Positions 1-64,000 of a stretch of 64,000 nt of DNA are shown here, in pieces (within the stretch, counting starts at the first letter, position 1; each line of letters starts with the position of its first letter). A program made the position numbers and the translations under genes. The DNA is from Pelosinus fermentans DSM 17108 (GTDB lineage Bacteria; Bacillota; Negativicutes; DSM-13327): contig NZ_AKVN02000001.1 of NCBI RefSeq assembly GCF_000271485.2, forward strand, positions 872,001 to 936,000, given 5' to 3'. The notes below the pieces were generated by a model, which saw only the letters and a list, made by a program, of their open reading frames with translations, did no database searches and had not been told where the DNA came from.

Positions 1-1
1 G

Positions 2-70
2 CTTGATATAGGTAATAAAATAGATTTTGAAAAAGCAAATGGAGATTATGAATTGATTTTTAATTGGTAG
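2..70 (+). CDS. 3' end of an upstream gene, unidentified
   Basis: A frame is open from the window edge to TAG at 68-70 and ends in YELIFNW. Only 22 residues are visible, too few to name a family. It runs in the same direction and stops 25 bp before the next gene, so it is probably the preceding member of the sugar operon. Confidence 0.5.
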   Translation, partial: LDIGNKIDFEKANGDYELIFNW

Positions 71-95
71 TTAGAGAATCTGGGGGGATGTAGTT

Positions 96-1112
96 ATGAA
101 GTTTTTAGTTATTGGTCTCGGATCTATGGGAAAGCGACGGATAAGATGTTTAAAAGAATTAGGATTCACAGAAATTTATGGTTTTGATATACGTGAAGAT
201 AGGCAGAAGGAAAGTAAAGCGGTATATGGTATAACGGCATATAGCAATATAGAACAGGCCTTAAAAGAGGTACAGCCGGAAGCTTGTATTATTTCAGTAC
301 CACCAGATGTACATCATTATTATATAAAATTGGCCATAGAACATAATATTCATTTTTTTGTTGAGGCCAGCGTGGTTGATACAGATATGGATTTTATAAA
401 AGAGAAGCTTAGCCCCAATACAATCGTTGCTGCTCCTTCAGCTACTTTATGCTTTCATCCAGCAATTAAAATTATTGCTGATATAGTTAAAAAAGGTGAA
501 TTGGGTAAAATATCCAATATAATGCTTCATTCTGGCCAGTATTTACCAGATTGGCATACCTATGAAAATGTTGGTGACTATTATGTTTCTAATCCTTCCA
601 CTGGTGGTGGAAGGGAGATTGTTCCTTTTGAACTAACTTGGTTTACTAAAATTTTTGGTTTTCCTCAAAGAGTTTGTGGGAATTTTAGAAAAACCATTAC
701 TATTAATAATGCAGAAGCGATTGATGATACATATAATTGTCTATTAGACTATGGTAGTTTTTTGGCAGCAGTTACAGTTGATGTAGTTTCTCGTCATGCT
801 ACTAGACGTCTTATGATAAATGGCGATCAGAAACAATTGATATGGGATTGGGATTTTGCCTATGTGAAAATATATGATCCCGAAAAGAATAAATGGGTAG
901 AGTTACCGTATGAAATGAATGCAGCAACAGATGGATACAACTCAAATATAGGTGAAAACATGTATATTGATGAGGTTAAGAGTTTTGTAGATGCTATTAA
1001 AGAGAAGGGTATGTTTATTAATACTATGGAAAATGATCATAGAGTTTTGAAACTTTTATACTCTATTGAAGAAGCTGATAAAACATCAAGATATGTGGGT
1101 GTAAATTTATGA
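96..1112 (+). CDS. Gfo/Idh/MocA-family NAD(P)-dependent dehydrogenase
   Basis: Predicted 338-residue cytoplasmic oxidoreductase acting on a sugar or sugar derivative. The N-terminal Rossmann motif is VIGLGSMGKRR (about residues 5-15), followed by the family's alpha/beta C-terminal domain with a GGGREIVPFE segment near residue 170. The EKP motif that closes the cofactor domain is replaced by EAS (FFVEASVVD, about residue 90), so the usual lysine is missing. A GGGGG Shine-Dalgarno lies just upstream. The stop overlaps the next start by 4 bp, indicating translational coupling. The family is clear; the substrate is unknown. Confidence 0.85.
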   Translation: MKFLVIGLGSMGKRRIRCLKELGFTEIYGFDIREDRQKESKAVYGITAYSNIEQALKEVQPEACIISVPPDVHHYYIKLAIEHNIHFFVEASVVDTDMDFIKEKLSPNTIVAAPSATLCFHPAIKIIADIVKKGELGKISNIMLHSGQYLPDWHTYENVGDYYVSNPSTGGGREIVPFELTWFTKIFGFPQRVCGNFRKTITINNAEAIDDTYNCLLDYGSFLAAVTVDVVSRHATRRLMINGDQKQLIWDWDFAYVKIYDPEKNKWVELPYEMNAATDGYNSNIGENMYIDEVKSFVDAIKEKGMFINTMENDHRVLKLLYSIEEADKTSRYVGVNL

Positions 1113-1879
1113 GGACTGGGATTTTGCTTACTGCTAGGTTAGGCTCTAGTCGATTAAAAAAGAAGCATTTGCTAAATATCAATAATCAGCCGATTTTGTC
1201 CTATTTAATAAATAGAATCGGTAGAGCCTTTCGGCTTGAGATAAATGAGGGGAAGGTTGCAATTGTTATTGCAACCGCTGATCAAGAGGAGAATAAACAG
1301 TTTGAAATGTTTTGTAAGCAGCAGGTAAGTGTCTTTTATGGCGCATTAGATAATATTCCGTTGAGGCATTTGCAAGCAGCTGAACGATATAATTTTGATA
1401 ATTTAATTTCAGTAGATGGTGACGATATACTGTGTTCGGTAGAAGGAATGAGGCAAGTATATCATGAATTGATTAACAAAAAAGAATTTGTAAAGACGAT
1501 TGGATTGCCATTTGGGATGAATGTTATGGGGTATGCAACAGAGTTTCTAAAAACTTCGTTAGAGGATGTCAAGGATCAAGTACTTGAAACTGGCTGGGGA
1601 AGAATTTTCAATGAGACTGATAAGACAGTATTAACCTTTGACATATTCAATTGCAATGATTATATGAGATTTACTCTAGATTACCCTGAAGACTTTATAT
1701 TTTTTGAAAATTTCATTACCCAATTCCCGGGTGATTTAAATAATAGTACGGATCAGGAAATAGTAGATTTTGTGATAAAAAAGAAACTTTATGAAATTAC
1801 TAAACCTATCACCTCGGAATATTGGAATAATTTTAATAGTGGGGTAGAGGAAGAAATTAATAAAAAGGTGAGATGTTAA
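1109..1879 (+). CDS. SpsF/NeuA-like cytidylyltransferase family protein
   Basis: Predicted 256-residue nucleotidyltransferase that would activate a sugar acid or polyol as its CMP or CDP derivative. The N-terminal signature ARLGSSRLKKKHL (residues 9-21) is the nucleotide-binding loop of CMP-sugar/SpsF-type enzymes, and VDGDDIL (about 105-111) supplies candidate metal-binding aspartates. It overlaps the preceding dehydrogenase by 4 bp. Its position inside a set of dehydrogenase, aminotransferase and hydrolase genes suggests it performs the activation step of that pathway. Which sugar it activates cannot be read from the sequence. Confidence 0.75.
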   Translation: MRTGILLTARLGSSRLKKKHLLNINNQPILSYLINRIGRAFRLEINEGKVAIVIATADQEENKQFEMFCKQQVSVFYGALDNIPLRHLQAAERYNFDNLISVDGDDILCSVEGMRQVYHELINKKEFVKTIGLPFGMNVMGYATEFLKTSLEDVKDQVLETGWGRIFNETDKTVLTFDIFNCNDYMRFTLDYPEDFIFFENFITQFPGDLNNSTDQEIVDFVIKKKLYEITKPITSEYWNNFNSGVEEEINKKVRC

Positions 1880-1881
1880 AC

Positions 1882-3192
1882 ATGAAATTTGATGAATCTG
1901 ATCATTTAAGGATAAGGGCACAAAAAATAATTCCAGCAGGGGCACATACTTATAGTAAGGGCGATGATCAATTTCCGCAGTTGTCTCCCGGATTTATTGT
2001 AAAAGGAAAAGGCACAAAAGTATGGGATCCAGATGGTAATGAATTTCTGGACTGGGGAATGGGCTTGCGTTCTGTATCATTAGGACATGCATATCAACCG
2101 GTGCTTGATGCTGTGCAGGAGCAAATAGCCCTTGGTGTAAATTTTACTCGACCAAGTATCCTTGAGGCTCAAATCGCAGAAATGCTTATCAATTTAATAC
2201 CATCAGCGGAAATGGTGAAATTTGCCAAGAATGGTTCAGATGTTACCACAGCTGCAGTTAAGCTGGCGCGTGCTTATACTGGCCGGGATATTGTTGTACG
2301 CTGCGCTGAACAGCCATTTTTTAGTGTTAATGATTGGTTTATTGGAGATACTGCATGCAATGCTGGGATACCAAAAGCAGTACAAAATTTGACCACTCGA
2401 TTTTCTTATAATAACATTCAATCCTTAGAAGATATTATGGAAAAAAACAAAGGTGAGGTTGCTTGTGTTATCCTTGAACCGTCATCACTCGAACATCCTA
2501 AACCTGGATTTTTGGAAAAAGTCCGTGAATTAACCAAACAACAAGGAATCGTTCTAATTTTTGATGAAATGATTACAGGCTTCAGATGGCATCAGGCTGG
2601 TGCACAAACCTATTACGGGGTTACACCTGATCTCTCAACTTTTGGAAAGGCAATAGCTAATGGATTTGCCTTATCTGCTTTGGTCGGACGTCGAGACATT
2701 ATGGAGCTAGGCGGATTAAAACATGATAAGCCTAGAGTATTCTTGTTATCAACAACAAATGGTGGAGAAACTCATGCTTTTGCTGCAGCACGTGTAACTA
2801 TGCAAACACTGCTTAATGGTGAAATTGTTAAGCAAAATTGGAAAAAAGGGCAAAGACTAAGTTCGGAATTCAATGCTATCTCGGCTGAATACGGTATAGT
2901 TGAATATGTGAGAATGGCAGGCGTAGCATGTAGTCCTTATCAAATCTTTTTAGGAAGGGATGGACAGGTTGACCTTTCTTTGCGTACATTGTATTTGCAG
3001 GAAATGATTCAGCAAGGAGTATTGATTCCTTATATTGCAATTGCTCATGAGCATAGTGAGCATGATATTGACAAAACGTTAGAAGCCTCAAGGAAGGCAA
3101 TGAAGGTTTTACAACAGGCACTGGAAAAAGGCACAACAGATGGTTTATTAGTAGGACCAGCGGTCAAACCAGTGTTTCGCAAATATAATTAA
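1882..3192 (+). CDS. Class-III aminotransferase, glutamate-1-semialdehyde-aminomutase-like
   Basis: Predicted 436-residue PLP enzyme. It has AKNGSDVTTAAVKLAR for the cofactor phosphate, FDEMITGFR for the aspartate facing the pyridine nitrogen, and DLSTFGKAIANG with the Schiff-base lysine, all as in HemL-type proteins. An ATG at 1873 is also in frame, but the SD AAGGTGAG ends at 1872. The ATG at 1882, 9 nt downstream, is therefore the better start. The context is sugar biosynthesis, with no other tetrapyrrole gene nearby, so I infer amination of a keto sugar or related acid rather than heme synthesis. Confidence 0.8.
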   Translation: MKFDESDHLRIRAQKIIPAGAHTYSKGDDQFPQLSPGFIVKGKGTKVWDPDGNEFLDWGMGLRSVSLGHAYQPVLDAVQEQIALGVNFTRPSILEAQIAEMLINLIPSAEMVKFAKNGSDVTTAAVKLARAYTGRDIVVRCAEQPFFSVNDWFIGDTACNAGIPKAVQNLTTRFSYNNIQSLEDIMEKNKGEVACVILEPSSLEHPKPGFLEKVRELTKQQGIVLIFDEMITGFRWHQAGAQTYYGVTPDLSTFGKAIANGFALSALVGRRDIMELGGLKHDKPRVFLLSTTNGGETHAFAAARVTMQTLLNGEIVKQNWKKGQRLSSEFNAISAEYGIVEYVRMAGVACSPYQIFLGRDGQVDLSLRTLYLQEMIQQGVLIPYIAIAHEHSEHDIDKTLEASRKAMKVLQQALEKGTTDGLLVGPAVKPVFRKYN

Positions 3193-3220
3193 AGCTAAAA
3201 ATAAAAGTGAAGGTGACAAT

Positions 3221-3997
3221 GTGAAGGTTGCAACAGTGCAAATGCCAATAGTAGATGGTGAGTGTAGTGTAAATCACCTTGTTTTAGCCCAGATGCTTGA
3301 TAATGCTCCGGGTGCTGACCTTTATTTAGTTCCAGAGTTGTGGACTAGCGGTTATGTTGTTGATAAATGGGAAAAAATAGCGAGAATAGATACTCCATTA
3401 ACTTTAGATTGGATGGCTAAGCAGGCCAAGTCTCGTAAAATATGGCTAGGTGGATCTGTTATTGCGCAACATAAAGATAGTGCACTATGTAATCGTTTTG
3501 TACTTTTTGACCGCAATGGTGAATTAGTCGGTTATTATGATAAAATTCATCGTTTTCTACCAATGGGGGAAGGCATTTTAGAGCCTGGAGATCATATGCC
3601 GATTTTTAATATTGAGGGAGTGAGAGTTGCTCCTGCAATATGCTATGACTTGAGATTCCCAGAAATGTTTCGCAGATTAGCTTTGGAAGAGGTTGATCTT
3701 TTCTTAGTACCAAGTGAGTGGCCGTGCCCTCGAGAAGTTCCACTCACAATTCTTGCTGGAGCACGAGCAATAGAAAACCAGGCGTATTTATTATTATCGA
3801 ATCGTACAGGGGTTGATGCGGCCGGGCAACAGTTCTGTGGTTGTTCCGGACTTTTTGGTCCTTTTGGCGTTGTAGATATGTTGCCCGAAAACGAAATTGG
3901 TATTATGAGCTTTGAATTGGATATGCAACAAATAAAAAGATCTAGAGAAAATTTGGCAGTATTCGCAGAGCGGCGGCAAGGAGTAGATTATGACTAA
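3221..3997 (+). CDS. Carbon-nitrogen hydrolase (nitrilase superfamily)
   Basis: Predicted 258-residue amidase-type hydrolase. The catalytic triad is visible as E in VPELWTSGY (about residue 40), K in YYDKIHRF (about 107) and C in APAICYDLRFPE (about 142). The start is GTG behind GGTGAC. Members cleave amides, carbamoyl groups or nitriles, or run the amidation in reverse. In a sugar-activation cluster it might remove or install an amide or amidino group on the sugar, but that is inference. It overlaps the following SDR gene by 8 bp. Confidence 0.8.
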   Translation: MKVATVQMPIVDGECSVNHLVLAQMLDNAPGADLYLVPELWTSGYVVDKWEKIARIDTPLTLDWMAKQAKSRKIWLGGSVIAQHKDSALCNRFVLFDRNGELVGYYDKIHRFLPMGEGILEPGDHMPIFNIEGVRVAPAICYDLRFPEMFRRLALEEVDLFLVPSEWPCPREVPLTILAGARAIENQAYLLLSNRTGVDAAGQQFCGCSGLFGPFGVVDMLPENEIGIMSFELDMQQIKRSRENLAVFAERRQGVDYD

Positions 3998-4820
3998 TAC
4001 ACAGAAATATAAATCACTAGAACGTTTTCGTCTAGATGAAAAGGTAGTTGTGGTTACCGGTGGCACGGGAATATTAGGCAGCCTTTATTGTAAGCGATTG
4101 TCAGAAGCAGGTGCCAAGGTAGTGATTGCTGATCTTGATAAATTGAAGTGTCAACAATTGGCTGATGAAATAAATGCTTTACCAGGCTGTTTTGCAATAG
4201 CTATGGATGTTGATTTGACTAATGAACAATCCGTTATTACTTGGTCTCAACGTATTATTGAAGCGTTTGGTGTGGTAGACGTGTTATTTAATAATGCAGC
4301 TGCGAAATCTCTAAACTTTTTTGCACCATTGGATAATTTCCCTTTAGAAGATTGGAATAAAGTTATGGCCGTAAATGTTACAGGGATGTTTCTCGCCAGC
4401 CGTGAGCTGGGGGCGTTTATGGCTAAGCAGGGAAAAGGAAGCATTATTAATGTAAGTTCTGTTTATGGGGTAGTTGGTCCTGACCAGCGTATTTACGAAG
4501 GCTCCTGGTATGAGGAGATGGGGGGGGCCATTAATACTCCATTAATTTATTCAGCTACTAAAGGTGCAGTAATTGCGATGACCCGCTATATGGCAACTTA
4601 TTGGGGGCCTAAGGGTGTTCGTACCAATACATTGACCCCAGGAGGAGTATCATCGGGGCAAAATAGTCTATTTAACGAAAAGTACAGTGCACGTGTTCCG
4701 CTTGGAAGAATGGCAGAGGCTGAAGAAATGGTAGGAGCGGTGTTGTTTTTATCATCAGACGCTTCTTCATATATTAATGGTCAAAATATTATTGTTGATG
4801 GTGGATGGACTGCTTGGTAA
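3990..4820 (+). CDS. Short-chain dehydrogenase/reductase
   Basis: Predicted 276-residue classical SDR. The TGGTGILGS cofactor loop is at about residues 23-31, NNAA follows, and the catalytic triad appears as S (INVSSVYG), then YSATK (Tyr and Lys). The C-terminal INGQNIIVDGGWTAW is typical of the FabG-like branch. The SD AAGGAG lies 6 nt before the ATG, inside the end of the hydrolase gene. It probably reduces a keto or oxidises a hydroxyl group in the same pathway. The substrate is unknown. Confidence 0.85.
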   Translation: MTNTQKYKSLERFRLDEKVVVVTGGTGILGSLYCKRLSEAGAKVVIADLDKLKCQQLADEINALPGCFAIAMDVDLTNEQSVITWSQRIIEAFGVVDVLFNNAAAKSLNFFAPLDNFPLEDWNKVMAVNVTGMFLASRELGAFMAKQGKGSIINVSSVYGVVGPDQRIYEGSWYEEMGGAINTPLIYSATKGAVIAMTRYMATYWGPKGVRTNTLTPGGVSSGQNSLFNEKYSARVPLGRMAEAEEMVGAVLFLSSDASSYINGQNIIVDGGWTAW

Positions 4821-4842
4821 ATCTAATTAGGAGAGATGGGTT

Positions 4843-5832
4843 ATGCTGAAAAATGTAATAGCTGTTATCGGTGCAGGACAAATAGGAAGTCGTCACTTGC
4901 AGTCCCTGGCTCTAATTAATCAGCCAGTATGTATTGAAGTATTAGATCTTAATAATGAATGCTTAGATTTTGCCAGGGAGAGATTTGAACAGATTGAGGG
5001 GACGGGGATGGCAAAATCCGTTAGATATTTCAATAAATTAGAAGAGCTTTCTGACGAAATCAAATTAGTTATAGTGGCAACAAGCGCTAATGTGAGAAAA
5101 AAGGTAATTATGGAGCTTTTACAAAAGAAAAAAGTTCAGTTTATTATATTGGAGAAGGTTGTATTTCAGTCCCCGCAGGATTTCTTTGAAATTAATAAAG
5201 TATTTAATGAAAAAGGGATTAAAGCTTGGATTAATTGTCCACGTAGGATGTGGCCTTTTTACCAGCAATTAAAAGCCAAACTTAAAGGTATAAAAAAAGT
5301 TGATTATCTTGTAAGCGGTGCCAATTCTCGCTTGGGATTAGGGTGTAATGGCATTCATTTTATGGATCTTTACGCTTTTTTAACTGATCAGATTGATATG
5401 AATCTTTATACAGATCGATTAGATAGTGAGATTTTTGAGAGTAAGCGGGCTGGATTTATAGAAATCACTGGTACTATTTATGGAAAGAGTACTGATGGTG
5501 GGACCGTTATGATAAGCGCACATGCTAATAACGATGCGCCGATTTTGATTACTATACAAAGTGATGCATTGCGTTGCATCATTCGTGAGGAAGAAGGTAA
5601 AGCCTGGATATCAGAAAAAGAAAATAAATGGCAATGGCAGGAGATTGAATATACAATGCCTTACCAAAGTCAATTAACGCATTTAGCAGTGCAAGACATC
5701 TTGTCCCAAGATGATTGTAAATTAACAAGTTACCATGAATCGTGGAAGTTGCATGATTCATTTTTAAAAGCATTAATATTGCATTTAAGTAAATGCAAAA
5801 TGGAGGAGATTTCATTTTGTCCGATTACATAG
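4843..5832 (+). CDS. Gfo/Idh/MocA-like oxidoreductase, second copy
   Basis: Predicted 329-residue protein with an N-terminal Rossmann fold (AVIGAGQIGSRHLQSL). The family EKP motif reads EKV here (ILEKVVFQS), so the lysine is kept and the proline lost. The C-terminal half is diverged from typical family members. The SD is AGGAGAG. Three dehydrogenases of this family in one operon suggest successive redox steps or divergence of duplicates. Its tail overlaps the start of the next gene. Confidence 0.75.
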   Translation: MLKNVIAVIGAGQIGSRHLQSLALINQPVCIEVLDLNNECLDFARERFEQIEGTGMAKSVRYFNKLEELSDEIKLVIVATSANVRKKVIMELLQKKKVQFIILEKVVFQSPQDFFEINKVFNEKGIKAWINCPRRMWPFYQQLKAKLKGIKKVDYLVSGANSRLGLGCNGIHFMDLYAFLTDQIDMNLYTDRLDSEIFESKRAGFIEITGTIYGKSTDGGTVMISAHANNDAPILITIQSDALRCIIREEEGKAWISEKENKWQWQEIEYTMPYQSQLTHLAVQDILSQDDCKLTSYHESWKLHDSFLKALILHLSKCKMEEISFCPIT

Positions 5833-6788
5833 CAAACAAAAAGGTTTGGTTGATTGGTGCGGGAACTATGGCTATAGACTATGCTAAAGTTTTGAAGGCA
5901 CAGAATATAGATTTCGATGTCATTGGACGCGGGGTTAAGTCAGCTAAGATATTTACCCAAAATACAGGTTCTAATGTCATAACTGGTGGGCTTGATCAAT
6001 ATTTAGCACAATCTAACGGTTTACCTACTGCTGTGATTGTTACAGTTGGTGTTGAACACTTAGCAGAAATAACGATAAAGCTTATAAAATACGGTGTAAA
6101 AAGAATATTAGTCGAGAAGCCAGCTGGAATTGATGCTGGTCAAATTCAACGAGTAGCGGAAGTAGCTATGACTAACAATGTAGAAATATATGTTGCTTAC
6201 AATCGGCGCTTTTATGCTTCCGCTATAAAAGCAAGACAAATAATAGCAGAGGATGGCGGAGTCACTTCATTTAACTTTGAATTTACTGAGTGGAGTCATG
6301 AGATTGAGCATCTAAAAAAGGCGCATGGAGTCAAAGAAGCCTGGTTTCTTGCTAACTCTACACATGTTGTTGATTTGGCATTCTTCCTTGGTGGTGAACC
6401 AAAGAATATTTCTGCTTATATCAAAGGCGGCCTTGCTTGGCATCCATCAGCTTCAGTATTTGCTGGTGCAGGGGTTACAGAGGGAGGGGCTCTATTTTCT
6501 TATCAGGCTAATTGGGCTGCTCCAGGACGGTGGGGTGTTGAAGTGTTAACAAATAAACATCGACTAATATTTAGACCACTTGAACAATTGCATGTGCAAA
6601 GAAATGGATCAGTTGAGATTGAAAAAGTTGAAATTGATACACAATTTGACGACCAGTTTAAGCCAGGGATTTATAAGCAAGTACAGACATTTTTAGTTGG
6701 CGATAATACAGAGTCATTGCTAACAATTAGTGAGCATTGTGAACGTGTCAATAGATTGTTTAGTGCAATTAATTATGGAAATAAATAG
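5817..6788 (+). CDS. Gfo/Idh/MocA-family oxidoreductase, third copy
   Basis: Predicted 323-residue dehydrogenase starting at TTG 5817, chosen because GGAGG at 5802-5806 sits 10 nt upstream. An in-frame ATG at 5793 has no SD. The Rossmann loop is WLIGAGTMA, and the canonical VEKPAGID motif supplies the lysine that is replaced in the first copy. It overlaps the preceding gene by 16 bp, so the two are probably co-translated. It is the last gene of the tightly packed 96-6788 block. Confidence 0.8.
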   Translation: MSDYIANKKVWLIGAGTMAIDYAKVLKAQNIDFDVIGRGVKSAKIFTQNTGSNVITGGLDQYLAQSNGLPTAVIVTVGVEHLAEITIKLIKYGVKRILVEKPAGIDAGQIQRVAEVAMTNNVEIYVAYNRRFYASAIKARQIIAEDGGVTSFNFEFTEWSHEIEHLKKAHGVKEAWFLANSTHVVDLAFFLGGEPKNISAYIKGGLAWHPSASVFAGAGVTEGGALFSYQANWAAPGRWGVEVLTNKHRLIFRPLEQLHVQRNGSVEIEKVEIDTQFDDQFKPGIYKQVQTFLVGDNTESLLTISEHCERVNRLFSAINYGNK

Positions 6789-6821
6789 CGCTAAAATCAT
6801 TGAAAAAAAGGATTATTATGG

Positions 6822-8084
6822 ATGAAGATTATATTTGCAGCATATTATTTTTACTTCCAAAAAGAACTGTATTCGTTAATTATTAATGAATTAAAAAATG
6901 ATTCCTCAGATTTTAGGTTTCTTGCTACACATAGCCATTATGGAAGAAAGGAAACACTTGTAGGAACTAAGAAAATTAACTTAAAAGGTGAAATTTTTGA
7001 GGACGCTACTTGTACTAAAATTGAGCGGATTATTTTGGGCATAAAAAAAGCCGGGTATTATTTTTATGATAGACTAACTCTATTTAGACTTTTGAAGAAT
7101 TGGTTACCGAATGTAGTTATAATTAATAATGATTTAGCTGGTATTTATATTCGAATGCTACAAGATTTATGTAGTAAATTAGAAATTCCTATTCTTTTGA
7201 TTATAACAACGAATTTTGTGACATTTGAAGTTCAGCCACAAGCTGAGAGAGTAGGAATACGTTGGGTGTATGGGCAGTTATTAAAGCGACTCGAATGTTA
7301 TGATGCATATTATTTCAATGGAAATACAATTGGCACCTATATTGATAGTAGTATGATTGCTGTACAAGGGGATTATATAAAAAATATCCTTATAGAGAAG
7401 GGAGTTTCCCATGAACGTATAGTTGTTACTGGGAACCCGCTGTTTGATAAATATTTTGCTTTACGAGAGATACAGCGAGCAGAGGCTTTAGCGATCATAA
7501 AAAAGAGGAACAAAATTGATATTAATAGTAAACAACAGTTGGTAGTGTATTGTACTGAGGTCATAGAATATGTCTATGGACAGGACTATTTAGAAGAAGC
7601 TAACCATGTATTAAAGGGAATATTTGATTCTTTGGGGGAAAATGTAAAAATTATTGTAAAATTACATCCTGCTGAGAACAAAGAGAATGTAAAATATTAT
7701 AGAGAATTATTTAATAGTGATAGATATTCCGTTATTGAAGATACTGACCTTGGCAATTTATTCAGGGCCTCATCGTTAATGATTGCTCATTTTTCAGCTA
7801 CAATAATGGAGGCAATTAGTGTGGGGACGCCAGTATTGATGATTGATTTTAATAAAGATACTGAACGACATCAATATATACCATATAACGAAAAAGTTGT
7901 GGCTCAATCGGATGTAGAATTTAAAGGTAAGTTGGATAAATTGTTAAATGAGAAGGAATATATTGACGAGGCAATGATTATTTTAGACAAGTGGGTATTA
8001 TCCTATTTAGATAATTCCCATTCAGTTACTAGTACAAGTCGGGTAGTAGAATTAATAAAAAAAATGAGTAGGCAGCACAATTAG
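6822..8084 (+). CDS. GT-B-fold glycosyltransferase/capsule-type transferase (putative)
   Basis: A 420-residue soluble protein. The C-terminal half has features of GT-B enzymes related to UDP-GlcNAc 2-epimerase and polyglycerolphosphate transferases: VTGNPLFDKYF, VKLHPAENKENV, then LFRASSLMIAHFSATIMEAISVG-type donor-site segments. No membrane segment is visible. The SD is weak (AAAAAGG). I infer transfer of a sugar or glycerol phosphate onto a surface glycan; acceptor and donor are unknown. Confidence 0.55.
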   Translation: MKIIFAAYYFYFQKELYSLIINELKNDSSDFRFLATHSHYGRKETLVGTKKINLKGEIFEDATCTKIERIILGIKKAGYYFYDRLTLFRLLKNWLPNVVIINNDLAGIYIRMLQDLCSKLEIPILLIITTNFVTFEVQPQAERVGIRWVYGQLLKRLECYDAYYFNGNTIGTYIDSSMIAVQGDYIKNILIEKGVSHERIVVTGNPLFDKYFALREIQRAEALAIIKKRNKIDINSKQQLVVYCTEVIEYVYGQDYLEEANHVLKGIFDSLGENVKIIVKLHPAENKENVKYYRELFNSDRYSVIEDTDLGNLFRASSLMIAHFSATIMEAISVGTPVLMIDFNKDTERHQYIPYNEKVVAQSDVEFKGKLDKLLNEKEYIDEAMIILDKWVLSYLDNSHSVTSTSRVVELIKKMSRQHN

Positions 8085-8149
8085 GAAGTGTAGCAGGAGA
8101 AACTGTTGTGTTGGTGAATGAGACTTCGCATGTAATAGAGGGATGAAGA

Positions 8150-8854
8150 ATGAGGATATTAATTGTAACTGATTCGCTTGGTATGCCACGTGGAAATGTC
8201 GATATTGAAAACACATGGACACGGAGTTTTATAAAAGAATATGGGGGATGTTTTGAAGTATTCACATTCTTAAAGAGTGGTTTAACCTCTAATGATGTTA
8301 TTTCTGAGGCTGATCAGCTTTTAGGACTTTTTAAACCAGATATAGTGATTTTCCAAATAGGAATTGTGGATTGTGTTAGAAGAGTTTTGTCACCTAATGT
8401 AGTAAAAATATTATCAAGAATTCCAATTATATCAAAATATACTAGAGAAATGATTCGCAAGAAGCATTATTTTTTAACAAAAATTCATGAGTTGAAGTAT
8501 GTGGGTACTGAGCAATTTGTAGCTAATATAGAGAAAATCTCATACATAGCACATAAAAGAGGAATTGTAGTTGCTTTTATTAAAATAGCTGGTCCAGGCA
8601 ATGCTTTAATAGAGAGTACTTATGGTGTCGAAGAGGATATTGATTTATATAATCAGATAATTAACATGGAAGTTAGAAAACATAGCAATACAATCTTTGT
8701 TGATCCATATGAGGGACAAAATTTAAGAGACTATTTATTAGAGGAAGATGGATATCATTTAAATGCAAAAGGAAACGAATTAGTCTTTAATAGTCTTGTA
8801 AGTATGCTCGATGAGATAAGAAAACATGATGCATCTAGCAATTTTGAAAAGTAG
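8150..8854 (+). CDS. SGNH/GDSL-type hydrolase
   Basis: A 234-residue protein with an SGNH-like layout: block I as VTDSLGMPRG at the N-terminus (TDS instead of the common GDS), a FQIGIVDCVRR segment in the block-III region, and block V as DGYHLNAKGNEL with the catalytic Asp-x-x-His pair. No signal peptide is evident. In glycan loci such enzymes remove or transfer O-acetyl groups. That role is likely here but unproven. Confidence 0.7.
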   Translation: MRILIVTDSLGMPRGNVDIENTWTRSFIKEYGGCFEVFTFLKSGLTSNDVISEADQLLGLFKPDIVIFQIGIVDCVRRVLSPNVVKILSRIPIISKYTREMIRKKHYFLTKIHELKYVGTEQFVANIEKISYIAHKRGIVVAFIKIAGPGNALIESTYGVEEDIDLYNQIINMEVRKHSNTIFVDPYEGQNLRDYLLEEDGYHLNAKGNELVFNSLVSMLDEIRKHDASSNFEK

Positions 8855-8861
8855 GTGTTAA

Positions 8862-10133
8862 ATGTTTAAGAAATTATTTTCATCTTCGTTGTTTCGTTCA
8901 ATGGGGGTATATACAACTAGTAATTTTATAAATATGGCCATACCCTTTTTTTTGATGCCTATTATGACCCGTTACATGTCACCAGAAGATTATGGTATTA
9001 CTGCTATGTTTCAGGTTATTACTGGGTTTTTAGCTCCATTTATAGGATTGGGAATGCAAGACGCTATTAATAGGAAATATTTTGATCGTGATAGAATTGA
9101 CTTACCCAAGTATATTGCGAACTGCTTAATGATTGTTGCGATTACTGCTGTTATAGCTTCTTTTACACTTTATTTCTTTTCAAATCAAATAAGTAAAATA
9201 GCATTCTTCCCCCAGGAGTGGTTATGGGGGACTTGGGTCGTTGCAATTGGACAATTCTTGGTTTCTCTAGTTTTGGGACTCTGGCAGGTCCAATTCAAAT
9301 CAATATTATATAGTATATATCAAGTAGTAATGACGCTGGCAAATATGGTATTGTCATTATGGTTTATTGTGGGGCTAGATTTAAAATGGCAAGGACGGCT
9401 TGAAGCACAAATACTTGTAGTAGTGGTATTTGGTCTACTCGGTTTATTCATACTCTATAGGCAGGGATGGATGAATTTTACCTTTGACTATGGTTACGCA
9501 AAAGATGCTCTTAAGTTTGGACTTCCACTTGTTCCCCATGCATTAGGCGGAATTATTATGACAATGACGGATCGGATTTTTATTACAACAATGGTTGGTA
9601 TTACTGATACGGGCCTATATTCTGTGGGAGCTCAAATTGGGATGGTAATAGCCTTGATTGAAGGCGCTTTTGGGACTGCGTGGGGACCTTGGTTATTTGA
9701 ACGTTTGAAGAGAGATGATACAGATAAGACTAAAAGTACTATAGTAAAGATGACGTATTTATATTTTATAGGTTTATTTATTTTAACCATTGGACTATCA
9801 ATGATAGCTCCATGGTTTCTAAGCTTTTTTATAGGCGAAAAGTTCGTAGGTGCAGGAAAATTTGTTTTTTGGATCGCTTTAGGGAATGCGTTTGGTGGCA
9901 TGTTTAGAATTGTAGCGTTGTATATTGTATATGTTGAAAAGACTCATATATTAGCAACGATTACGTTTGTTTCTGCAGGTTTGTACACTATTTCAAATTA
10001 CTTATTTATTTCTTGGCATGGGTCACTTGGTGCGGCGCAATCATTTGCTTTTATTAAGTTTGTTTTTCTAGTACTTACATGGATCCTGAGTAATCGAGTT
10101 TTCCAGATGCCATGGATGATATTGAAAAAGTAG
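8862..10133 (+). CDS. Wzx-type oligosaccharide flippase (MATE/MOP superfamily)
   Basis: A 423-residue integral membrane protein with about twelve hydrophobic segments spread along its length. It starts FRSMGVYTTSNFINMAIPFF and carries PIMTRYMSPEDYG after the first segment, a hallmark of polysaccharide-export flippases. It would flip an undecaprenyl-linked repeat unit across the membrane. It lies among glycosyltransferases on the same strand with an 8 bp gap to the preceding gene. Family call is firm; the exported glycan is unknown. Confidence 0.85.
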   Translation: MFKKLFSSSLFRSMGVYTTSNFINMAIPFFLMPIMTRYMSPEDYGITAMFQVITGFLAPFIGLGMQDAINRKYFDRDRIDLPKYIANCLMIVAITAVIASFTLYFFSNQISKIAFFPQEWLWGTWVVAIGQFLVSLVLGLWQVQFKSILYSIYQVVMTLANMVLSLWFIVGLDLKWQGRLEAQILVVVVFGLLGLFILYRQGWMNFTFDYGYAKDALKFGLPLVPHALGGIIMTMTDRIFITTMVGITDTGLYSVGAQIGMVIALIEGAFGTAWGPWLFERLKRDDTDKTKSTIVKMTYLYFIGLFILTIGLSMIAPWFLSFFIGEKFVGAGKFVFWIALGNAFGGMFRIVALYIVYVEKTHILATITFVSAGLYTISNYLFISWHGSLGAAQSFAFIKFVFLVLTWILSNRVFQMPWMILKK

Positions 10134-10156
10134 TGAGTGGAATGGAGTGAATATTT

Positions 10157-11047
10157 TTGTCACAAATTAGGATGAAGGCTTGCGAAATCTTGAAAAATAT
10201 GGGTATTACTATTTTTTCTATCTTACGAATAATAAAATTTATGCAACCTAAAAGTAAAATGCCGCAGATAGATTCTGGTAATCGTAATCGTGAATGTGTT
10301 GTTATAGGAACTGGGCCGTCATTAATTAATACATTAGCTCAGAATTTAGAGTTTTTTGAGTCAATGCCTAAGCTATGTGTAAATGATATTGTTTTGTCTA
10401 ACTATTTTGAGGACTTGCAGCCTGAGTACTATGCCTTTTTTGATCCTGCTTACTTTGATGAACAGGTATCAGTAAAATTTAAACGAGATCGTGAGTGTAT
10501 AATCAAAAGTCTGATACAGAAAACGAAGTGGTCAATGATCTTGTTTTTACCACGACAGGCACAAAGAAATATAGAATTTAAAGAGATCTCTTTAAAAAAT
10601 TCCAATATTAATGTAGTATTTATTAATAATACTCTTATAGATGGATTTGCAAGCTTTCGCCATTTAATTTATAAATTAAATTTAGGGATGCCAAGAGTTC
10701 AAAATATTCTAGTTGCAGGAATTTTTTTAATGTTAAATTTGGGATACAAGAAAATTTATACTATTGGGGCGGATCATTCATGGCATGAAGATCTTATTTT
10801 GGATAATGACAATAGGGTATATTTAAAGTTAGGACATTGCTATGATGAAAATGAAATAGATTACGTCCCGTTTTTTATGGATGCACAGGAAAAACATACA
10901 TTTAAAATGCATGAAGTGTTTGAAGCATTAACAGCAACTTTTAAGGGGTATTTTTATTTGAAACAATATGCGGATTATCTACAGGCTACTATTATAAATG
11001 CTAGCGATAAAACATATATTGATGCATTTGAAAGGCTGAAATTATAA
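10157..11047 (+). CDS. DUF115/MptE-like protein (possible glycosyltransferase)
   Basis: A 296-residue protein with [13 protein letters not shown] near residue 50, LCVNDIVLS, then [10 protein letters not shown]. This matches the nucleotide-binding layout of DUF115 (6-hydroxymethylpterin pyrophosphokinase-like) proteins, also found in the motility-associated Maf transferases. The TTG start has GGAGTGA 6 nt upstream. [12 protein letters not shown] segment lies near residue 210. Within a glycan locus a sugar-transfer role is plausible. The larger Maf-like protein at 59268 shares the GPSL-type loop. Confidence 0.6.
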
Positions 11048-11048
11048 A

Positions 11049-11717
11049 ATGATAAAAACGATTTTTAAAAATCCTTTTACTAGATGGCTTAAGTGGCTAA
11101 TGCACTATTTCCACGTTAGACGTAAATTTCCAACTGCGAAATTATATTATAAGGCTTTTGCTAGACAGTCGCAGTTAGGAGAATATGTGACTATTTATGA
11201 GAAATCTAATGTACATCAGTGTGAGATTGGTGATTACACCTATATAGCAGGTCAGAGCACATTATTAAACACACGTGTAGGCAAATTTTGCTCAATTGGT
11301 CCTGGTGTACGGTGCGGATTGGGAAGACATCCAGTAAATTTTGTTTCTACACATCCTATTTTCTTTTCTATATTTAAGCAAGCTCAAATTACTTTCGCTG
11401 ATAAAGCATACTTTAAAGAACTTTTACCAATAGAAATGGGGAATGATGTATGGATTGGTGCTAATGCTGTTATTTTGGATGGCGTAAATATTGGAGATGG
11501 AGCTATTATTGCAGCAGGAGCTGTTGTTAATAAAGATATTCCGGCATATGCCGTCGTTGGTGGTGTACCGGCTAAGACTATTAAGTATAGATTTAGCCAG
11601 AAAGAGATTAAATATTTAATGGAATTTAAGTGGTGGAATAAAGAGAATAGTTGGATTAAAGATAATTGGAAATCATTCCATGATATAGAGTTGTTTTCCA
11701 GAAATAATTCATATTAA
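11049..11717 (+). CDS. Hexapeptide-repeat O-acyltransferase (CatB/Wbb family)
   Basis: A 222-residue left-handed beta-helix acyltransferase. Hexapeptide turns run from residue 50 onward ([19 protein letters not shown]). It has the [14 protein letters not shown] segment with the catalytic histidine region, then [20 protein letters not shown] and [12 protein letters not shown]. It probably O-acetylates a sugar of the surface glycan. The gene begins 1 bp after the preceding stop. Confidence 0.8.
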
Positions 11718-11741
11718 ATATATTTGGAGGAAGTTATAGTG

Positions 11742-12827
11742 ATGAAACGTGCCTTAATTACAGGAGTTACTGGTCAAGATGGAGCCTATTTGTCAGAATT
11801 TTTACTAGAGAAGGGATATGAGGTTCATGGTATTAAACGGCGTTCTTCGATGTTTAACACCGACCGTATAGATCACTTGTATAAAGACCAACATGAAAAT
11901 AATGTTAGATTGTTTCTTCATTATGGAGATATGACGGATTCAACAAATTTGATTCGCATTATACAGCAAGTGCAGCCTGATGAAATATATAATTTAGCGG
12001 CACAGAGTCATGTCCAGGTTTCTTTTGAAACACCAGAATATACAGCGAATTCTGATGCCTTAGGAACGCTTAGAATCTTGGAAGCCATCCGTATTCTTGG
12101 TCTTGAGAGAAAAACAAAGTTTTATCAGGCATCAACAAGTGAATTGTACGGTCTAGTACAAGAAACGCCGCAGAAGGAAACGACACCGTTTTATCCTCGT
12201 AGTCCATATGCGGCGGCTAAAATATATGGCTATTGGATTACCGTCAATTATCGTGAAGCGTATGGTATGTTTGCTTGTAATGGGATATTATTCAATCATG
12301 AATCACCTTTGCGTGGTGAAACCTTTGTCACGAGGAAAATTACTCGTGCAGTAGCTAGAATTAAAATTGGCCTACAAGATAATTTATATCTTGGCAATCT
12401 TGATGCCAAGCGTGACTGGGGCTATGCCAAAGATTATGTGGAGGCAATGTGGCTGATGCTGCAGCAAGATAAGCCAGAAGACTTTGTTGTTGCGACTGGT
12501 CAGACGCAAAAAGTGCGTGACTTTGTTGAACTGGCTTTTCGTGAAGTGGGTATTGAAGTTGTATGGCAGGGGAATGGCGTAGAGGAAAAGGGGTTGGATA
12601 AGGCAACTGGTAAGGTATTGGTTGAAGTGGATTCTCGCTATTTCCGCCCAACAGAAGTTGAATTACTTCTTGGGGATCCGACTAAGGCCAAAGAAAAGCT
12701 TGGATGGCAGGCTAAGACAACGTTAGCGGAATTAGTTTCTATGATGGTTCAGGAAGACTTAAAATCAGCAACGCGTGATGTATTATGTGAAAAAAATGGT
12801 TTTGAAGTACGTCAGTATAATGAATAA
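11742..12827 (+). CDS. gmd: GDP-mannose 4,6-dehydratase
   Basis: A 361-residue extended SDR that converts GDP-mannose to GDP-4-keto-6-deoxymannose. The NAD(P) loop is [15 protein letters not shown]; the conserved [15 protein letters not shown] loop, the STSELYG motif and YAAAK catalytic Tyr/Lys follow. An upstream in-frame TTG (11724) overlaps the SD GGAGG at 11726-11730, so ATG 11742 is chosen. With fcl directly after it and manC at 21.4 kb, the path to GDP-fucose or a related 6-deoxyhexose is complete in the locus. Confidence 0.95.
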
Positions 12828-12837
12828 GGTGAGATAT

Positions 12838-13776
12838 ATGGAGAAAAATGCAAGAGTCTATGTTGCCGGTCATCGTGGATTGGTTGGTTCAGCACTTATT
12901 AGGACCTTGGAAAAAGAAGGATATACCAATATACTTTCGGCAACTCATTGCGAACTTGATTTAATAAACCAACAAGCCGTAGCTGATTTTTTTGCTAAAG
13001 AACAGCCGGAATATGTATTTTTAGCAGCGGCCAAGGTAGGTGGAATTTTAGCTAATTCTAATTATCCAGCTGATTTTATCTATGAAAATCTAATGATGGA
13101 AACTAATATTATTCATCACTCTTGGAAAGCGGGTGCCAAGAAATTATTATTTCTTGGTAGTTCGTGTATTTATCCGCAAATGGCTGAACAGCCAATTAAA
13201 GAGGAATCTCTATTGACGGGACCACTTGAACCTACTAATGATGCATACGCACTGGCTAAAATTGCTGGGATTAAAATGTGTCAATCCTATAACAAGCAAT
13301 ATGGAACTAAATATATATCAGTAATGCCAACCAATTTGTATGGTCCCAATGATAATTTTGACTTAGCAACATCACATGTATTACCAGCCCTAATTCGCAA
13401 AGTTCATGAAGCTAAGGTTAATGGTGATCAAGCTGTAACAGTTTGGGGTACCGGACGAGCAGTTCGTGAATTTTTATATGTTGACGATTTAGCAGATGCT
13501 TGTTTATTTTTAATGGAGAATTATGACGATAGTAAAATTGTTAACATCGGTACAGGTGTAGGAATTTCAATCAAGAGTCTTGCGGAAAACATACGTGATA
13601 TTACAGGTTACCGTGGAAAGATAATTTTTGATAGATCTAAGCCAGACGGGACACCAGTAAAAATTAATGATGTTTCCTTTTTAGATAGCCTTGGATGGTC
13701 AGCTAAAGTTGACTTAAATGAAGGATTGAAAAAAGTATATTCCTGGTACAGGGAGAATGAGCTGCATAAGAAATAA
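12838..13776 (+). CDS. fcl: GDP-L-fucose synthase
   Basis: A 312-residue epimerase/reductase that turns GDP-4-keto-6-deoxymannose into GDP-L-fucose. VAGHRGLVGSAL is the cofactor loop, LFLGSSCIYP carries the catalytic Ser/Cys, and YALAK the Tyr/Lys; an SHVLPALIRK segment follows. The start at ATG 12838 is set by AAGGTGAG (12825-12832) and gives the usual family length. A longer frame would run into gmd. It lies 10 bp after gmd, so the two are co-transcribed. Confidence 0.95.
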   Translation: MEKNARVYVAGHRGLVGSALIRTLEKEGYTNILSATHCELDLINQQAVADFFAKEQPEYVFLAAAKVGGILANSNYPADFIYENLMMETNIIHHSWKAGAKKLLFLGSSCIYPQMAEQPIKEESLLTGPLEPTNDAYALAKIAGIKMCQSYNKQYGTKYISVMPTNLYGPNDNFDLATSHVLPALIRKVHEAKVNGDQAVTVWGTGRAVREFLYVDDLADACLFLMENYDDSKIVNIGTGVGISIKSLAENIRDITGYRGKIIFDRSKPDGTPVKINDVSFLDSLGWSAKVDLNEGLKKVYSWYRENELHKK

Positions 13777-13854
13777 ATTTTACATCGTTTTTATTATGGA
13801 ATTATGGGATAGATATCATTATGCTATTAAGAAAGTAGCCTTATGGGGGGAAGT

Positions 13855-14595
13855 ATGGACAAGCCTCTTATTACTATTATAACGGTTACATATAATGCTG
13901 AAGAAACGCTAGAAAGATGTATTCAAAGTGTTTTAATGCAAACATATGAAAATGTTGAATTTATTATTATTGATGGGTTATCAACGGATGGAACTGTGAA
14001 AGTTATTGAGGAATACAAAGATGGTATATCTTATTGGGTAAGTGAGCGCGATACAGGGATATACAATGCAATGAATAAAGGAATAATAAAAGCTCATGGT
14101 GATATTATATATTTTTTAGGCGCAGATGATTATTTGCAAGATAAAAGTGTAATTGAGACAGTCATGATGCAATTTATTAATAACAGCATTATTGATGTTG
14201 TCTTTGGAAGAGTTATCCTCATAAAGGAGGGCGATAAGAATTCTAAGATAGCTGGGAAGATGTTAACTATTAATGATCTGAGAAAAGGGCGAATGGCTCC
14301 ACACCAGGGAATGTTTATTAAAGCTATGCTATTAAAATCTCTAATGTTTAACGAGGAATATAAAATTTCCTCCGACTTCGAGCTGATTATAAAATGTTTT
14401 ATAAACAATTATAAAGTAATATTTATTGATAGTGTGATAACTTGTTACAGTCTTGATGGCTTGAGTGGTAACAATTTATATAAAATGCTAACAGAACAGC
14501 AAAAAATCATAAGGGAACACTTCGGAGTAGCTGATTCACTATATTTCATATGTAAATCAGCATATATTCTAATGCGGCATTGGGTAAAGAAATGA
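13855..14595 (+). CDS. Family-2 glycosyltransferase
   Basis: A GT-A fold transferase of 246 residues: PLITIITVTYNAEETLERC at the N-terminus, FIIIDGLSTDGT, a SERDTGIYNAMNKG donor-binding segment and the GADDYL metal-binding aspartates. An ATG at 13843 is also in frame but the G-rich SD (13845-13850) lies inside it, so ATG 13855 is preferred. The SERDTGIYDAMNKG type is common in colanic-acid and capsule clusters. Specificity is unknown. Confidence 0.85.
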   Translation: MDKPLITIITVTYNAEETLERCIQSVLMQTYENVEFIIIDGLSTDGTVKVIEEYKDGISYWVSERDTGIYNAMNKGIIKAHGDIIYFLGADDYLQDKSVIETVMMQFINNSIIDVVFGRVILIKEGDKNSKIAGKMLTINDLRKGRMAPHQGMFIKAMLLKSLMFNEEYKISSDFELIIKCFINNYKVIFIDSVITCYSLDGLSGNNLYKMLTEQQKIIREHFGVADSLYFICKSAYILMRHWVKK

Positions 14596-14672
14596 TAGAA
14601 TAATTATCATTTGAACAGCTTATTCACGTTAAGATAATGAAGCGTGGAGGCGTGAGGAGGCATGTTTTATAA

Positions 14673-15539
14673 ATGAGTTCTTCAGAAAGTTGTACAGGGT
14701 GTTTGGACAAGCCGCTTATTTCCTTAATTGTTGCTACGTTGGATCGCTGTAGCGATGTAGATCGGTTATTAGATTCGTTAACTAGGCAGGTTTTTAAAGA
14801 ATTCGAAGTTATATTAATCGATCAGAGCAAAGATACAAATACGCAAAAGGTTGTAGAGAAATATGGTCAATTACTAAACATTAGGTATGTTAGGATTGCA
14901 GAGGCTGGTACGTCGAATGCAAGAAATATTGGAATAGGTTTTGCACAAGGGGATATTAAAGCTTTTCCTGATGATGATTGTCTTTATTATCCTGAGACCT
15001 TAACTAATGTTAACTATTTATTTAATAAACATAAAAATGCAGATATAATAGTAGGTAAAGTCTGCGATATAGATGGAAATAATTTACTTCGAAAATGGCC
15101 TAAGACGTCTAGGAAGATGACAAGATTTAATTTTTACTTTATGTTTTCAGCAGTAAGTTTGTTTTCTAGAAGCAGTGGGCGGTTCGATGTAGAATTTGGT
15201 CCTGGCTCTATCTACGGGGCAGCTGAAGACGCTGATTATCTATATAAAGAAATAAAGAATGGTTTATGTCTTTATTCACCCGAAATAAAGGTCTATCATG
15301 CAGAGGAAAAGACTGATAGAATGCCAATAGGTAAGGTTAAAAACTATAGTATGGGCCTTGGAGCGTTTTGTAAAAAGAATTTAGAGTTTCCTATAGTAAT
15401 CTTATTTATGTTAAGCTTGCTTTATATTACGTTTTGTTTACTACTCGCAATGCTTAATAAAAGAGAGAATGAATATAACTTATTTAAAATGGGATTGACT
15501 ATGCGTATCAAAGGTTTTTTATCTTACAAAAGAGGTTAG
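14673..15539 (+). CDS. Family-2 glycosyltransferase with C-terminal membrane segment
   Basis: A 288-residue transferase with PLISLIVATLDRCSDVDRLL, an EVILIDQSKD loop and FPDDDCLY (DDD metal-binding cluster near residue 105). The acceptor region holds GAAEDADYLY. A hydrophobic stretch near residues 240-262 (FPIVILFMLSLLYITFCLLL) would anchor it to the membrane. It is preceded by a 77 bp gap and followed by a region holding a decayed gene. Confidence 0.8.
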   Translation: MSSSESCTGCLDKPLISLIVATLDRCSDVDRLLDSLTRQVFKEFEVILIDQSKDTNTQKVVEKYGQLLNIRYVRIAEAGTSNARNIGIGFAQGDIKAFPDDDCLYYPETLTNVNYLFNKHKNADIIVGKVCDIDGNNLLRKWPKTSRKMTRFNFYFMFSAVSLFSRSSGRFDVEFGPGSIYGAAEDADYLYKEIKNGLCLYSPEIKVYHAEEKTDRMPIGKVKNYSMGLGAFCKKNLEFPIVILFMLSLLYITFCLLLAMLNKRENEYNLFKMGLTMRIKGFLSYKRG

Positions 15540-16109
15540 TTTTGGCCCTTTTTGTAGGGGTAATGGATATTATTACCATACTATCGAAATACAGGATTTT
15601 TATAATATACATAGTTTTTAGGTTTTACTAATCAACAAATGAGATAAATAAAAGTTTAAAATATTAAAGCGGATTTGAAAAGCATTATCAAATTGCTGGA
15701 CAGAAAGGACGCAAGGTAGGTATTTTTGAAATCATAAAAGAATTCACCAATCCTTAGTCTTGCCAGTGATACTTTTTCGTAATTCTCATTTTTTATATAC
15801 ATACAAATTAGTTTGGTTAGCCAGCATTATTTCTTTATTGAACTTTATAAGCGACCGGTTGTTGGCAACAATGAATAATTTGATCGGGTTACCAAATTGC
15901 TTGATGACATTAAAATCGGGATAACGTAACAATAGGTGCTAATTGTGTTGTTACAAAAAATGTTTCTGATAATATGATTATGGGTGGCATTCCTGCAGCC
16001 GTGATCGGCGTGCGTAGCATACAGAAGTAGTATTTAAAGGATTTAGAAGCCATCATATCCTGCTTTTCAAAAAGACATCAGGCTTTTCAGATAAAAGAGG
16101 GGTAAAGAA
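15540..16109 (+). other. 570 bp gap between glycosyltransferase genes, AT-rich
   Basis: No intact reading frame. The right part (from about 15852) is the decayed acetyltransferase annotated separately. The left 300 bp is very AT-rich and shows no recognisable gene; it may hold older debris of the same gene. It interrupts an otherwise tightly packed locus. Confidence 0.6.
15852..16030 (+). pseudogene. Remnant of a serine-acetyltransferase-like hexapeptide protein
   Basis: Two neighbouring frames encode pieces of one left-handed beta-helix protein. TKLLDDIKIG (15891-15920) is followed, after loss of one base in what should be a GAT codon near 15921, by NVTIGANCVVTKNVSDN and MIMGGIPAAVIGVRSIQK up to TAG at 16028-16030. 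RPVVGNN (from 15852) lies upstream in yet another register. The order matches the C-terminal half of CysE/WbbJ-type O-acetyltransferases. At least two frameshifts and a missing N-terminus show that it is dead. Confidence 0.75.
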
Positions 16110-16889
16110 ATGATAGAATTATTAATTAGTATTGTTACTTATAATAATGCAAAGATAATAAAAAAAACTATTGAATCAATCATAAGCCAAACAATGGGTA
16201 TCTCATATAAAATTATTATTTTTGACAATAACTCAACTGATGAAACGTTAAAAGTAATTCAGTCCATTCAGTCGTCAGATATTTCAATCATAGCAAGTAA
16301 GGTAAACCATGGTTTTGGATACGGTCATAACCAAGTTATTAATGCTTACGAAGCAAAATATTATTTAATTTATAATCCAGATCTTAGAGTTAAGGATAAT
16401 ATTTTAAAAGAACTCTATGAATATATGGAAAGTCATCATGATATTGGTATGATAACACCAAAAGTAACTTATGATACGGGAGAAATTCAATATTTGTGCA
16501 AACAGCACCCTACAGTATTTGATTTATTCGTGCGCCGCTTTTTACCAAAGTCAATTCAAAAGTCGTTGAAGAGCAGGGAAGATTGGTTCCAAATGAAGTA
16601 TACGGGATATGATAAAGAGTTTATCATACCCTATGCAACAGGTTGTTTTATGTTTTATCGGAGCTCTATTTTAAAGCAAATTCAAGGATTTGATGAAAAA
16701 TTTTTCCTTCATATGGAGGATGCAGATATATCCCGCAGAACTAATGAGATTTCTAAATGTATTTTTTATCCTTATAATTCAGTGGAACATCTTTGGGCAA
16801 GAGGATCTCATAAATCATTTAAGCAAACAATTATAACAATAAAATCAGCCTGGTATTATTTTAATAAATGGGGTTGGAAATTCTACTAG
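16110..16889 (+). CDS. Family-2 glycosyltransferase, rhamnosyltransferase-like
   Basis: A 259-residue GT2: LLISIVTYNNAKIIKKTIES, IIFDNNSTDET, NHGFGYGHN, and YNPDLRV in place of a DxD, the pattern of WbbL-type rhamnosyltransferases. ATGCFMFYR and FDEKFFLHMEDADISRR form the acceptor and catalytic-base region. With a full dTDP-rhamnose set 1 kb downstream, rhamnose transfer is a reasonable inference. Its 3' end lies 11 bp before the next start. Confidence 0.8.
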   Translation: MIELLISIVTYNNAKIIKKTIESIISQTMGISYKIIIFDNNSTDETLKVIQSIQSSDISIIASKVNHGFGYGHNQVINAYEAKYYLIYNPDLRVKDNILKELYEYMESHHDIGMITPKVTYDTGEIQYLCKQHPTVFDLFVRRFLPKSIQKSLKSREDWFQMKYTGYDKEFIIPYATGCFMFYRSSILKQIQGFDEKFFLHMEDADISRRTNEISKCIFYPYNSVEHLWARGSHKSFKQTIITIKSAWYYFNKWGWKFY

Positions 16890-16900
16890 AGGGTGAAAGT

Positions 16901-17782
16901 ATGATACTAATTACGGGTATAGCAGGGTTGACAGGACGATTCTTATACCAAAAAATACAAGATCAAAAGCCAGACAGAAGAGTAAAATATTTTGTTCGTC
17001 CTACATCGGATATCTCATTTATGTTGGATGAAGATAAAAAGAATAATGTAATTTATGGAGATGGCAATAATATTAAAGATATCACAGATGCACTTCTAAA
17101 TGTAGATTTAGTTATACATTTGGCGACAATACATTTGTCAGAGATTATAACACAAGCTTGTGTATTTAAGGGAATAAAACGTGTAATATTTATAAATACA
17201 ACAGGTATGTATAGTCACTATAAGTCATATGCTGCCCTATATACTGAATTAGAAAAAAAAATTAAAGAGAGTAATTTAATTTATACAATCATACGTCCAA
17301 CGATGATTTATGGTAATCATCAAGATGTAAATATACACAAGTTAATTAAAATGATAAACAAAGTGGCGATTTTCCCTGTTATAGGAAAAGGGGATGGGCT
17401 AATGCATCCTATTTATGCGCAAGATCTGGCTAACGTTATTATTAGTGCAATGACTAATGAAGAAAAAACTAGAATGCAAGAATATAATGTTGCAGGGAAG
17501 GCGCCCCTCACTTATTTATCTCTTTTGGCAGAGATAGCGAAAGCTTTAGGGAAGAAAAGATACTTTTTACATATACCTTATGGACTGGCTCTTCTTATTG
17601 GTAAGATTGCAGATTGTATTCCTAATGGTATTATTGACTATGAAAAGGTGCAGCGTTTGAAAGAGGATAAGAGTTTTGACTATTCCAAAGCAGCTTATGA
17701 TTTGGGATTTAGCCCAAGATCGTTTGAAGAAGGTGTCAAATTAGAAGTACAGGCATTAAGAGATGTTGGAATTATAAAATAA
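16901..17782 (+). CDS. NAD-dependent epimerase/dehydratase (extended or atypical SDR)
   Basis: A 293-residue Rossmann protein with ITGIAGLTGRFL as cofactor loop, VDLVIHLATIHLSE, then IRPTMIYGNHQDVNIHKLI and the substrate loop HPIYAQDLANVI. A clear YxxxK pair is not seen; YTELEKK occupies that place, so it may be an atypical member. The start at ATG 16901 follows GAGGGTGAAAG; the longer frame overlaps the upstream gene. It could make or reduce the sugar used by the neighbouring transferase. Confidence 0.75.
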   Translation: MILITGIAGLTGRFLYQKIQDQKPDRRVKYFVRPTSDISFMLDEDKKNNVIYGDGNNIKDITDALLNVDLVIHLATIHLSEIITQACVFKGIKRVIFINTTGMYSHYKSYAALYTELEKKIKESNLIYTIIRPTMIYGNHQDVNIHKLIKMINKVAIFPVIGKGDGLMHPIYAQDLANVIISAMTNEEKTRMQEYNVAGKAPLTYLSLLAEIAKALGKKRYFLHIPYGLALLIGKIADCIPNGIIDYEKVQRLKEDKSFDYSKAAYDLGFSPRSFEEGVKLEVQALRDVGIIK

Positions 17783-17856
17783 TAAGAAGTGTTTGCTGTG
17801 ATAAATGATAAAAAAACAGAAATAATTTATACGATGAAGTAGGAGAGTGTTCTAAA

Positions 17857-18915
17857 ATGCCTACAATACTAGTTACTGGTGGGGCTGGCTTTATTGGCAG
17901 TAACTTTATCCACATTGCATTAAAAAATATGGATGTAAATATTATTAACCTAGACAAGCTTACCTATGCGGGAAATTTAGATTCATTACGTGATGTAGAA
18001 AATGATCCAAGATACACATTTCTTCATGGGGATATTTGTGACAGGGAAATGGTTGAAAGGATCTTTGAAGAATATCAACCTGATGCAGTTGTACATTTTG
18101 CTGCAGAATCCCATGTGGATCGTTCTATCGATGGTCCCGCGGCTTTTATTGAGACGAATGTGAATGGAACGTTTGCACTCTTAGAGGCGGCAAGAAAGTA
18201 TTTCCGTAGCTTAGAAGGTGATGCTAGAAACGCCTTTAGGTTTTTGCATGTTTCCACAGATGAGGTATACGGATCACTTGGTGAGACAGGGTACTTTACG
18301 GAGGAAACTCCCTATGCTCCGAATTCTCCTTATTCAGCCTCTAAGGCCTCTTCTGATCATTTGGCACGGTCTTATTACCATACCTACGGACTACCGGTAT
18401 TGATTACTAACTGTTCGAATAATTATGGTCCTCACCATTTCCCAGAAAAGTTAATTCCTTTAATGATTTTAAATGCATTAGAAGGTAAGTCTTTGCCAGT
18501 GTATGGCACAGGGCAGAATGTACGAGATTGGCTCTATGTAGAAGATCACTGTCGAGCAATCATAACTGTGTTAACAAAAGGTATGCCTGGTGAAAAATAC
18601 AATATTGGTGGACACAATGAAAAAACCAACATGAGTATTGTACATACTTTATGTGATATTTTGGATGACAAAAGTCCCAGTAATGATGGGAAGTCATATC
18701 GTGAGAAAATTACCTTTGTCAAAGATCGTCCGGGACATGATATGCGCTATGCAATTGATGCGTCTAAAATTCAGCGAGAGCTAGGATGGGTGCCAGTAGA
18801 AACTTTTGAAACTGGGATTATTAAGACTGTTGATTGGTATTTGCAAAATGGTGATTGGTGCAAGCGGGTAACGGATGGTAGTTATCAACGTGAACGCTTG
18901 GGGAATGGGAAGTAA
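17857..18915 (+). CDS. rfbB: dTDP-glucose 4,6-dehydratase
   Basis: A 352-residue enzyme, second step of dTDP-L-rhamnose synthesis. [11 protein letters not shown] is the NAD loop, [10 protein letters not shown] the conserved stretch after it, STDEVYGSL the active-site motif and YSASK the Tyr/Lys. The SD is AGGAGAG. It is the first gene of an rfbB-A-C-D set, all on the same strand. Confidence 0.96.
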
Positions 18916-18961
18916 AAGATTGCTTCGTAACGACAGCATAAAGATTGGGGGAAACGTAGGG

Positions 18962-19837
18962 ATGGCAGTAACTAAAGGTATTATATTGGCGGGTGGGTCA
19001 GGAACACGTCTTTATCCTATAACTAAATCTATTAGTAAGCAATTAGTACCAGTATATGATAAACCTATGATTTACTATCCGCTGACTACTTTAATGCTGG
19101 CAGGGATTCGTGATATTTTGGTGATTACTACACCTCATGAGCAGGAAAGTTTCCGCAGTTTGCTAGGAGGTGGCGAACAGTGGGGAATTCATCTATCCTA
19201 TGCGGTGCAGCCAAGTCCAGATGGGTTGGCTCAGGCTTTTCTAATTGGGGAACCGTTTATTGGTAATGATCCATGTGCCCTTGTATTAGGGGATAATATA
19301 TTTTATGGCTATGGTTTTAGTAAAAAACTTCAGCAAGCTGCACAGCAGGATATGGGAGCTACGGTGTTTGCCTACTGGGTGAGAGATCCTGAACGTTATG
19401 GAGTAGTGGAGTTTGATGGAGATGGACATGCTATAAGTTTGGAAGAGAAACCTGAGATGCCAAAGTCCCATTATGCCGTAACAGGATTATATTTTTATGA
19501 TAAATGTGTAGTGGACTTTGCTAAATCACTAAGTCCATCAAGTAGAGGAGAATTGGAAATTACTGATTTAAATAAATTATATCTGGAGCAAGATGCACTT
19601 AGAGTTGAAACCCTGGGGCGTGGATATGCGTGGCTGGATACTGGTACTCATGATTCTTTGCTGCAAGCAGCCAACTATATTGCGACGATACAGGAACGAC
19701 AAGGATTAATGGTGGCATGTCCTGAGGAAATAGCCTATAGGATGGGTTATATATCGCGTGATGATTTGCTTAGTTTAGGAGATGTTATGAATAAAAATGG
19801 GTATGGGAAATATTTGTTGCAACTAGCTGGGGAGTGA
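18962..19837 (+). CDS. rfbA: Glucose-1-phosphate thymidylyltransferase
   Basis: A 291-residue enzyme, first step of the dTDP-rhamnose path. The signature [18 protein letters not shown] and [11 protein letters not shown] are at the N-terminus; LGDNIFYG carries the metal-binding aspartate. The ATG at 18962 with GGGGG about 10 nt upstream gives the usual family length; a longer frame would overlap rfbB. Its last bases overlap the first possible rfbC start. Confidence 0.96.
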
Positions 19838-19842
19838 GTGTA

Positions 19843-20397
19843 GTGAAAGTTATTGAGACAAATTTACCAGGTGTAGTTATTATAGAGCCTAAAGTATTTG
19901 GTGATGCCCGTGGATTTTTTCAGGAAACTTGGCAACAGAAAAAATATGAAGAGATTGGGATTTGTGAGAGTTTTGTTCAGGATAATCTATCTTTTTCAAC
20001 GTACGGAGTTCTTAGAGGACTTCACTATCAGCAACCGAATACTCAGGGAAAGCTAGTGTCAGTTCTACAGGGAGAGGTATTTGATGTGGCTGTAGATATA
20101 CGTGTAGGTTCTAAGACTTATGGACAGTGGACAGGTGCAATGCTTTCTGGAGAAAATCATCGTCAATTGTGGATTCCACCTGGATTTGCCCATGGATTTT
20201 GCGTAATGAGTGAAACCACGTATTTTATTTATAAATGCACAGATGCATATACACCACAAGCTGAGGGCGGGATTATTTGGAACGATCCAGACATTGGTAT
20301 AGAGTGGCCATTGAAAGATATCCTCTTATCAGAAAAAGATCAAGTATATCCTAGACTTAAAGATATTTCTGTTGAACGTTTGCCATTGATCAAGTAA
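19843..20397 (+). CDS. rfbC: dTDP-4-dehydrorhamnose 3,5-epimerase
   Basis: A 184-residue cupin-fold epimerase. DARGFFQETW, VLRGLHYQQPNTQGKL (catalytic His) and PPGFAHGFCV are conserved. Two GTG codons are possible (19834 and 19843); GGAG at 19830-19833 is 9 nt from the second, which is chosen. It follows rfbA directly and ends before a hairpin at about 20422. Confidence 0.95.
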   Translation: MKVIETNLPGVVIIEPKVFGDARGFFQETWQQKKYEEIGICESFVQDNLSFSTYGVLRGLHYQQPNTQGKLVSVLQGEVFDVAVDIRVGSKTYGQWTGAMLSGENHRQLWIPPGFAHGFCVMSETTYFIYKCTDAYTPQAEGGIIWNDPDIGIEWPLKDILLSEKDQVYPRLKDISVERLPLIK

Positions 20398-20419
20398 CAT
20401 AAGCTGCCCTTTAGTTACC

Positions 20420-20443
20420 ACCCCTCATGAGAGGGGATTTTTC
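20420..20443 (+). terminator. Hairpin after rfbC, possibly a partial copy of the CCCCTC repeat
   Basis: CCCCTC-atga-GAGGGG is followed by ATTTTTC, a short terminator-like structure. The sequence ACCACCCCTC..GAGGGGA matches the right half of the dispersed double-hairpin element seen from 27 to 48 kb, so it may be a truncated copy. rfbD starts 45 bp further on, so any termination is probably partial. Confidence 0.5.
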
Positions 20444-20488
20444 TATAGATTGTATCCTACGATTTATGAATTAAGGAGATATACGATT

Positions 20489-21310
20489 GTGAAAATACTT
20501 GTTACAGGAGCTAATGGACAATTAGGAAGAGAAATTGCTATACAAGGGCGTGGACATGAACTGATATTAACTGATTCTGATACTCTTGATATTACAAATG
20601 GAGAGGATGTTAAGTCATATTTTTTAGCTATAAAGCCTCAGGTGGTCATTCATTGTGCAGCTTATACCAATGTAGATGGAGCCGAAACTGATTTTGACGG
20701 CGCATTTCGTGTCAATGTCGTAGGAACACAAAATATTGCAGCCGGATGTCTAGAAGTAGGAGCACGTATGGTGTATGTAAGCACTGATTATGTATTTGAT
20801 GGGAAGAATCAGGAAGCATATCGTGAATTTGATCAGGTCAATCCGCAAAGCGTCTATGGTCGTACAAAGTGGCAAGGAGAAGAGATGGTGCGGCAGATTC
20901 TCAGTCGTCATTTTATTGTGCGTACAGCTTGGTTATATGGTGATGGCAATAATTTTGTGCGAACAATGCTAAAGTTGGCGGAAACGAATGATACATTACG
21001 TGTCGTACATGATCAGCTGGGAACGCCAACGTCGACAGTTGATCTTGCGCGGGTTATCTTTCTCCTCCTATCAAGTAATGCGTATGGTACGTATCATGCT
21101 ACTTGCCAAGGACAGTGTTCTTGGTACGAATTTTCCTGTGAAATTTTTCGACAAACTGGCAAAAAGATTACAGTTGTGCCTGTAACTACTTCTGAATTTC
21201 CTCGCCCGGCGAAACGCCCTATCCGTTCTGTTTTGGATAATCATATGTTGCGTATGACAGTGGGAGATCCAATGAGAGAATGGCAGGATGCGTTGAAAGA
21301 ATATCTTTGA
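20489..21310 (+). CDS. rfbD: dTDP-4-dehydrorhamnose reductase
   Basis: A 273-residue SDR completing dTDP-L-rhamnose. VTGANGQLGREI is the cofactor loop; STDYVFDG and YGRTKWQGE carry the active-site residues. The start is GTG 20489, with AAGGAGAT about 10 nt upstream; the longer frame has no SD. It closes the rfbB-A-C-D set. Confidence 0.95.
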   Translation: MKILVTGANGQLGREIAIQGRGHELILTDSDTLDITNGEDVKSYFLAIKPQVVIHCAAYTNVDGAETDFDGAFRVNVVGTQNIAAGCLEVGARMVYVSTDYVFDGKNQEAYREFDQVNPQSVYGRTKWQGEEMVRQILSRHFIVRTAWLYGDGNNFVRTMLKLAETNDTLRVVHDQLGTPTSTVDLARVIFLLLSSNAYGTYHATCQGQCSWYEFSCEIFRQTGKKITVVPVTTSEFPRPAKRPIRSVLDNHMLRMTVGDPMREWQDALKEYL

Positions 21311-21378
21311 AAGATAAGAGAAGGAGACATCGACCTAAATATAAAGATTTAGATAATAGAGAAGGGAGAATTTCACTT

Positions 21379-22761
21379 TTGAAAATTATCATTTTAGCAG
21401 GTGGTGGAGGTACACGTTTATTCCCGCTATCCCGCACCTGCTTTCCAAAACAATTTATGAAGCTAGGTGCTGAGCGATCTTTGCTGGCACAGACGATTAC
21501 TCGTTTTATGTCTGTAGCCAAGGTAGCGGATATGGTGATTGTCACCAATCAGGAATATATTCATCATGTTAAGGCAGAGTTAGCTGCTTGTGGGGCGATG
21601 GACGCTCATATTATATTAGAACCTGTAGGCCGTAATACGGCCCCAGCCATTGCATTGGCGGTCAGGTACTGCATTGATGAATTGAGTGCTGGGGAAGATG
21701 AAGTGATGTTTGTGACACCTTCAGATCATATCATTCGTCAAAATGATCTTTTTATCAAGTCTGTAAGGCAGGCTGAAGAAATGGCCCAGGAGGAGAATAT
21801 TGTCACCTTTGGCATAAAGCCTGATAAACCTGAGATTGGGTATGGGTATATTGAAGCTGGTAAGGCGTATGGATATGGTTTTTCTGTGAAATCCTTTAAA
21901 GAAAAACCGAATCAGGAAGTCGCCGAGGAATATGTAGCAGCAGGACGATATTATTGGAATTCTGGCATGTTTGCTGTTACCATGGGGCAGATCATGAGAG
22001 AGTTTTCTCTTCACCAGCCTGAGATTTATCAATTAGCATCTACTAACTATGCTGATGCATTAGCTGAGTTTGAAAACATGCCTAATATTTCAATTGACTA
22101 TGCGGTGGCAGAAAAATCAGATAAAGTAGTAACTATTCCCTTATTGGCCTATTGGAATGACATTGGATCATGGGATGCGATTTATGATGTGTTAGACAAG
22201 GATCAAGATGGAAATGCTGTCAAAGGTGATTGCATTCCCATTGATTGTACGAATACACTCATGTTAGGACGCAGTCGTTTGATAGCTGGCATTGGTCTTG
22301 AGGATTTGCTGGTAGTGGAAACAGATGATGTCATTGTAGTAGCTAAGAAAGGTGAGTCCCAGAAGGTTAAGGATTTAGTTAATGAATTAAAAGATCGAGG
22401 ACGACGTGAGGCGGATGAACATACGACGATGTATCGTCCTTGGGGAAGCTATACAGTCCTTGGTGAAGGACCTGGGTATAAGATGAAGAAGATCATGGTG
22501 AATCCTGGGCAGCGCCTCAGCTTACAAATGCATTATCATCGCAGTGAGCATTGGATTGTGACTGGTGGTACGGCGGAAGTGACCCTTGGTGATGACGTAA
22601 AGCTGGTTCATGAAAATGAAAGTATCTTTATTCCTCTATCTACAAAGCATCGTTTAGAAAATCCAGGGCGGATACCATTGGAGATTATCGAGGTGCAGAA
22701 TGGTAAGTATTTAGAGGAAGACGATATTATACGTTTTGATGATGAATACGGAAGAGTGTGA
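21379..22761 (+). CDS. manC: Mannose-1-phosphate guanylyltransferase/mannose-6-phosphate isomerase
   Basis: A 460-residue two-domain enzyme. The N-terminal nucleotidyltransferase has GGGGTRLFPLSRTCFPKQF and FVTPSDH; the C-terminal cupin isomerase begins at RPWGSYTVL with LSLQMHYHRSEHW metal ligands. It supplies GDP-mannose to gmd and fcl. The start is TTG 21379 behind GAAGGGAG; an upstream frame extends into rfbD without an SD. It is the last gene of the left glycan locus. Confidence 0.93.
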   Translation: MKIIILAGGGGTRLFPLSRTCFPKQFMKLGAERSLLAQTITRFMSVAKVADMVIVTNQEYIHHVKAELAACGAMDAHIILEPVGRNTAPAIALAVRYCIDELSAGEDEVMFVTPSDHIIRQNDLFIKSVRQAEEMAQEENIVTFGIKPDKPEIGYGYIEAGKAYGYGFSVKSFKEKPNQEVAEEYVAAGRYYWNSGMFAVTMGQIMREFSLHQPEIYQLASTNYADALAEFENMPNISIDYAVAEKSDKVVTIPLLAYWNDIGSWDAIYDVLDKDQDGNAVKGDCIPIDCTNTLMLGRSRLIAGIGLEDLLVVETDDVIVVAKKGESQKVKDLVNELKDRGRREADEHTTMYRPWGSYTVLGEGPGYKMKKIMVNPGQRLSLQMHYHRSEHWIVTGGTAEVTLGDDVKLVHENESIFIPLSTKHRLENPGRIPLEIIEVQNGKYLEEDDIIRFDDEYGRV

Positions 22762-22807
22762 CGATTACACCAGTTATGAAATTGATTCTAAATTTTGCTC
22801 ATTATAG

Positions 22808-22836
22808 TTGACAAGAAGAAACTTATCACCTACAAT
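22808..22836 (+). promoter_or_regulatory. Strong sigma-A-type promoter
   Basis: TTGACA at 22808-22813, 17 bp spacer, TACAAT at 22831-22836. A transcript starting about 7 bp downstream would meet the hairpin at 22861 within 20 nt. It therefore drives either a very short RNA or the transporter operon through an attenuator-like terminator. Confidence 0.65.
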
Positions 22837-22860
22837 AGTTCTAAGCTGATTGGGAAAACC

Positions 22861-22905
22861 AAAGGCATAGAATCTCTATGAAGATTAGAGATTCTATGCC
22901 TTTTT
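22861..22905 (+). terminator. Rho-independent terminator after manC
   Basis: A perfect 14 bp stem, GGCATAGAATCTCT with AGAGATTCTATGCC, a short loop, then TTTTT. It separates the glycan locus from the transporter operon, and lies just downstream of the promoter at 22808. Confidence 0.85.
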
Positions 22906-22956
22906 GCTGTTTATTAAGAACAATAAGGGGGGAATAAAGAACAGGGATAGTTGTCT

Positions 22957-22985
22957 TTGGAGAATTTTTTAAAAATTTCTATAGC
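22957..22985 (+). promoter_or_regulatory. Possible promoter of the amino-acid transporter operon
   Basis: TTGGAG (22957-22962), 17 bp spacer, TATAGC (22980-22985), 35 bp before the lipoprotein ATG. Both hexamers deviate from consensus, so this is tentative. It would transcribe the transporter independently of the terminator at 22861. Confidence 0.35.
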
Positions 22986-23020
22986 TATAAAAATAATACA
23001 TATTGTTAGGAGTGTTCAAA

Positions 23021-23854
23021 ATGGAAAAACGTTTTTCTACTTATCTTTTATCTGGTATATTAGCAGGGGCTTTGCTGCTTGCAGGTTGCTCCAGCCAAAA
23101 AAGTGCGGATCAGGCTTCCGGAGCAGCGGCAAATGATACAAAGCAGGTTAGGCAGGTGCTCGTTGGAGCTGGATCTACATTTGAACCTTATGCATATATT
23201 GACAAGAATAACCAGCCCGCAGGCTATGATGTAGCAGTTTTAAAGGAAATCGATGCAAGGCTTCCACAATATGAGTTTAAATTTCAATCCATCGAGTTGA
23301 AGAATCTCTTATTGAGTTTGGATGCAAAGAAAATCAATATTGCGACACAGCAGTTTGAAAAAAATCCGGACAGAGAGGCAAAATATCTGTTTACGAATGA
23401 AGGTTTTGCAAATTATGATAAGAGAATTGTTGTAGCAAAAGGACGCACTGATATTAAAACGATTGATGATTTAGTCGGTAAACGAGTAGGCTGCTCACAG
23501 GGAAGCAATACAGCAGCTCTCCTGGAAAAATACAATCAGGGGCATGATAAAAAGATTAATATTGTATATACAACCGGTGGAGCCAGCGTGGTATATGATG
23601 ATCTTGTCAACGGCCGATTGGATGCAGGGGTTATGACTAAGAAGACATTTAACCGTAACAATGAAGCTTTTGGCGGTGGATTGGGAATTATCGAGGACGG
23701 TTTATTCAGCCAATCACAGGCATACTTTATTCTCAGCAAAAATGAGGTTCAGTTGAGGGATGATATTGATAAAGTTTTGAAAGAAATGAAAGCAGACGGA
23801 ACTCTATCCAAGTTGTCTTATGAGTATACAAATACGGATTATAATGTGGAATAA
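23021..23854 (+). CDS. Amino-acid ABC transporter substrate-binding lipoprotein
   Basis: A 277-residue family-3 solute-binding protein. The N-terminus has MEKRF, a hydrophobic stretch and the lipobox LLLAGCSS, so it is anchored outside the membrane by a lipidated cysteine. GAGSTFEPYAYIDKNNQPAG and GYDVAVLKEI follow; the second lobe has VGKRVGCSQGSNTA. The start at ATG 23021 is set by AGGAGTG. The neighbouring PLP enzyme suggests cystine, D-cysteine or a related sulfur amino acid as substrate. Confidence 0.9.
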   Translation: MEKRFSTYLLSGILAGALLLAGCSSQKSADQASGAAANDTKQVRQVLVGAGSTFEPYAYIDKNNQPAGYDVAVLKEIDARLPQYEFKFQSIELKNLLLSLDAKKINIATQQFEKNPDREAKYLFTNEGFANYDKRIVVAKGRTDIKTIDDLVGKRVGCSQGSNTAALLEKYNQGHDKKINIVYTTGGASVVYDDLVNGRLDAGVMTKKTFNRNNEAFGGGLGIIEDGLFSQSQAYFILSKNEVQLRDDIDKVLKEMKADGTLSKLSYEYTNTDYNVE

Positions 23855-23932
23855 GGATACGATTTTCAGTGAAAAATGGAATCCTAGTGAGTAGTGATGT
23901 GTTGATAAATAGGAAAGGAGGGGGATGAAGAA

Positions 23933-24619
23933 GTGGGAAGCCTATTTGATATAAAGCTGGTTTTTGAATATTTCCCTGCCATTATATCCCGCTTTCACAT
24001 TACATTGCTGATCGTAGTATTTTCTATTACTGTAGGCATGCTATTGGGATTGCTGATCGCAGCCATCCGCATTTACAAGATACCTGTACTCAGCCATATT
24101 GCCGTAGTCTATGTATCTTTTATTCGTGGAACGCCGGTTATCATCCAATTATTTATTGTCTATTATGGGCTGCCGCTTTTGCTGGATGAAATTGGAATTA
24201 ACATTAACCATTGGGATAAATTGTACTTTGTTTTAGCCGCTTACGGATTCAATAATGCGGCGTTTATATCAGAGATTATTCGTTCGGCTATTGTAAGTGT
24301 ACCCCAGGGACAGCGCGAGGCGGCTTATTCTATTGGATTAAGCAGATGGCAGGCACTTCGCCGGGTTATATTACCACAGGCATTTTTGATTGCCTTTCCT
24401 GTTTTTGGAACCCGTGTTGTGAATACGTTTGAATCTACATCCCTTGCCTTTACTCTTGGTATTTTAGATATGATCGGTCAGGCCGAGGCCATTGGAAATC
24501 GTACTTATCATGAATTGGAAGGCTATGCTGTGGTTGCAGTTGTCTTTATCGTAGTAAGTCTGCTATTGGAAAAAATGTTTTTGCGTACTGAAAAAAGGTT
24601 GATTTTGAATAGGAGGTGA
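23933..24619 (+). CDS. Polar amino-acid ABC transporter permease
   Basis: A 228-residue membrane permease of the HisM/TcyL type. FRGTP-like FIRGTPVIIQLFIVYYG and the EAA loop EAAYSIGLSRWQALRRVILPQA are visible, with about five hydrophobic segments. The GTG start has GGAGGGGG about 9 nt upstream. It pairs with the second permease 4 bp downstream. Confidence 0.92.
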   Translation: MGSLFDIKLVFEYFPAIISRFHITLLIVVFSITVGMLLGLLIAAIRIYKIPVLSHIAVVYVSFIRGTPVIIQLFIVYYGLPLLLDEIGININHWDKLYFVLAAYGFNNAAFISEIIRSAIVSVPQGQREAAYSIGLSRWQALRRVILPQAFLIAFPVFGTRVVNTFESTSLAFTLGILDMIGQAEAIGNRTYHELEGYAVVAVVFIVVSLLLEKMFLRTEKRLILNRR

Positions 24620-24623
24620 TGGC

Positions 24624-25358
24624 ATGATTTTTGATTTTCAATATGTTGCTGCATCCCTCAAAGTTGCTGTGAAATACATTCCTACGACACTGGTGCTGTC
24701 GGTACTTCCCCTTTTAATCGGGATCGTTGTTGGCACATTGATTGCTGTATGCAGGAGATTTCGTGTAAGAATCGTAGCAAAACTGGCAGATATTCTGATT
24801 CCAGTAATCAAGGGAATTCCGTTGGTGCTGCATCTGTTCATTATGAATTTTCTAATACTCAAACCTCTTGATTTTTTGGCCAAATGGTACGGATGGGCAG
24901 ATGCTTTGCGGTTTATGGATAAAACATATATCGGTATTGTTGCCATTTCCATCTATGCAGTGGTTGTTATATCGGAAACAATGCGCAGTGCTTTACTGTC
25001 AGTGGATGATGGGCAGTATGAAGCTGGTTATTCTGTTGGACTTACCAGATGGCAGACGCTGCGACGGGTGGTTCTGCCCCAGGCGTTTCCCTTTGCAGTT
25101 CCTGTTTTGTGCAATAACTTTATCGGACTCATTAAAGGATCTTCGATTGTATATCTAATCACGGTTGTGGACGTGATGAATGGGGCTTTAACCTCTGCCC
25201 AGATCAATTATCGTTTCTTGGAAGCGTATATCGCTGCAGCGATTATTTATTGGGTGATGTGTCTGGCAGTGGAAAGGGTTTCCGTTATGTTGGAGAAACA
25301 TTTGAAAAAATATCAGTATAGGGTGCAGGAAAATAATTTAAGAAGAGAGGTGTTATAG
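24624..25358 (+). CDS. Polar amino-acid ABC transporter permease, second subunit
   Basis: A 244-residue permease with [30 protein letters not shown] and the EAA-loop variant [20 protein letters not shown]. It likely forms a heterodimer with the preceding permease. The SD AGGAGGTGAT is very strong. The stop lies 1 bp before the ATPase start. Confidence 0.92.
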
Positions 25359-25359
25359 T

Positions 25360-26112
25360 TTGATTCAGTTAAAGGGTGTTCGCAAGTCCTTTGGGAAAAA
25401 TGAAGTGCTTAAGGGTGTTGACTTGAGTGTAAAGAAGGGGGAAGTTGTTGTCGTCTTAGGTCCAAGCGGCTCAGGGAAAACCACATTACTACGCTGCATT
25501 AATTTTTTGGAGGCGGCAGATGACGGTGAATTAACGATCGGTGATACGAAAATAAGCTTTAAGCATGCCACCAGTAAGGAAATTCTAAATGTCCGCAGAC
25601 AAACAGCCATGGTTTTTCAAAATTACAACCTTTTTAGCAATATGACTGCCTTGGAAAATGTGATGGAAGGACTTGTTACAGCCAGAAACGTTCCGGTTGC
25701 CCAGGCAAAGGAAATTGCAAAAAAAGCACTTGATAAGGTTGGGCTTACCGATAAATATGACTCTTTTCCATTGCAACTTTCCGGTGGACAGCAGCAGCGC
25801 GTGGGCATTGCCCGTGCGGTTGCGCTGAATCCGGAAGTGATTTTGTTTGATGAGCCTACTTCTGCATTGGATCCGGAACTGGTTGGCGAGGTGCTTGCCG
25901 TTATGCAGAAGGTTGCACAAGATGGAATTACGATGGTGGTGGTGACCCATGAAATGTCTTTTGCAAACGATATTGCCAATCACATTGTGTTTATGGATGA
26001 AGGAGTAATTGTCGAAGAAGGAAGCCCGAAGGAGATTTTTGCTAATCCAAAAGAGGAGCGCACAAAACAATTCTTGGAAAGAATTCTGCCCAGATGGAGC
26101 TTCTCAATTTAA
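25360..26112 (+). CDS. Polar amino-acid ABC transporter ATPase
   Basis: A 250-residue ATPase. Walker A is [10 protein letters not shown]-loop VFQNYNLF, signature LSGGQQQR, Walker [14 protein letters not shown]-loop VTHE. It starts at TTG behind AAGAGAGGTG, directly after the second permease, and energises that transporter. Confidence 0.95.
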
Positions 26113-26148
26113 AATATCCGAATGATACAATTCGGAGAAATCAGGTGC

Positions 26149-27174
26149 ATGATGGAAAATGTTAATCAGCTCAGAAAAAATCTGCATGAACTGGCAAAAG
26201 TACAATTGGGGTTTTATCCGACTCCTTGTCATCGTTTGGATAGACTTTCTAAGCGGTTGGGAGTTGAAATCTATCTCAAAAGGGAAGATGTATCGGGGTT
26301 TACCCCTTTTGGCGGCAATAAAATTAGAAAGCTTGAATATCTGCTGGGAGATGCATTGGAACAGGGATGTGATCATGTGATTACTTTTGGGGCAACCCAG
26401 TCCAATCATGCAATGCAAACCGTTGCAGCCTGCAGGAAATACGGTTTAACTCCCATCTTATTTTTGCGTAAAGTAATTACTCCAGATAGCCAATTGCGAG
26501 CTAATTTACTGCTAGACACTATAATGGGAGCTGAACTTCATATTGCAGACAGTCGTGAGGAAGCAGAGGCGGCAGCAAAGGTAAGGGAGCAGAATTTAGA
26601 AGAAGCAGGACATAAATGTTATGTGATTCCAGGCGGTGGGGCAAGCGCTGTTGGTTCGATTGGATTTATTGATGCGTTTCTGGAGCTTTCCGAACAGCTG
26701 CTGCAAAATAACATCCAGCCCGACTATCTGTTTCACGCTACCGGGTCGGGAGGCACGCTTTCTGGACTACTTGCAGGGAAAAAGATACTGGGTGCTTCTA
26801 CGAAGATTGTTTCCGTTGCGGTTGGAGAGAAAGATGTAGAGTATCCGGCTAAGATATTACAGCTTTCCAGTGACACATTGGAAAGAATCCGTTTTGATTT
26901 TTCTTTAACGGAAGATGATCTTGCTATAGAACATGACTTTTATTTGCCAGGATATGAAATTCCGAATGAAGAATCTTCGGTGGCTATCCGATTATTGGCG
27001 GAGACAGAAGGTATTTTATTAGATCCGGTTTATACGGGAAAAGCGTTTTCCGGATTATTGCATGGTATCCAAAGTGGAAAAATACCAAAAGGCAGTACGG
27101 TTGTATTTTTGCATACAGGAGGTTCCTTAGCCTTGTTTGCCGAAAAGGAGATCGTGGGCGATTGGCTGACCTGA
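26149..27174 (+). CDS. PLP-dependent D-cysteine desulfhydrase/ACC deaminase family enzyme
   Basis: A 341-residue fold-II PLP enzyme. YPTPCHRLDRLSKRLG precedes YLKREDVSG; the Schiff-base lysine is in GGNKIRKLEY; TFGATQSNHAMQTVAACRK and ATGSGGTLSGLL bind substrate and phosphate. It would release ammonia, pyruvate and, for D-cysteine, sulfide. GGAGAA at 26133-26138 favours ATG 26149 over 26122. It ends the transporter operon, so it probably catabolises the imported amino acid. D-cysteine versus ACC cannot be decided here. Confidence 0.82.
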   Translation: MMENVNQLRKNLHELAKVQLGFYPTPCHRLDRLSKRLGVEIYLKREDVSGFTPFGGNKIRKLEYLLGDALEQGCDHVITFGATQSNHAMQTVAACRKYGLTPILFLRKVITPDSQLRANLLLDTIMGAELHIADSREEAEAAAKVREQNLEEAGHKCYVIPGGGASAVGSIGFIDAFLELSEQLLQNNIQPDYLFHATGSGGTLSGLLAGKKILGASTKIVSVAVGEKDVEYPAKILQLSSDTLERIRFDFSLTEDDLAIEHDFYLPGYEIPNEESSVAIRLLAETEGILLDPVYTGKAFSGLLHGIQSGKIPKGSTVVFLHTGGSLALFAEKEIVGDWLT

Positions 27175-27177
27175 CGA

Positions 27178-27217
27178 ACACACCTGTCACTGCGTGCCAC
27201 CCCTCTCTAGGGGGGAA
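27178..27217 (+). repeat. Double-hairpin CCCCTC repeat, copy B
   Basis: CACACCTGTCACTGCGTGCC followed by ACCCCTCTCTAGGGGGGAATA. It has the CAC-tgc-GTG variable stem and a slightly altered second hairpin (AGGGGGG instead of AGAGGGG). It sits right after the PLP-enzyme stop. Confidence 0.8.
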
Positions 27218-27223
27218 TAAAAA

Positions 27224-27260
27224 ATAATGGGCAAAGTCGAAAGAGGACTTTGCCCATTAT
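27224..27260. terminator. Bidirectional terminator between convergent genes
   Basis: A perfect 15 bp inverted repeat, ATAATGGGCAAAGTC and GACTTTGCCCATTAT, around a 7 nt loop, with A-rich sequence on the left. It serves the transporter operon (+) and the DUF4143 ATPase gene (-), whose stop codon touches it. Confidence 0.8.
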
Positions 27261-28597
27261 CATGTCAATTGGCTTGTCGATGGGGACAGTTCCGAGTTTA
27301 AAATTGAAATTAATACATTCATTGCATACAATGGTACATTTGCAAGCCAATCTTCTTTTCTATAATCAGACATTGATGTTCGAATTGCGTTTTTAGGATT
27401 ATATTTTAAGCAATAGTTTTTGAGACTTTTGGCTTGCAGGTTTTCTGCTGCTTTTACCTCAAGAGGGACAACATCATTGCCATGTTGGAATATAAAATCA
27501 ATTTCACCTGTAGATCGTTTTGCTGACCAATAATATGGTTTTATCTCACTATTTGTTATTAATTGCTGTAAAACATACTGTTCCGTTAATGCGCCTTTAA
27601 ATTCTTCAAATATTTGGTTGTTTTCCAGTATTGATTTTAGGCTTAGGCCGCTCATAGCAGAAAGCAAGCCAACATCAAGTACAAACAGCTTAAATGCATT
27701 AAAATCTTGATAGGCCATTAGTGGCATATCAGGTTTTGACACGCGGCTAACCTTATAGATTAGCCCGCAATCAATCAGCCACGTCATAGCAAGCTCATAT
27801 TCTCTTGCCCTTGCTCCTTGTCTGATGAGCCCATAGATAAATTTGCGGTTTTCTTTTGCCAGTTGTGAGGGAATCGAAGTCCACAGCATTCTAATACGCG
27901 GTACAGTTTCGTTAGGTGCATGTTTTGAGAAATCTTGTTCATAGGCCATTAGTATTTTATTCTGGATCTCGCGGGCAGTGGTAAAATCGTTATTTGCAAT
28001 AAAGCGGGATACTACCTCAGGCATTCCACCAATATAATAGTACTGCTTTAGCAGGTCAATATATTTTCCCTTGAAGCTGGTTACCATCTCAAAATCATTG
28101 GATTTCAAAAGTTCCACAAGGTTATCATTACCTGTTGCTGTCATGAATTCTAAAAAATCAAGCGGATATAACGTCATGAAATCTACTTTGCCTACTGGAA
28201 AGGATGTTCCTGGGTGCAGCGCAACTCCAAGCAAGCTTCCAGCAGCAATGATATGGTAATCAGGTGCATTTTCACAAAAATATTTAAGCGAGGTTAATGC
28301 TCGCGGAACTTCTTGAACCTCATCAAATATGATCAGTGTATTTTTAGCTTCAATCGTGATGCCTGTTTCGATTTGCAGGGCGGTTATGATTCTTTTTATA
28401 TCTATGTCACCTTTAAACAGGCTTTCCATTCTTTCGTTATTATCAAAGTTGATATATGCACATTTCTCGTAGTGTGTTCTGCCAAATTCGCGCATCAGCC
28501 AAGTCTTGCCGACCTGCCTTGCTCCCTTTATAATAAGCGGTTTTCGATGGGAACTGTTTTTCCATTTTATTAAATCATTGATTGCGGTTCTGATCAT
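27260..28597 (-). CDS. AAA+ ATPase with C-terminal DUF4143 domain
   Basis: A 445-residue protein. An AAA_14 domain carries Walker A GARQVGKTWLMREFG (about residues 20-34) and Walker B LIIFDEVQEVP. The C-terminal DUF4143 domain contains EIDFIFQHG and VVPLEVKA, a PD-(D/E)XK-like nuclease motif. Proteins of this type are frequent accessory genes of unclear function, often near toxin-antitoxin modules as here. It is the only gene in 23-31 kb on the minus strand and has its own promoter. Confidence 0.88.
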   Translation of the reverse strand: MIRTAINDLIKWKNSSHRKPLIIKGARQVGKTWLMREFGRTHYEKCAYINFDNNERMESLFKGDIDIKRIITALQIETGITIEAKNTLIIFDEVQEVPRALTSLKYFCENAPDYHIIAAGSLLGVALHPGTSFPVGKVDFMTLYPLDFLEFMTATGNDNLVELLKSNDFEMVTSFKGKYIDLLKQYYYIGGMPEVVSRFIANNDFTTAREIQNKILMAYEQDFSKHAPNETVPRIRMLWTSIPSQLAKENRKFIYGLIRQGARAREYELAMTWLIDCGLIYKVSRVSKPDMPLMAYQDFNAFKLFVLDVGLLSAMSGLSLKSILENNQIFEEFKGALTEQYVLQQLITNSEIKPYYWSAKRSTGEIDFIFQHGNDVVPLEVKAAENLQAKSLKNYCLKYNPKNAIRTSMSDYRKEDWLANVPLYAMNVLISILNSELSPSTSQLT

Positions 28598-28627
28598 AAC
28601 AGCACCTCTTTAGAAATAATTTTCTTA

Positions 28628-28656
28628 ATTATAGTGCATTCGCACGCATAAGTCAA
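28628..28656 (-). promoter_or_regulatory. Sigma-A promoter of the DUF4143 ATPase gene
   Basis: On the minus strand, TTGACT (28651-28656), 17 bp spacer, TATAAT (28628-28633), about 30 bp before the ATG. A close match to consensus. The direct repeat described at 28653 begins inside the -35 box. Confidence 0.75.
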
Positions 28657-28812
28657 ACGACTTTTAGTGAAAATATCCGTTAATGCAGTTGAGTTTAAGG
28701 TAAAATGAGAACTGAATGAGCAGATGGAACACACCCTGTCACTGCGTGCCAACCCTCTCCAGAGGGGAATAGTGAGGTTAAAGAATAGCCTATGTTGATG
28801 CTATGTCGATAG
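28653..28812 (+). repeat. Left copy of a diverged direct repeat, carrying an inserted CCCCTC element
   Basis: This region aligns with 31381-31500: TCAAACGACTTTT, ATCCGTTAAT, CAGTTGAGTTTA, TGAGAACTG, ATGAGCAGA and AATAGTGAGGTTAAAGAATAG occur in the same order in both. The left copy has 38 extra bases at 28730-28767. The two copies flank the Uma2, MntA-HepT and AbrB-PIN genes. The long hairpin that ends the right copy is broken here, with only its first arm kept. Confidence 0.8.
28730..28767 (+). repeat. Double-hairpin CCCCTC repeat, copy C (filled site)
   Basis: CACACCCTGTCACTGCGTGCC then AACCCTCTccAGAGGGG. It is flanked on both sides by GGAA. The homologous position in the right direct repeat (31453-31456) has one GGAA and no element, so this copy was inserted there or lost from the other repeat. 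Confidence 0.8.
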
Positions 28813-28875
28813 GGATGGTATTTGACGACACTGCGAAAGCCAAAGACAAGGTAAGCTTCAATGGACCAATCATGG

Positions 28876-28905
28876 TTGTTATATTTAAGATATTATTGGT
28901 ATAAT
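28876..28905 (+). promoter_or_regulatory. Promoter of the Uma2-type gene
   Basis: TTGTTA (28876-28881), 18 bp spacer, TATAAT (28900-28905) with an extended TGG just before it. It lies 30 bp before the ATG at 28936. Confidence 0.6.
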
Positions 28906-28935
28906 AATGATAAGGAATTCGTGGAGGTGCTGACG

Positions 28936-29517
28936 ATGGTATTAGCAGTGAAAAATAAGGGTATTTCCTATACATATGCTGATTATTTAGACTGGGACGA
29001 TGGTCAACGCTGGGAATTAATTCATGGAGTAGCATATAATATGTCGCCAGCTCCATCTAGGAGGCATCAGGAAATATCACAAACTTTATCACGGAAAATT
29101 GGCAATTATTTAGATGGCAAACCATGTAAAGTATATACTGCGCCTTTTGATGTTCGTTTGCCTCTGGATGGTGAAGATGATAAGAGCACAGGTAATGTCG
29201 TGCAGCCTGATATCGTGGTGATCTGCGATAAAGAAAAACTGGATGATCAAGGATGCATTGGTGCACCGGATTTCATTATTGAGATTTTGTCACCTGGTAC
29301 TGTGAAACTGGATATGGTAATTAAATTGCATTTATATGAGAAGGCTGGAGTCAAGGAATACTGGCTGGTACATCCCACAGATCACACTGTTACGGTGTTT
29401 AAACTCGGAGAAGATGGTATGTACGGTCGGTATGAAGTGTATGATCATTCCGAGCAATTGTCGGTAGGGATATTTTCTGATTTGGTATTAGAGTTGAGTG
29501 AGATTTTTGCTGAATAG
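28936..29517 (+). CDS. Uma2-family (DUF820) putative endonuclease
   Basis: A 193-residue PD-(D/E)XK-fold protein. WELIHGVAYNMSPAPSRRHQ is the family N-terminus, VQPDIVVICDKEKLDD supplies the aspartate, and APDFIIEILSPGT the E-x-hydrophobic core, followed by KLHLYEKAGVKEYWLVHP. Start ATG 28936 follows GGAGGTG. Family members are abundant in cyanobacteria and some Firmicutes; their role is unknown. It heads the accessory block flanked by the direct repeats. Confidence 0.85.
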   Translation: MVLAVKNKGISYTYADYLDWDDGQRWELIHGVAYNMSPAPSRRHQEISQTLSRKIGNYLDGKPCKVYTAPFDVRLPLDGEDDKSTGNVVQPDIVVICDKEKLDDQGCIGAPDFIIEILSPGTVKLDMVIKLHLYEKAGVKEYWLVHPTDHTVTVFKLGEDGMYGRYEVYDHSEQLSVGIFSDLVLELSEIFAE

Positions 29518-29568
29518 TGAGATTGAAGAATAGATGGGGACTTTCATATAGTGTTTTGAAGGTATTGT

Positions 29569-29577
29569 TGGTATAAT
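29569..29577 (+). promoter_or_regulatory. Extended -10 promoter of the mntA-hepT pair
   Basis: TGGTATAAT, the same extended -10 sequence as before the Uma2 gene; the preceding TATTGT is also similar. No good -35 is visible, as expected for an extended -10 promoter. It lies 38 bp before the ATG. Confidence 0.5.
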
Positions 29578-29615
29578 AAGCAATATAGTCGAGTGGATGT
29601 GAGGCGGTGTAAATC

Positions 29616-30038
29616 ATGACAAAGAAAAAGCTTCAAATTGAGTTGATTCAAAGGTTGGGAGATTTTTTTGCGGAGCGTCAGGATATTATGTTTGCTTGGT
29701 TGTTCGGTTCTTATGCTACTGGTTTGACTACTCGTTTTAGTGATATGGACATTGCTGTTTATGTTGAGGATCATACGGTATTGACAGATATGGATTGGTA
29801 TTTGCAATTAAAGGCAGATCTTATGGAGCTGGTAAACAAAGAAATTGATCTGGTGGTGCTAAATAATGCTAAGCCTTTAATTAAACATACAGCAAATATG
29901 CAAAAAAAGGTACTTTTATCGCGCAATGCATTGTTTGAAGCAGAATACTCCTTGCGGGTTGTTAAAGAATACAATGACGTGAGATATTGGGCGCGCTATT
30001 CTAGGCAGCATTTATTGAGAGGAAACAAGAATGGTTAA
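29616..30038 (+). CDS. mntA: MntA-like nucleotidyltransferase antitoxin
   Basis: A 140-residue minimal nucleotidyltransferase. FAWLFGSYATGLTTRFSDMDIAVYV contains the GSxxxG loop and the DxD metal-binding pair, with EIDLVVLNNA supplying the third carboxylate. In characterised MntA-HepT systems this enzyme attaches AMP units to a tyrosine of the HepT toxin and silences it. It overlaps the next gene by 8 bp, the usual arrangement. Confidence 0.85.
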   Translation: MTKKKLQIELIQRLGDFFAERQDIMFAWLFGSYATGLTTRFSDMDIAVYVEDHTVLTDMDWYLQLKADLMELVNKEIDLVVLNNAKPLIKHTANMQKKVLLSRNALFEAEYSLRVVKEYNDVRYWARYSRQHLLRGNKNG

Positions 30039-30444
30039 ACGGGACGTCTTAGAGCGAAAATTATATCAAATTGAAAAGTCACTACGAAAAATACAAGTTT
30101 ATACTTCACTGAATTATGATGAATTTATCAGTCATCCAGTTGCCAGAGATGTAGTAGAATATAACCTCTTCATCATTATTAATTGTATGATTGATATTGT
30201 AAATCATATTGTAGCTGATGAGGAGTTAGGGGAAATTGATATGCTATCCGATGGTTTTCGAATTTTGTCGGATTATGGATATTGGACAAGAATGCAGGGT
30301 GCTATCTATATTAAAATGGTAGCATTTCGTAATATGATAGCGCATCAATATGTAGATATAGATGCAAATGTGGTATATATGATTTTACAGGAAAAATTAA
30401 AAGATATTGGAACGTTCAAGCAGCAAATTATCGATAGAATTTAA
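30031..30444 (+). CDS. hepT: HepT-like ribonuclease toxin (DUF86)
   Basis: A 137-residue all-helical HEPN protein. The catalytic motif is seen as FRNMIAHQYVDID (about residues 103-115), an R-x4-H-x-Y arrangement with the tyrosine that MntA modifies in known systems. NCMIDIVNHIVADEELG is the usual central helix. It forms a toxin-antitoxin pair with the preceding gene. Confidence 0.85.
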   Translation: MVKRDVLERKLYQIEKSLRKIQVYTSLNYDEFISHPVARDVVEYNLFIIINCMIDIVNHIVADEELGEIDMLSDGFRILSDYGYWTRMQGAIYIKMVAFRNMIAHQYVDIDANVVYMILQEKLKDIGTFKQQIIDRI

Positions 30445-30482
30445 TATCTCTAGGGGCATTATCGATATTGGAAATAACGAGA

Positions 30483-30515
30483 GGGGCTACCACACTAGTT
30501 TAGTGCGGCAGTCCC
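30483..30515 (+). terminator. Imperfect hairpin after hepT
   Basis: GGGGCTACCACACTA and TAGTGCGGCAGTCCC can pair with two mismatches; the following ATTCTTTG is only moderately T-rich. It is a probable weak terminator for the mntA-hepT transcript. Confidence 0.45.
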
Positions 30516-30603
30516 ATTCTTTGATATGGAGGGGGTTTTATTTTTAGATGGGTATTTACTTTATGAGTGTAATTCCAACTGAAATAAAAAAAGTTATACT
30601 ATA

Positions 30604-30632
30604 TTGTATATTGGTAGGAAAATGAATATAAT
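30604..30632 (+). promoter_or_regulatory. Promoter of the AbrB-PIN toxin-antitoxin pair
   Basis: TTGTAT (30604-30609), 17 bp spacer, TATAAT (30627-30632), 32 bp before the antitoxin ATG. Such operons are usually autoregulated by the antitoxin; a specific operator is not evident. Confidence 0.65.
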
Positions 30633-30664
30633 AAGTATAGAAAGAACAATAGGGGGTATGTACC

Positions 30665-30913
30665 ATGTTTGGTGTGAGTGCAGAAGTAAAACTTGGAGAT
30701 AAGAGTCAATTCGTTATCCCTGCTCGTATTAGAGAAAATGCGAAAGTTGGACCTGGTGATATACTAATCATGACTAGTGATCGTAATGGTCGTATGAGTC
30801 TCATTAAGAAGCCTGAAGATTGGGCTAAGGCTGCATGGGGGTGCTGCAAGGGGGCTTGGGGTGAGAAACCATTAGAAGCTTTGCAGAAGGAACGTGAGGA
30901 TTCATGGGAATAA
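30665..30913 (+). CDS. AbrB/MazE-type antitoxin
   Basis: An 82-residue swapped-hairpin DNA-binding protein: KLGDKSQFVIPARIRENAKV is the AbrB domain, followed by GPGDILIMTSDRNGRMSL. The tail, rich in Trp, Gly and Glu, would bind and neutralise the toxin. SD AGGGGGT. It overlaps the PIN gene by 10 bp. Confidence 0.8.
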   Translation: MFGVSAEVKLGDKSQFVIPARIRENAKVGPGDILIMTSDRNGRMSLIKKPEDWAKAAWGCCKGAWGEKPLEALQKEREDSWE

Positions 30914-31353
30914 CGAGTGATGAATTTTTAAAAGTCTATAAAAAAATAGGGTTTGATACCAACATTTTTATTTCAGTTTTTGCTCAAGAGCCACTAGGTG
31001 TGAGGGTTCTTCCTATCATCGATGCTGCGGGTAATAAAGAAACACATGAGATCTGGACTTCTGTACTTGCATTTTCAGAGTGTAGTGTGCGTCCTTACCG
31101 GGAAGCTAACTGGACTGCTCTTGACCAAGTCAAATTAATGTTTCAGATGCCCAATCTTACAGCTTATCATATTGATGAGGAGATTGCAGAAGAAGCAGCT
31201 AAATTGCGAGCTGCCTATAATGTCAAAATGCCAGATGCTCTGATTGTTGCTACAGCAATTGTTAAAGGGGCTGATGTTTTGCTCACTAATGATTATAAAC
31301 TTTCAGCAATAAGAGAAATTTCTGTTGTGAGGCTTGACGAGTTGTGTCAATAG
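30904..31353 (+). CDS. PIN-domain toxin (VapC-like)
   Basis: A 149-residue PIN ribonuclease. The acidic residues appear as FDTNIFISVF, AFSECSVRPYRE, MPDALIVATA and LLTNDYKL, the usual order D, E, D, D/N. Partner of the AbrB-type antitoxin with overlapping frames. It would cleave RNA when free; the specific target is unknown. Confidence 0.82.
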   Translation: MGITSDEFLKVYKKIGFDTNIFISVFAQEPLGVRVLPIIDAAGNKETHEIWTSVLAFSECSVRPYREANWTALDQVKLMFQMPNLTAYHIDEEIAEEAAKLRAAYNVKMPDALIVATAIVKGADVLLTNDYKLSAIREISVVRLDELCQ

Positions 31354-31380
31354 GGGAGGCACTATATTTTCCTACATAAT

Positions 31381-31500
31381 TCAAACGACTTTTCGTATAA
31401 TTATCCGTTAATACAGTTGAGTTTAGGGTATATGAGAACTGGATGAGCAGACGGAATAGTGAGGTTAAAGAATAGCCTATGCTGATATCATATCAACATA
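31381..31500 (+). repeat. Right copy of the diverged direct repeat (empty site)
   Basis: Aligns with 28653-28812 over about 115 bp with scattered substitutions and one single-base indel. It lacks the 38 bp CCCCTC element at the GGAA of 31453-31456. It lies directly after the PIN toxin gene and runs into the long hairpin at 31458. Confidence 0.8.
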
Positions 31501-31520
31501 GGCTATTCTTTAACCTCACT
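31458..31520. terminator. Long bidirectional hairpin terminator
   Basis: AGTGAGGTTAAAGAATAGCC at the left arm pairs with GGCTATTCTTTAACCTCACT at the right arm, and the stem continues inward, about 28 bp in all with one or two interruptions. It serves the PIN toxin gene (+) and the coiled-coil gene (-), whose stop is at its edge. Confidence 0.75.
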
Positions 31521-31942
31521 TATTTTGCTTCTCGTAAGTCTAGAATTTCATTCCAATTCTTCACGGTTACCAATTCGATGGTTCGGATATCACGGCGAAT
31601 GTACTTTATTTCTGATTCTACGCGGTCAATTTTTTTATCGGTTAGTTCCAGGATCTTCATAATATCCTGCTGCTGCTCACCAATAGCTTGCATAAATTCA
31701 TCTTTTGTGACCATATTCGATTGAATATCAGAAACATCGAGCTTCAAAGTAGAGATATCTCCCTTTAGGGTGAAGACGTCATCTTTTAGGGTAGAGACAT
31801 CTTCCTTTAGGGTTGAAACGTCGTCTTTTAGAGTAGAGACATCTTTCTTTAGGGTAGAAAAATCTTCTCTTAGAGTAAAGACCTCATTTTTTACGGATTT
31901 AACTTCGGTGAGGATTTCTTGTAATAACTTTTCAGTCGGCAT
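31520..31942 (-). CDS. Coiled-coil protein with heptad tandem repeats
   Basis: A 140-residue hydrophilic protein of unknown function. Residues about 25-75 are near-perfect seven-residue repeats of the type STLKDDV or STLKEDV (seven to eight units), encoded by 21 bp tandem DNA repeats at 31740-31880. This predicts a long parallel coiled coil. The ATG at 31942 has AAGGAGA 8 nt upstream on the minus strand; the longer frame has no SD. No membrane segment. It may be a multimerising scaffold. Confidence 0.7.
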   Translation of the reverse strand: MPTEKLLQEILTEVKSVKNEVFTLREDFSTLKKDVSTLKDDVSTLKEDVSTLKDDVFTLKGDISTLKLDVSDIQSNMVTKDEFMQAIGEQQQDIMKILELTDKKIDRVESEIKYIRRDIRTIELVTVKNWNEILDLREAK

Positions 31943-32023
31943 TTGTGTCTTCTCCTTTTTTAGTAGTCTAGCACAAATTCCCGTAGAAGGGGGGAACGGA
32001 GGGGTAGCCTCATTGTTAATCAC

Positions 32024-32053
32024 AGTGTAGCATAGAAGTATGGGAAGTTGCAA
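32024..32053 (-). promoter_or_regulatory. Possible promoter of the coiled-coil gene
   Basis: On the minus strand, TTGCAA (32048-32053), 18 bp spacer, TACACT (32024-32029), about 80 bp before the ATG. Moderate match only. Confidence 0.35.
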
Positions 32054-32168
32054 TGGACATCCATAGAGCAGCAGGATAAGAATCATAATTTGGCGAAGTT
32101 GTATAACATATATTACTTTCTTTGGGAATAAAATGAAGATTGAATATAGGAAGAGGAGGGGCTTTCCA

Positions 32169-33551
32169 ATGACACAGGATATTGTTATAAAAAGAGATGC
32201 CTTTAAGGCCTATGATATTCGTGGCAGGGTGCCTGATGAGCTCAATGAGGAAGTAACCTATCGCATTGGCTGGGCTTTTGTGGAGCTTTTCGATGCAAAG
32301 ACTGTGGTAGTGGGGCGGGATGTGCGGTTGTCCAGCGAGAGTCTGACTAAGGCGTTAATAGAAGGTTTTACAGATCGGGGCTGTCATGTAATTGATATTG
32401 GTGTATGCGGTACGGAAATGGTATATTTCGCCACATCTCATTTAGGAGTGGATGGGGGAATCATGGTAACAGCCAGTCATAATCCTATGGATTATAATGG
32501 ACTCAAGCTGGTACGTAAAGAATCAAGGCCGATTAGTGGTGATACAGGGCTGCGAGAGTTAGAAGACTGTGTAGTTACTGGAGATTTTTCACGGGAACAG
32601 TGTGCTGGTATTGCCAAGGGCACAGTGGAGCAGTATGATATTATGAAAGAGTATGTACAGCATTTGCTTACCTATGTGGATGCAGCAGTATTAAAACCGT
32701 TGAAAATCGTAGTAAATGCTGGCAATGGCTGCGCAGGACCAACGCTTGATGCATTAGAGAAGGTATTGCCTTTTGAGTTTATCAAAGTGTATCATGAGCC
32801 AGATGGGACGTTCCCACATGGAATTCCCAATCCCTTGTTAGTTGAGAAGCGGGAGGCAACAGCCAAGGCTGTGCGAGAAAGCGGTGCTGATTTTGGGATT
32901 GCCTGGGATGGGGATTTTGACCGCTGCTTCTTATTTGATGAACAAGGACAATTTATTGAAGGGTATTATATTGTTGGATGTTTAGCAGAAGCATTTTTAA
33001 GGCGCTGTGCCGGGGCGAAAATTATCCATGATCCGCGTTTAACCTGGAATACGATTGAATTGGTAAAGGAAGCTGGCGGTATTCCTATTTTGTGTAAGAC
33101 CGGTCATGCCTTTATTAAAGAACGCATGCGCCAGGAAGATGCGATATATGGTGGGGAGATGTCAGCTCATCATTATTTTAGAGATTTTGCATATTGCGAT
33201 AGCGGTATGATACCGTGGCTCTTAGTTGCTGAGAATATAAGTGTATCAGGCAGATCCTTGTCTCAATTGGTGGGAGCTCGTATGGAAAAATTCCCTGTGA
33301 GCGGGGAGATCAATCGAAGAGTCAAGGATGCTCAGATGGTGGTAGCAGAAATAGAAAAGCAGTTTGTAACCCCGGGAGCTGCTGTTGATTATACAGATGG
33401 ATTAAGTATAGAATATGATGACTGGCGGTTTAATCTGCGAATGTCCAATACAGAACCGCTGATTCGTCTGAATGTGGAGAGCCGGGGCGATGCTTCTTTA
33501 CTGGAAAAGAAAACGGCTGAATTATTAGCCGCTATTGAGAAGCTGGGGTAA
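32169..33551 (+). CDS. manB: Phosphomannomutase/phosphoglucomutase
   Basis: A 460-residue alpha-D-phosphohexomutase. [11 protein letters not shown] starts the fold, [13 protein letters not shown] holds the phosphoserine, DGDFDRCF the metal-binding aspartates, [10 protein letters not shown] the sugar loop, [12 protein letters not shown] the phosphate loop. It makes mannose-1-phosphate for manC and may also make glucose-1-phosphate. The start at ATG 32169 follows GGAGGGG. Confidence 0.93.
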
Positions 33552-33582
33552 GGAGGAAATGGACGAGTGACAGGGACGGACG

Positions 33583-33623
33583 GACACACCCCGTCACCGC
33601 GTGCCACCCCTCTCTAGAGGGGA
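33583..33623 (+). repeat. Double-hairpin CCCCTC repeat, copy D
   Basis: GACACACCCCGTCACCGCGTGCC then ACCCCTCTctAGAGGGG and AATGGG. Variable stem CAC-cgc-GTG. It follows the manB stop by about 30 bp. Confidence 0.85.
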
Positions 33624-33648
33624 ATGGGAAAAACTATAGCCTCGGAAT

Positions 33649-33719
33649 GTCATTGCGAGGAGGTACGACGAAGCAATCCCTCTGGGCGCAGAGATTGCTT
33701 CACTCTGTTCGCAATGACA
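33649..33719. repeat. Large hairpin repeat of the ATTGCGA type
   Basis: TGTCATTGCGAGGAGG..ACGAAGCAATCCCTCT pairs imperfectly with GAGATTGCTTC..TTCGCAATGACA around GGGCGCA. Similar ATTGCGA/GAAGCAATC hairpins are known as dispersed repeats in many bacterial genomes (from memory). One copy in this window. Confidence 0.6.
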
Positions 33720-33746
33720 AAAGAGCACAAAAATATGCTATTAATA

Positions 33747-33793
33747 ACTCCCTTTGTGTCCTTTGCGCCTTTGCGGTTCAATTCGTTTTATAT
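33747..33793 (+). repeat. CTTTGCGGTTC dispersed repeat, partial copy
   Basis: CCCTTTGTGTCCTTTGCGCCTTTGCGGTTCAATTCGTTTTATATG closely matches 40250-40290. Only one arm of the hairpin seen elsewhere is present. Confidence 0.55.
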
Positions 33794-33864
33794 GTGTTAT
33801 AGGATGTATCAGTGTTTTCCTGATACAGCACAATATGATTATCACAGCTAAGGATGGTGCTAAG

Positions 33865-34782
33865 ATGAGAAAAGGACTGGGAAAAGTTCGCAAGGCGGTG
33901 ATTCCGGCGGCAGGGATGGGGACAAGGTTCTTGCCGGCGACGAAGGCACAGCCTAAAGAGATGCTGCCTATCGTTGATAAGCCGGCGATTCAATATATTA
34001 TTGAAGAAGCGGTTCAGTCAGGCATTGAAGAAATTCTCATTATTACAGGGAGAAATAAGCGTTCCATTGAGGATCATTTTGATCGGTCAGTAGAGCTGGA
34101 GATGCTGCTTAAAGATCAGGGCAAGTACGATTTGTTAAACTTGGTAGAGGAAATTGCTGACGTTACGATTCATTATGTAAGACAGAAGGAAGCAAAGGGA
34201 CTGGGGCATGCTGTGTTATGTGCCAAACAGTTTGTAGGGAATGAGCCTTTTGCTGTGCTGTTAGGTGATGATATTATTGATGCCAGTGTTCCTTGTTTAA
34301 AACAAATGATGAGTGTCTATGATGATTGTTACGGTACTATTCTAGGGACGCAGGAAGTTCCTCTGGATAAGGTTTGTAACTATGGAATTGTAAAACCTGT
34401 GGAGATTAAGCAGAATGTTTGGCAGGCTGTGGATCTTGTAGAAAAGCCGGATATGTCAGAGGCACCATCTCGTTTGGCAGTGATGGGGCGCTATATTCTT
34501 CAGCCTGAGATTTTTGCTATCTTAGAGAATACTCCTCCTGGAAAAGGCGGAGAGATACAGTTAACGGATGCGATCCGTACCTTAGCAATTCAGCAGCATT
34601 CCGTGTATGCCTATAATTTTGAAGGTCGCCGTTATGATGTGGGTGATAAGCAGGGATATTTGGAAGCGACGATTGAATTTGCTCTGAAGCGTCCTGATTT
34701 GCGAGATGACTTTTTACGATATTTGATCAAAACTGTCGGTCCGCTGGTGGCAGGGAAAGATGGGAATGCAGGTTGTAAGTAA
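33865..34782 (+). CDS. galU: UTP-glucose-1-phosphate uridylyltransferase
   Basis: A 305-residue nucleotidyltransferase making UDP-glucose. AVIPAAGMGTRFLPATKAQPKEMLP is the GalU signature; VLLGDDIIDA carries the catalytic aspartate; VEKP and GEIQLTDAI follow. ATG 33865 with AAGGATGG upstream gives the normal length; the longer frame runs into repeat DNA. Confidence 0.94.
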   Translation: MRKGLGKVRKAVIPAAGMGTRFLPATKAQPKEMLPIVDKPAIQYIIEEAVQSGIEEILIITGRNKRSIEDHFDRSVELEMLLKDQGKYDLLNLVEEIADVTIHYVRQKEAKGLGHAVLCAKQFVGNEPFAVLLGDDIIDASVPCLKQMMSVYDDCYGTILGTQEVPLDKVCNYGIVKPVEIKQNVWQAVDLVEKPDMSEAPSRLAVMGRYILQPEIFAILENTPPGKGGEIQLTDAIRTLAIQQHSVYAYNFEGRRYDVGDKQGYLEATIEFALKRPDLRDDFLRYLIKTVGPLVAGKDGNAGCK

Positions 34783-34792
34783 ATAGTGGCTA

Positions 34793-34833
34793 AACACACC
34801 CCGACACTACGTGCCACCCCTCTCAAGAGGGGA
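34793..34833 (+). repeat. Double-hairpin CCCCTC repeat, copy E
   Basis: ACACACCCCGACACTACGTGCC then ACCCCTCTcaAGAGGGG and AATAG. It lies between galU and pgi. Confidence 0.8.
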
Positions 34834-34897
34834 ATAGAAAAAGCGGCAATTAATAATGAATGGGAAGTGTACAAAAATATAGGGAGGTTGTTGTCTA

Positions 34898-36373
34898 ATG
34901 AGTAGTAAAGAAGAAAGTTGTCTAACATTAGCCTCGGGTTTTTCCTTTGACTATGGTAATCTGTATGGAGCTGGTAAAGTAACTGCCAGTGATGTTGAAG
35001 AGTTAGCAGAAAAGCTGGCTGCTGCACAAAAGGCTGTTGAAACCATGCGGGCAACAGGCGAAGTTCGAGGACATTTGTCCAAAGACGGCACGCCGGAAAG
35101 AGTGTTATTTACCCAACTGCCTTATGTGGCTGAAGGTAACCTGAACTCTCCAGCATCCATTGCCAGGTTAAAGGAATTTGGCAGTTCTCTAAAAAACACA
35201 GTGGATGCTGTAGTGACCTTTGGTATTGGCGGCTCTTACTTAGGGAATAAGGTCTTATTTGATGTTCATTGTGGTGAGTTCTGGAATGCAAAAAGTGTGA
35301 AGGAACGCAATGGCTATCCGAAGCTATACTTTAATGGTAATAACATTGATGCGAGACGAACTGCAGATATGGTAGAGCATCTGATCGCAGAAGCCCGTCT
35401 GAAAGCTGTTCATGGTCAGCCTAATTCCTATAAAGTCGTCTTAGTGGTGATTTCAAAATCCGGCGGCACCCTAGATACCATGTCGACTTTCATGGTGATG
35501 TATGATGCTTTAAAACAACAAGAGCCATTGCTGAATATTGAAGTGGTAGCGGTAACCGATCCTGCGAAAGGTGAGAAGGCTACTTTATTGGGAAAATTAG
35601 CCGAGGAGCAAGGCTGGCCGACCTTTAGCGTTCCAGATGGCGTGGGCGGCAGATTTAGTATTTTCTCGGAAGTTGGTTTAGTCACTGCTGCCTGCATTGG
35701 CATGGATATTGACGCGTTCTTGGCTGGCGCACAAGCCATGGATCAGGCATGTCAGACTTCTGATATATACAAAAATCCGGCGAAATTAAATGCAGCCTTA
35801 AAGTTTATTGCTGCCGAAAAATACGGGCGGGACATTGAAGTGTTTATGCCTTATGCAGATTATTTAAAATCAGTAGCAGAATGGTATGTACAGCTGTTAG
35901 CTGAATCCTTAGGCAAACGTACCAGCCGTGAAGGAGCGGAAGTATTTTATGGCCGGACTCCAATTGTAGCTGTTGGAACAACGGATATGCATGCCCAGAC
36001 ACAGCAGCATCAGGATGGTAAGAAAGATAAGGTGGTTCAGTTTGTTAAGGTGGTTAAGTGGGAGCAGGATGCTGTGATTCCCGATGTTTTCCCTGCAGTC
36101 TCCAAGCTTTCTGAAATATCTTCTATCTATTTGAGCCAGGCTTTGGACGTAGCACGAGAGGCCAACGCAGAGGCACTAATCAATGACGAACGCTTTAATG
36201 CCACATTGATACTGCCTTCCTTAAATGCCTATCATTTAGGAGAATTGTTATATATGCTGGCATTGTCTGTTGCTTATGAAGGTGAATTGGCGAATGTTGA
36301 TGCTTTTGATCAACCGGGGGTGGAAGCATATAAACGCCTAATGGGGCCTAGATTAAAGGCCTTAAAAAAATAA
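34898..36373 (+). CDS. pgi: Glucose-6-phosphate isomerase
   Basis: A 491-residue glycolytic isomerase. VTFGIGGSYLGNK (phosphate loop), VISKSGGTLDT, GVGGRFSIFSEVG (catalytic Glu region), and QQHQDGKKDK (His/Lys region) are present in order. SD GGGAGG. It feeds fructose-6-phosphate into the mannose pathway, in line with the neighbouring manB and galU. A terminator follows directly. Confidence 0.94.
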   Translation: MSSKEESCLTLASGFSFDYGNLYGAGKVTASDVEELAEKLAAAQKAVETMRATGEVRGHLSKDGTPERVLFTQLPYVAEGNLNSPASIARLKEFGSSLKNTVDAVVTFGIGGSYLGNKVLFDVHCGEFWNAKSVKERNGYPKLYFNGNNIDARRTADMVEHLIAEARLKAVHGQPNSYKVVLVVISKSGGTLDTMSTFMVMYDALKQQEPLLNIEVVAVTDPAKGEKATLLGKLAEEQGWPTFSVPDGVGGRFSIFSEVGLVTAACIGMDIDAFLAGAQAMDQACQTSDIYKNPAKLNAALKFIAAEKYGRDIEVFMPYADYLKSVAEWYVQLLAESLGKRTSREGAEVFYGRTPIVAVGTTDMHAQTQQHQDGKKDKVVQFVKVVKWEQDAVIPDVFPAVSKLSEISSIYLSQALDVAREANAEALINDERFNATLILPSLNAYHLGELLYMLALSVAYEGELANVDAFDQPGVEAYKRLMGPRLKALKK

Positions 36374-36388
36374 AGAAGATATTTCCAA

Positions 36389-36419
36389 AAAAATCCTGTT
36401 ACTTGTAACAGGATTTTTA
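36389..36419 (+). terminator. Rho-independent terminator after pgi
   Basis: AAAATCCTGTTAC-tt-GTAACAGGATTTTT: a perfect stem with A/T tails, 15 bp after the pgi stop. Confidence 0.85.
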
Positions 36420-36461
36420 CTATTTTTGGAGAATTTTATTACTGAAAGGTAGGCGGTAGCT

Positions 36462-37145
36462 ATGGCGATTAAGATAGTGATTGCAGATGATCATGCCCTA
36501 TTACGGCAAGGGATAATAAACGTGCTGAAATTAGAAGATGATTTTCAAGTAATTGGAGAAGCCTGTGATGGGGCAGAAACCGTAGAAAAAGCCATTGCTT
36601 TAACTCCGGATATCCTTTTGCTGGATATAAATATGCCCCGTATGAATGGTTTGGATGTTATAAAAAAAATTAATGAGCAGGAAAAAGCAATTAAAATCAT
36701 TGTTTTAACTATGCATGATGACGAAAGCTATGTAATGGAAGTCATAAAATCCGGTGCTGTCGGGTATCTGTTAAAGGATATTGAACCGGGTATGTTAGTT
36801 ACAGCCATTCGTACGGTATACGCTGGCGAATCATATATTTATCCAACCTTGGCAAAACGGATCTTTAATGAGTTTAGCCGTACGCAGCAGGAGAAGGAAA
36901 AAGAGAAGGTTAGTGAAGTTGTCAGGACAATCAGCCGTAGAGAAGAAGGCTTAACCTATAGGGAATACGAGGTGTTGCAAGGGGTATGCCGGGGACTGAG
37001 TAACCAGGAACTTGCTAAGAGTTTATTCTTAAGTGAGAAGACGGTCAAGAATCATCTTACGAATATATTCCGCAAGATCAGCGTAAATGATCGTACCCAG
37101 GCTGTGCTGTATGCTATAAAGCATAAACTTGTAATCTTAGAGTAA
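36462..37145 (+). CDS. NarL/LuxR-family response regulator (no adjacent kinase)
   Basis: A 227-residue two-domain regulator. The receiver has IADDHALLRQG, phospho-acceptor D in LLLDINMPRMNG (about residue 55), VLTMHDD and YLLKDIEP. The LuxR helix-turn-helix is LTYREYEVLQGVCRGLSNQELAKSL then SEKTVKNHLTNIFRK. No sensor kinase is next to it, so the partner is elsewhere. A hairpin follows the stop. Confidence 0.92.
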   Translation: MAIKIVIADDHALLRQGIINVLKLEDDFQVIGEACDGAETVEKAIALTPDILLLDINMPRMNGLDVIKKINEQEKAIKIIVLTMHDDESYVMEVIKSGAVGYLLKDIEPGMLVTAIRTVYAGESYIYPTLAKRIFNEFSRTQQEKEKEKVSEVVRTISRREEGLTYREYEVLQGVCRGLSNQELAKSLFLSEKTVKNHLTNIFRKISVNDRTQAVLYAIKHKLVILE

Positions 37146-37172
37146 ATCACCTTTCATAGCATTTTGCATATC

Positions 37173-37206
37173 ATATCCTATCCCATGATAAAGGGGGTAG
37201 GATATT
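37173..37206 (+). terminator. Hairpin after the response regulator, overlapping the next SD
   Basis: ATATCCTATCCC pairs with GGGGTAGGATAT around ATGATAAAG, followed by TTTTGTTTTTTTCC. It is a good terminator, but its right arm holds GGGGGTAGG, the only SD for the gene at 37207. It could therefore also hide that ribosome site in readthrough RNA. Confidence 0.65.
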
Positions 37207-37686
37207 TTGTTTTTTTCCTATACAGCGAGTGTAATTTTGTTGTCCCTGGCTATGTATGGAATGTGGTATTGTATTCGTGATCTGTGGAAATGGTGGTTGG
37301 AGCCTCGTTTCGTGTCAGTTCCAAGCTGCAGCTTTTTAATTGTGGTAAGAAATTTAGATTACAGAGTGGAAGATCTGCTGCGTTATTTGGCCCAGGAAAT
37401 TGAACGGGCAGAGGTAGATTGTGACATTGTCGTAGTAGATGTGAGCTCGGATGATTTTACTGCACTGATTTTAGAACGATTGGTCGGAGATATCCCGATT
37501 ATGAAAGTGGTAATGTTTTCGGAGGAAATAAGACCGGTAAGTGATGCCATTGCCCTGTGCCGCGGCAGTGTAGTTCACGTCATGGACCTGGCACATCGCA
37601 TGAGCATCGATGATTTTATGGTTGCCGTATGTGGCCTATTGCGTCAAGATTATCAAGACGTCATGCTCAAAAGAGCAGCGAGGTGA
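37207..37686 (+). CDS. Membrane-anchored protein with a GT2-like fold start, unknown function
   Basis: A 159-residue protein with one N-terminal membrane segment (residues 3-22), a Trp-rich basic linker (IRDLWKWWLEPR), then a soluble alpha/beta part: SFLIVVRNLDYRVEDLLRYL and CDIVVVDVSSDDFT resemble the first strands of a family-2 glycosyltransferase, but no donor-binding aspartates are evident. TTG start with GGGGGTAGG upstream, inside a terminator-like hairpin. Function unknown. Confidence 0.6.
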   Translation: MFFSYTASVILLSLAMYGMWYCIRDLWKWWLEPRFVSVPSCSFLIVVRNLDYRVEDLLRYLAQEIERAEVDCDIVVVDVSSDDFTALILERLVGDIPIMKVVMFSEEIRPVSDAIALCRGSVVHVMDLAHRMSIDDFMVAVCGLLRQDYQDVMLKRAAR

Positions 37687-37709
37687 ATGAGATTTACTGG
37701 AGACGATGG

Positions 37710-37843
37710 TTTAACCGCAGAGGCGCAGAGAACACAGAGAAAATATTTTAGTTAGTATATTACATATCCCCTCTCAGTGCCCTCTGTGTTCTCTGCGGTT
37801 AAAAATTCCTTCGTGTTCTTCGCCTTTTTCGCATCTTCGCGTT
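37710..37843. repeat. Large hairpin repeat (AACCGCAGAGGCGCAGAG type)
   Basis: TTTAACCGCAGAGGCGCAG..AGAACACAGAG at 37710-37739 is mirrored by CTCTGTGTTCTCTGCGGTTAAA at 37782-37803. A further arm, CCTTCGTGTTCTTCGCC..CATCTTCGCGTTTAA, follows to 37843. It is related to the hairpins at 40102, 40187, 42331 and 43655. It lies between convergent genes and may act as a terminator. Confidence 0.65.
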
Positions 37844-37854
37844 TAAACGTATTT

Positions 37855-38412
37855 TTATTCTTTCCCATTTTTCAACACCAAAATATCATAAATAATCTCC
37901 ACAAGTTTCTGGGCAATGGGCATGAGATTGGGATGAGAATCCGATGACTGGGCGGTACAAGACATTGCTAGTTTGGCAGATTGCAAATGTTTTTTTACCG
38001 TAGTTGAGGTCCAATATACAGGAATGTCTGTATTTCCAGTTAGTGTTATGACCGCTTGATATGAAGTAAGATTTTTTTCAGCCACACCCATTACGGCATG
38101 ATAATTAATATAGCCCGTACTCGTATCGCCTGCTACTTTGGGAATCCTTGTTTTCATAGGACACAGGACAAGTCCGGGAGCAATGGGCAGCGGCTGCAAA
38201 ATCCTTTGACCGGTGGCAAGGATCGTGTGCTGTCTTAAGGCTGTAAGATCCATAGCGCGGCTATGGGCTAAACGTCGCAAGACGGTACGAATGGAAGCAG
38301 CAGTAGAAGTTTGTTTGCCGTCTGTCGTAATAATAGTAGTAGTGTCACCTTCCGAAGTATAATGGGGAAGAATGGCAGCAATATGATTAAAAATAGGTAA
38401 TTTTTTTAACAT
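37855..38412 (-). CDS. Conserved-looking protein of unknown function with a LexA-box promoter
   Basis: A 185-residue soluble protein I do not recognise. Features: an Arg/Leu-rich helix TVLRRLAHSRAMDL, then LPIAPGLVLCPMKTRIP and GDTSTGYINYHAV, then a C-terminal helical region. ATG 38412 has AAGGAG 5 nt upstream. The combination of a basic helix and a conserved beta segment made me think of ComK-type proteins, but I cannot support that. Its promoter holds what looks like a perfect SOS operator, so it is probably induced by DNA damage. Confidence 0.65.
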   Translation of the reverse strand: MLKKLPIFNHIAAILPHYTSEGDTTTIITTDGKQTSTAASIRTVLRRLAHSRAMDLTALRQHTILATGQRILQPLPIAPGLVLCPMKTRIPKVAGDTSTGYINYHAVMGVAEKNLTSYQAVITLTGNTDIPVYWTSTTVKKHLQSAKLAMSCTAQSSDSHPNLMPIAQKLVEIIYDILVLKNGKE

Positions 38413-38428
38413 AGGAACTCCTTATTAT

Positions 38429-38442
38429 CGAACGTGTGTTCG
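38429..38442 (-). promoter_or_regulatory. LexA (DinR) box
   Basis: CGAACGTGTGTTCG: a perfect palindrome of CGAAC and GTTCG around GTGT, fitting the Bacillus-type SOS operator CGAAC-N4-GTTCG. It lies just downstream of the -10 box of the minus-strand promoter and 17 bp before the ATG of the gene at 38412, where a bound repressor would block transcription. Confidence 0.8.
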
Positions 38443-38454
38443 ATTTTTATTTTT

Positions 38455-38483
38455 ATAATAACAAAATTTAGGTGAAATAACAA
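38455..38483 (-). promoter_or_regulatory. Promoter of the SOS-box gene
   Basis: On the minus strand, TTGTTA (38478-38483), 17 bp spacer, TATTAT (38455-38460). The predicted transcription start falls about 5 bp before the LexA box. Confidence 0.65.
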
Positions 38484-38569
38484 GAGTTTTACTGCAATGT
38501 TTTTTTGTATAGACAGCCCTATTATTTCACATACTTTAATAATATGAAGTGAATAAGGGGGAAATCCGA

Positions 38570-38734
38570 TTGTTAAATGAGCGGGTTGATCATGGAGAAA
38601 GCAGTTATAAATGCACCCGATGCGGCGGGGTGTTTGGCTCTCATGATGAGAACATTGTACGCTGCCCTTTTTGCGACATGGTGTGTGATGAGGTGAAATG
38701 TCGCGTAATTGAAAGTAGTTATGAAGAATATTAA
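38570..38734 (+). CDS. Small zinc-ribbon protein
   Basis: A 54-residue protein with two CxxC pairs: YKCTRCGG (about residues 14-21) and VRCPFCDM (about 30-37), the layout of a rubredoxin-like or zinc-ribbon metal site. TTG 38570 is chosen because AAGGGGGAA lies 7 nt before it. Acidic C-terminus. The metal and partner are unknown; the gene precedes the encapsulin operon. Confidence 0.65.
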   Translation: MLNERVDHGESSYKCTRCGGVFGSHDENIVRCPFCDMVCDEVKCRVIESSYEEY

Positions 38735-38790
38735 TAAAAGTACAAAAGAATACAAGGAAAATCATGGGGCACGTCGAAAGGATAATCAAA

Positions 38791-38840
38791 CAGACCCTTG
38801 GCTTACATGCGGCTTTTGGGAATTGTGGCGAAGGGTCTAT
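38791..38840 (+). promoter_or_regulatory. Hairpin leader before the encapsulin operon
   Basis: AGACCCTT (38792-38799) and AAGGGTCT (38831-38838) pair around a 31 nt loop holding GGCTTACATGCGGC; ATTGTTAATTTT follows. It is either the terminator of the small zinc-ribbon gene or a leader structure of the encapsulin operon. Confidence 0.4.
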
Positions 38841-38867
38841 TGTTAATTTTGGATAAGGAGTTGATGA

Positions 38868-39227
38868 ATGATGGCTTATAGCAAAACGGAAAACAAAGAT
38901 GAAAGTGGAAAAGATGCTGGCTTAGAGCAGGTAATCATTTGGCTGCGTGAAGATTTAATCGGAGAATTGGAAGCGATTAATCAGTATCAGGCTCACATTG
39001 ACAGGATTGATAATGAGGAAGTTAGAGAACTGTTAGAGCATATTCGGGATGATGAAAAAGAGCATGTCGCAGAGATTACTCATCTCTTAGCCCGGATTGA
39101 TGTCATTCAGCGGGAAAAATTCGCCGAGGATCACACTATGGCGCAAGAAGATCGTGTAGTAAGCGGATCTTCAAGCGATGCAGATGAGAAAGTTGCAACC
39201 ATCGGTAATCTTTTCGGTAAAAAATAG
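38868..39227 (+). CDS. Encapsulated ferritin-like cargo protein (EncFtn type)
   Basis: A 119-residue two-helix ferritin-like protein. LIGELEAINQYQAHI and LLEHIRDDEKEHVAEI match the encapsulated-ferritin pattern, with Glu in helix 1 and E-x-x-H in helix 2 as iron ligands formed at a dimer interface. The C-terminus, separated by a flexible Ser/Asp linker, is ATIGNLFGKK, close to known encapsulin-loading peptides such as TVGSL. The next gene is the shell protein. It would oxidise iron inside the shell. Confidence 0.85.
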   Translation: MMAYSKTENKDESGKDAGLEQVIIWLREDLIGELEAINQYQAHIDRIDNEEVRELLEHIRDDEKEHVAEITHLLARIDVIQREKFAEDHTMAQEDRVVSGSSSDADEKVATIGNLFGKK

Positions 39228-39250
39228 GTTGAAAAGGGAGGAGAGATAGT

Positions 39251-40087
39251 ATGGATATTTTAGATCGGGATTCAGCACCCTTGACGGAGACAGAATGGTC
39301 AAAGGTTGATGAGGCAGTTGTGAATACGGCCCGTCGCATGTTGGTAGGCAGAAGAGTGATTGAAGTGTTAGGGCCTATGGGTCCTGGAGTATATACGATT
39401 CCATATTCAATTTTTAGCGGCACTTCATCTACTGGCATTGATATGGTGGGAGAGCAGGAAGATTTTATCGTAGCCCCTAGTTCTCGTGCGACTACGAGTG
39501 TACCGATGCTCTATAAAGATTTTAGAATTATGTGGCGGGATGTAGAAGCCGATCGTCATATGGGATTGCCTCTTGATGTGAGCACTGCTGCGGTAGCTGC
39601 GAATTATGTAGCGGTTCAGGAAGATAATTTAATTTTCAATGGCAACAAAGAGCTCGGTCAGGTCGGATTGCTGAATGTACAGGGACGCAAAACTGTAAAG
39701 ATCAGCAACTGGGATGAACCAGGCAGTGCTTTGGCTGATGCGGTAAAAGCCGTTAGTGCTTTGAGTGAGGCTGGACATTATGGCCCTTATGCTATGGTCG
39801 TGAGTCCCCTTCTCTTTGGTCGTATGGTACGGGTTTATGGCAATACTGGAATGTTGGAATTGGATCAGGTGAAGGCCTTAATTACTGGCGGAGTATATTA
39901 CTCCAACACGATTAGCGGCAACAAAGCAGTAGTATTAGCTACTGGCGGTCACAATGTGAACTTGGCAGTTGGTCAGGATATGACTACTTCCTATATGGGA
40001 GCAGCCAATATGAATCATACTTTTAGAGTATTAGAAACAGCAGCTCTATTAGTACGTCGTCCTGATGCAATTTGTACGATTGAGTAG
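39251..40087 (+). CDS. Encapsulin shell protein (family 1, linocin-M18-like)
   Basis: A 278-residue HK97-fold shell protein. DRDSAPLTETEWSKVDEAVV is the N-terminal arm that receives the cargo peptide; RRVIEVLGPMGPGVYTI, then VAANYVAVQEDNLIFNG and MVVSPLLFGRMVRVYGNTG are conserved in family-1 encapsulins. The SD is GGGAGGAG. It lies 23 bp after the cargo gene. Together they form an iron-storage nanocompartment, probably for protection from oxidative stress. Confidence 0.93.
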   Translation: MDILDRDSAPLTETEWSKVDEAVVNTARRMLVGRRVIEVLGPMGPGVYTIPYSIFSGTSSTGIDMVGEQEDFIVAPSSRATTSVPMLYKDFRIMWRDVEADRHMGLPLDVSTAAVAANYVAVQEDNLIFNGNKELGQVGLLNVQGRKTVKISNWDEPGSALADAVKAVSALSEAGHYGPYAMVVSPLLFGRMVRVYGNTGMLELDQVKALITGGVYYSNTISGNKAVVLATGGHNVNLAVGQDMTTSYMGAANMNHTFRVLETAALLVRRPDAICTIE

Positions 40088-40101
40088 GGCAATAACGTTT
40101 T

Positions 40102-40158
40102 TTAACCACAGAGGCACCGAGGGTACGGAGGGGATAATTTCCTGTACCCCCGGTGTCC
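40102..40158 (+). repeat. AACCACAGAGGCACC hairpin, acting as encapsulin terminator
   Basis: GGCACCGAGGGTACGGAGG pairs with CCTGTACCCCCGGTGTCC, followed by CTTTTTTATT. The left flank TTTAACCACAGAGGCACC relates it to the hairpin at 37710. It probably terminates the encapsulin transcript. Confidence 0.65.
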
Positions 40159-40186
40159 CTTTTTTATTAAGAAAGTATAAAAAAAT

Positions 40187-40290
40187 GAACCACAAAGGCA
40201 CAATACCGCTATCGCGGTACACAAAGGAGTGCACAAAAAATATAAATAATCCCCTTTGCGCCTTTGCGGTTCGATTCGTTTTATATGTTT
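40187..40290. repeat. GAACCACAAAGGCAC..CTTTGCGGTTC hairpin repeat
   Basis: GAACCACAAAGGCAC at the left pairs with GCGCCTTTGCGGTTC at the right. An inner TACCGCtatcGCGGTA hairpin sits in the left arm. The right arm with ATTCGTTTTATATG matches 33747-33793. Confidence 0.65.
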
Positions 40291-40335
40291 TTACTTATCT
40301 TTCTGTTCTCTGTACCCCGTTTCTTTCTTCATCCC

Positions 40336-40364
40336 TTGCAGGTCCTATCTGTGCCGGGTATAAT
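40336..40364 (+). promoter_or_regulatory. Promoter of the ABC-F gene
   Basis: TTGCAG (40336-40341), 17 bp spacer, TATAAT (40359-40364), 47 bp before the ATG. Confidence 0.7.
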
Positions 40365-40411
40365 GTTATAAGAATAAGTACAGCCTTGCGGGGTTTGTTT
40401 GAGGTGGATCA

Positions 40412-42307
40412 ATGGGAATATTACGAGTGGAAGGTTTACATAAAGCATTTGGTATTGAGACCTTATTTACCAATGTGGCGTTTGAGTTAGATCGCGGGGA
40501 TACCATTGGGTTAATTGGTGCCAATGGAACAGGTAAGACGACGCTCATGCGCTGCTTACTAGGATTGGAAGCCATTGATGGTGGGCGCGTGGCAGTACCG
40601 GTCGGCGAGAACATTGGTTATGTGCAGCAGGATTCTACTTTGCATCAGGGAACCCTGTATGAAGAGTTATGCTCTGCTTATGCTGATATATTGGCTTGTC
40701 AGGATAAAATGCATGAATTAGAGCAGGCGATTGCAGCCGCAAAGGAGGATCATGCTCTAGATGGGTTGATGAAAGAATATGCAAAAGTAGTAGACAAATT
40801 CGAGCGGGGCGGAGGCTATGAATATGAAAACAATATTCGCCGCATTGCTTTTGGATTGGGCTTTACTGTGGAGGATTTCTCAAGGGGGATTGAGACCTTT
40901 TCAGGCGGGCAAAAAACTCGCATTTGTTTGGCGAGAGCCTTAATTCGCCAGCCTGATTTTTTATTTTTGGATGAACCTACGAATCATTTGGATATTGGAA
41001 TGGTGGAGTGGCTGGAAGATTTCCTTATTGGATATCCAGGGGGTGTGCTCATCATTTCTCATGATCGTTATTTTTTGGATAAAGTGGTCAATCGGGTGAT
41101 TGAGTTGGAAAATAAAGCCTTGACAGCTTATAAAGGCAATTATACTTCCTATATGCAGCAAAAAGCTGAAAACATGGCGGCGTTGGAAAATGCCTATGAC
41201 AAGCAGCAGGATCATATTACGAAAACGGAAGCATACATTCGAATGTATAAGGCTGGGATTAAGTCCAAGCAAGCCAGAGGACGGGAGAAACAGCTGCAGC
41301 GCCTAGAGAGGATTGTATTGCCTGCCAATATTGCCCGTTTTGACTTTTTTGGTTTTAATCCGCCCAGCGAGTGTGCGGAGCGGGTAGCAGAACTGGAAGA
41401 GGCGTCTGCTGCTTATGGGGAGCGGAAGGTTTTTGAAAAAGTATCCCTCTTGATTCGGAAGGGGGATGGTGTGGCTTTAGTGGGGCCCAATGGGGCGGGT
41501 AAAACTACGCTATTGAAGCTGCTGACAGGTGAATTGACGCCCGCTAGCGGCAGAGTGAAGCTTGGCAGTAGGGTGAAGGTTGGTTATTTTTCTCAGGAAC
41601 ATGAAGGATTGAATGGGAAAAACCGAATTGTTGATGAAATCATGCATGAATATGGTTTTAGTGAAGAGCGGGCAAGGCATTATCTGGGAGCTTTTTTATT
41701 CCGGGGAGATGATGTCTTTAAGATTGTGGGTGAATTGAGCGGTGGCGAGAAATCAAGGCTGGCAATGCTTAAGCTTATGCTGACAGGAGCTAATTTCTTG
41801 ATTTTGGATGAACCGACCAATCATTTGGATATACCTGCAAAAGAAGCAGTGGAGGAAGCGATTTTAAGCTTTCCTGGTACGTTTTTGACCGTTTCTCATG
41901 ATCGATATTTTCTGGATAAAGTAGCAAACTGTATGGTGGAATTGGCGGATGGGAAATTAGAGGAATATGCTGGCAACTATAGCTACTATCGGGAGAAGAA
42001 GTTAATCCAGCAGAAAGAAGCCGCTACAGCCCAAGTGGCAATTACCAAGCAGGAATCCATTGTCAAAAAGAATGAGCGGCCGCGGCAGCGAAAGGCAGAT
42101 CAAGACAAGAGTTTAAAGAACCAGCAGAAGCTGGAAGGTGAAATTGCCATGTTGGAATTAGAGATTAAAACCTTAGAGTACCGTCTCAACGATCCTAGCA
42201 GCCACGAAGATCAAGAGGCCAGTCAGCAATTGGCAGATGAATACAGCAAAGCCCAAACGGCTCTAGCTGAAAAGTACGATGCCTGGGTGGAGCTGACGGA
42301 GGAATAG
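40412..42307 (+). CDS. ABC-F family ATPase
   Basis: A 631-residue soluble protein with two ABC domains: Walker A GANGTGKTT and GPNGAGKTT, signatures FSGGQKTR and LSGGEKSR, Walker B FLFLDEPTNHLD and FLILDEPTNHLD. The linker after domain 1 (YKAGIKSKQARGREKQL) and a charged C-terminal coiled coil are typical. Members act on ribosomes as translation factors or in antibiotic protection. The long C-terminal coil resembles the Uup/YfmR type. No attenuator leader is evident. Confidence 0.92.
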   Translation: MGILRVEGLHKAFGIETLFTNVAFELDRGDTIGLIGANGTGKTTLMRCLLGLEAIDGGRVAVPVGENIGYVQQDSTLHQGTLYEELCSAYADILACQDKMHELEQAIAAAKEDHALDGLMKEYAKVVDKFERGGGYEYENNIRRIAFGLGFTVEDFSRGIETFSGGQKTRICLARALIRQPDFLFLDEPTNHLDIGMVEWLEDFLIGYPGGVLIISHDRYFLDKVVNRVIELENKALTAYKGNYTSYMQQKAENMAALENAYDKQQDHITKTEAYIRMYKAGIKSKQARGREKQLQRLERIVLPANIARFDFFGFNPPSECAERVAELEEASAAYGERKVFEKVSLLIRKGDGVALVGPNGAGKTTLLKLLTGELTPASGRVKLGSRVKVGYFSQEHEGLNGKNRIVDEIMHEYGFSEERARHYLGAFLFRGDDVFKIVGELSGGEKSRLAMLKLMLTGANFLILDEPTNHLDIPAKEAVEEAILSFPGTFLTVSHDRYFLDKVANCMVELADGKLEEYAGNYSYYREKKLIQQKEAATAQVAITKQESIVKKNERPRQRKADQDKSLKNQQKLEGEIAMLELEIKTLEYRLNDPSSHEDQEASQQLADEYSKAQTALAEKYDAWVELTEE

Positions 42308-42330
42308 AGTAGAAGAAGGAAAAAAGATGT

Positions 42331-42434
42331 GAAACGCGAAGGCGCGAAGCGCTAGCGCGGACACGAAGAACACGAAGGGATATTATTAAACTTATCTTCG
42401 TGTTCTTTGCACGTCTTCGCGCCTTCGTGTTTCA
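42331..42434. repeat. GAAACGCGAAGGCGCGAAG hairpin repeat
   Basis: GAAACGCGAAGGCGCGAAG, with an inner GCGCTAGCGC palindrome, then GAACACGAAG at 42331-42377 is mirrored by CTTCGTGTTCTTTGC and GTCTTCGCGCCTTCG to 42434. Same family as 43655 and, more distantly, 37710. It lies at the 3' end of the ABC-F gene. Confidence 0.75.
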
Positions 42435-42451
42435 AAATTTTTTGGTTTTAA

Positions 42452-42491
42452 GGCCGACTTGTGTGTCAAGTGACATGCAGGTCGGCTTTTG
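42452..42491 (+). terminator. Rho-independent terminator
   Basis: GGCCGACTTGTGTGTCA and TGACATGCAGGTCGGC pair with one or two mismatches, followed by TTTTG. It separates the ABC-F gene from the sigma-factor unit. Confidence 0.7.
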
Positions 42492-42569
42492 TTTATTTGT
42501 AATCAAAGTGATAGATTGAAGTCAGCGCTAATATAAGAGGAACCGGTTTCTCGCCATAAGGTGAGAAGA

Positions 42570-43151
42570 ATGGAATTACATCACTTGGTTAGAAATGCAC
42601 AAATGGGTGACAGAGAGGCCTTTCAGGAAATTTGCACTTGTTTTACCGGGCTGGTCAAGAAATATGCACATCAGGCCCATTTACGAACGATTACTGAAGA
42701 GGCAGAAGCCCAAGGCTGGTTAGCGGTGGTTCAAGCTGTGAAGTCCTACGATGAAACCTGCGGTGTGCATTTTGCTGGATATGTGAATAGTAAGGTCAAA
42801 TTTGCGATTTGGAATTTGTTTAAAAAGGAACGTCGAATCTGGCAGGAGGAGCAGTTAGAAGGCGGTCAGGAAGGGGAAGAGGTCGATTCCTTTGCCTACC
42901 TGCCTGACAATACGGATGTAGCAGGAGAAGTGGAAGACAGGTGGTTGTCTCATGAACTTAGAAGTGCTATCGAAGCATTGCCCGATAAACAGCGGCAAGT
43001 TATTTTAAAAACGGTAATTGGGCAGGAAACATTGACAAATGTGGCAGCAGCCCTGGGAGTCACCACCCAAGCAGTATATAATCTGCGGCAGCGAGGATTT
43101 GCACGTTTAAAGATTCTATGTGCCGGAATGTATAGCAGTGAAAGGGGGTGA
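42570..43151 (+). CDS. RNA polymerase sigma-70-like factor (YvrI/ECF-type)
   Basis: A 193-residue sigma factor. Region 2 starts HHLVRNAQMGDREAFQEICTCF and runs to VNSKVKFAIWNLFKKERR; region 4 is ALPDKQRQVILKTVIGQETLTNVAAALGVTTQAVYNLRQRGFARL, with the helix-turn-helix in the second half. ATG 42570 follows AAGGTGAG. It is followed by three small genes (DUF1659, DUF2922, YvrJ), a grouping seen in other Firmicutes. The target promoters are unknown. Confidence 0.8.
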   Translation: MELHHLVRNAQMGDREAFQEICTCFTGLVKKYAHQAHLRTITEEAEAQGWLAVVQAVKSYDETCGVHFAGYVNSKVKFAIWNLFKKERRIWQEEQLEGGQEGEEVDSFAYLPDNTDVAGEVEDRWLSHELRSAIEALPDKQRQVILKTVIGQETLTNVAAALGVTTQAVYNLRQRGFARLKILCAGMYSSERG

Positions 43152-43156
43152 GAGAA

Positions 43157-43381
43157 ATGGCAGTGAACAAAGTACCGCAAACCAGTAAAATGCTCATCAC
43201 GATTGAAAACGGTGTGAATGCCAATGGTCAGCCAGTGCAGCGTCAAAGAAGCTATAAAAATGTGAAAGTAAGTGCTGCAGATGCAGATGTGTATGCAGTA
43301 GCCCAAGGAATTGCTGATTTGCAAACCCATGCAGTAATCGGCATTAGCAGACAAGACGAAGGCAATTTAGTGAATGCTTAA
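43157..43381 (+). CDS. DUF1659 family protein
   Basis: A 74-residue small protein: MLITIENGVNANGQPVQRQR then YKNVKVSAADADVYAVAQGI, the pattern of DUF1659 proteins that travel with DUF2922 and YvrJ. ATG 43157 follows GGGGGTGAG. It overlaps the sigma-factor frame only if the upstream GTG is used. Function unknown. Confidence 0.8.
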   Translation: MAVNKVPQTSKMLITIENGVNANGQPVQRQRSYKNVKVSAADADVYAVAQGIADLQTHAVIGISRQDEGNLVNA

Positions 43382-43419
43382 GTGATCTTAAGAATCAATT
43401 AGTAAGGAGGTGAGTGGCA

Positions 43420-43632
43420 ATGGCAAAAACATTGGAAATGGTTTTTCGCAGTGAAGGCGGCAAAGAAGTCACGCTAAGCATTGCAGATCCGAAAGAAAAC
43501 CTGACCCTGGCGGAAGTGACAACGGTAATGGAGGACATTATCGCTAAACAAGTCTTTGAAAGCAAAACCGGAGATTTATCCCAGATCGTAGAAGCACGCA
43601 TCAACAGCAAGGATACCGCAGTATTGGTATAA
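43420..43632 (+). CDS. DUF2922 family protein
   Basis: A 70-residue protein: LEMVFRSEGGKEVTLSIADPKENLT, a conserved stretch, then VMEDIIAKQVF. ATG 43420 is 9 nt after AAGGAGG. Partner of the DUF1659 gene; function unknown. Confidence 0.8.
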   Translation: MAKTLEMVFRSEGGKEVTLSIADPKENLTLAEVTTVMEDIIAKQVFESKTGDLSQIVEARINSKDTAVLV

Positions 43633-43654
43633 CCAGTGTTAAGTAAAAAAGCAA

Positions 43655-43748
43655 TGAACCGCGAAGGTCACGAAGAGATGCAAAGAACACGAAGGGATAT
43701 TATACTTATTTCTTCCTTACCCTTCGCTGCTTCGTATCTTCGCGGTTC
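43655..43748. repeat. GAACCGCGAAGGTCACGAAG hairpin repeat
   Basis: GAACCGCGAAGGTCACGAAG..AAGAACACGAAGGG at the left is mirrored by CCCTTCGCTGCTTCGTATC then TTCGCGGTTC at the right. It splits the DUF2922 and YvrJ genes, and a spurious frame through it begins with MNREGHEE-like codons. Confidence 0.75.
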
Positions 43749-43766
43749 AAATTTTCATCATTCCAA

Positions 43767-43806
43767 TTCCCCTCTAGAGAGGGGTGCCCCAAGGGCGGGG
43801 TGTGTC
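43767..43806 (-). repeat. Double-hairpin CCCCTC repeat, copy F (inverted)
   Basis: Read on the minus strand: CACACCCCGCCCTTGGGGC, ACCCCTCTctAGAGGGG, AATTGG. Variable stem GCCC-ttg-GGGC. It lies 30 bp before the YvrJ gene. Confidence 0.85.
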
Positions 43807-43836
43807 GTTCTTCGTTATAGAGAAGGAGGTCTTTTC

Positions 43837-43980
43837 ATGGATCAACTATTAACCTACACAGCCAATTTCGGATTTCCCATAGTGATCAGCCTTTACCTAC
43901 TAGTGCGCATCGAAGGGAAACTGGAAGAATTGACTGCCAGTATCAATGAACTATCCAAGACCATAGCAACAAAATTATAA
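43837..43980 (+). CDS. YvrJ family protein
   Basis: A 47-residue protein: MDQLLTYTANFGFPIVISLY then LLVRIEGKLEELTASINELS. One short membrane segment followed by an amphipathic helix is the YvrJ pattern. ATG 43837 has AAGGAGG upstream. Fourth gene of the sigma/DUF1659/DUF2922 unit, separated from it by two repeats. Function unknown. Confidence 0.8.
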   Translation: MDQLLTYTANFGFPIVISLYLLVRIEGKLEELTASINELSKTIATKL

Positions 43981-43985
43981 AGTGA

Positions 43986-44028
43986 AATGCCCTCCAGCAC
44001 ATCGATTCGATGCGCTGGAGGGCATTTT
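43986..44028 (+). terminator. Rho-independent terminator after yvrJ
   Basis: AATGCCCTCCAGC and GCTGGAGGGCATT pair perfectly, with a GCATCGA/TCGATGC-like inner stem, then TTTCG. Confidence 0.85.
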
Positions 44029-44062
44029 CGTGCAATATAACGAACCGCGTTTCATTTCCCTC

Positions 44063-44104
44063 CATTCCCCTCTGGAGAGGGGTGCCCAAAGGGCGGGGTG
44101 TGTC
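44063..44104 (-). repeat. Double-hairpin CCCCTC repeat, copy G (inverted)
   Basis: Read on the minus strand: CACACCCCGCCCTTTGGGC, ACCCCTCTccAGAGGGG, AATGG. Variable stem GCCC-ttt-GGGC. It lies at the 3' end of the TSCPD gene. Confidence 0.85.
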
Positions 44105-44108
44105 GTTC

Positions 44109-44357
44109 CTACTTATTTTTCATCTGTTCTAATATTGCATTTACCAATTGATCCGTACAGGAAGTCGACTTTTGTCCGCAGGTAATGCCTTTTAGTTTCT
44201 TGATAACCTCTTCAGCGGGCATGCCCTCCACTAATACACTTATAGCCTGCAGATTTCCAGGACATCCGCCATTAAATCGTACATTGGTTACAATTCCATC
44301 TTTCAATTCGAAATCTATCTCTTTGGCACATACGCCAGCTGTATTATAAGTAGTCAT
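44109..44357 (-). CDS. TSCPD domain-containing protein (TIGR03905 type)
   Basis: An 82-residue protein: YNTAGVCAKEIDFELKDG, VRFNGGCPGNLQAISVLVEG and CGQKSTSCTDQLVNAI. The TSCxDQL and GGCPGN motifs match the small stand-alone form of the domain found at the end of some ribonucleotide reductases. Cysteines may bind metal. Function unknown. Confidence 0.8.
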   Translation of the reverse strand: MTTYNTAGVCAKEIDFELKDGIVTNVRFNGGCPGNLQAISVLVEGMPAEEVIKKLKGITCGQKSTSCTDQLVNAILEQMKNK

Positions 44358-44533
44358 ATTAAAAACCCCTTTATATTTTCTTTGCTGTACATTCCTCTAA
44401 GATACACTGAATTTCAATAGCTGTCTAGCCCTGCTATCGTACAATATCTGGTTATTTTCCTCCCTTGGCAGGATTTAGGCAAAAATCTGCGAATAAAAAA
44501 GTAATTGAGATTATTTTAAAGTGGAGTAATGCT

Positions 44534-46690
44534 GTGGAACATTTAGAAGGTACCGTAGAAAATATAATATTTCATAATACTGATAATGGTTTTGTTGTGT
44601 TTAAGCTAAAACCAGCCAATGAGAATGGCACTGTCGCTGTAGTCGGCAACATGCTGGTGCCTTTAGTGGGTGAACAGCTGGAGCTGACAGGAGAGTGGGC
44701 GGAGCATGCCCGTTTTGGTCGTCAATTTAAAGCAGCGAGCTTTAAAAAAGTCGCACCTGCCAGTGTGAAAGGCATCGAACGTTTTTTGGCCTCAGGTGCT
44801 ATTAAAGGGATCGGTCCAGCCATGGCGGCACGTTTAGTAAAGCAATTCGGCTTAGATACGTTGAAAATCATCGAAGAAAAGCCCAAGCGCCTGCAAGAAA
44901 TAGAAGGAATCGGCAAAAAGAAAGCTGAGGCGATTCATGATGCCTACTCCCAGCAATCGGAAATGCATGAAGTCATGTTATTCTTAGAAATGAATGGAGT
45001 AACAGGCGCCTATGCAGGCAAGATTTTTACTCAGTACGGATTTTTGGCAATTAGTGTATTACAAGAAAACCCCTATCGATTAGCGCAAGAAGTGCAAGGC
45101 ATAGGTTTTCGTACGGCAGATCAAATTGCCATGTCTTTGGGCTTAGAACGCAATCATGAGGAACGGATTACTGCAGGGATTGATTTTGCCTTGCTGCAGA
45201 TTTCCCAAGCTGGTCATTGCTGTGTACCAGAAGAAACTCTGGTACAGGAAGCTGCCAAGTTACTGCTGGTTGATCCCGTAGATGTAGCCAGGCATGTATC
45301 CTTATTAATTCAAGAGAGCCGATTATGTGTAGAAGATTTTCATGGGATGACTCTAATCTATCCCCGCCATTTATACTATGCGGAAAAAAGGGTAGCGGAG
45401 CGATTATTGCGTTTAAAAGATCGAGCCAAACAAGCCCCTGATGAAGATTTACCGGCTATTGTTGACAGCTGGGAGAAGCAATCAGGAATCACCTTGGCAG
45501 ATGCCCAGCGTGAAGCAGTATTATCATCGTTGCTGCATGGTGTTTTAGTCTTAACGGGTGGACCTGGTACAGGTAAAACTACCGTTGTACGGGGTATGCT
45601 GGATGTTTTAGAAAATCAGGGTTTTAAGCTGCTCTTGGGGGCACCTACCGGTCGGGCTGCAAAACGCTTAAGTGAGGCTACGGACCGGGAAGCAATGACC
45701 GTTCACCGGCTGTTGGAATCCACGGGGGGAGTTGAGGGAGCACCTTTATTCATGCGCAATGAGAATGAACCATTAGATGCAGAAGTAGTCATCATTGATG
45801 AAGTTTCCATGATGGATATTTCACTGATGAATTCGTTTCTTCAAGCGATACCAGATGGCTGCCGTGTCATCTTGGTAGGTGACGTAGACCAGCTGCCCGC
45901 AGTTGGTCCCGGATCGGTGCTGAAAGACATTATCCGCTCAACAACTGTGCCTGTGGTACGTTTGACAGAGGTCTTCCGCCAGGCTGGTGAAAGTATGATC
46001 GTTATGAATGCCCATCAGATTAACCGAGGGATGCTGCCTGACTTTAAAAGCAGCAAGGACTTTCAATTTCTTGAGATCAATGATAGCGATGCTGTTGCCG
46101 ATGCTATTGTAGACTTGTGTCATGAGCAGCTTCCAAAAGAAGGTTTTAATGTTTCCTATGATGTACAAGTATTGGCGCCCATGCATCGATTGGTGTGCGG
46201 TGTGGAGAATTTAAATAAGCTGCTCCAGCAAGCACTAAACCCAGAGAGAGAAGGAAAAGCATCGATCTCTGGTGCCAATCAGGTATTGCGGGAAGGCGAT
46301 AAAATTATGCAGATGAAAAATAATTATACCAAAGGGGTATATAACGGGGATATTGGTTTCATTACAGGTATTCAAAACGGCAGAGTAGCCGTTCGTTATC
46401 CAGAGCAGAATGTGATCTATGAACGGGGAGAGATTGATGAACTGCATCTTGCCTATGCCATGAGTGTACACAAAAGCCAGGGCAGCGAATATCCTGTAGT
46501 CATTATGCCCCTGATTTCAGGACATCATATTATGCTGCAGCGCAATTTGCTGTATACTGCTGTAACAAGAGCAAAAGAAAGAGTGGTCCTCCTAGGCAGC
46601 AAAGCTGCCCTCAACACTGCCCTATCCAACGATCGGACCAAAAAGCGCTATTCCCTCCTGGCAGAACGCCTGCGGGGAGAAGAATTGTAA
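44534..46690 (+). CDS. recD2: RecD2-type ATP-dependent DNA helicase
   Basis: A 718-residue SF1B helicase. The N-terminal domain has LEGTVENIIFHNTDNGFVVF, then helix-hairpin-helix repeats (IKGIGPAMAARLVKQFG, LQEIEGIGKKKAEAI). The motor has Walker A GGPGTGKTT, Walker B VVIIDEVSMMD, and the C-terminal YAMSVHKSQGSEYPVV and YTAVTRAKERV motifs. GTG 44534 follows GTGGAG and matches the usual N-terminus; a longer frame starts at TTG 44465. It unwinds 5'-3' and acts in DNA repair without RecB/RecC. Confidence 0.93.
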   Translation: MEHLEGTVENIIFHNTDNGFVVFKLKPANENGTVAVVGNMLVPLVGEQLELTGEWAEHARFGRQFKAASFKKVAPASVKGIERFLASGAIKGIGPAMAARLVKQFGLDTLKIIEEKPKRLQEIEGIGKKKAEAIHDAYSQQSEMHEVMLFLEMNGVTGAYAGKIFTQYGFLAISVLQENPYRLAQEVQGIGFRTADQIAMSLGLERNHEERITAGIDFALLQISQAGHCCVPEETLVQEAAKLLLVDPVDVARHVSLLIQESRLCVEDFHGMTLIYPRHLYYAEKRVAERLLRLKDRAKQAPDEDLPAIVDSWEKQSGITLADAQREAVLSSLLHGVLVLTGGPGTGKTTVVRGMLDVLENQGFKLLLGAPTGRAAKRLSEATDREAMTVHRLLESTGGVEGAPLFMRNENEPLDAEVVIIDEVSMMDISLMNSFLQAIPDGCRVILVGDVDQLPAVGPGSVLKDIIRSTTVPVVRLTEVFRQAGESMIVMNAHQINRGMLPDFKSSKDFQFLEINDSDAVADAIVDLCHEQLPKEGFNVSYDVQVLAPMHRLVCGVENLNKLLQQALNPEREGKASISGANQVLREGDKIMQMKNNYTKGVYNGDIGFITGIQNGRVAVRYPEQNVIYERGEIDELHLAYAMSVHKSQGSEYPVVIMPLISGHHIMLQRNLLYTAVTRAKERVVLLGSKAALNTALSNDRTKKRYSLLAERLRGEEL

Positions 46691-46712
46691 TGTTGCCTGC
46701 GAGAGAGTGACG

Positions 46713-46752
46713 ACACACCCCGCCTGCGGGCACCCCTCTCTAGAGGGGAATA
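46713..46752 (+). repeat. Double-hairpin CCCCTC repeat, copy H (left arm of pair 1)
   Basis: CACACCCCGCCTGCGGGC, ACCCCTCTctAGAGGGG, AATAGTTTTTAA. It faces copy I in inverted orientation 77 bp away. Confidence 0.85.
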
Positions 46753-46829
46753 GTTTTTAATCACCTTCTTAAAGAATGGATCAGTGAAACACTAAATGCA
46801 CACAATCCATCAGAAATGGGCTTTTTAAA

Positions 46830-46872
46830 ATCCCCTCTAGAGAGGGGTGGCGCGCAAGCGACGGGGTGTGTT
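46830..46872 (-). repeat. Double-hairpin CCCCTC repeat, copy I (right arm of pair 1)
   Basis: Minus strand: CACACCCCGTCGCTTGCGCG, CCACCCCTCTctAGAGGGG, ATTTTAAAAA. Variable stem CGC-tt-GCG. It lies 42 bp before the DUF559 gene. Confidence 0.85.
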
Positions 46873-46914
46873 CGTCGTTTCTTGCAAGTAAAAAGTATAA
46901 GGGGATGAAATGTT

Positions 46915-47322
46915 TTGTCTAAAGAAAAGATCATTTCATACAATCCTAAACTAAAGGAGCTAGCAAAACAGCTTCGTCAAAATAGTACTTTATCCGAGAT
47001 ATTACTTTGGCAGCAACTGAAAGGCAAACAAATAATGAATTATAGCTTTCACCGCCAAAAACCAATTCAAAATTATATTGTTGACCTCTTTTGCCATGAA
47101 TTAATGCTAGCAATTGAGATAGATGGAGTTACCCATAATGAGAAGATTGCCTATGATATACAACGACAAGAAAGGCTGGAGTCATTAGGAATTCATTTCT
47201 TAAGGTTTCATGATAGTGATGTAAAGAAAAATTTAGCAGGTGTAGTAGAAGCTATTAAAATGTGGATTTGTATGCATGAGGGAGATAACGGACACACCCC
47301 GCCTGCGGGCACCCCTCTCTAA
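46915..47322 (+). CDS. DUF559 (VSR/PD-(D/E)XK-like) endonuclease, C-terminus encoded by a repeat
   Basis: A 135-residue protein of the DUF559 endonuclease family. YNPKLKELAKQLRQNSTLSE then LLWQQLKGKQIMNYSFHRQ, ENYIVDLFCHELMLAIEIDG-like core (QNYIVDLFCHELMLAIEIDG) and LRFHDSDVKKNL are all family landmarks; D in IVDLF, E-x-D in AIEIDG and the preceding His/Arg are candidate metal-site residues. TTG start 46915, GGGG 10 nt upstream. The last dozen residues (GHTPPAGTPL) and the stop codon come from repeat copy J. The gene is bracketed by two inverted repeat pairs. Confidence 0.85.
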   Translation: MSKEKIISYNPKLKELAKQLRQNSTLSEILLWQQLKGKQIMNYSFHRQKPIQNYIVDLFCHELMLAIEIDGVTHNEKIAYDIQRQERLESLGIHFLRFHDSDVKKNLAGVVEAIKMWICMHEGDNGHTPPAGTPL

Positions 47323-47331
47323 GAGGGGAAT
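47291..47331 (+). repeat. Double-hairpin CCCCTC repeat, copy J (left arm of pair 2)
   Basis: ACACACCCCGCCTGCGGGC, ACCCCTCTctaAGAGGGG, AATAGTTTTTAA. It overlaps the 3' end of the DUF559 gene and supplies its TAA. Its downstream flank is identical to that of copy H. Confidence 0.88.
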
Positions 47332-47342
47332 AGTTTTTAAAA

Positions 47343-47386
47343 ATCCCCTCTAGAGAGGGGTGGCGCGCAGCGACGGGGTGTGTTCG
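47343..47386 (-). repeat. Double-hairpin CCCCTC repeat, copy K (right arm of pair 2)
   Basis: Minus strand: ACACACCCCGTCGCTGCGCG, CCACCCCTCTctAGAGGGG, ATTTTTAAAA. It faces copy J with only 11 bp between them. Confidence 0.88.
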
Positions 47387-47421
47387 TCGTACCCATGATT
47401 GCATAAGGAGGTTGCATTGGT

Positions 47422-48084
47422 GTGATTAGCAGCTATTGGAAGACCTTTTTGAATATCCTCTATCCTCCAAAGTGTCCTTATTGCAAAACCTTAGTGCAGG
47501 AACATGGAGCATGGTGCCAGGTCTGCTTATCCGCTATTTTGGCGGTTCGAGAAATTAATGTTCTGGAGCATCGGCTAAAATCCTTAGACTCCTGTCGCGT
47601 GGTATGCGAATATACAGGAGGCCTAAAGCGGATTATTCACGATATGAAATTTCGTCAACAAAAGAAATATGGGGTTCATCTCAATTGGCTAGTAACCAAC
47701 AGTAAACTGGCACATACATTTTCAATGATTGAGTATGTAATCCCTGTACCATTACATGCCGACCGTCTGCGGGAGAGGAGCTACAATCAGACAGAGGTTA
47801 TCTTTAAGGAATGGTCAAAAAAAGAAAAATTACAGTGGATGCCAGAACTGTTAGTACGTAACAGGCATACCATTCCTCAATGGGAGCTGACTCTAGCAAA
47901 GCGAAAGGAAAATATAAAGGGCGCGTTTATCGTTACGCGCCCTGAATTAGTGAAGGATAAACATATATTGTTGGTAGATGACATCATAACCACCGGCATT
48001 ACTCTGGATGAATGTGCCAAGGTCTTAAAAAAATCCAAAGCAGCATCTGTCCATGGGCTTGCCATAGCCAGTGGAGCAAGATAG
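47422..48084 (+). CDS. comFC: ComFC-type phosphoribosyltransferase
   Basis: A 220-residue ComF-family protein. An N-terminal zinc finger, PPKCPYCKTLVQEHGAWCQVC, and C-terminal PRPP motif LLVDDIITTG are diagnostic; the central part has PVPLHADRLRERSYNQTEV. GTG 47422 follows AAGGAGG. Members take part in DNA uptake in competent bacteria and occur widely in non-competent ones. No other com gene is adjacent; it sits between repeat pairs. Confidence 0.92.
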   Translation: MISSYWKTFLNILYPPKCPYCKTLVQEHGAWCQVCLSAILAVREINVLEHRLKSLDSCRVVCEYTGGLKRIIHDMKFRQQKKYGVHLNWLVTNSKLAHTFSMIEYVIPVPLHADRLRERSYNQTEVIFKEWSKKEKLQWMPELLVRNRHTIPQWELTLAKRKENIKGAFIVTRPELVKDKHILLVDDIITTGITLDECAKVLKKSKAASVHGLAIASGAR

Positions 48085-48091
48085 AAGGAAC

Positions 48092-48132
48092 GAACACACC
48101 CCGCCCGCGGGCACCCCTCTTTAGAGGGGAAT
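48092..48132 (+). repeat. Double-hairpin CCCCTC repeat, copy L (left arm of pair 3)
   Basis: GAACACACCCCGCCCGCGGG, CACCCCTCTttAGAGGGG, AATTAAG. Variable stem GCCC-gc-GGGC. It begins just after the comFC stop. A diverged fragment (GCGGGCACTTCTC..AAAAGGGAA) lies at 48159-48183 between L and M. Confidence 0.85.
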
Positions 48133-48191
48133 TAAGAGATCGCCTTCTTTCTTGCTTCTGCGGGCACTTCTCTTTAAAAGGGAAACCAAAA

Positions 48192-48234
48192 ATCCCCTCT
48201 AGAGAGGGGTGGCGCGAAGCGACGGGGTGTGTTC
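48192..48234 (-). repeat. Double-hairpin CCCCTC repeat, copy M (right arm of pair 3)
   Basis: Minus strand: CACACCCCGTCGCTTCGCGC, CACCCCTCTctAGAGGGG, ATTTTTGG. It ends at the stop of the HD-GYP gene. Confidence 0.85.
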
Positions 48235-48865
48235 ATCCCAATGATTCAATAAACGCCTTCACAATGTCAGGATCAAAAGCCGTACCTGACATATTCTGCA
48301 GTTCACGGACGGCTTCTTCTTTGGTTTTCTTCCAATGCTCTGTGCAGGGGTTGATAAAGCGATCGTAGTAATTGACTACGGAAATGATGCGGGCTCCCAG
48401 AGGAATATTGACTCCCTTTAACCGTTTTGGGTAGCCTTTTCCATCCCAACGTTCATGATGATAACGAATGTAGGGAATGTGCTCCTGACATTGGGAAATA
48501 TTCTCCAGCATAGCGCTGCCCGCATTACAATGGTTCTTAAATACCGTCATCTCACGGGTAGAGAGATAGGGAACCTTTGCTAAGACTGCATTAGGAACGG
48601 TAAGATGACCAATATCGTACAGCAAAGCAGCCAGGCGTATGCGTTCAATTTCCTCTCGGGGAAGACGCATCTTGGCAGCAACGCTGACGGCGTAATTTGC
48701 TACCTGCTGGCTGTGTAAATATAAATTTGCATTTTTGAGTTGAATAAGCTGCATTAGACTGGCGATGACGCTATCGAAGGTGTCATCGCCAGAATAAAAT
48801 TCAGGACCTTGCATAAGCGTTAACATAACCACGGCAAACTGCCTTTCATTTTTAAAAGTATACAA
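48233..48865 (-). CDS. HD-GYP domain protein with a degenerate HD motif
   Basis: A 210-residue single-domain protein. The signature HHERWDGKGYPKRL and LGARIISVVNYYDRF mark an HD-GYP fold (usually a cyclic-di-GMP phosphodiesterase). The HD pair reads YDIGHL instead of HDIGK, and the late DxxDA motif reads NYYDRF, so several metal ligands are missing. It is probably catalytically weak or a c-di-GMP or protein-binding domain. The TTG start is uncertain; no clear SD. Its stop touches repeat copy M. Confidence 0.8.
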   Translation of the reverse strand: MYTFKNERQFAVVMLTLMQGPEFYSGDDTFDSVIASLMQLIQLKNANLYLHSQQVANYAVSVAAKMRLPREEIERIRLAALLYDIGHLTVPNAVLAKVPYLSTREMTVFKNHCNAGSAMLENISQCQEHIPYIRYHHERWDGKGYPKRLKGVNIPLGARIISVVNYYDRFINPCTEHWKKTKEEAVRELQNMSGTAFDPDIVKAFIESLG

Positions 48866-48972
48866 ATTATATTCTATGTTTGACTAAAAAACAACAAAAT
48901 CCTGCTGATAAATTTAAAAAATATAAAATAAAACAAAGAAATTAAGATTTGATAGAATTCGTTCGAAATTAT

Positions 48973-48981
48973 TGTTATAAT
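48973..48981 (+). promoter_or_regulatory. Promoter of the flagellar late-gene cluster (extended -10)
   Basis: TGTTATAAT lies 48 bp before the yvyF-like ATG, an extended -10 for sigma A; no good -35 at 17 bp. A weaker sigma-28-like alternative is TAAA at 48929-48932, 15 bp, TTTGATAG at 48948-48955. Confidence 0.45.
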
Positions 48982-49029
48982 GGAATCATAATTTTCTGAT
49001 TAAATCGCTTTTTTAATAGGAGGCCTATA

Positions 49030-49431
49030 ATGGGTATTAAGAATTGTCCAGAATGTGGTAAATTGTATATGGAAAATCCCAGTGGTCTATGTCCGGAATG
49101 TTATGCTCATGAAGAAGTATATGAGCATCAGATTGGTGAATATTTGCGTGAACATGGCAAAGCATCTGTTGAAAAAATTCATGAGGAGACAGGCGTTAAG
49201 GAAAAAATCATATTGCGTATGATAAAAAGTGGTCGATTATTGGTGGATGGCGTCAGCCTGATCAGCTATCCGTGTGATATGTGCGGAGTGCCTATTTATG
49301 AAGGCCGCATCTGTGCAAAATGCGGCAGCAGCTTTTCAAAACAAGTCAAAGAAGTCTGGCGGGATAAGGAAAACTATGGCAGCCAGCGTGAGGGACTTCG
49401 GATGTACAGTAAGGATGATTTTAAGAAATAA
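49030..49431 (+). CDS. yvyF: Flagellar operon protein, YvyF-like (TIGR03826)
   Basis: A 133-residue zinc-binding protein with two CxxC zinc fingers (NCPECGKLYMENPSGLCPECY and YPCDMCGVPIYEGRICAKCG), and a central helix-turn-helix (ASVEKIHEETGVKEKIILRMI). It is the usual first gene of the flgM-flgN-flgK cluster in Firmicutes. SD AGGAGG. Molecular role unknown. Confidence 0.85.
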   Translation: MGIKNCPECGKLYMENPSGLCPECYAHEEVYEHQIGEYLREHGKASVEKIHEETGVKEKIILRMIKSGRLLVDGVSLISYPCDMCGVPIYEGRICAKCGSSFSKQVKEVWRDKENYGSQREGLRMYSKDDFKK

Positions 49432-49456
49432 TAACAAAAATATAAAAAAACTTTAT

Positions 49457-49486
49457 GGCAGGGATTAATGTCCCGGCCATTTTTGT
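49457..49486 (+). terminator. Hairpin between yvyF and flgM
   Basis: GGCAGGGATTA and ATGTCCCGGCC form a short imperfect stem, followed by ATTTTTG. It may partly separate yvyF from flgM. Confidence 0.45.
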
Positions 49487-49537
49487 CGATACTATTAGTG
49501 AAGGATTTTTTTGTGTAGATTGTGAGGTGGAAATAAG

Positions 49538-49837
49538 ATGATTATTTCAAACAAACAAATTCAAAGTGTGATGAAGGTATATAGTGAACAAAATAATGCG
49601 GGGAAAAATACAAAGACCGAGAAAACACAGCCTGCTAAAGGAAAAGATCAAGTGATATTATCATCAGGAGTACAGGAATTTGGTCAGGTGCTGCAGCGTG
49701 CGATTACTCTATCTGATGTAAGGCCAGAGAGGGTACAAGAGTTGTCAAAAAAAATTCAAGATGGTACGTATCAGGTGGACGCAAAGGACATTGCGGATAA
49801 AATGATTGGACGCATACTTGTAGATGATCTGCTGTAA
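49538..49837 (+). CDS. flgM: Anti-sigma-28 factor FlgM
   Basis: A 99-residue protein. The C-terminal half, RPERVQELSKKIQDGTYQVD then KDIADKMIGRILVDDLL, is the FlgM domain that holds sigma-28 inactive until the hook is complete. The N-terminal half is polar and disordered, as usual. It is followed directly by two FlgN-type genes. Confidence 0.92.
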   Translation: MIISNKQIQSVMKVYSEQNNAGKNTKTEKTQPAKGKDQVILSSGVQEFGQVLQRAITLSDVRPERVQELSKKIQDGTYQVDAKDIADKMIGRILVDDLL

Positions 49838-49848
49838 AGGAGAATATA

Positions 49849-50346
49849 GTGAAGGATAAATGGGGAAGACTTACTGCTGTTCTTGAGAAAATGCTTATAG
49901 TGTACCAGGCGATATTCGAATTAAGCCTTCAAAAACGCGAAGTGCTGGTGCAAAGTAATGTACCTGGTTTAGAAACGATTATGATACAGGAAGAAAATGT
50001 ATGCTTTGAAGTAACGAGGCTTGACAAAATACGTAAAAGTATTATTAAAGAGCTTGCAGCTATATATGGTATTACAGATCCGAAGATCACGTTGTCACAA
50101 CTTGTTCAAGTGGCTGATCAAGAGGATATAGGGAATGTTAAAAATGTTGAACAAGAGCTTACCACTATTATTTTAAAAATCTCTGAAGTGAATAACGTAA
50201 ATAAACAACTTGTTGAACAAGGGTTGTTGATTGTAAATTATAGCCTCAATTTGTTGGCTCAAAGTACTGTTGGTCCTACCTATCATCCCAATGAAAAGGC
50301 TTCCTTTGCTCCCCCGAATAAGTCTTTATTTGACAGTAAAGCATAG
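49849..50346 (+). CDS. flgN: FlgN family export chaperone, copy 1
   Basis: A 165-residue helical protein: LTAVLEKMLIVYQAIFELS and LQKREVLVQSNVPGLETI are the FlgN pattern; the C-terminal tail is flexible. GTG start, SD GGAG. FlgN keeps the hook-associated proteins FlgK and FlgL in an export-ready state, and both lie just downstream. Confidence 0.8.
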   Translation: MKDKWGRLTAVLEKMLIVYQAIFELSLQKREVLVQSNVPGLETIMIQEENVCFEVTRLDKIRKSIIKELAAIYGITDPKITLSQLVQVADQEDIGNVKNVEQELTTIILKISEVNNVNKQLVEQGLLIVNYSLNLLAQSTVGPTYHPNEKASFAPPNKSLFDSKA

Positions 50347-50377
50347 CAAGCATAATGAAAAAGAAAGGCTGACGGTT

Positions 50378-50863
50378 ATGATATTGCAAGAAAAATATGA
50401 ATTGGTTGATGAGTTATTCGAGATAGTAGAACAACTAGTTGTGATTTATACTAGTTTGAAGGTTTCAAATGGTGATAAACAGCGTGTACTAGCAGCAGGG
50501 AATCTTGCTGATTTACAGATGATTGCTCAACAGGAAGAGAAAATAGCATCTATCATTGCAGCTTTAGAAGAACGCAGGATCACATTGCAAGGTATGATTG
50601 ATCATTCTCATACTTCTTTCAATCAGCTAATTGCCTTGCTGGAAGAACCAAGAAGGAGTCGCGGGATTGCTGTATCTCAAGAATTGCGACAGCTAGTAAA
50701 AGAAATGAACATAATGCAAGAGGCGAATTCCATCGTATTGCACAACTTTTTAAAATTAGAAAACCATAAGCGAAATGTTCTTTTCAAAGTGAGTACAGTA
50801 CCGGAATATGGCGGTAACAATAGCTTTGGAAGTAATCATAGCATTTTTAATAAAATTGTTTAG
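50378..50863 (+). CDS. FlgN family protein, copy 2
   Basis: A 161-residue helical protein with the same N-terminal layout as the preceding gene (YELVDELFEIVEQLVVIY, then AAGNLADLQMIAQQEEKI). ATG 50378 is chosen because the longer frame overlaps copy 1. Two FlgN-like genes suggest that FlgK and FlgL may each have a dedicated chaperone. Confidence 0.75.
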   Translation: MILQEKYELVDELFEIVEQLVVIYTSLKVSNGDKQRVLAAGNLADLQMIAQQEEKIASIIAALEERRITLQGMIDHSHTSFNQLIALLEEPRRSRGIAVSQELRQLVKEMNIMQEANSIVLHNFLKLENHKRNVLFKVSTVPEYGGNNSFGSNHSIFNKIV

Positions 50864-50877
50864 ATAGGAGAATGAGG

Positions 50878-52353
50878 ATGGCATCTACTTTTGGCGGTTT
50901 AAATATAATGACGCTGGGAATGTCAGCACAGCAGCTTTCCCAAAATACCACAGGGCATAATGTAGCGAATGCTAGTACTGCAGGGTACTCACGGCAAACG
51001 GTGAATCTGGTTACCACTACCCCGCAGCAAATTTATACAGCAAATGGAATGTCCATGGCTGGTACTGGAGTCACTACAGCATCCATTACCAGAGCGCGGG
51101 ATTTTCTGGTGGATACGCAATACTGGCAGAAGAATTCCACGAAAAACTATTGGTCAACACAAAGCGATGTTCTGGCTAAAGTTGAAAATGTCTTTAATGA
51201 TACGAAAAATACAGGCATTCAAAATGCAATTGAACTGTTTCACACAGCTTTAGGTACACTGGCTAGCAATGGTAGCGAGGACAGTGCCCGTACCGCTGCT
51301 CGTGAGGCGGCTAATGCATTGGTGGAAACCTTACAGACAAGTGGCAGTAATCTTGTATCACAGGCAAACGACGCATCAAGCCGTATTGATACGCAGGTTT
51401 CTCAAGTGAATAGTTTATCTAAGCAGATTGCTGCTTTGAATAAGCAGATTGTTAGCCAAGAGGCTACTGGTGCTACGGCAAATGATTTGCGTGACCAAAG
51501 GGATAAATTGGTTGATGAATTATCCTCCTTCACAGAGGTAAATGTATCGGAAGAAAAAAACGGCTCTTATACGGTAATTATTTCTGGAGGAGTTTCCTTG
51601 GTGCAGGGAGAACATGCTACCGATTTAACGGTTGAGCATGGAAAAAATAATCCTTATGGTTACGATACAACCAAAGTCACAACTCTCAATGGTACTGTAA
51701 ATGTCAATTTTAAAAATGGATCGATAGCTAGCTTAATGGATCTTCGGGATACGACAATTAATGGCTATTTAGCAGATTTGGACAGCTTGGCCCAATCGCT
51801 CTTGCAAGATTTTAATACCCAGCATAAACAAGGTCAAACGAAAGATTTGACAGCAGCAGATAATTTTTTTGGCGTGACAGGCGTTGATTATACCGATGCA
51901 GCTGAGGACCCCACTAAAATGGCATCTCCAGCTAGCTGGCTTAGTATTCTTAAGGTCAATGAAAAATTTTATGAAATCAATGGTGTTAACCTTATTGCTG
52001 CTGCTGGTGCAGATGCTGCAGGAAGTGCCGATGGCACTAACGCGACAGCACTAAAAAATTGGCTAGTTGATGATCCATCTACAGCGTCAGCTGCTTTAGG
52101 AGTAAATAGTCTTTCTAGTTTTTATGCTTCTATGGTTAGTGGCGTGGGGGTCCAGACGCAGCAAGCTAAAAATATGACAACCAATCAAACGGTTATTTTT
52201 GATTCAGTGGCAACAACTCGTGAATCGATATCAGGAGTCAGCATGGATGAAGAATTGTCAAATATGATTAAATTTCAGCAAGCCTATGGAGCGTGTGCCA
52301 AAATGCTGGCAACCATGGATTCCATGCTAGATTCTCTCATTAATATCAGATAA
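50878..52353 (+). CDS. flgK: Flagellar hook-associated protein FlgK
   Basis: A 491-residue hook-filament junction protein. N-terminal GLNIMTLGMSAQQLSQNTTG and HNVANASTAGYSRQ, and the C-terminal LSNMIKFQQAYGACAKMLAT coil, are diagnostic. ATG 50878 is 7 nt after AGGAG; ATG 50872 is too close to it. Exported by the flagellar apparatus. Confidence 0.95.
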   Translation: MASTFGGLNIMTLGMSAQQLSQNTTGHNVANASTAGYSRQTVNLVTTTPQQIYTANGMSMAGTGVTTASITRARDFLVDTQYWQKNSTKNYWSTQSDVLAKVENVFNDTKNTGIQNAIELFHTALGTLASNGSEDSARTAAREAANALVETLQTSGSNLVSQANDASSRIDTQVSQVNSLSKQIAALNKQIVSQEATGATANDLRDQRDKLVDELSSFTEVNVSEEKNGSYTVIISGGVSLVQGEHATDLTVEHGKNNPYGYDTTKVTTLNGTVNVNFKNGSIASLMDLRDTTINGYLADLDSLAQSLLQDFNTQHKQGQTKDLTAADNFFGVTGVDYTDAAEDPTKMASPASWLSILKVNEKFYEINGVNLIAAAGADAAGSADGTNATALKNWLVDDPSTASAALGVNSLSSFYASMVSGVGVQTQQAKNMTTNQTVIFDSVATTRESISGVSMDEELSNMIKFQQAYGACAKMLATMDSMLDSLINIR

Positions 52354-52385
52354 AGGATTACAATCAATAAAGGAGTGAAATATGA

Positions 52386-53348
52386 ATGCGCGTTACCAAT
52401 AATATGATGAGTACTCAATTCCTGTCAGGTTATCAAACAAGCTTATCACGCATGAGTGATATACAAGAAAAAATTATTGCATCCAAAAATATTAATCGAC
52501 CTTCAGATAATCCGGTAGGGGCGGCACGCAATCTTCAATTTACGGCTGCTACCAGTGCAAATGAACTATTTACTCAAAATGCAAACGATGCAATATCCTG
52601 GATGCAGACCAGCGATACCAATTTGTCAGGGATCGTAACGACTATGACCAATATAAAGACGGCAGTTTCTAGTGCTATTTCGGCAAATCCCACCAGTTCT
52701 TATGATGCCATTGCAAAGCAAATTGATCAGATGATAAATGAACTGGTGCTAGCTGGAAACGCTCAGATTGGAGGTCGTTATGTTTTTAGTGGACAAAGCG
52801 ATAGTGTTGAACCTTTTACGAGGAATGAGACTACTGGAGTTGTGACGTATAATGGAACGTATAATGGACAAAGTGGCGCAGCTGATACGAAGGGAACGAT
52901 AACGATGCAAATTGTTCCAGGAGACATTAATACATCTCGTGATAAAATTAATTTGGATGGATCAGAAGTATTTGGTGCGATAGATGCAACGGGAACTCCA
53001 AAAATATTTCAAGACTTATTAACGATTAAGCAGCATTTAGAAGATATTCAAACGGGTGCAAATGGAGTTACACCAGATACGTTATCAAACGATTTAGGAA
53101 CGATTGATGCAGATATGGACTATATTATATCTGCCCAGACGACAATTGGCGCAAGACAAAAATCGTATCAGACGATATCGGAACGTTTGATAGTAGATGC
53201 TACGATCATTGCCACGGATGCTACTAATAATGACGGATATAATGTTGCCAAAGCAAGTATTGAATCCCAATTGGCTCAGAATGCTTATAATTCACTGCTG
53301 TCAGTTGGAGCTAATGTATTGCCAAAGTCCTTGGTTGATTACTTATAA
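52386..53348 (+). CDS. flgL: Flagellar hook-associated protein FlgL
   Basis: A 320-residue flagellin-like junction protein. MRVTNNMMSTQFLSGYQTSL, INRPSDNPVGAARNLQF and the C-terminal SQLAQNAYNSLLSVGAN are typical. It follows flgK by 32 bp. SD AAGGAG. Confidence 0.94.
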   Translation: MRVTNNMMSTQFLSGYQTSLSRMSDIQEKIIASKNINRPSDNPVGAARNLQFTAATSANELFTQNANDAISWMQTSDTNLSGIVTTMTNIKTAVSSAISANPTSSYDAIAKQIDQMINELVLAGNAQIGGRYVFSGQSDSVEPFTRNETTGVVTYNGTYNGQSGAADTKGTITMQIVPGDINTSRDKINLDGSEVFGAIDATGTPKIFQDLLTIKQHLEDIQTGANGVTPDTLSNDLGTIDADMDYIISAQTTIGARQKSYQTISERLIVDATIIATDATNNDGYNVAKASIESQLAQNAYNSLLSVGANVLPKSLVDYL

Positions 53349-53397
53349 TTGAGAATATACCTGAAGTAAGAATAAGATGAAGGAGGGTAATATAACC

Positions 53398-53937
53398 TTG
53401 AGACCAATCGAAATTCAAATTCATCAGGTATCGGGACAACTAGGGCTCAATATTACCCAACCGAATATCAATTTGAAAATCACCGCACCGGATATTGAAA
53501 TGAAGACAACACCTGTTAATCTTGATTTAACAATTGAACCTCCTGAAATTTTCATTGATTCTCGGGCCTCTTTTGATAGCATGGGATTACAAGGGACATA
53601 TTCCTTTGCGAATTCTCTGGCAGAAGAGGCAAAACAAGCTTGCATCCAGGGAATTGAAAAGCGGGTTTCTGTAATGCACCAAATGGAAGATCCTCATAGT
53701 GGTTCCGTTGGACAAATCATTGCGGCAGCCAGTAAACCTCGTGAAAAGCAGGTGGTAATAGGTCTTTCCCCTTCAGTAGGACCTGATATTTCGGCCAAAC
53801 TAGGAACCATCAAGGGAACCTACACTCCTGCCCGCATTGATGCTACTGTAAAGGAAGGGACGGTCACCAATAACTTTACCTGGGGCAAGGTGGATATTTA
53901 CATGGAACGTGAACCATCAATTGACATTAAAACATAA
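53398..53937 (+). CDS. DUF6470 family protein
   Basis: A 179-residue protein: LGLNITQPNINLKITAPDIE and SFANSLAEEAKQACIQGIEK mark DUF6470, a family found between flgL and fliW in Firmicutes. TTG 53398 follows GGAGGG at 10 nt; the earlier ATG would contain the SD. Beta-rich with no signal peptide. Function unknown, probably flagellar. Confidence 0.8.
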   Translation: MRPIEIQIHQVSGQLGLNITQPNINLKITAPDIEMKTTPVNLDLTIEPPEIFIDSRASFDSMGLQGTYSFANSLAEEAKQACIQGIEKRVSVMHQMEDPHSGSVGQIIAAASKPREKQVVIGLSPSVGPDISAKLGTIKGTYTPARIDATVKEGTVTNNFTWGKVDIYMEREPSIDIKT

Positions 53938-53951
53938 CCGGAGGGTAAATT

Positions 53952-54344
53952 ATGGATAAAAAGATACACTTTCCCAAAGGATTAATCGGCTTGGAAAATT
54001 ATCATGATTTTACATTTGCAACATTGCCTGAGCAAACCCAATTCTGGTTATTGCAAAGTATAGAAGATAAACATTTTGGATTGGTGGTTACCAATCCATT
54101 TTGGTTTATGCCGGACTATGACTTTGAACTGACTGAGTCAGAAACTAAGCAAATAGGAGCAAAAGAAAGTTTAGACGTTTTTGTAACGATAAACGTAGCC
54201 TCGACTCCTGAAAATATTACAGCCAATCTAATGGGACCCATTATTATGAATCAAAATACTGGCATTGGGCTTCAAACACTACTTGCAGATAAAAAATATA
54301 CGACACAATATAAGATTCTGTCTGCAAAATTGGCAGGGGGTTAA
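53952..54344 (+). CDS. fliW: Flagellar assembly factor FliW
   Basis: A 130-residue protein: FPKGLIGLENYHDFTF and NLMGPIIMNQNTGIGLQ are family landmarks. In Firmicutes FliW binds CsrA and flagellin, so free flagellin releases CsrA to repress hag translation. Adjacent to csrA, 4 bp apart. Confidence 0.93.
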   Translation: MDKKIHFPKGLIGLENYHDFTFATLPEQTQFWLLQSIEDKHFGLVVTNPFWFMPDYDFELTESETKQIGAKESLDVFVTINVASTPENITANLMGPIIMNQNTGIGLQTLLADKKYTTQYKILSAKLAGG

Positions 54345-54348
54345 TAAT

Positions 54349-54594
54349 ATGCTGATATTGACCCGCAAAAAAAATGAAACGCTGCGTATTGGTGACGATA
54401 TATTAATAACGATTGTCGACATACAGGGTGATCAAATCCGTTTAGGAATTACAGCACCTCGTGAAGTGTCCATATTACGACAAGAATTATATGAGGCTGT
54501 TAAAAATTCCAATACTCAGGCTGCTCTGACGCTGCAGAATATGGATATGCTGTCCTTATTAAAAAAAATACCGAAAAAAGATGAAAAAGAGTGA
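54349..54594 (+). CDS. csrA: Carbon storage regulator CsrA
   Basis: An 81-residue RNA-binding protein: MLILTRKKNETLRIGDDIL, VDIQGDQIRLGITAPREVSI and RQELYEAV are conserved. The start at ATG 54349 gives the family N-terminus. The flagellin leader immediately downstream has AAGGAGGA, an expected CsrA target around the SD. Confidence 0.94.
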   Translation: MLILTRKKNETLRIGDDILITIVDIQGDQIRLGITAPREVSILRQELYEAVKNSNTQAALTLQNMDMLSLLKKIPKKDEKE

Positions 54595-54685
54595 AATAGG
54601 AAGATATAAGCTAATAAATTAAGTAATAACAAGAAAAAATGCTATAAATGATGAAAAAATATTGAATTTAGACAAAAATTATCCT

Positions 54686-54712
54686 TAATATAGTAGGACA
54701 AGGTTACGATAT
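54686..54712 (+). promoter_or_regulatory. Sigma-28 (sigma-D) promoter of flagellin
   Basis: TAAT (54686-54689), 15 bp spacer, TACGATAT (54705-54712), close to TAAA-N15-GCCGATAT. It lies about 100 bp before the flagellin ATG, leaving a long leader suited to CsrA control. Confidence 0.5.
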
Positions 54713-54810
54713 ATATAATAACAGTACAAAATACTGAATGACTTAGCTGGCCAGCGGTCATATTATTGTAGGCAAGGATGCCACAATTTAAATTCAAGGA
54801 GGAAATTATA

Positions 54811-55665
54811 ATGAGTGTAGTTAATACTAATATCGCTTCTTTAAATTCTTGGAGGAATCTTCAAGCTAGCCAAGCAAGCATGAACAGTTCTTTGGAAAAA
54901 TTATCTTCAGGTAAAAAGATTAATAGAGCTGCTGATGATGCATCAGGACTAGCAATTAGTGAAAAAATGACTGGTCAAATTAACGGTTTGGATCAAGCTA
55001 CTCAAAATGCGCAAAACGGCATTTCCTTGATTCAGACTGCTGAAGGTGCATTGAATGAAACGACTGCTATTATTCAACGTCTTCGTACATTAGCTGTACA
55101 GTCTCGAAATGATACCAATACTGACGATGATCGTACACAAACTAACAAAGAAGTAAAACAATTGATTGCAGAAATTTCACGTATTGCTTCCACTACACAG
55201 TTCAATACTAAGAATCTGTTAAATGGAGATGCTACAACAGCTGTGACTGGTACCGACAAAGGTGCTCTTACTTTCCAAATCGGTGCTAACATGGGGCAAA
55301 CTATTACTGTATCTATTGCTAATATGTCGGCTGCTGCTGGTGGTTTGAATATTTCAACAACGGTTATTGATCTTTCTACTACAAAAGGTGCGTCTTCAGC
55401 AATCGCTGCTCTTGATACAGCTCTAGCTACTGTTTCTTCTACCCGTGCTGAATTGGGTGCTGTTCAGAATCGTTTAACACATACTATCAATAACTTGGAA
55501 GTTGCATCTGAAAATCTTAGCTCTGCACGTTCTAACCTTCAAGATACTGATATGGCAAAAGAAATGGCTAACTACAGCAAACAACAAGTACTGATTCAAT
55601 CAGGTACTGCAATGCTTGCACAAGCAAACCAATCTTCGCAATCAGTTCTTAAATTATTACAGTAA
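54811..55665 (+). CDS. hag: Flagellin
   Basis: A 284-residue short flagellin: VVNTNIASLNSWRNLQ, LSSGKKINRAADDASGLAIS and IQTAEGALNETTAIIQRLR in the N-terminal D0/D1 region, a reduced Ser/Thr-rich middle, and ENLSSARSNLQDTDMAKEM to the C-terminus. ATG 54811 has AAGGAGGA 7 nt upstream. The adjacent Maf and pseB/pseC genes suggest O-glycosylation of the central Ser/Thr residues. Confidence 0.96.
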   Translation: MSVVNTNIASLNSWRNLQASQASMNSSLEKLSSGKKINRAADDASGLAISEKMTGQINGLDQATQNAQNGISLIQTAEGALNETTAIIQRLRTLAVQSRNDTNTDDDRTQTNKEVKQLIAEISRIASTTQFNTKNLLNGDATTAVTGTDKGALTFQIGANMGQTITVSIANMSAAAGGLNISTTVIDLSTTKGASSAIAALDTALATVSSTRAELGAVQNRLTHTINNLEVASENLSSARSNLQDTDMAKEMANYSKQQVLIQSGTAMLAQANQSSQSVLKLLQ

Positions 55666-55690
55666 TAACAGTTACATAAATATTAAGAAT

Positions 55691-55724
55691 AAAAACCGGC
55701 CGGCGATATGCCGGTCGGTTTTTA
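55691..55724 (+). terminator. Rho-independent terminator after flagellin
   Basis: AAAACCGGCCGGC and GCCGGTCGGTTTTT pair around GATAT, with a T tail. Confidence 0.88.
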
Positions 55725-55746
55725 ACAATAAAGGAAGGGTTGCCTC

Positions 55747-56067
55747 ATGAATATTGACAGGGTTAACTCGCTTGGAACAGTGCAGGCTTTGGAGAATCGA
55801 GAAAATAAGATTGAAGAAAATAAAGCAAAAAATGTAGAATCAATAGATTTTTCTCAATTGGGAAAAGCAATAGATAAGTTGAATGATAAGGCGAAAGAAG
55901 AGAATTATGCTGTACAATTTGCTGTTTATAAAGATACAAATCGCATCATTGTTCAAGTAGTAGATAAAACTAATAATCAAGTGATTTCTACTTATCCCCC
56001 TAAACAGATTCTCGAAATGGCACGAATGGTCGATGCAGAATTTAAAGTGCTGGATAAAAAAATTTAA
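55747..56067 (+). CDS. flaG: FlaG family protein
   Basis: A 106-residue protein: KLNDKAKEENYAVQFAVYKD then VQVVDKTNNQVISTYPPKQI, the FlaG domain. The N-terminal part is charged and disordered. It probably affects filament length. It precedes fliD by 15 bp. Confidence 0.88.
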   Translation: MNIDRVNSLGTVQALENRENKIEENKAKNVESIDFSQLGKAIDKLNDKAKEENYAVQFAVYKDTNRIIVQVVDKTNNQVISTYPPKQILEMARMVDAEFKVLDKKI

Positions 56068-56082
56068 CAAGAAGGTGAAAAT

Positions 56083-58524
56083 ATGGCTTCTGTTTCTTCT
56101 ACTTCATCAACAACTCTTTCTCTATCAACAACTACCTCTTCTTCCCTTGGTTCAACCCATTTGAACTCTACTGTTGGTGGACTGGATATCGATGCCTTGA
56201 TTAGTGCCACAATTGCAGCGAAAAGTTTGCCCATTACCTTACTACAAAATAAGAATGCAGTTTTGCAGGCTAAGGTGAATGATTATACAGCGATAAAAAC
56301 TGCTTTGAAAACTTTGCAATATGCTGCAAAAGATTTGACATATGCGAGTAGTTTTACGGGCCGAAAAGCTACATCATCAGATACGGATGTGGTGACAGCG
56401 AGTGCGACCAATGGTGGTACAAATGGTAGTTATACAATTAAAGTTACATCCATGGCTTCGATTACAAGCAACTCTAGTAGTGCAGTTGGAAATGGTGGAC
56501 GTAAAGCCACTGTAACGAGTACAGCAGCAGGCATTGTGGGCACTGACACTATAAACGAAGTAGGCGAATTTACTATTAATGGTAAAAGGATTACTGTGGC
56601 TGCGAGTGATACTTTTGATAACATAATTAGTCAAATTAACGCTGCATCAGCAGGTGTGACAGCTTCGTTATCTGATGGCAAAGTTACTATTACACAAAAT
56701 AAAGCAGCGGCAGCGTCGACTATTGAACTAATCGATACTAACGGATTATTAGACAGTAAGCTGCATATAAAGCAAGCTGATGTAATAACTGGAATTGATG
56801 ACACCAGCGGAGGTACGTATACGACTGTTACAGGAAATAATGCTTTCACTCCTGCTAAGCTCAATGATACAATAACAGATTATGCTGCTAGTGGTATTAC
56901 AGTTGGTAGCTTTGTCATCAATAATAAAAGTATCTCTGTAACTTCAACTGATACGATTAATACCATCGCAAATAAAATTACGGCTTCTGGTGCTAATGTA
57001 AAAGCTACTGTAGACACGGATGGTAAGATTACTCTTACCCAGAAGACGGCAGGGAAGGATGCAGCCATTACATTAGGGACTGATACCACCGGCTTTTTCG
57101 ATGCTGCTGGAATAACTCAACAAGCAGCAACTGATGGGCTTGGAAAAGATTCTGACACAACGAGCCTATTAAAGGATGTTACTGGTCTTGATGGTGTAAC
57201 AAAAGGATACTTTTCGATTAATGGGACTTTTTTTAGTGTTGATCCAGAAAAAGATACAGTTGAGTCTATTATCAAAAAAATTAATGCTTCCACAACGGCT
57301 GGTGTTTCAGCCTTCTATGATTCTACCACACATAAAATATCTTTGACTTCTCAAACAGCTGGAAATACAGACATTAAATTGGGAACCAGCTCTACAGATA
57401 GTTCAAATTTCTTATCTCAAGTTGGATTGGTACAAACAAATCAACAAACTGGTGCTGATGCGGTAGTTACTGTAAATGGAATATCGGCAACTGCAACAAA
57501 TAACAAAATAACATACCAAGGGAATACATTTACCCTTGTGGGTGAAGGCACTTCTACCGTTACAGTAAATGACGATATTGATGCAATGGTAACAAAGGTA
57601 CAAAACTTTATTACTGCATACAATGCGGCTATGGATTCCATTGTTACTAAAATCACAGAAAAAGCAGATTCTTCGTCAACAGATGCTTCTGTTGGTGATT
57701 TATTTGGAGATTCAACATTAAGAGGTCTTGAACAATCGTTAAGAAATTTTAGCTCAACCATTTTATCATCCCAAGCAAGTACAATGCAGCAACTTTCACA
57801 GGTTGGTATTACCACTGGTACAGCGGGGACATATGACATAGCTAAAGTTCAAAGTGGACATTTGGAATTGGATGAAACTAAGCTCCGTGCAGCCTTAACA
57901 GCTGATCCTAAGGCTGTGGAAACACTTTTTGGTAATACAACGGTTAGCATAGATGAGGAGAAGCTTGGAACAAATGGTAAGGGCGATGGAAGTACAAAGA
58001 CTTTTACTCTAAAACATGGTATTGATATCATCGGTGATCCTACAATTAAGGTTGGTACTAAAACATACACCTTAGTTGCTGCGGCTGATCTAAAGACACA
58101 TGTTGATACGACTCCTCCTGGTGCTACTGAGACGAATGAATATCAATTTTCTTTTGACAGTTCAACCGGGAAAGTTACACTTAATTATGCACCAAATAGT
58201 AGTGATGGTGACATTACGGTTTCGTATGACTATGATGTAGAGTCAGGAAGTAATGCGGGGATTTTTGTACAAATGAACGCGCAACTGACCAATTATACTC
58301 AATATGGTGGAACGTTGGATATGCAAGCAGGGTCAAATGGATATCTTGCAAAGAACATAGAATATAACAACGATCGTATAACGGATTTGAAGTATCGATT
58401 GTCTCAGGAACAGGCAACTTTGTATACAAAATATCAAAACATGCAGACAACATTACAAGGTCTTCAATCCCAAGGAAGTTATATTACAGCACTACTTGCC
58501 AGCTTGACAAAAAGTAGTAGCTAG
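56083..58524 (+). CDS. fliD: Flagellar filament cap protein FliD
   Basis: An 813-residue cap protein, longer than many FliD proteins. GLDIDALISATIAAKSLPIT is the N-terminal domain, YTAIKTALKTLQYAAKDL the coil; the middle contains repeated Ser/Thr-rich FINGK-type segments (GEFTINGKRITV, GSFVINNKSISV, GYFSINGTFFSV), and the end has FVQMNAQLTN then LKYRLSQEQATLYTKYQNM. The repeated FxIN modules point to internal duplication of the outer domains. A terminator follows. Confidence 0.92.
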   Translation: MASVSSTSSTTLSLSTTTSSSLGSTHLNSTVGGLDIDALISATIAAKSLPITLLQNKNAVLQAKVNDYTAIKTALKTLQYAAKDLTYASSFTGRKATSSDTDVVTASATNGGTNGSYTIKVTSMASITSNSSSAVGNGGRKATVTSTAAGIVGTDTINEVGEFTINGKRITVAASDTFDNIISQINAASAGVTASLSDGKVTITQNKAAAASTIELIDTNGLLDSKLHIKQADVITGIDDTSGGTYTTVTGNNAFTPAKLNDTITDYAASGITVGSFVINNKSISVTSTDTINTIANKITASGANVKATVDTDGKITLTQKTAGKDAAITLGTDTTGFFDAAGITQQAATDGLGKDSDTTSLLKDVTGLDGVTKGYFSINGTFFSVDPEKDTVESIIKKINASTTAGVSAFYDSTTHKISLTSQTAGNTDIKLGTSSTDSSNFLSQVGLVQTNQQTGADAVVTVNGISATATNNKITYQGNTFTLVGEGTSTVTVNDDIDAMVTKVQNFITAYNAAMDSIVTKITEKADSSSTDASVGDLFGDSTLRGLEQSLRNFSSTILSSQASTMQQLSQVGITTGTAGTYDIAKVQSGHLELDETKLRAALTADPKAVETLFGNTTVSIDEEKLGTNGKGDGSTKTFTLKHGIDIIGDPTIKVGTKTYTLVAAADLKTHVDTTPPGATETNEYQFSFDSSTGKVTLNYAPNSSDGDITVSYDYDVESGSNAGIFVQMNAQLTNYTQYGGTLDMQAGSNGYLAKNIEYNNDRITDLKYRLSQEQATLYTKYQNMQTTLQGLQSQGSYITALLASLTKSSS

Positions 58525-58531
58525 TTAAGAA

Positions 58532-58568
58532 TTTTAAATGGTCAACAACATGAGTTGACCATTTAAAA
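58532..58568 (+). terminator. Rho-independent terminator after fliD
   Basis: TTTAAATGGTCAAC and GTTGACCATTTAAA pair around AACATGA. Confidence 0.75.
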
Positions 58569-58615
58569 CGATGATAATGTTCACTATTGTCTACTACTGA
58601 TACTTGGAGGAAAGC

Positions 58616-58828
58616 ATGTGTAATTATTTGCATGAAGAAGTGCTCAAGTTACTGGAGCAACATGAAACATCATATGCCAAGCCGATGAACTCTCAAGAAA
58701 TCGGTAAGGTATTAAAAGTAACACCATCATATATTCGCAGTCAATTGTCTCAATTGGCAAAATCGAAAAGGGTAGGAGTACGCAAGGGAAATGGTGGTGG
58801 GTATTATATGAGGAAAGAGGAGATATAA
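58616..58828 (+). CDS. Small winged-helix-like protein, unknown
   Basis: A 70-residue protein. KPMNSQEIGKVLKVTPSYIR then QLSQLAKSKRVGVRKG, ending NGGGYYMRK, looks like a compact winged-helix DNA-binding domain. ATG 58616 follows GGAGG. It is 4 bp before the next gene. Between fliD and Maf, so perhaps a flagellar or glycan regulator, but nothing proves this. Confidence 0.6.
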   Translation: MCNYLHEEVLKLLEQHETSYAKPMNSQEIGKVLKVTPSYIRSQLSQLAKSKRVGVRKGNGGGYYMRKEEI

Positions 58829-58832
58829 CAAC

Positions 58833-59264
58833 ATGCAAGTAGTGAATGAAAAGGAAAGCCACTTAGACGGATTAGGTGTTTTACTTGAGGATATGAGAAA
58901 GTATCTGCATATTGTTGAACAAGGTTGCCGAGATTTTTCGACTCAGTTTCAACAAGCTGATAATTCTTTACCATTAATATCTTTGACACAGATGATTGAA
59001 GGTTTGGGTTATTATCAGAAATTACTTAAATCTTCCGCGGTTTTATTGAATATTAACTTAGCTGAATTTTTATATGAGAATAGTTCGATATCTTCACTAA
59101 TTGACCAGCTATCTAAAATTTTTACTGAGATATTAGAAGCAGTAGAAAATAAAGATTATACATTAGTGACAGATCTTATAGAATATGATTTGCTTTCTGC
59201 CATCTCCATTTCGCAAGAATTTTTAGTGATTGTGCAGAAACGATGTGAAGAAAGGGTTATATAG
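58833..59264 (+). CDS. Helical protein of unknown function
   Basis: A 143-residue acidic, mostly helical, soluble protein: HLDGLGVLLEDMRKYLHIVE, SLTQMIEGLGYYQKLLKSSA and a C-terminal helix. I do not recognise the family. It starts 4 bp after the winged-helix gene and ends 3 bp before the Maf gene, so it belongs to the same operon. Its size and helix content would suit an export chaperone or Maf partner (inference). Confidence 0.5.
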   Translation: MQVVNEKESHLDGLGVLLEDMRKYLHIVEQGCRDFSTQFQQADNSLPLISLTQMIEGLGYYQKLLKSSAVLLNINLAEFLYENSSISSLIDQLSKIFTEILEAVENKDYTLVTDLIEYDLLSAISISQEFLVIVQKRCEERVI

Positions 59265-59267
59265 GCT

Positions 59268-61127
59268 GTGATACAAAAAGTGCAAGATTCATGGGAAGAA
59301 CAGAACTGGAAAATTTATAAGGAACGTTATGGGATTGAACGTACTGCTAAGATGCCCGATTATAAGCATATTGAGATTGTAGATAGTCGCGTAGGGATGC
59401 CGACAGCAAAGGTGATGGCGTCCAACGGTAAATGGATTTTCTTACACAGCTCTGTGGATCCTATTAAAGAAGCGCAGAAAAATGCGAGTACAGTTTCTAC
59501 TGAGCCAGGAAAATTTATTATTGTTTATGGATTCGCTTTAGGATACTTAGTAGAGGCGTTATTAGAAATAGTAGATAAGAAAAATCTGTTATTTATCATT
59601 GAACCTGACTATGATTTGTTTTGTGCAGTTATGGCGAGCAGAGATTTGCGTCATTTGCTAGGAAATGAAAACATATATATTTTGGTAGCTGATTCTATAT
59701 CAAGAGTTAATAACACTTTTTTTACAATTTATAATGAGGTTAAATATAACCAAATTATCATGACTGGATTATTGGGACATCAGACCGTTTATTCTGATTT
59801 TTATCAGCAGTCAATGAAAAGTGTAAAAGATATTGTGAATAGTAAAGTGATTAATATAGCAACGATGATGAAGATAGGACCTAATCTAATAGCAAATTCA
59901 CTATTAAACTTATCTGTTTATTGTAGAAATCCAGGTATCTCTTCTTTATTTAATCAGTTAAAGGATTTGCCGGTTATTATTGTAGCAGCAGGACCATCGT
60001 TAAACAAAAATATTCACTTACTAAAGGAAGCAAAGGGGAGGGCTGCTATTTTTGCTGTGGGGACGGCGGTTAAGGCATTAAATAAATGGGGAATTGAACC
60101 GGATTTTATTTTTAGTGTTGATCCTCAACGTTTGAATTATGATCTGCATTTTAAAGGAGCAAATACGGCAGGTGCTGTTCTGGTTTCTGAAATACAGTCT
60201 CATCCGATGATCTTTGAAAATCATCAAGGACCTATATTTGTATCAGGACATATGCCAATAATCAATTGGTTTGGCGATAGTATTGAAAGGAAGGGGTTAA
60301 TTGAAAGCGGAGGATCAGTGGCTAATAATGCATTTGTAGTAGCTCATAAAATGGGCGCTAATCCAATTATTTTAGTAGGACAAGATTTAGCATACGCTCG
60401 TGATGGACATACTCATGCTACTGGAACGAACTATGAAAACAACAAATATACTGGTGGTAAAAATCAGGATTATTTTGATGTAAAGGCTAATGATGGTGGA
60501 AAAATTCTTACAGATCGGGCTTTCTATCAATTTCTTCATTTCTTTGAAACTTGGATCGAAAAATATCCTGAATGTAAATATATAAATGCAACAGAAGGTG
60601 GTGCGTTTATTCAAGGTACAACCCTTATGAAATTACAAGAAGTACTAGATCAATATTGCCAGGAACCAATCGAAATACAGGAAATGATCAAAACAGCACA
60701 AGATTCTTTCTGTGCACCTAATAAGGAACAAATATTAGAAAAACTCGAATTACGTTTGATAGATACGAGAGGAACTATTGCTGAAGCAAACAAAGCTCTT
60801 AAGCATCTGATGCAGTTGGAAAAAGCTTGTGACAATAGGCAAGGGAAAAAAATGCAGCAACATCTAAAGGCAGTTAGTAAAATATACGAAAAATTTGAGA
60901 AGGATCAGCAGATACGTGAAATAGCTGAATGGTTTGTCCAAAAAGAACTATATGGTGTTTTTGCTCGAACTCATGAGGCAGAACGTTCAGAAACTGATGA
61001 ATATAGCCATGCAATAGCGGATTATTCTCTTTATTATAGAAAAATTATCGAAGCAGCAAAATCACTGGCAGATCTGATTCAACAATCCATGGATAAATTT
61101 AGGAGGAAAATAGATAATGATTGCTAA
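59268..61127 (+). CDS. Motility accessory factor Maf (DUF115 glycosyltransferase)
   Basis: A 619-residue protein. The central DUF115 domain has DLPVIIVAAGPSLNKNIHLL, PDFIFSVDPQRLNYDL and a VLVGQDLAYA-like LVGQDLAYARDGHTHATG segment; N-terminal and C-terminal helical parts are as in Maf proteins. These transfer pseudaminic or legionaminic acid to flagellin Ser/Thr. Its position between fliD and fliS, with pseB and pseC 0.8 kb downstream, fits that role. GTG start. Confidence 0.88.
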   Translation: MIQKVQDSWEEQNWKIYKERYGIERTAKMPDYKHIEIVDSRVGMPTAKVMASNGKWIFLHSSVDPIKEAQKNASTVSTEPGKFIIVYGFALGYLVEALLEIVDKKNLLFIIEPDYDLFCAVMASRDLRHLLGNENIYILVADSISRVNNTFFTIYNEVKYNQIIMTGLLGHQTVYSDFYQQSMKSVKDIVNSKVINIATMMKIGPNLIANSLLNLSVYCRNPGISSLFNQLKDLPVIIVAAGPSLNKNIHLLKEAKGRAAIFAVGTAVKALNKWGIEPDFIFSVDPQRLNYDLHFKGANTAGAVLVSEIQSHPMIFENHQGPIFVSGHMPIINWFGDSIERKGLIESGGSVANNAFVVAHKMGANPIILVGQDLAYARDGHTHATGTNYENNKYTGGKNQDYFDVKANDGGKILTDRAFYQFLHFFETWIEKYPECKYINATEGGAFIQGTTLMKLQEVLDQYCQEPIEIQEMIKTAQDSFCAPNKEQILEKLELRLIDTRGTIAEANKALKHLMQLEKACDNRQGKKMQQHLKAVSKIYEKFEKDQQIREIAEWFVQKELYGVFARTHEAERSETDEYSHAIADYSLYYRKIIEAAKSLADLIQQSMDKFRRKIDNDC

Positions 61128-61503
61128 TCCTTATGATCACTATAAGCGTGTTCAAGTAGAAACGGCAAGCCAGGGACGATTAATTCTAATGCTTTATGCC
61201 GGGGCTTTGAAGAATTTGCGTAATGCCCAAAACTACATTCAGCAAAAGGATGTAAGTGGAGCGCATCGTATGCTAATGAAAACCCAGGATATTATTAAGG
61301 AGTTAAATATAACGTTAAATATGAATGCGGGTGAGATTTCTAATAACCTGCGTAATTTGTATTTGTATATGTTGCAACGTTTGGTTGAAGCCAATGTTAA
61401 TAAGGATGCAGAAAAGATTGAAGAAGTCATAGAACTGTTAACTACATTAAAAGAAGCGTGGGATGCCGTGATTTTAAAAAATAAGCCAGTAACTGCGCCT
61501 TAA
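61117..61503 (+). CDS. fliS: Flagellin export chaperone FliS
   Basis: A 128-residue protein: YKRVQVETASQGRLILMLY then AGALKNLRNAQNYIQQKDVS and a helical remainder to the end, the FliS pattern that binds the C-terminus of flagellin. SD AGGAGG. It overlaps the Maf stop by 11 bp. Confidence 0.93.
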   Translation: MIANPYDHYKRVQVETASQGRLILMLYAGALKNLRNAQNYIQQKDVSGAHRMLMKTQDIIKELNITLNMNAGEISNNLRNLYLYMLQRLVEANVNKDAEKIEEVIELLTTLKEAWDAVILKNKPVTAP

Positions 61504-61515
61504 TGGAGGATGAAA

Positions 61516-61902
61516 ATGCGACAGGAAGAAAATGAACTACTTTTTATAAAACATTGCCGTAATTTGCAACAATTATCCCTTCAGCAGTTGCATGCAATCA
61601 AAGAAGAAAAGATAGATATTATTAATGAATTAGCGATTCAAAAACAAATTATCATTGATGGTATTGTGGCTCTGCAGGAGAAGTTTAATATAGAGCAATG
61701 TGAGCTGGGAGATAAGGCAAGTATGAAGGAGTTATTGCAGAAAATTGCTGACAGTGAAAATGAAAGTCAACAAATAGTACGTGAACGTTGTACAAGCATC
61801 AGTAAGGAGATGCTAGCAAATCGCAAAGAACTTAATATTCAGCAAGCATATGAAGATCGTCCTTATCAAGAACATGGAAATATGTTAAATATAATAAAAT
61901 AA
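61516..61902 (+). CDS. FliT/FlgN-like helical protein
   Basis: A 128-residue charged, all-helical protein (LLFIKHCRNLQQLSLQQLH, then IIDGIVALQEKFNIEQ). Location after fliS, size and helicity match the FliT-type chaperones of fliD in other operons. GGAGG at 61505-61509 is 6 nt before ATG 61516. Sequence match is weak, so this is position-based. Confidence 0.55.
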   Translation: MRQEENELLFIKHCRNLQQLSLQQLHAIKEEKIDIINELAIQKQIIIDGIVALQEKFNIEQCELGDKASMKELLQKIADSENESQQIVRERCTSISKEMLANRKELNIQQAYEDRPYQEHGNMLNIIK

Positions 61903-61912
61903 TACATTGTGA

Positions 61913-62941
<1,029 letters not shown>

Positions 62942-64000
62942 ATGAAAAGCATTCCCTATGGTAGACAAGATGTTAATCAAGCTGATATCGAAGCTGTTAT
63001 TGAAGTACTGCGATCCGATTGGTTAACCCAGGGACCTACTCTTGAGCGGTTTGAGCAGAAAGTAGCTGAGTATTGTGGTGCCAAGTATGCGGTAGCTGTA
63101 AATAGTGCTACGTCTGCTTTACATATTGCTTGCATGGCGGCTGGTCTTGGACTAAATGATATATTGTGGACATCGCCCAATACTTTTGTTGCCTCGGCAA
63201 ATTGTGGTCGTTATTGCGGGGCAGTAGTGGATTTTGTGGATATTGATTTTCGCACTTATAATATGAGTGTTGAAAAGCTGGAACAAAAATTAGCCTTGGC
63301 TAAAGAACAGCACAAGCTACCTAAAGTCGTCATTCCAGTACATTTTTCTGGGCAATCTTGCGAAATGGACAGAATCTCCATACTTGCTAAAGAATATGGT
63401 TTTACGGTAATTGAGGACGCATCACATGCCATTGGTAGTCGTTATAAAGGTCAAGAGGTAGGTTGTGGTGCATATTCTGACATGACTATATTCAGTTTTC
63501 ACCCTGTGAAAATTGTTACCACCGCTGAAGGCGGAATGGTATTAACTAATAAACAAGAGCTTTATGAAAGATTAATCCAATTTCGTAGTCATGGCATTAC
63601 CAGGAAACAAGAACTGATGACAGAAGAAGCTCATGGTTCTTGGTATTATCAACAGCTTGACTTAGGCTATAACTATCGCATGACAGATATTCAGGCAGCG
63701 TTAGGACTTAGCCAAATGGATCGGTTAGATGAATTTGTAATGAGGCGGCAAGGGATAGCAGAAAAATATAATGAAAAACTACAGGGCTTACCCATCGTAT
63801 TACCATGGCAGCATCCAGATACTTATTCAGCGTATCATTTATATGTAATTTGTTTAGAGGAAGATAAAATAACAAAAACTCATAAACGGGTATTTGAAGA
63901 ATTACGCCAAGCCGGAATTGGTGTGAATCTGCACTATATACCTGTACATACTCAGCCTTATTACCGTGAATTAGGTTTTGATTGGGGAGACTTTCCGGTT
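62942..64000 (+). CDS. pseC: UDP-4-amino-4,6-dideoxy-N-acetyl-altrosamine transaminase, truncated by window edge
   Basis: 353 codons are open to the window end without a stop. MKSIPYGRQDVNQADIEAVI, SDWLTQGPTLERFEQ and AVNSATSALHIAC begin a DegT/DnrJ/EryC1-type PLP aminotransferase; EDASHAIGSRYKG and FSFHPVKIVTTAEGG (Schiff-base Lys) follow. Second step of pseudaminic acid synthesis. ATG starts directly after the pseB stop. Confidence 0.93.
   Translation, partial: MKSIPYGRQDVNQADIEAVIEVLRSDWLTQGPTLERFEQKVAEYCGAKYAVAVNSATSALHIACMAAGLGLNDILWTSPNTFVASANCGRYCGAVVDFVDIDFRTYNMSVEKLEQKLALAKEQHKLPKVVIPVHFSGQSCEMDRISILAKEYGFTVIEDASHAIGSRYKGQEVGCGAYSDMTIFSFHPVKIVTTAEGGMVLTNKQELYERLIQFRSHGITRKQELMTEEAHGSWYYQQLDLGYNYRMTDIQAALGLSQMDRLDEFVMRRQGIAEKYNEKLQGLPIVLPWQHPDTYSAYHLYVICLEEDKITKTHKRVFEELRQAGIGVNLHYIPVHTQPYYRELGFDWGDFPV

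Follow-up and report, generated by a model that had tools for sequence, protein, structure and literature searches.

Within the window analysed here, a 64,000-nucleotide stretch of the Pelosinus fermentans DSM 17108 genome (5.03 Mb), three inverted repeat pairs lie around a DUF559 nuclease gene and comFC at positions 46712-48233. The order is recD2 - H(-) - I(+) - DUF559 - J(-) - K(+) - comFC - L(-) - M(+) - HD gene, where the letters denote repeat half-elements; the original prediction, made from the bare sequence, had placed H to M correctly around the two genes. A covariance model detects 12 full halves across the window, namely the six at this core locus, which score 53.9-62.3 bits with E-values of 5.2e-17 or better under a model built partly from them, and six further singles. 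The features are listed below, with G-numbers as our handles for the genomes compared.

44465-46690: recD2, the left neighbour of the three inverted pairs, whose right neighbour is the HD-domain gene
46712..46751, minus strand: half-element H, subtype A, with stem CCCCTCT/AGAGGGG, GCC..GGC mini-hairpin and tail GGGGTGTGT; 62.3 bits
46829..46872, plus strand: half-element I, subtype B, with GGCGCG..CGAC mini-hairpin; 61.1 bits
46829..47331, plus strand: proposed gene-bearing mobile unit from I to J (hairpin-tail-DUF559-tail-hairpin), based on analogy with a duplicated unit in G061 and on orientation counts
46915..47322, plus strand: DUF559 (PF04480) small nuclease gene, 135 aa, Pfam match 3e-30; its last codons run into half-element J
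47291..47331, minus strand: half-element J, subtype A; 53.9 bits
47342..47384, plus strand: half-element K, subtype B; 62.1 bits
47422..48084, plus strand: comFC, apparently a resident bystander gene; in G007, G005 and G004 it comes after recD2 with none of these elements in between
48093..48132, minus strand: half-element L, subtype A; 58 bits
48191..48233, plus strand: half-element M, subtype B; 62.1 bits
27177..27218, minus strand: single half-element; 46.4 bits
28728..28770, minus strand: single half-element, subtype B; 53.3 bits
33583..33625, minus strand: single half-element, subtype B, present in G002 and absent from G001
34793..34835, minus strand: single half-element, subtype B, present in G001 and absent from G002
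43766..43806, plus strand: single half-element, subtype A, present in G001 and not detected in G002, where there is a deletion and possibly a tail remnant
44064..44104, plus strand: single half-element, subtype A, absent from G001 and G002

Alignment of the halves reveals a common build: a CCCCTCT/AGAGGGG hairpin, a small GC hairpin of subtype A or B, and a GGGGTGTGT tail shared by both subtypes. Subtype A, with GCC..GGC, makes up the left halves and subtype B, with GGCGCG..CGAC, the right halves. Each of the pairs H-I, J-K and L-M joins one A half to one B half with the tails pointing outward, in keeping with the earlier proposal of two arm subtypes in a fixed relative orientation. Two finer points of that proposal were also borne out, as the same 12 bases, AATAGTTTTTAA, follow both H and J, and J-K (about 92 bp) is about 67 bp shorter than H-I (about 159 bp), where a difference of about 66 bp had been given. 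Folded as single-stranded DNA, both pairs form long hairpins: J-K reaches z = -10.9 and H-I z = -9.6, with none of 200 shuffles equally stable; the folding of these two pairs is not chance. Covariation within Pelosinus is uninformative about the structure because the stems hardly vary. An Rfam identity for the J-K hairpin was considered and rejected, the matches being sub-threshold only and mostly to microRNA families.

Around the nuclease gene the geometry is reversed relative to the pairs: in I-DUF559-J the hairpins lie outside and the tails face the gene. DUF559 is the only listed open reading frame of at least 80 aa inside this unit, and no transposase gene lies within the repeats. Paired elements do bracket both DUF559 and comFC, as originally described, but the gene-bearing unit appears to be I-DUF559-J; comFC, though set between K and L much as DUF559 is set between I and J, looks like a resident gene.

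The DUF559 protein matches PF04480 almost in full (3e-30, positions 2-106 of 109), and its predicted structure has a mean pLDDT of 83.6, with low confidence at the C-terminus, which reads into the repeat. Foldseek returned NGO0050 (3hrl, 3.9e-7), the catalytic domain of I-Bth0305I at rank 2 (3r3p, 4.4e-4) and, much more weakly, Vsr (1vsr, 0.047). A profile search with hmmsearch likewise recovered 3hrl (2.6e-28) and 3r3p (8.5e-5), and a phage homing endonuclease family gave a weak match (4.7e-6). With 3r3p found by both methods, the nuclease is predicted to have the EDxHD catalytic fold; it is similar to I-Bth0305I, a homing endonuclease of the EDxHD type, and less so to Vsr. Invariant positions in 19 sequences include R21, E28, W32, Q48, D57, E68, D70, G71, H74 and D81, among others, but the alignment to 3r3p fails to pair E28, D57, E68, D70, H74 and D81 one to one. 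The gene appears to be kept under purifying selection, because dN/dS against two relatives is 0.17 and 0.12. Among PADLOC defence families there was a weak match only (mREase_II, 1.2e-4).

The original prediction called for a test of whether paired elements are enriched beside DUF559 genes, and this is the case across bacteria. A genome-collection scan confirmed at least 534 relatives, of which the best 80 named loci were kept; 73 of them were evaluable, 7 being lost at contig ends. A GC-rich hairpin lies within 200 bp of DUF559 at 64 of the 73 and on both sides at 35, while at 9 neither flank has one over this distance. By comparison, 19.3% of the control ORFs of those loci (n = 374) have any hairpin and 8 (2.1%) have one on both sides. 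In a matched permutation of 20,000 draws the average was 2.3 and no draw exceeded 6, against 33 of 71 observed. Within one class, a hairpin occurs at 26 of 28 DUF559 loci (30 loci, 2 skipped), on both sides at 17, whereas the Vsr loci of the same class (30 best-scoring, 1 skipped) have hairpins at 0 of 29 and none on both sides. Ten loci from a plasmid collection include 7 with a hairpin by the 200-bp rule, 4 of them on both sides; two E. coli loci and a Neisseria locus score nothing by this rule because their repeats are imperfect or farther off. Judging from these comparisons, the bracketing of DUF559 genes by hairpins is well supported as a general arrangement that reaches loci of many phyla.

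The stems at loci of different organisms differ, and most tails repeat the purine arm of the stem in mirror order. Treated as a reverse-Hoogsteen third strand, the tail scores at least 0.7 in 52 of the 69 named loci with a hairpin within 260 bp. The mean triplex score is 0.776; exchanging tails between loci lowers it to 0.503, none of 5000 exchanges giving as high a value, and the parallel arrangement gives 0.595. Tail sides were chosen by G/C runs for the scoring and for the swap control alike. For the window type, a score of 0.86 is obtained with the P. fermentans copy when its tail is cut at 20 nt. In these elements the 3' arm of the stem is purine, and a G-rich third-strand sequence in mirror symmetry comes after it, which is the intrastrand triplex motif of BoxC, PIT and TM sequences. 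Each half can be read as a hairpin whose G-rich tail, a mirror of the stem, may supply a third strand; this puts it in the intrastrand triplex class that includes BoxC/PIT, repeats known since the 1990s. A G-quadruplex reading was also considered for the E. coli version, and the mirror-triplex rule was preferred because it fits both the E. coli and window types, whereas the window-type repeat has too few G runs for a quadruplex. For triplex formation itself, the in vitro evidence is that reported for the E. coli motif in PMC4666352.

The orientation of these tails is also shared among loci. In the gene-nearest hairpin upstream of DUF559 the tail points toward the gene in 48 cases, away in 8 and is undecided in 3, and downstream the counts are 29, 14 and 6, with tail sides again assigned by G/C runs. 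Furthermore, protein similarity predicts repeat similarity, with a Mantel r of 0.53 over all pairs and of 0.41 when only pairs from different groups are taken, and none of 5000 permutations reaches either value. The test ignores phylogeny and sorts the loci into 25 labelled groups, of which four cover unclassified bacteria. For 51 of 69 loci, the best cross-group protein neighbour has a repeat more similar than background. The Pelosinus type of stem and tail recurs at loci of Nitrospirota, Lysobacterales, Bacteroidota, Verrucomicrobiota and Calditrichota; by these measures repeat type tracks the DUF559 protein even across phyla.

Several genomes carry the gene-bearing unit at more than one site. 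In G061, two units separated by 2.4 kb share 99.5% identity over 557 bp; the match begins and stops no more than about 10 bases from the outer edges of the hairpins, with different flanks beyond. Three units lie within 14 kb in G117 (94-95% identical), two units of G109 are 97% identical, one of them ending at an unread base, and two DUF559 copies are 0.6 kb apart in G229. Whole-unit differences between strains had been named as a check, and the recD2-comFC junction does vary in this way among Pelosinus genomes: it is bare in G007 and G003, where comFC begins directly at the recD2 stop, perhaps through a deletion; G005 and G004 have another repeat family there; G006 has a solo dimer but no DUF559; and G000-G002 have dimer-DUF559-dimer. 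Single halves vary among G000, G001 and G002 as well. No clean target-site duplication was seen in the alignments at single halves or in the junction comparison, and the former give none because the intergenic DNA is too diverged. Both the association of gene and repeat and the mobility of the units appear well supported by these comparisons.

Copy numbers bear on whether the elements depend on the gene. Since an exact pattern undercounted decayed copies, giving 0 in G006 despite its dimer, counts were redone with a covariance model, R1. The Pelosinus genomes with a small DUF559 gene have 19, 20 and 14 copies and those without have 5, 3, 11, 4 and 2; another genus of the family is represented by two genomes, both with 0. 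Because R1 was built from copies in genomes that carry the gene, bit scores, and perhaps counts, are biased against the rest. Outside the six core halves, no more than 100 kb separates the gene from 10 of 13 copies in G000 and from 11 of 14 in G001 (p of 3e-12 and 6e-14 under an even spread, for two genomes of shared ancestry). Local enrichment is modest in 8 other genomes of the class, with 13 hairpins in 149 kb nearby and 16 in 476 kb farther away (p 0.011), and the local count is 0 in G117, G201 and G262. In the 109 genomes of family f11, a CCYYCCCC..GGGGRRGG hairpin has a median of 13.5 copies with DUF559 (n = 36) and 0 without (n = 73; Mann-Whitney comparison, kinship ignored). Nine f11 genera include both states; in 8 of them the genomes with DUF559 have the higher mean, and one is a tie, kinship again ignored. 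On the earlier refuting condition, a spread of elements independent of DUF559, the outcome is mixed: beside this trend, 19 of the 73 DUF559-free genomes hold at least 5 copies, and the E. coli counts given below do not follow the gene.

E. coli offers a well-studied counterpart. Its DUF559 gene, ycjD, is present in 3365 of 5426 complete genomes and sits between sapF and fabI, the latter formerly called envM. Some 250 bp off in the ycjD 3' flank lies CCCCTCGCCCCTCTGGGGAGAGGGTTAGGGTGAGGGG, a BoxC-type repeat. It is of the same type as the BoxC/TM sequences in the first rows of Table 1 of PMC4666352, and that paper cites Bergler 1992 on envM for BoxC. The main text of the paper names ycjD, DUF559 and endonuclease 0 times; it describes 23 copies in MG1655, five inverted pairs in which A is joined with B in 5 of 5, instability at the sites, and no transposase or integrase near them, and it leaves the spread of BoxC/PIT unexplained. 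One E. coli chromosome has 13 tail-motif matches, two in the ycjD 3' flank and the others dispersed rather than local. Near-identical places number 3.9 on average in the listed genomes that lack ycjD (22 rows) and 4.2 in those that bear it (37 rows), both ranging from 2 to 6, in a rough proxy that requires 28 exact bases and excludes row H125, a 41-base match away from the locus. In one ycjD-less genome the ycjD site is occupied by the eef operon (PMC12817139, part of which was available), so there is no clean empty-site comparison.

Taken together, these observations make it probable, in our judgement, that the DUF559 gene and the hairpin repeats form one mobile, REPtron-like system, driven by a homing-type nuclease and with host repair copying the units. 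This reading draws on the bracketing, the cognate match of repeat and protein, the stem-tail rule, the unit found at two sites, the unit differences between species and the local clustering in Pelosinus, as they appear in the sequences compared. The earlier notion of REP/RAYT-like palindromes linked to DUF559 gains from the paired flanks in many phyla, the cognate sequences, the two sites in G061 and the clustering near the gene, while the part of DUF559 as mover is one that we infer: fold, architecture and clustering suggest that it attaches to the repeat and cuts, and that copying results from the cut. The G-rich tail would double back to supply the third strand of a purine-motif triplex. 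An A half and a B half joined with their tails outward would make a gene-less unit of about 90-160 bp, and two halves with inward tails would bracket the gene to make a gene-bearing one. DUF559, as a small homing-type (Vsr/EDxHD-like) endonuclease, would recognise the sequence or fold of its own repeat, probably on single-stranded or extruded DNA and perhaps as a triplex, and would nick or cut at the repeat or at a target. Host repair would copy the unit, often into nearby DNA, and the gene may later be lost, leaving repeats that stay and decay. Local copying would explain the Pelosinus cluster and the neighbouring gene copies, and the dispersed E. coli copies would then be old. In Caulobacter, a DUF559 protein has been linked to DNA damage in vivo (PMC12907096, in the part available); this fits an active endonuclease, even though its authors propose mismatch repair. 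Counting against DUF559 as the mover, many genomes without the gene keep copies (2-11 in Pelosinus), and E. coli genomes with and without ycjD are alike.

Alternatively, DUF559 may be a passenger, with the repeats recombining or being spread by another enzyme and DUF559 genes caught between two of them. The persistence of copies without the gene would fit, as would the similar bracketing of comFC and the solo dimer of G006, which lies at the same junction as recombination of flanking repeats would leave it. Another enzyme is also at hand, since each of the 8 Pelosinus genomes searched has Y1 transposase genes (35 matches), but none of the 12 Y1 loci examined is flanked by the repeat. A passenger would moreover not be expected to be bracketed as one gene family across many phyla, when the related Vsr shows 0 of 29, nor to have a repeat type that tracks its protein across phyla, and we regard this explanation as unlikely.

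Still less credible is a role for DUF559 as a Vsr-like mismatch-repair or housekeeping endonuclease, with the hairpins serving as terminators or mRNA stabilisers around a gene that needs silence. Beyond the weak fold similarity to Vsr, this idea has a precedent in Caulobacter, where, according to the available part of PMC12907096, VsrA contains a DUF559 domain and is connected with a solitary cytosine methylase. It sits poorly with the many gene-less repeat copies elsewhere, with several DUF559 units at different sites of one genome, with Vsr genes of the same class that lack hairpins, and with PIT elements for which PMC4666352, in the part available, reports no terminator activity. Finally, that the recD2-comFC region is a hotspot gathering unrelated repeats, its clustering unconnected to DUF559, is very improbable: the junction does hold another repeat family in G004 and G005 and a DUF559 unit of another subtype in G254, and some residual copies lie near comFC in DUF559-free Pelosinus genomes, but bracketing recurs at many other loci and phyla, and multi-copy DUF559 genes lie close together elsewhere in G117, G061, G109 and G229.

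If the preferred reading of one nuclease-driven mobile system is right, it adds a class of mobile element that combines a metal-dependent homing-type nuclease with a triplex-forming end, and it would be a likely origin of the instability that has been reported for the genome at BoxC/PIT sites. A broader proposition, to which we give even chances, is that DUF559 units are a bacteria-wide selfish class whose nuclease recognises intrastrand triplex DNA, and that they are the source of E. coli BoxC/PIT and of similar C-rich/G-rich palindromes of Proteobacteria, Bacteroidota, Cyanobacteria and others. The present analysis names a candidate gene family for BoxC/PIT spread and predicts which repeat pairs with which protein; E. 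coli K-12, having ycjD as well as BoxC, is an organism in which the question can be tested.

Our findings fit into a broader landscape of small repeats and the enzymes that move them. The unit had been put forward as undescribed; the repeats themselves belong to the known intrastrand triplex class that includes E. coli BoxC (PMC4666352, as far as available), and it is the pairing with DUF559, a known gene family, as a mobile unit that we did not find in the papers searched. Our literature search returned no paper linking DUF559 to triplex repeats, in a coverage thin for subscription journals, where such a link may be in print. In Legionella, segments with a transposase and DUF559 are described as recombination hotspots (PMC12308824, available in part). 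With BoxC/PIT/TM elements the Pelosinus repeats share a stem with mirror tail, inverted heterodimers of types A and B, and wide occurrence (PMC4666352, same part), but they have a mini-hairpin between stem and tail. I-Bth0305I and Vsr are alike to DUF559 in fold and profile, yet the 135-aa protein is without an intron or intein and without a long DNA-binding extension, and its gene is bounded by triplex repeats. As in MITEs or solo LTR-like remnants, gene-less units share their ends with gene-bearing ones, and G006 has a solo dimer; the units differ from these in holding no DDE transposase, and no target duplication was detected.

The closest parallel is with REP/REPIN sequences and their RAYTs, for which inverted pairs of short palindromes, a bracketed small nuclease gene, cognate families and two-subtype heterodimers have been described (PMC3116915 and PMC3733652, in the parts available). 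The window gene, however, is DUF559 rather than a Y1 HUH transposase; in alignment, the Pelosinus repeat has a G-rich GGGGTGTGT triplex tail instead of a GTAG/CGTC tag at the hairpin foot; and DUF559 often occurs in several copies, in contrast to RAYTs, for which a single copy is described. Lacking the defining traits of REP/RAYT and of IS elements as well as the intron or intein of the known EDxHD enzyme, the DUF559 system would, as far as sequence evidence goes, fall outside the known classes, and among these it appears to work most like REP/RAYT.

The junction between recD2 and comFC, which in the window holds a DUF559 unit (a small nuclease gene between two half-elements), also holds one in a genome from another family of the class (G254; locus L228, C15), and because that unit is of a different subtype and carries a different repeat, the junction may be a repeatedly used site. 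In two other Pelosinus genomes, G004 and G005 (loci L064 and L066), the half-elements at this junction are replaced by a different family of inverted repeats. Several half-elements are adjoined by this separate family, which is present in the window as follows:

43656-43748, other inverted repeat family, GAACCGCGAAGG..CTTCGCGGTTC, or ..CACAAAGACAC..GTGTCTTTGTGGTTC

Several of the DUF559 units in G061, a genome with two near-identical units, are surrounded by sequence close to GTTCCTGTGATTATA (L076, L209-L213), which is inverted between the two sides of some units. This sequence could form an additional, second tier of ends, or mark one element nested within another.

Cyanobacterial DUF559 at three loci lies within or close to defence-type loci. 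On Picosynechococcus plasmids (L037, L124), DUF499 and DUF1156 genes stand on either side of DUF559, and in Pseudanabaena (L039) a DUF559 match is contained in a 4.9-kb reading frame adjoining BREX genes.

In E. coli, a long perfect hairpin with a 19-bp stem, TCACCTCATTCTGACAAG.., lies immediately 5' of the DUF559 gene ycjD (L035) and is unlike the BoxC type found 3' of the gene. Depending on the strain, the site between sapF and fabI holds either ycjD or the eef efflux operon (L109, L110), an alternation that also appears in PMC12817139.
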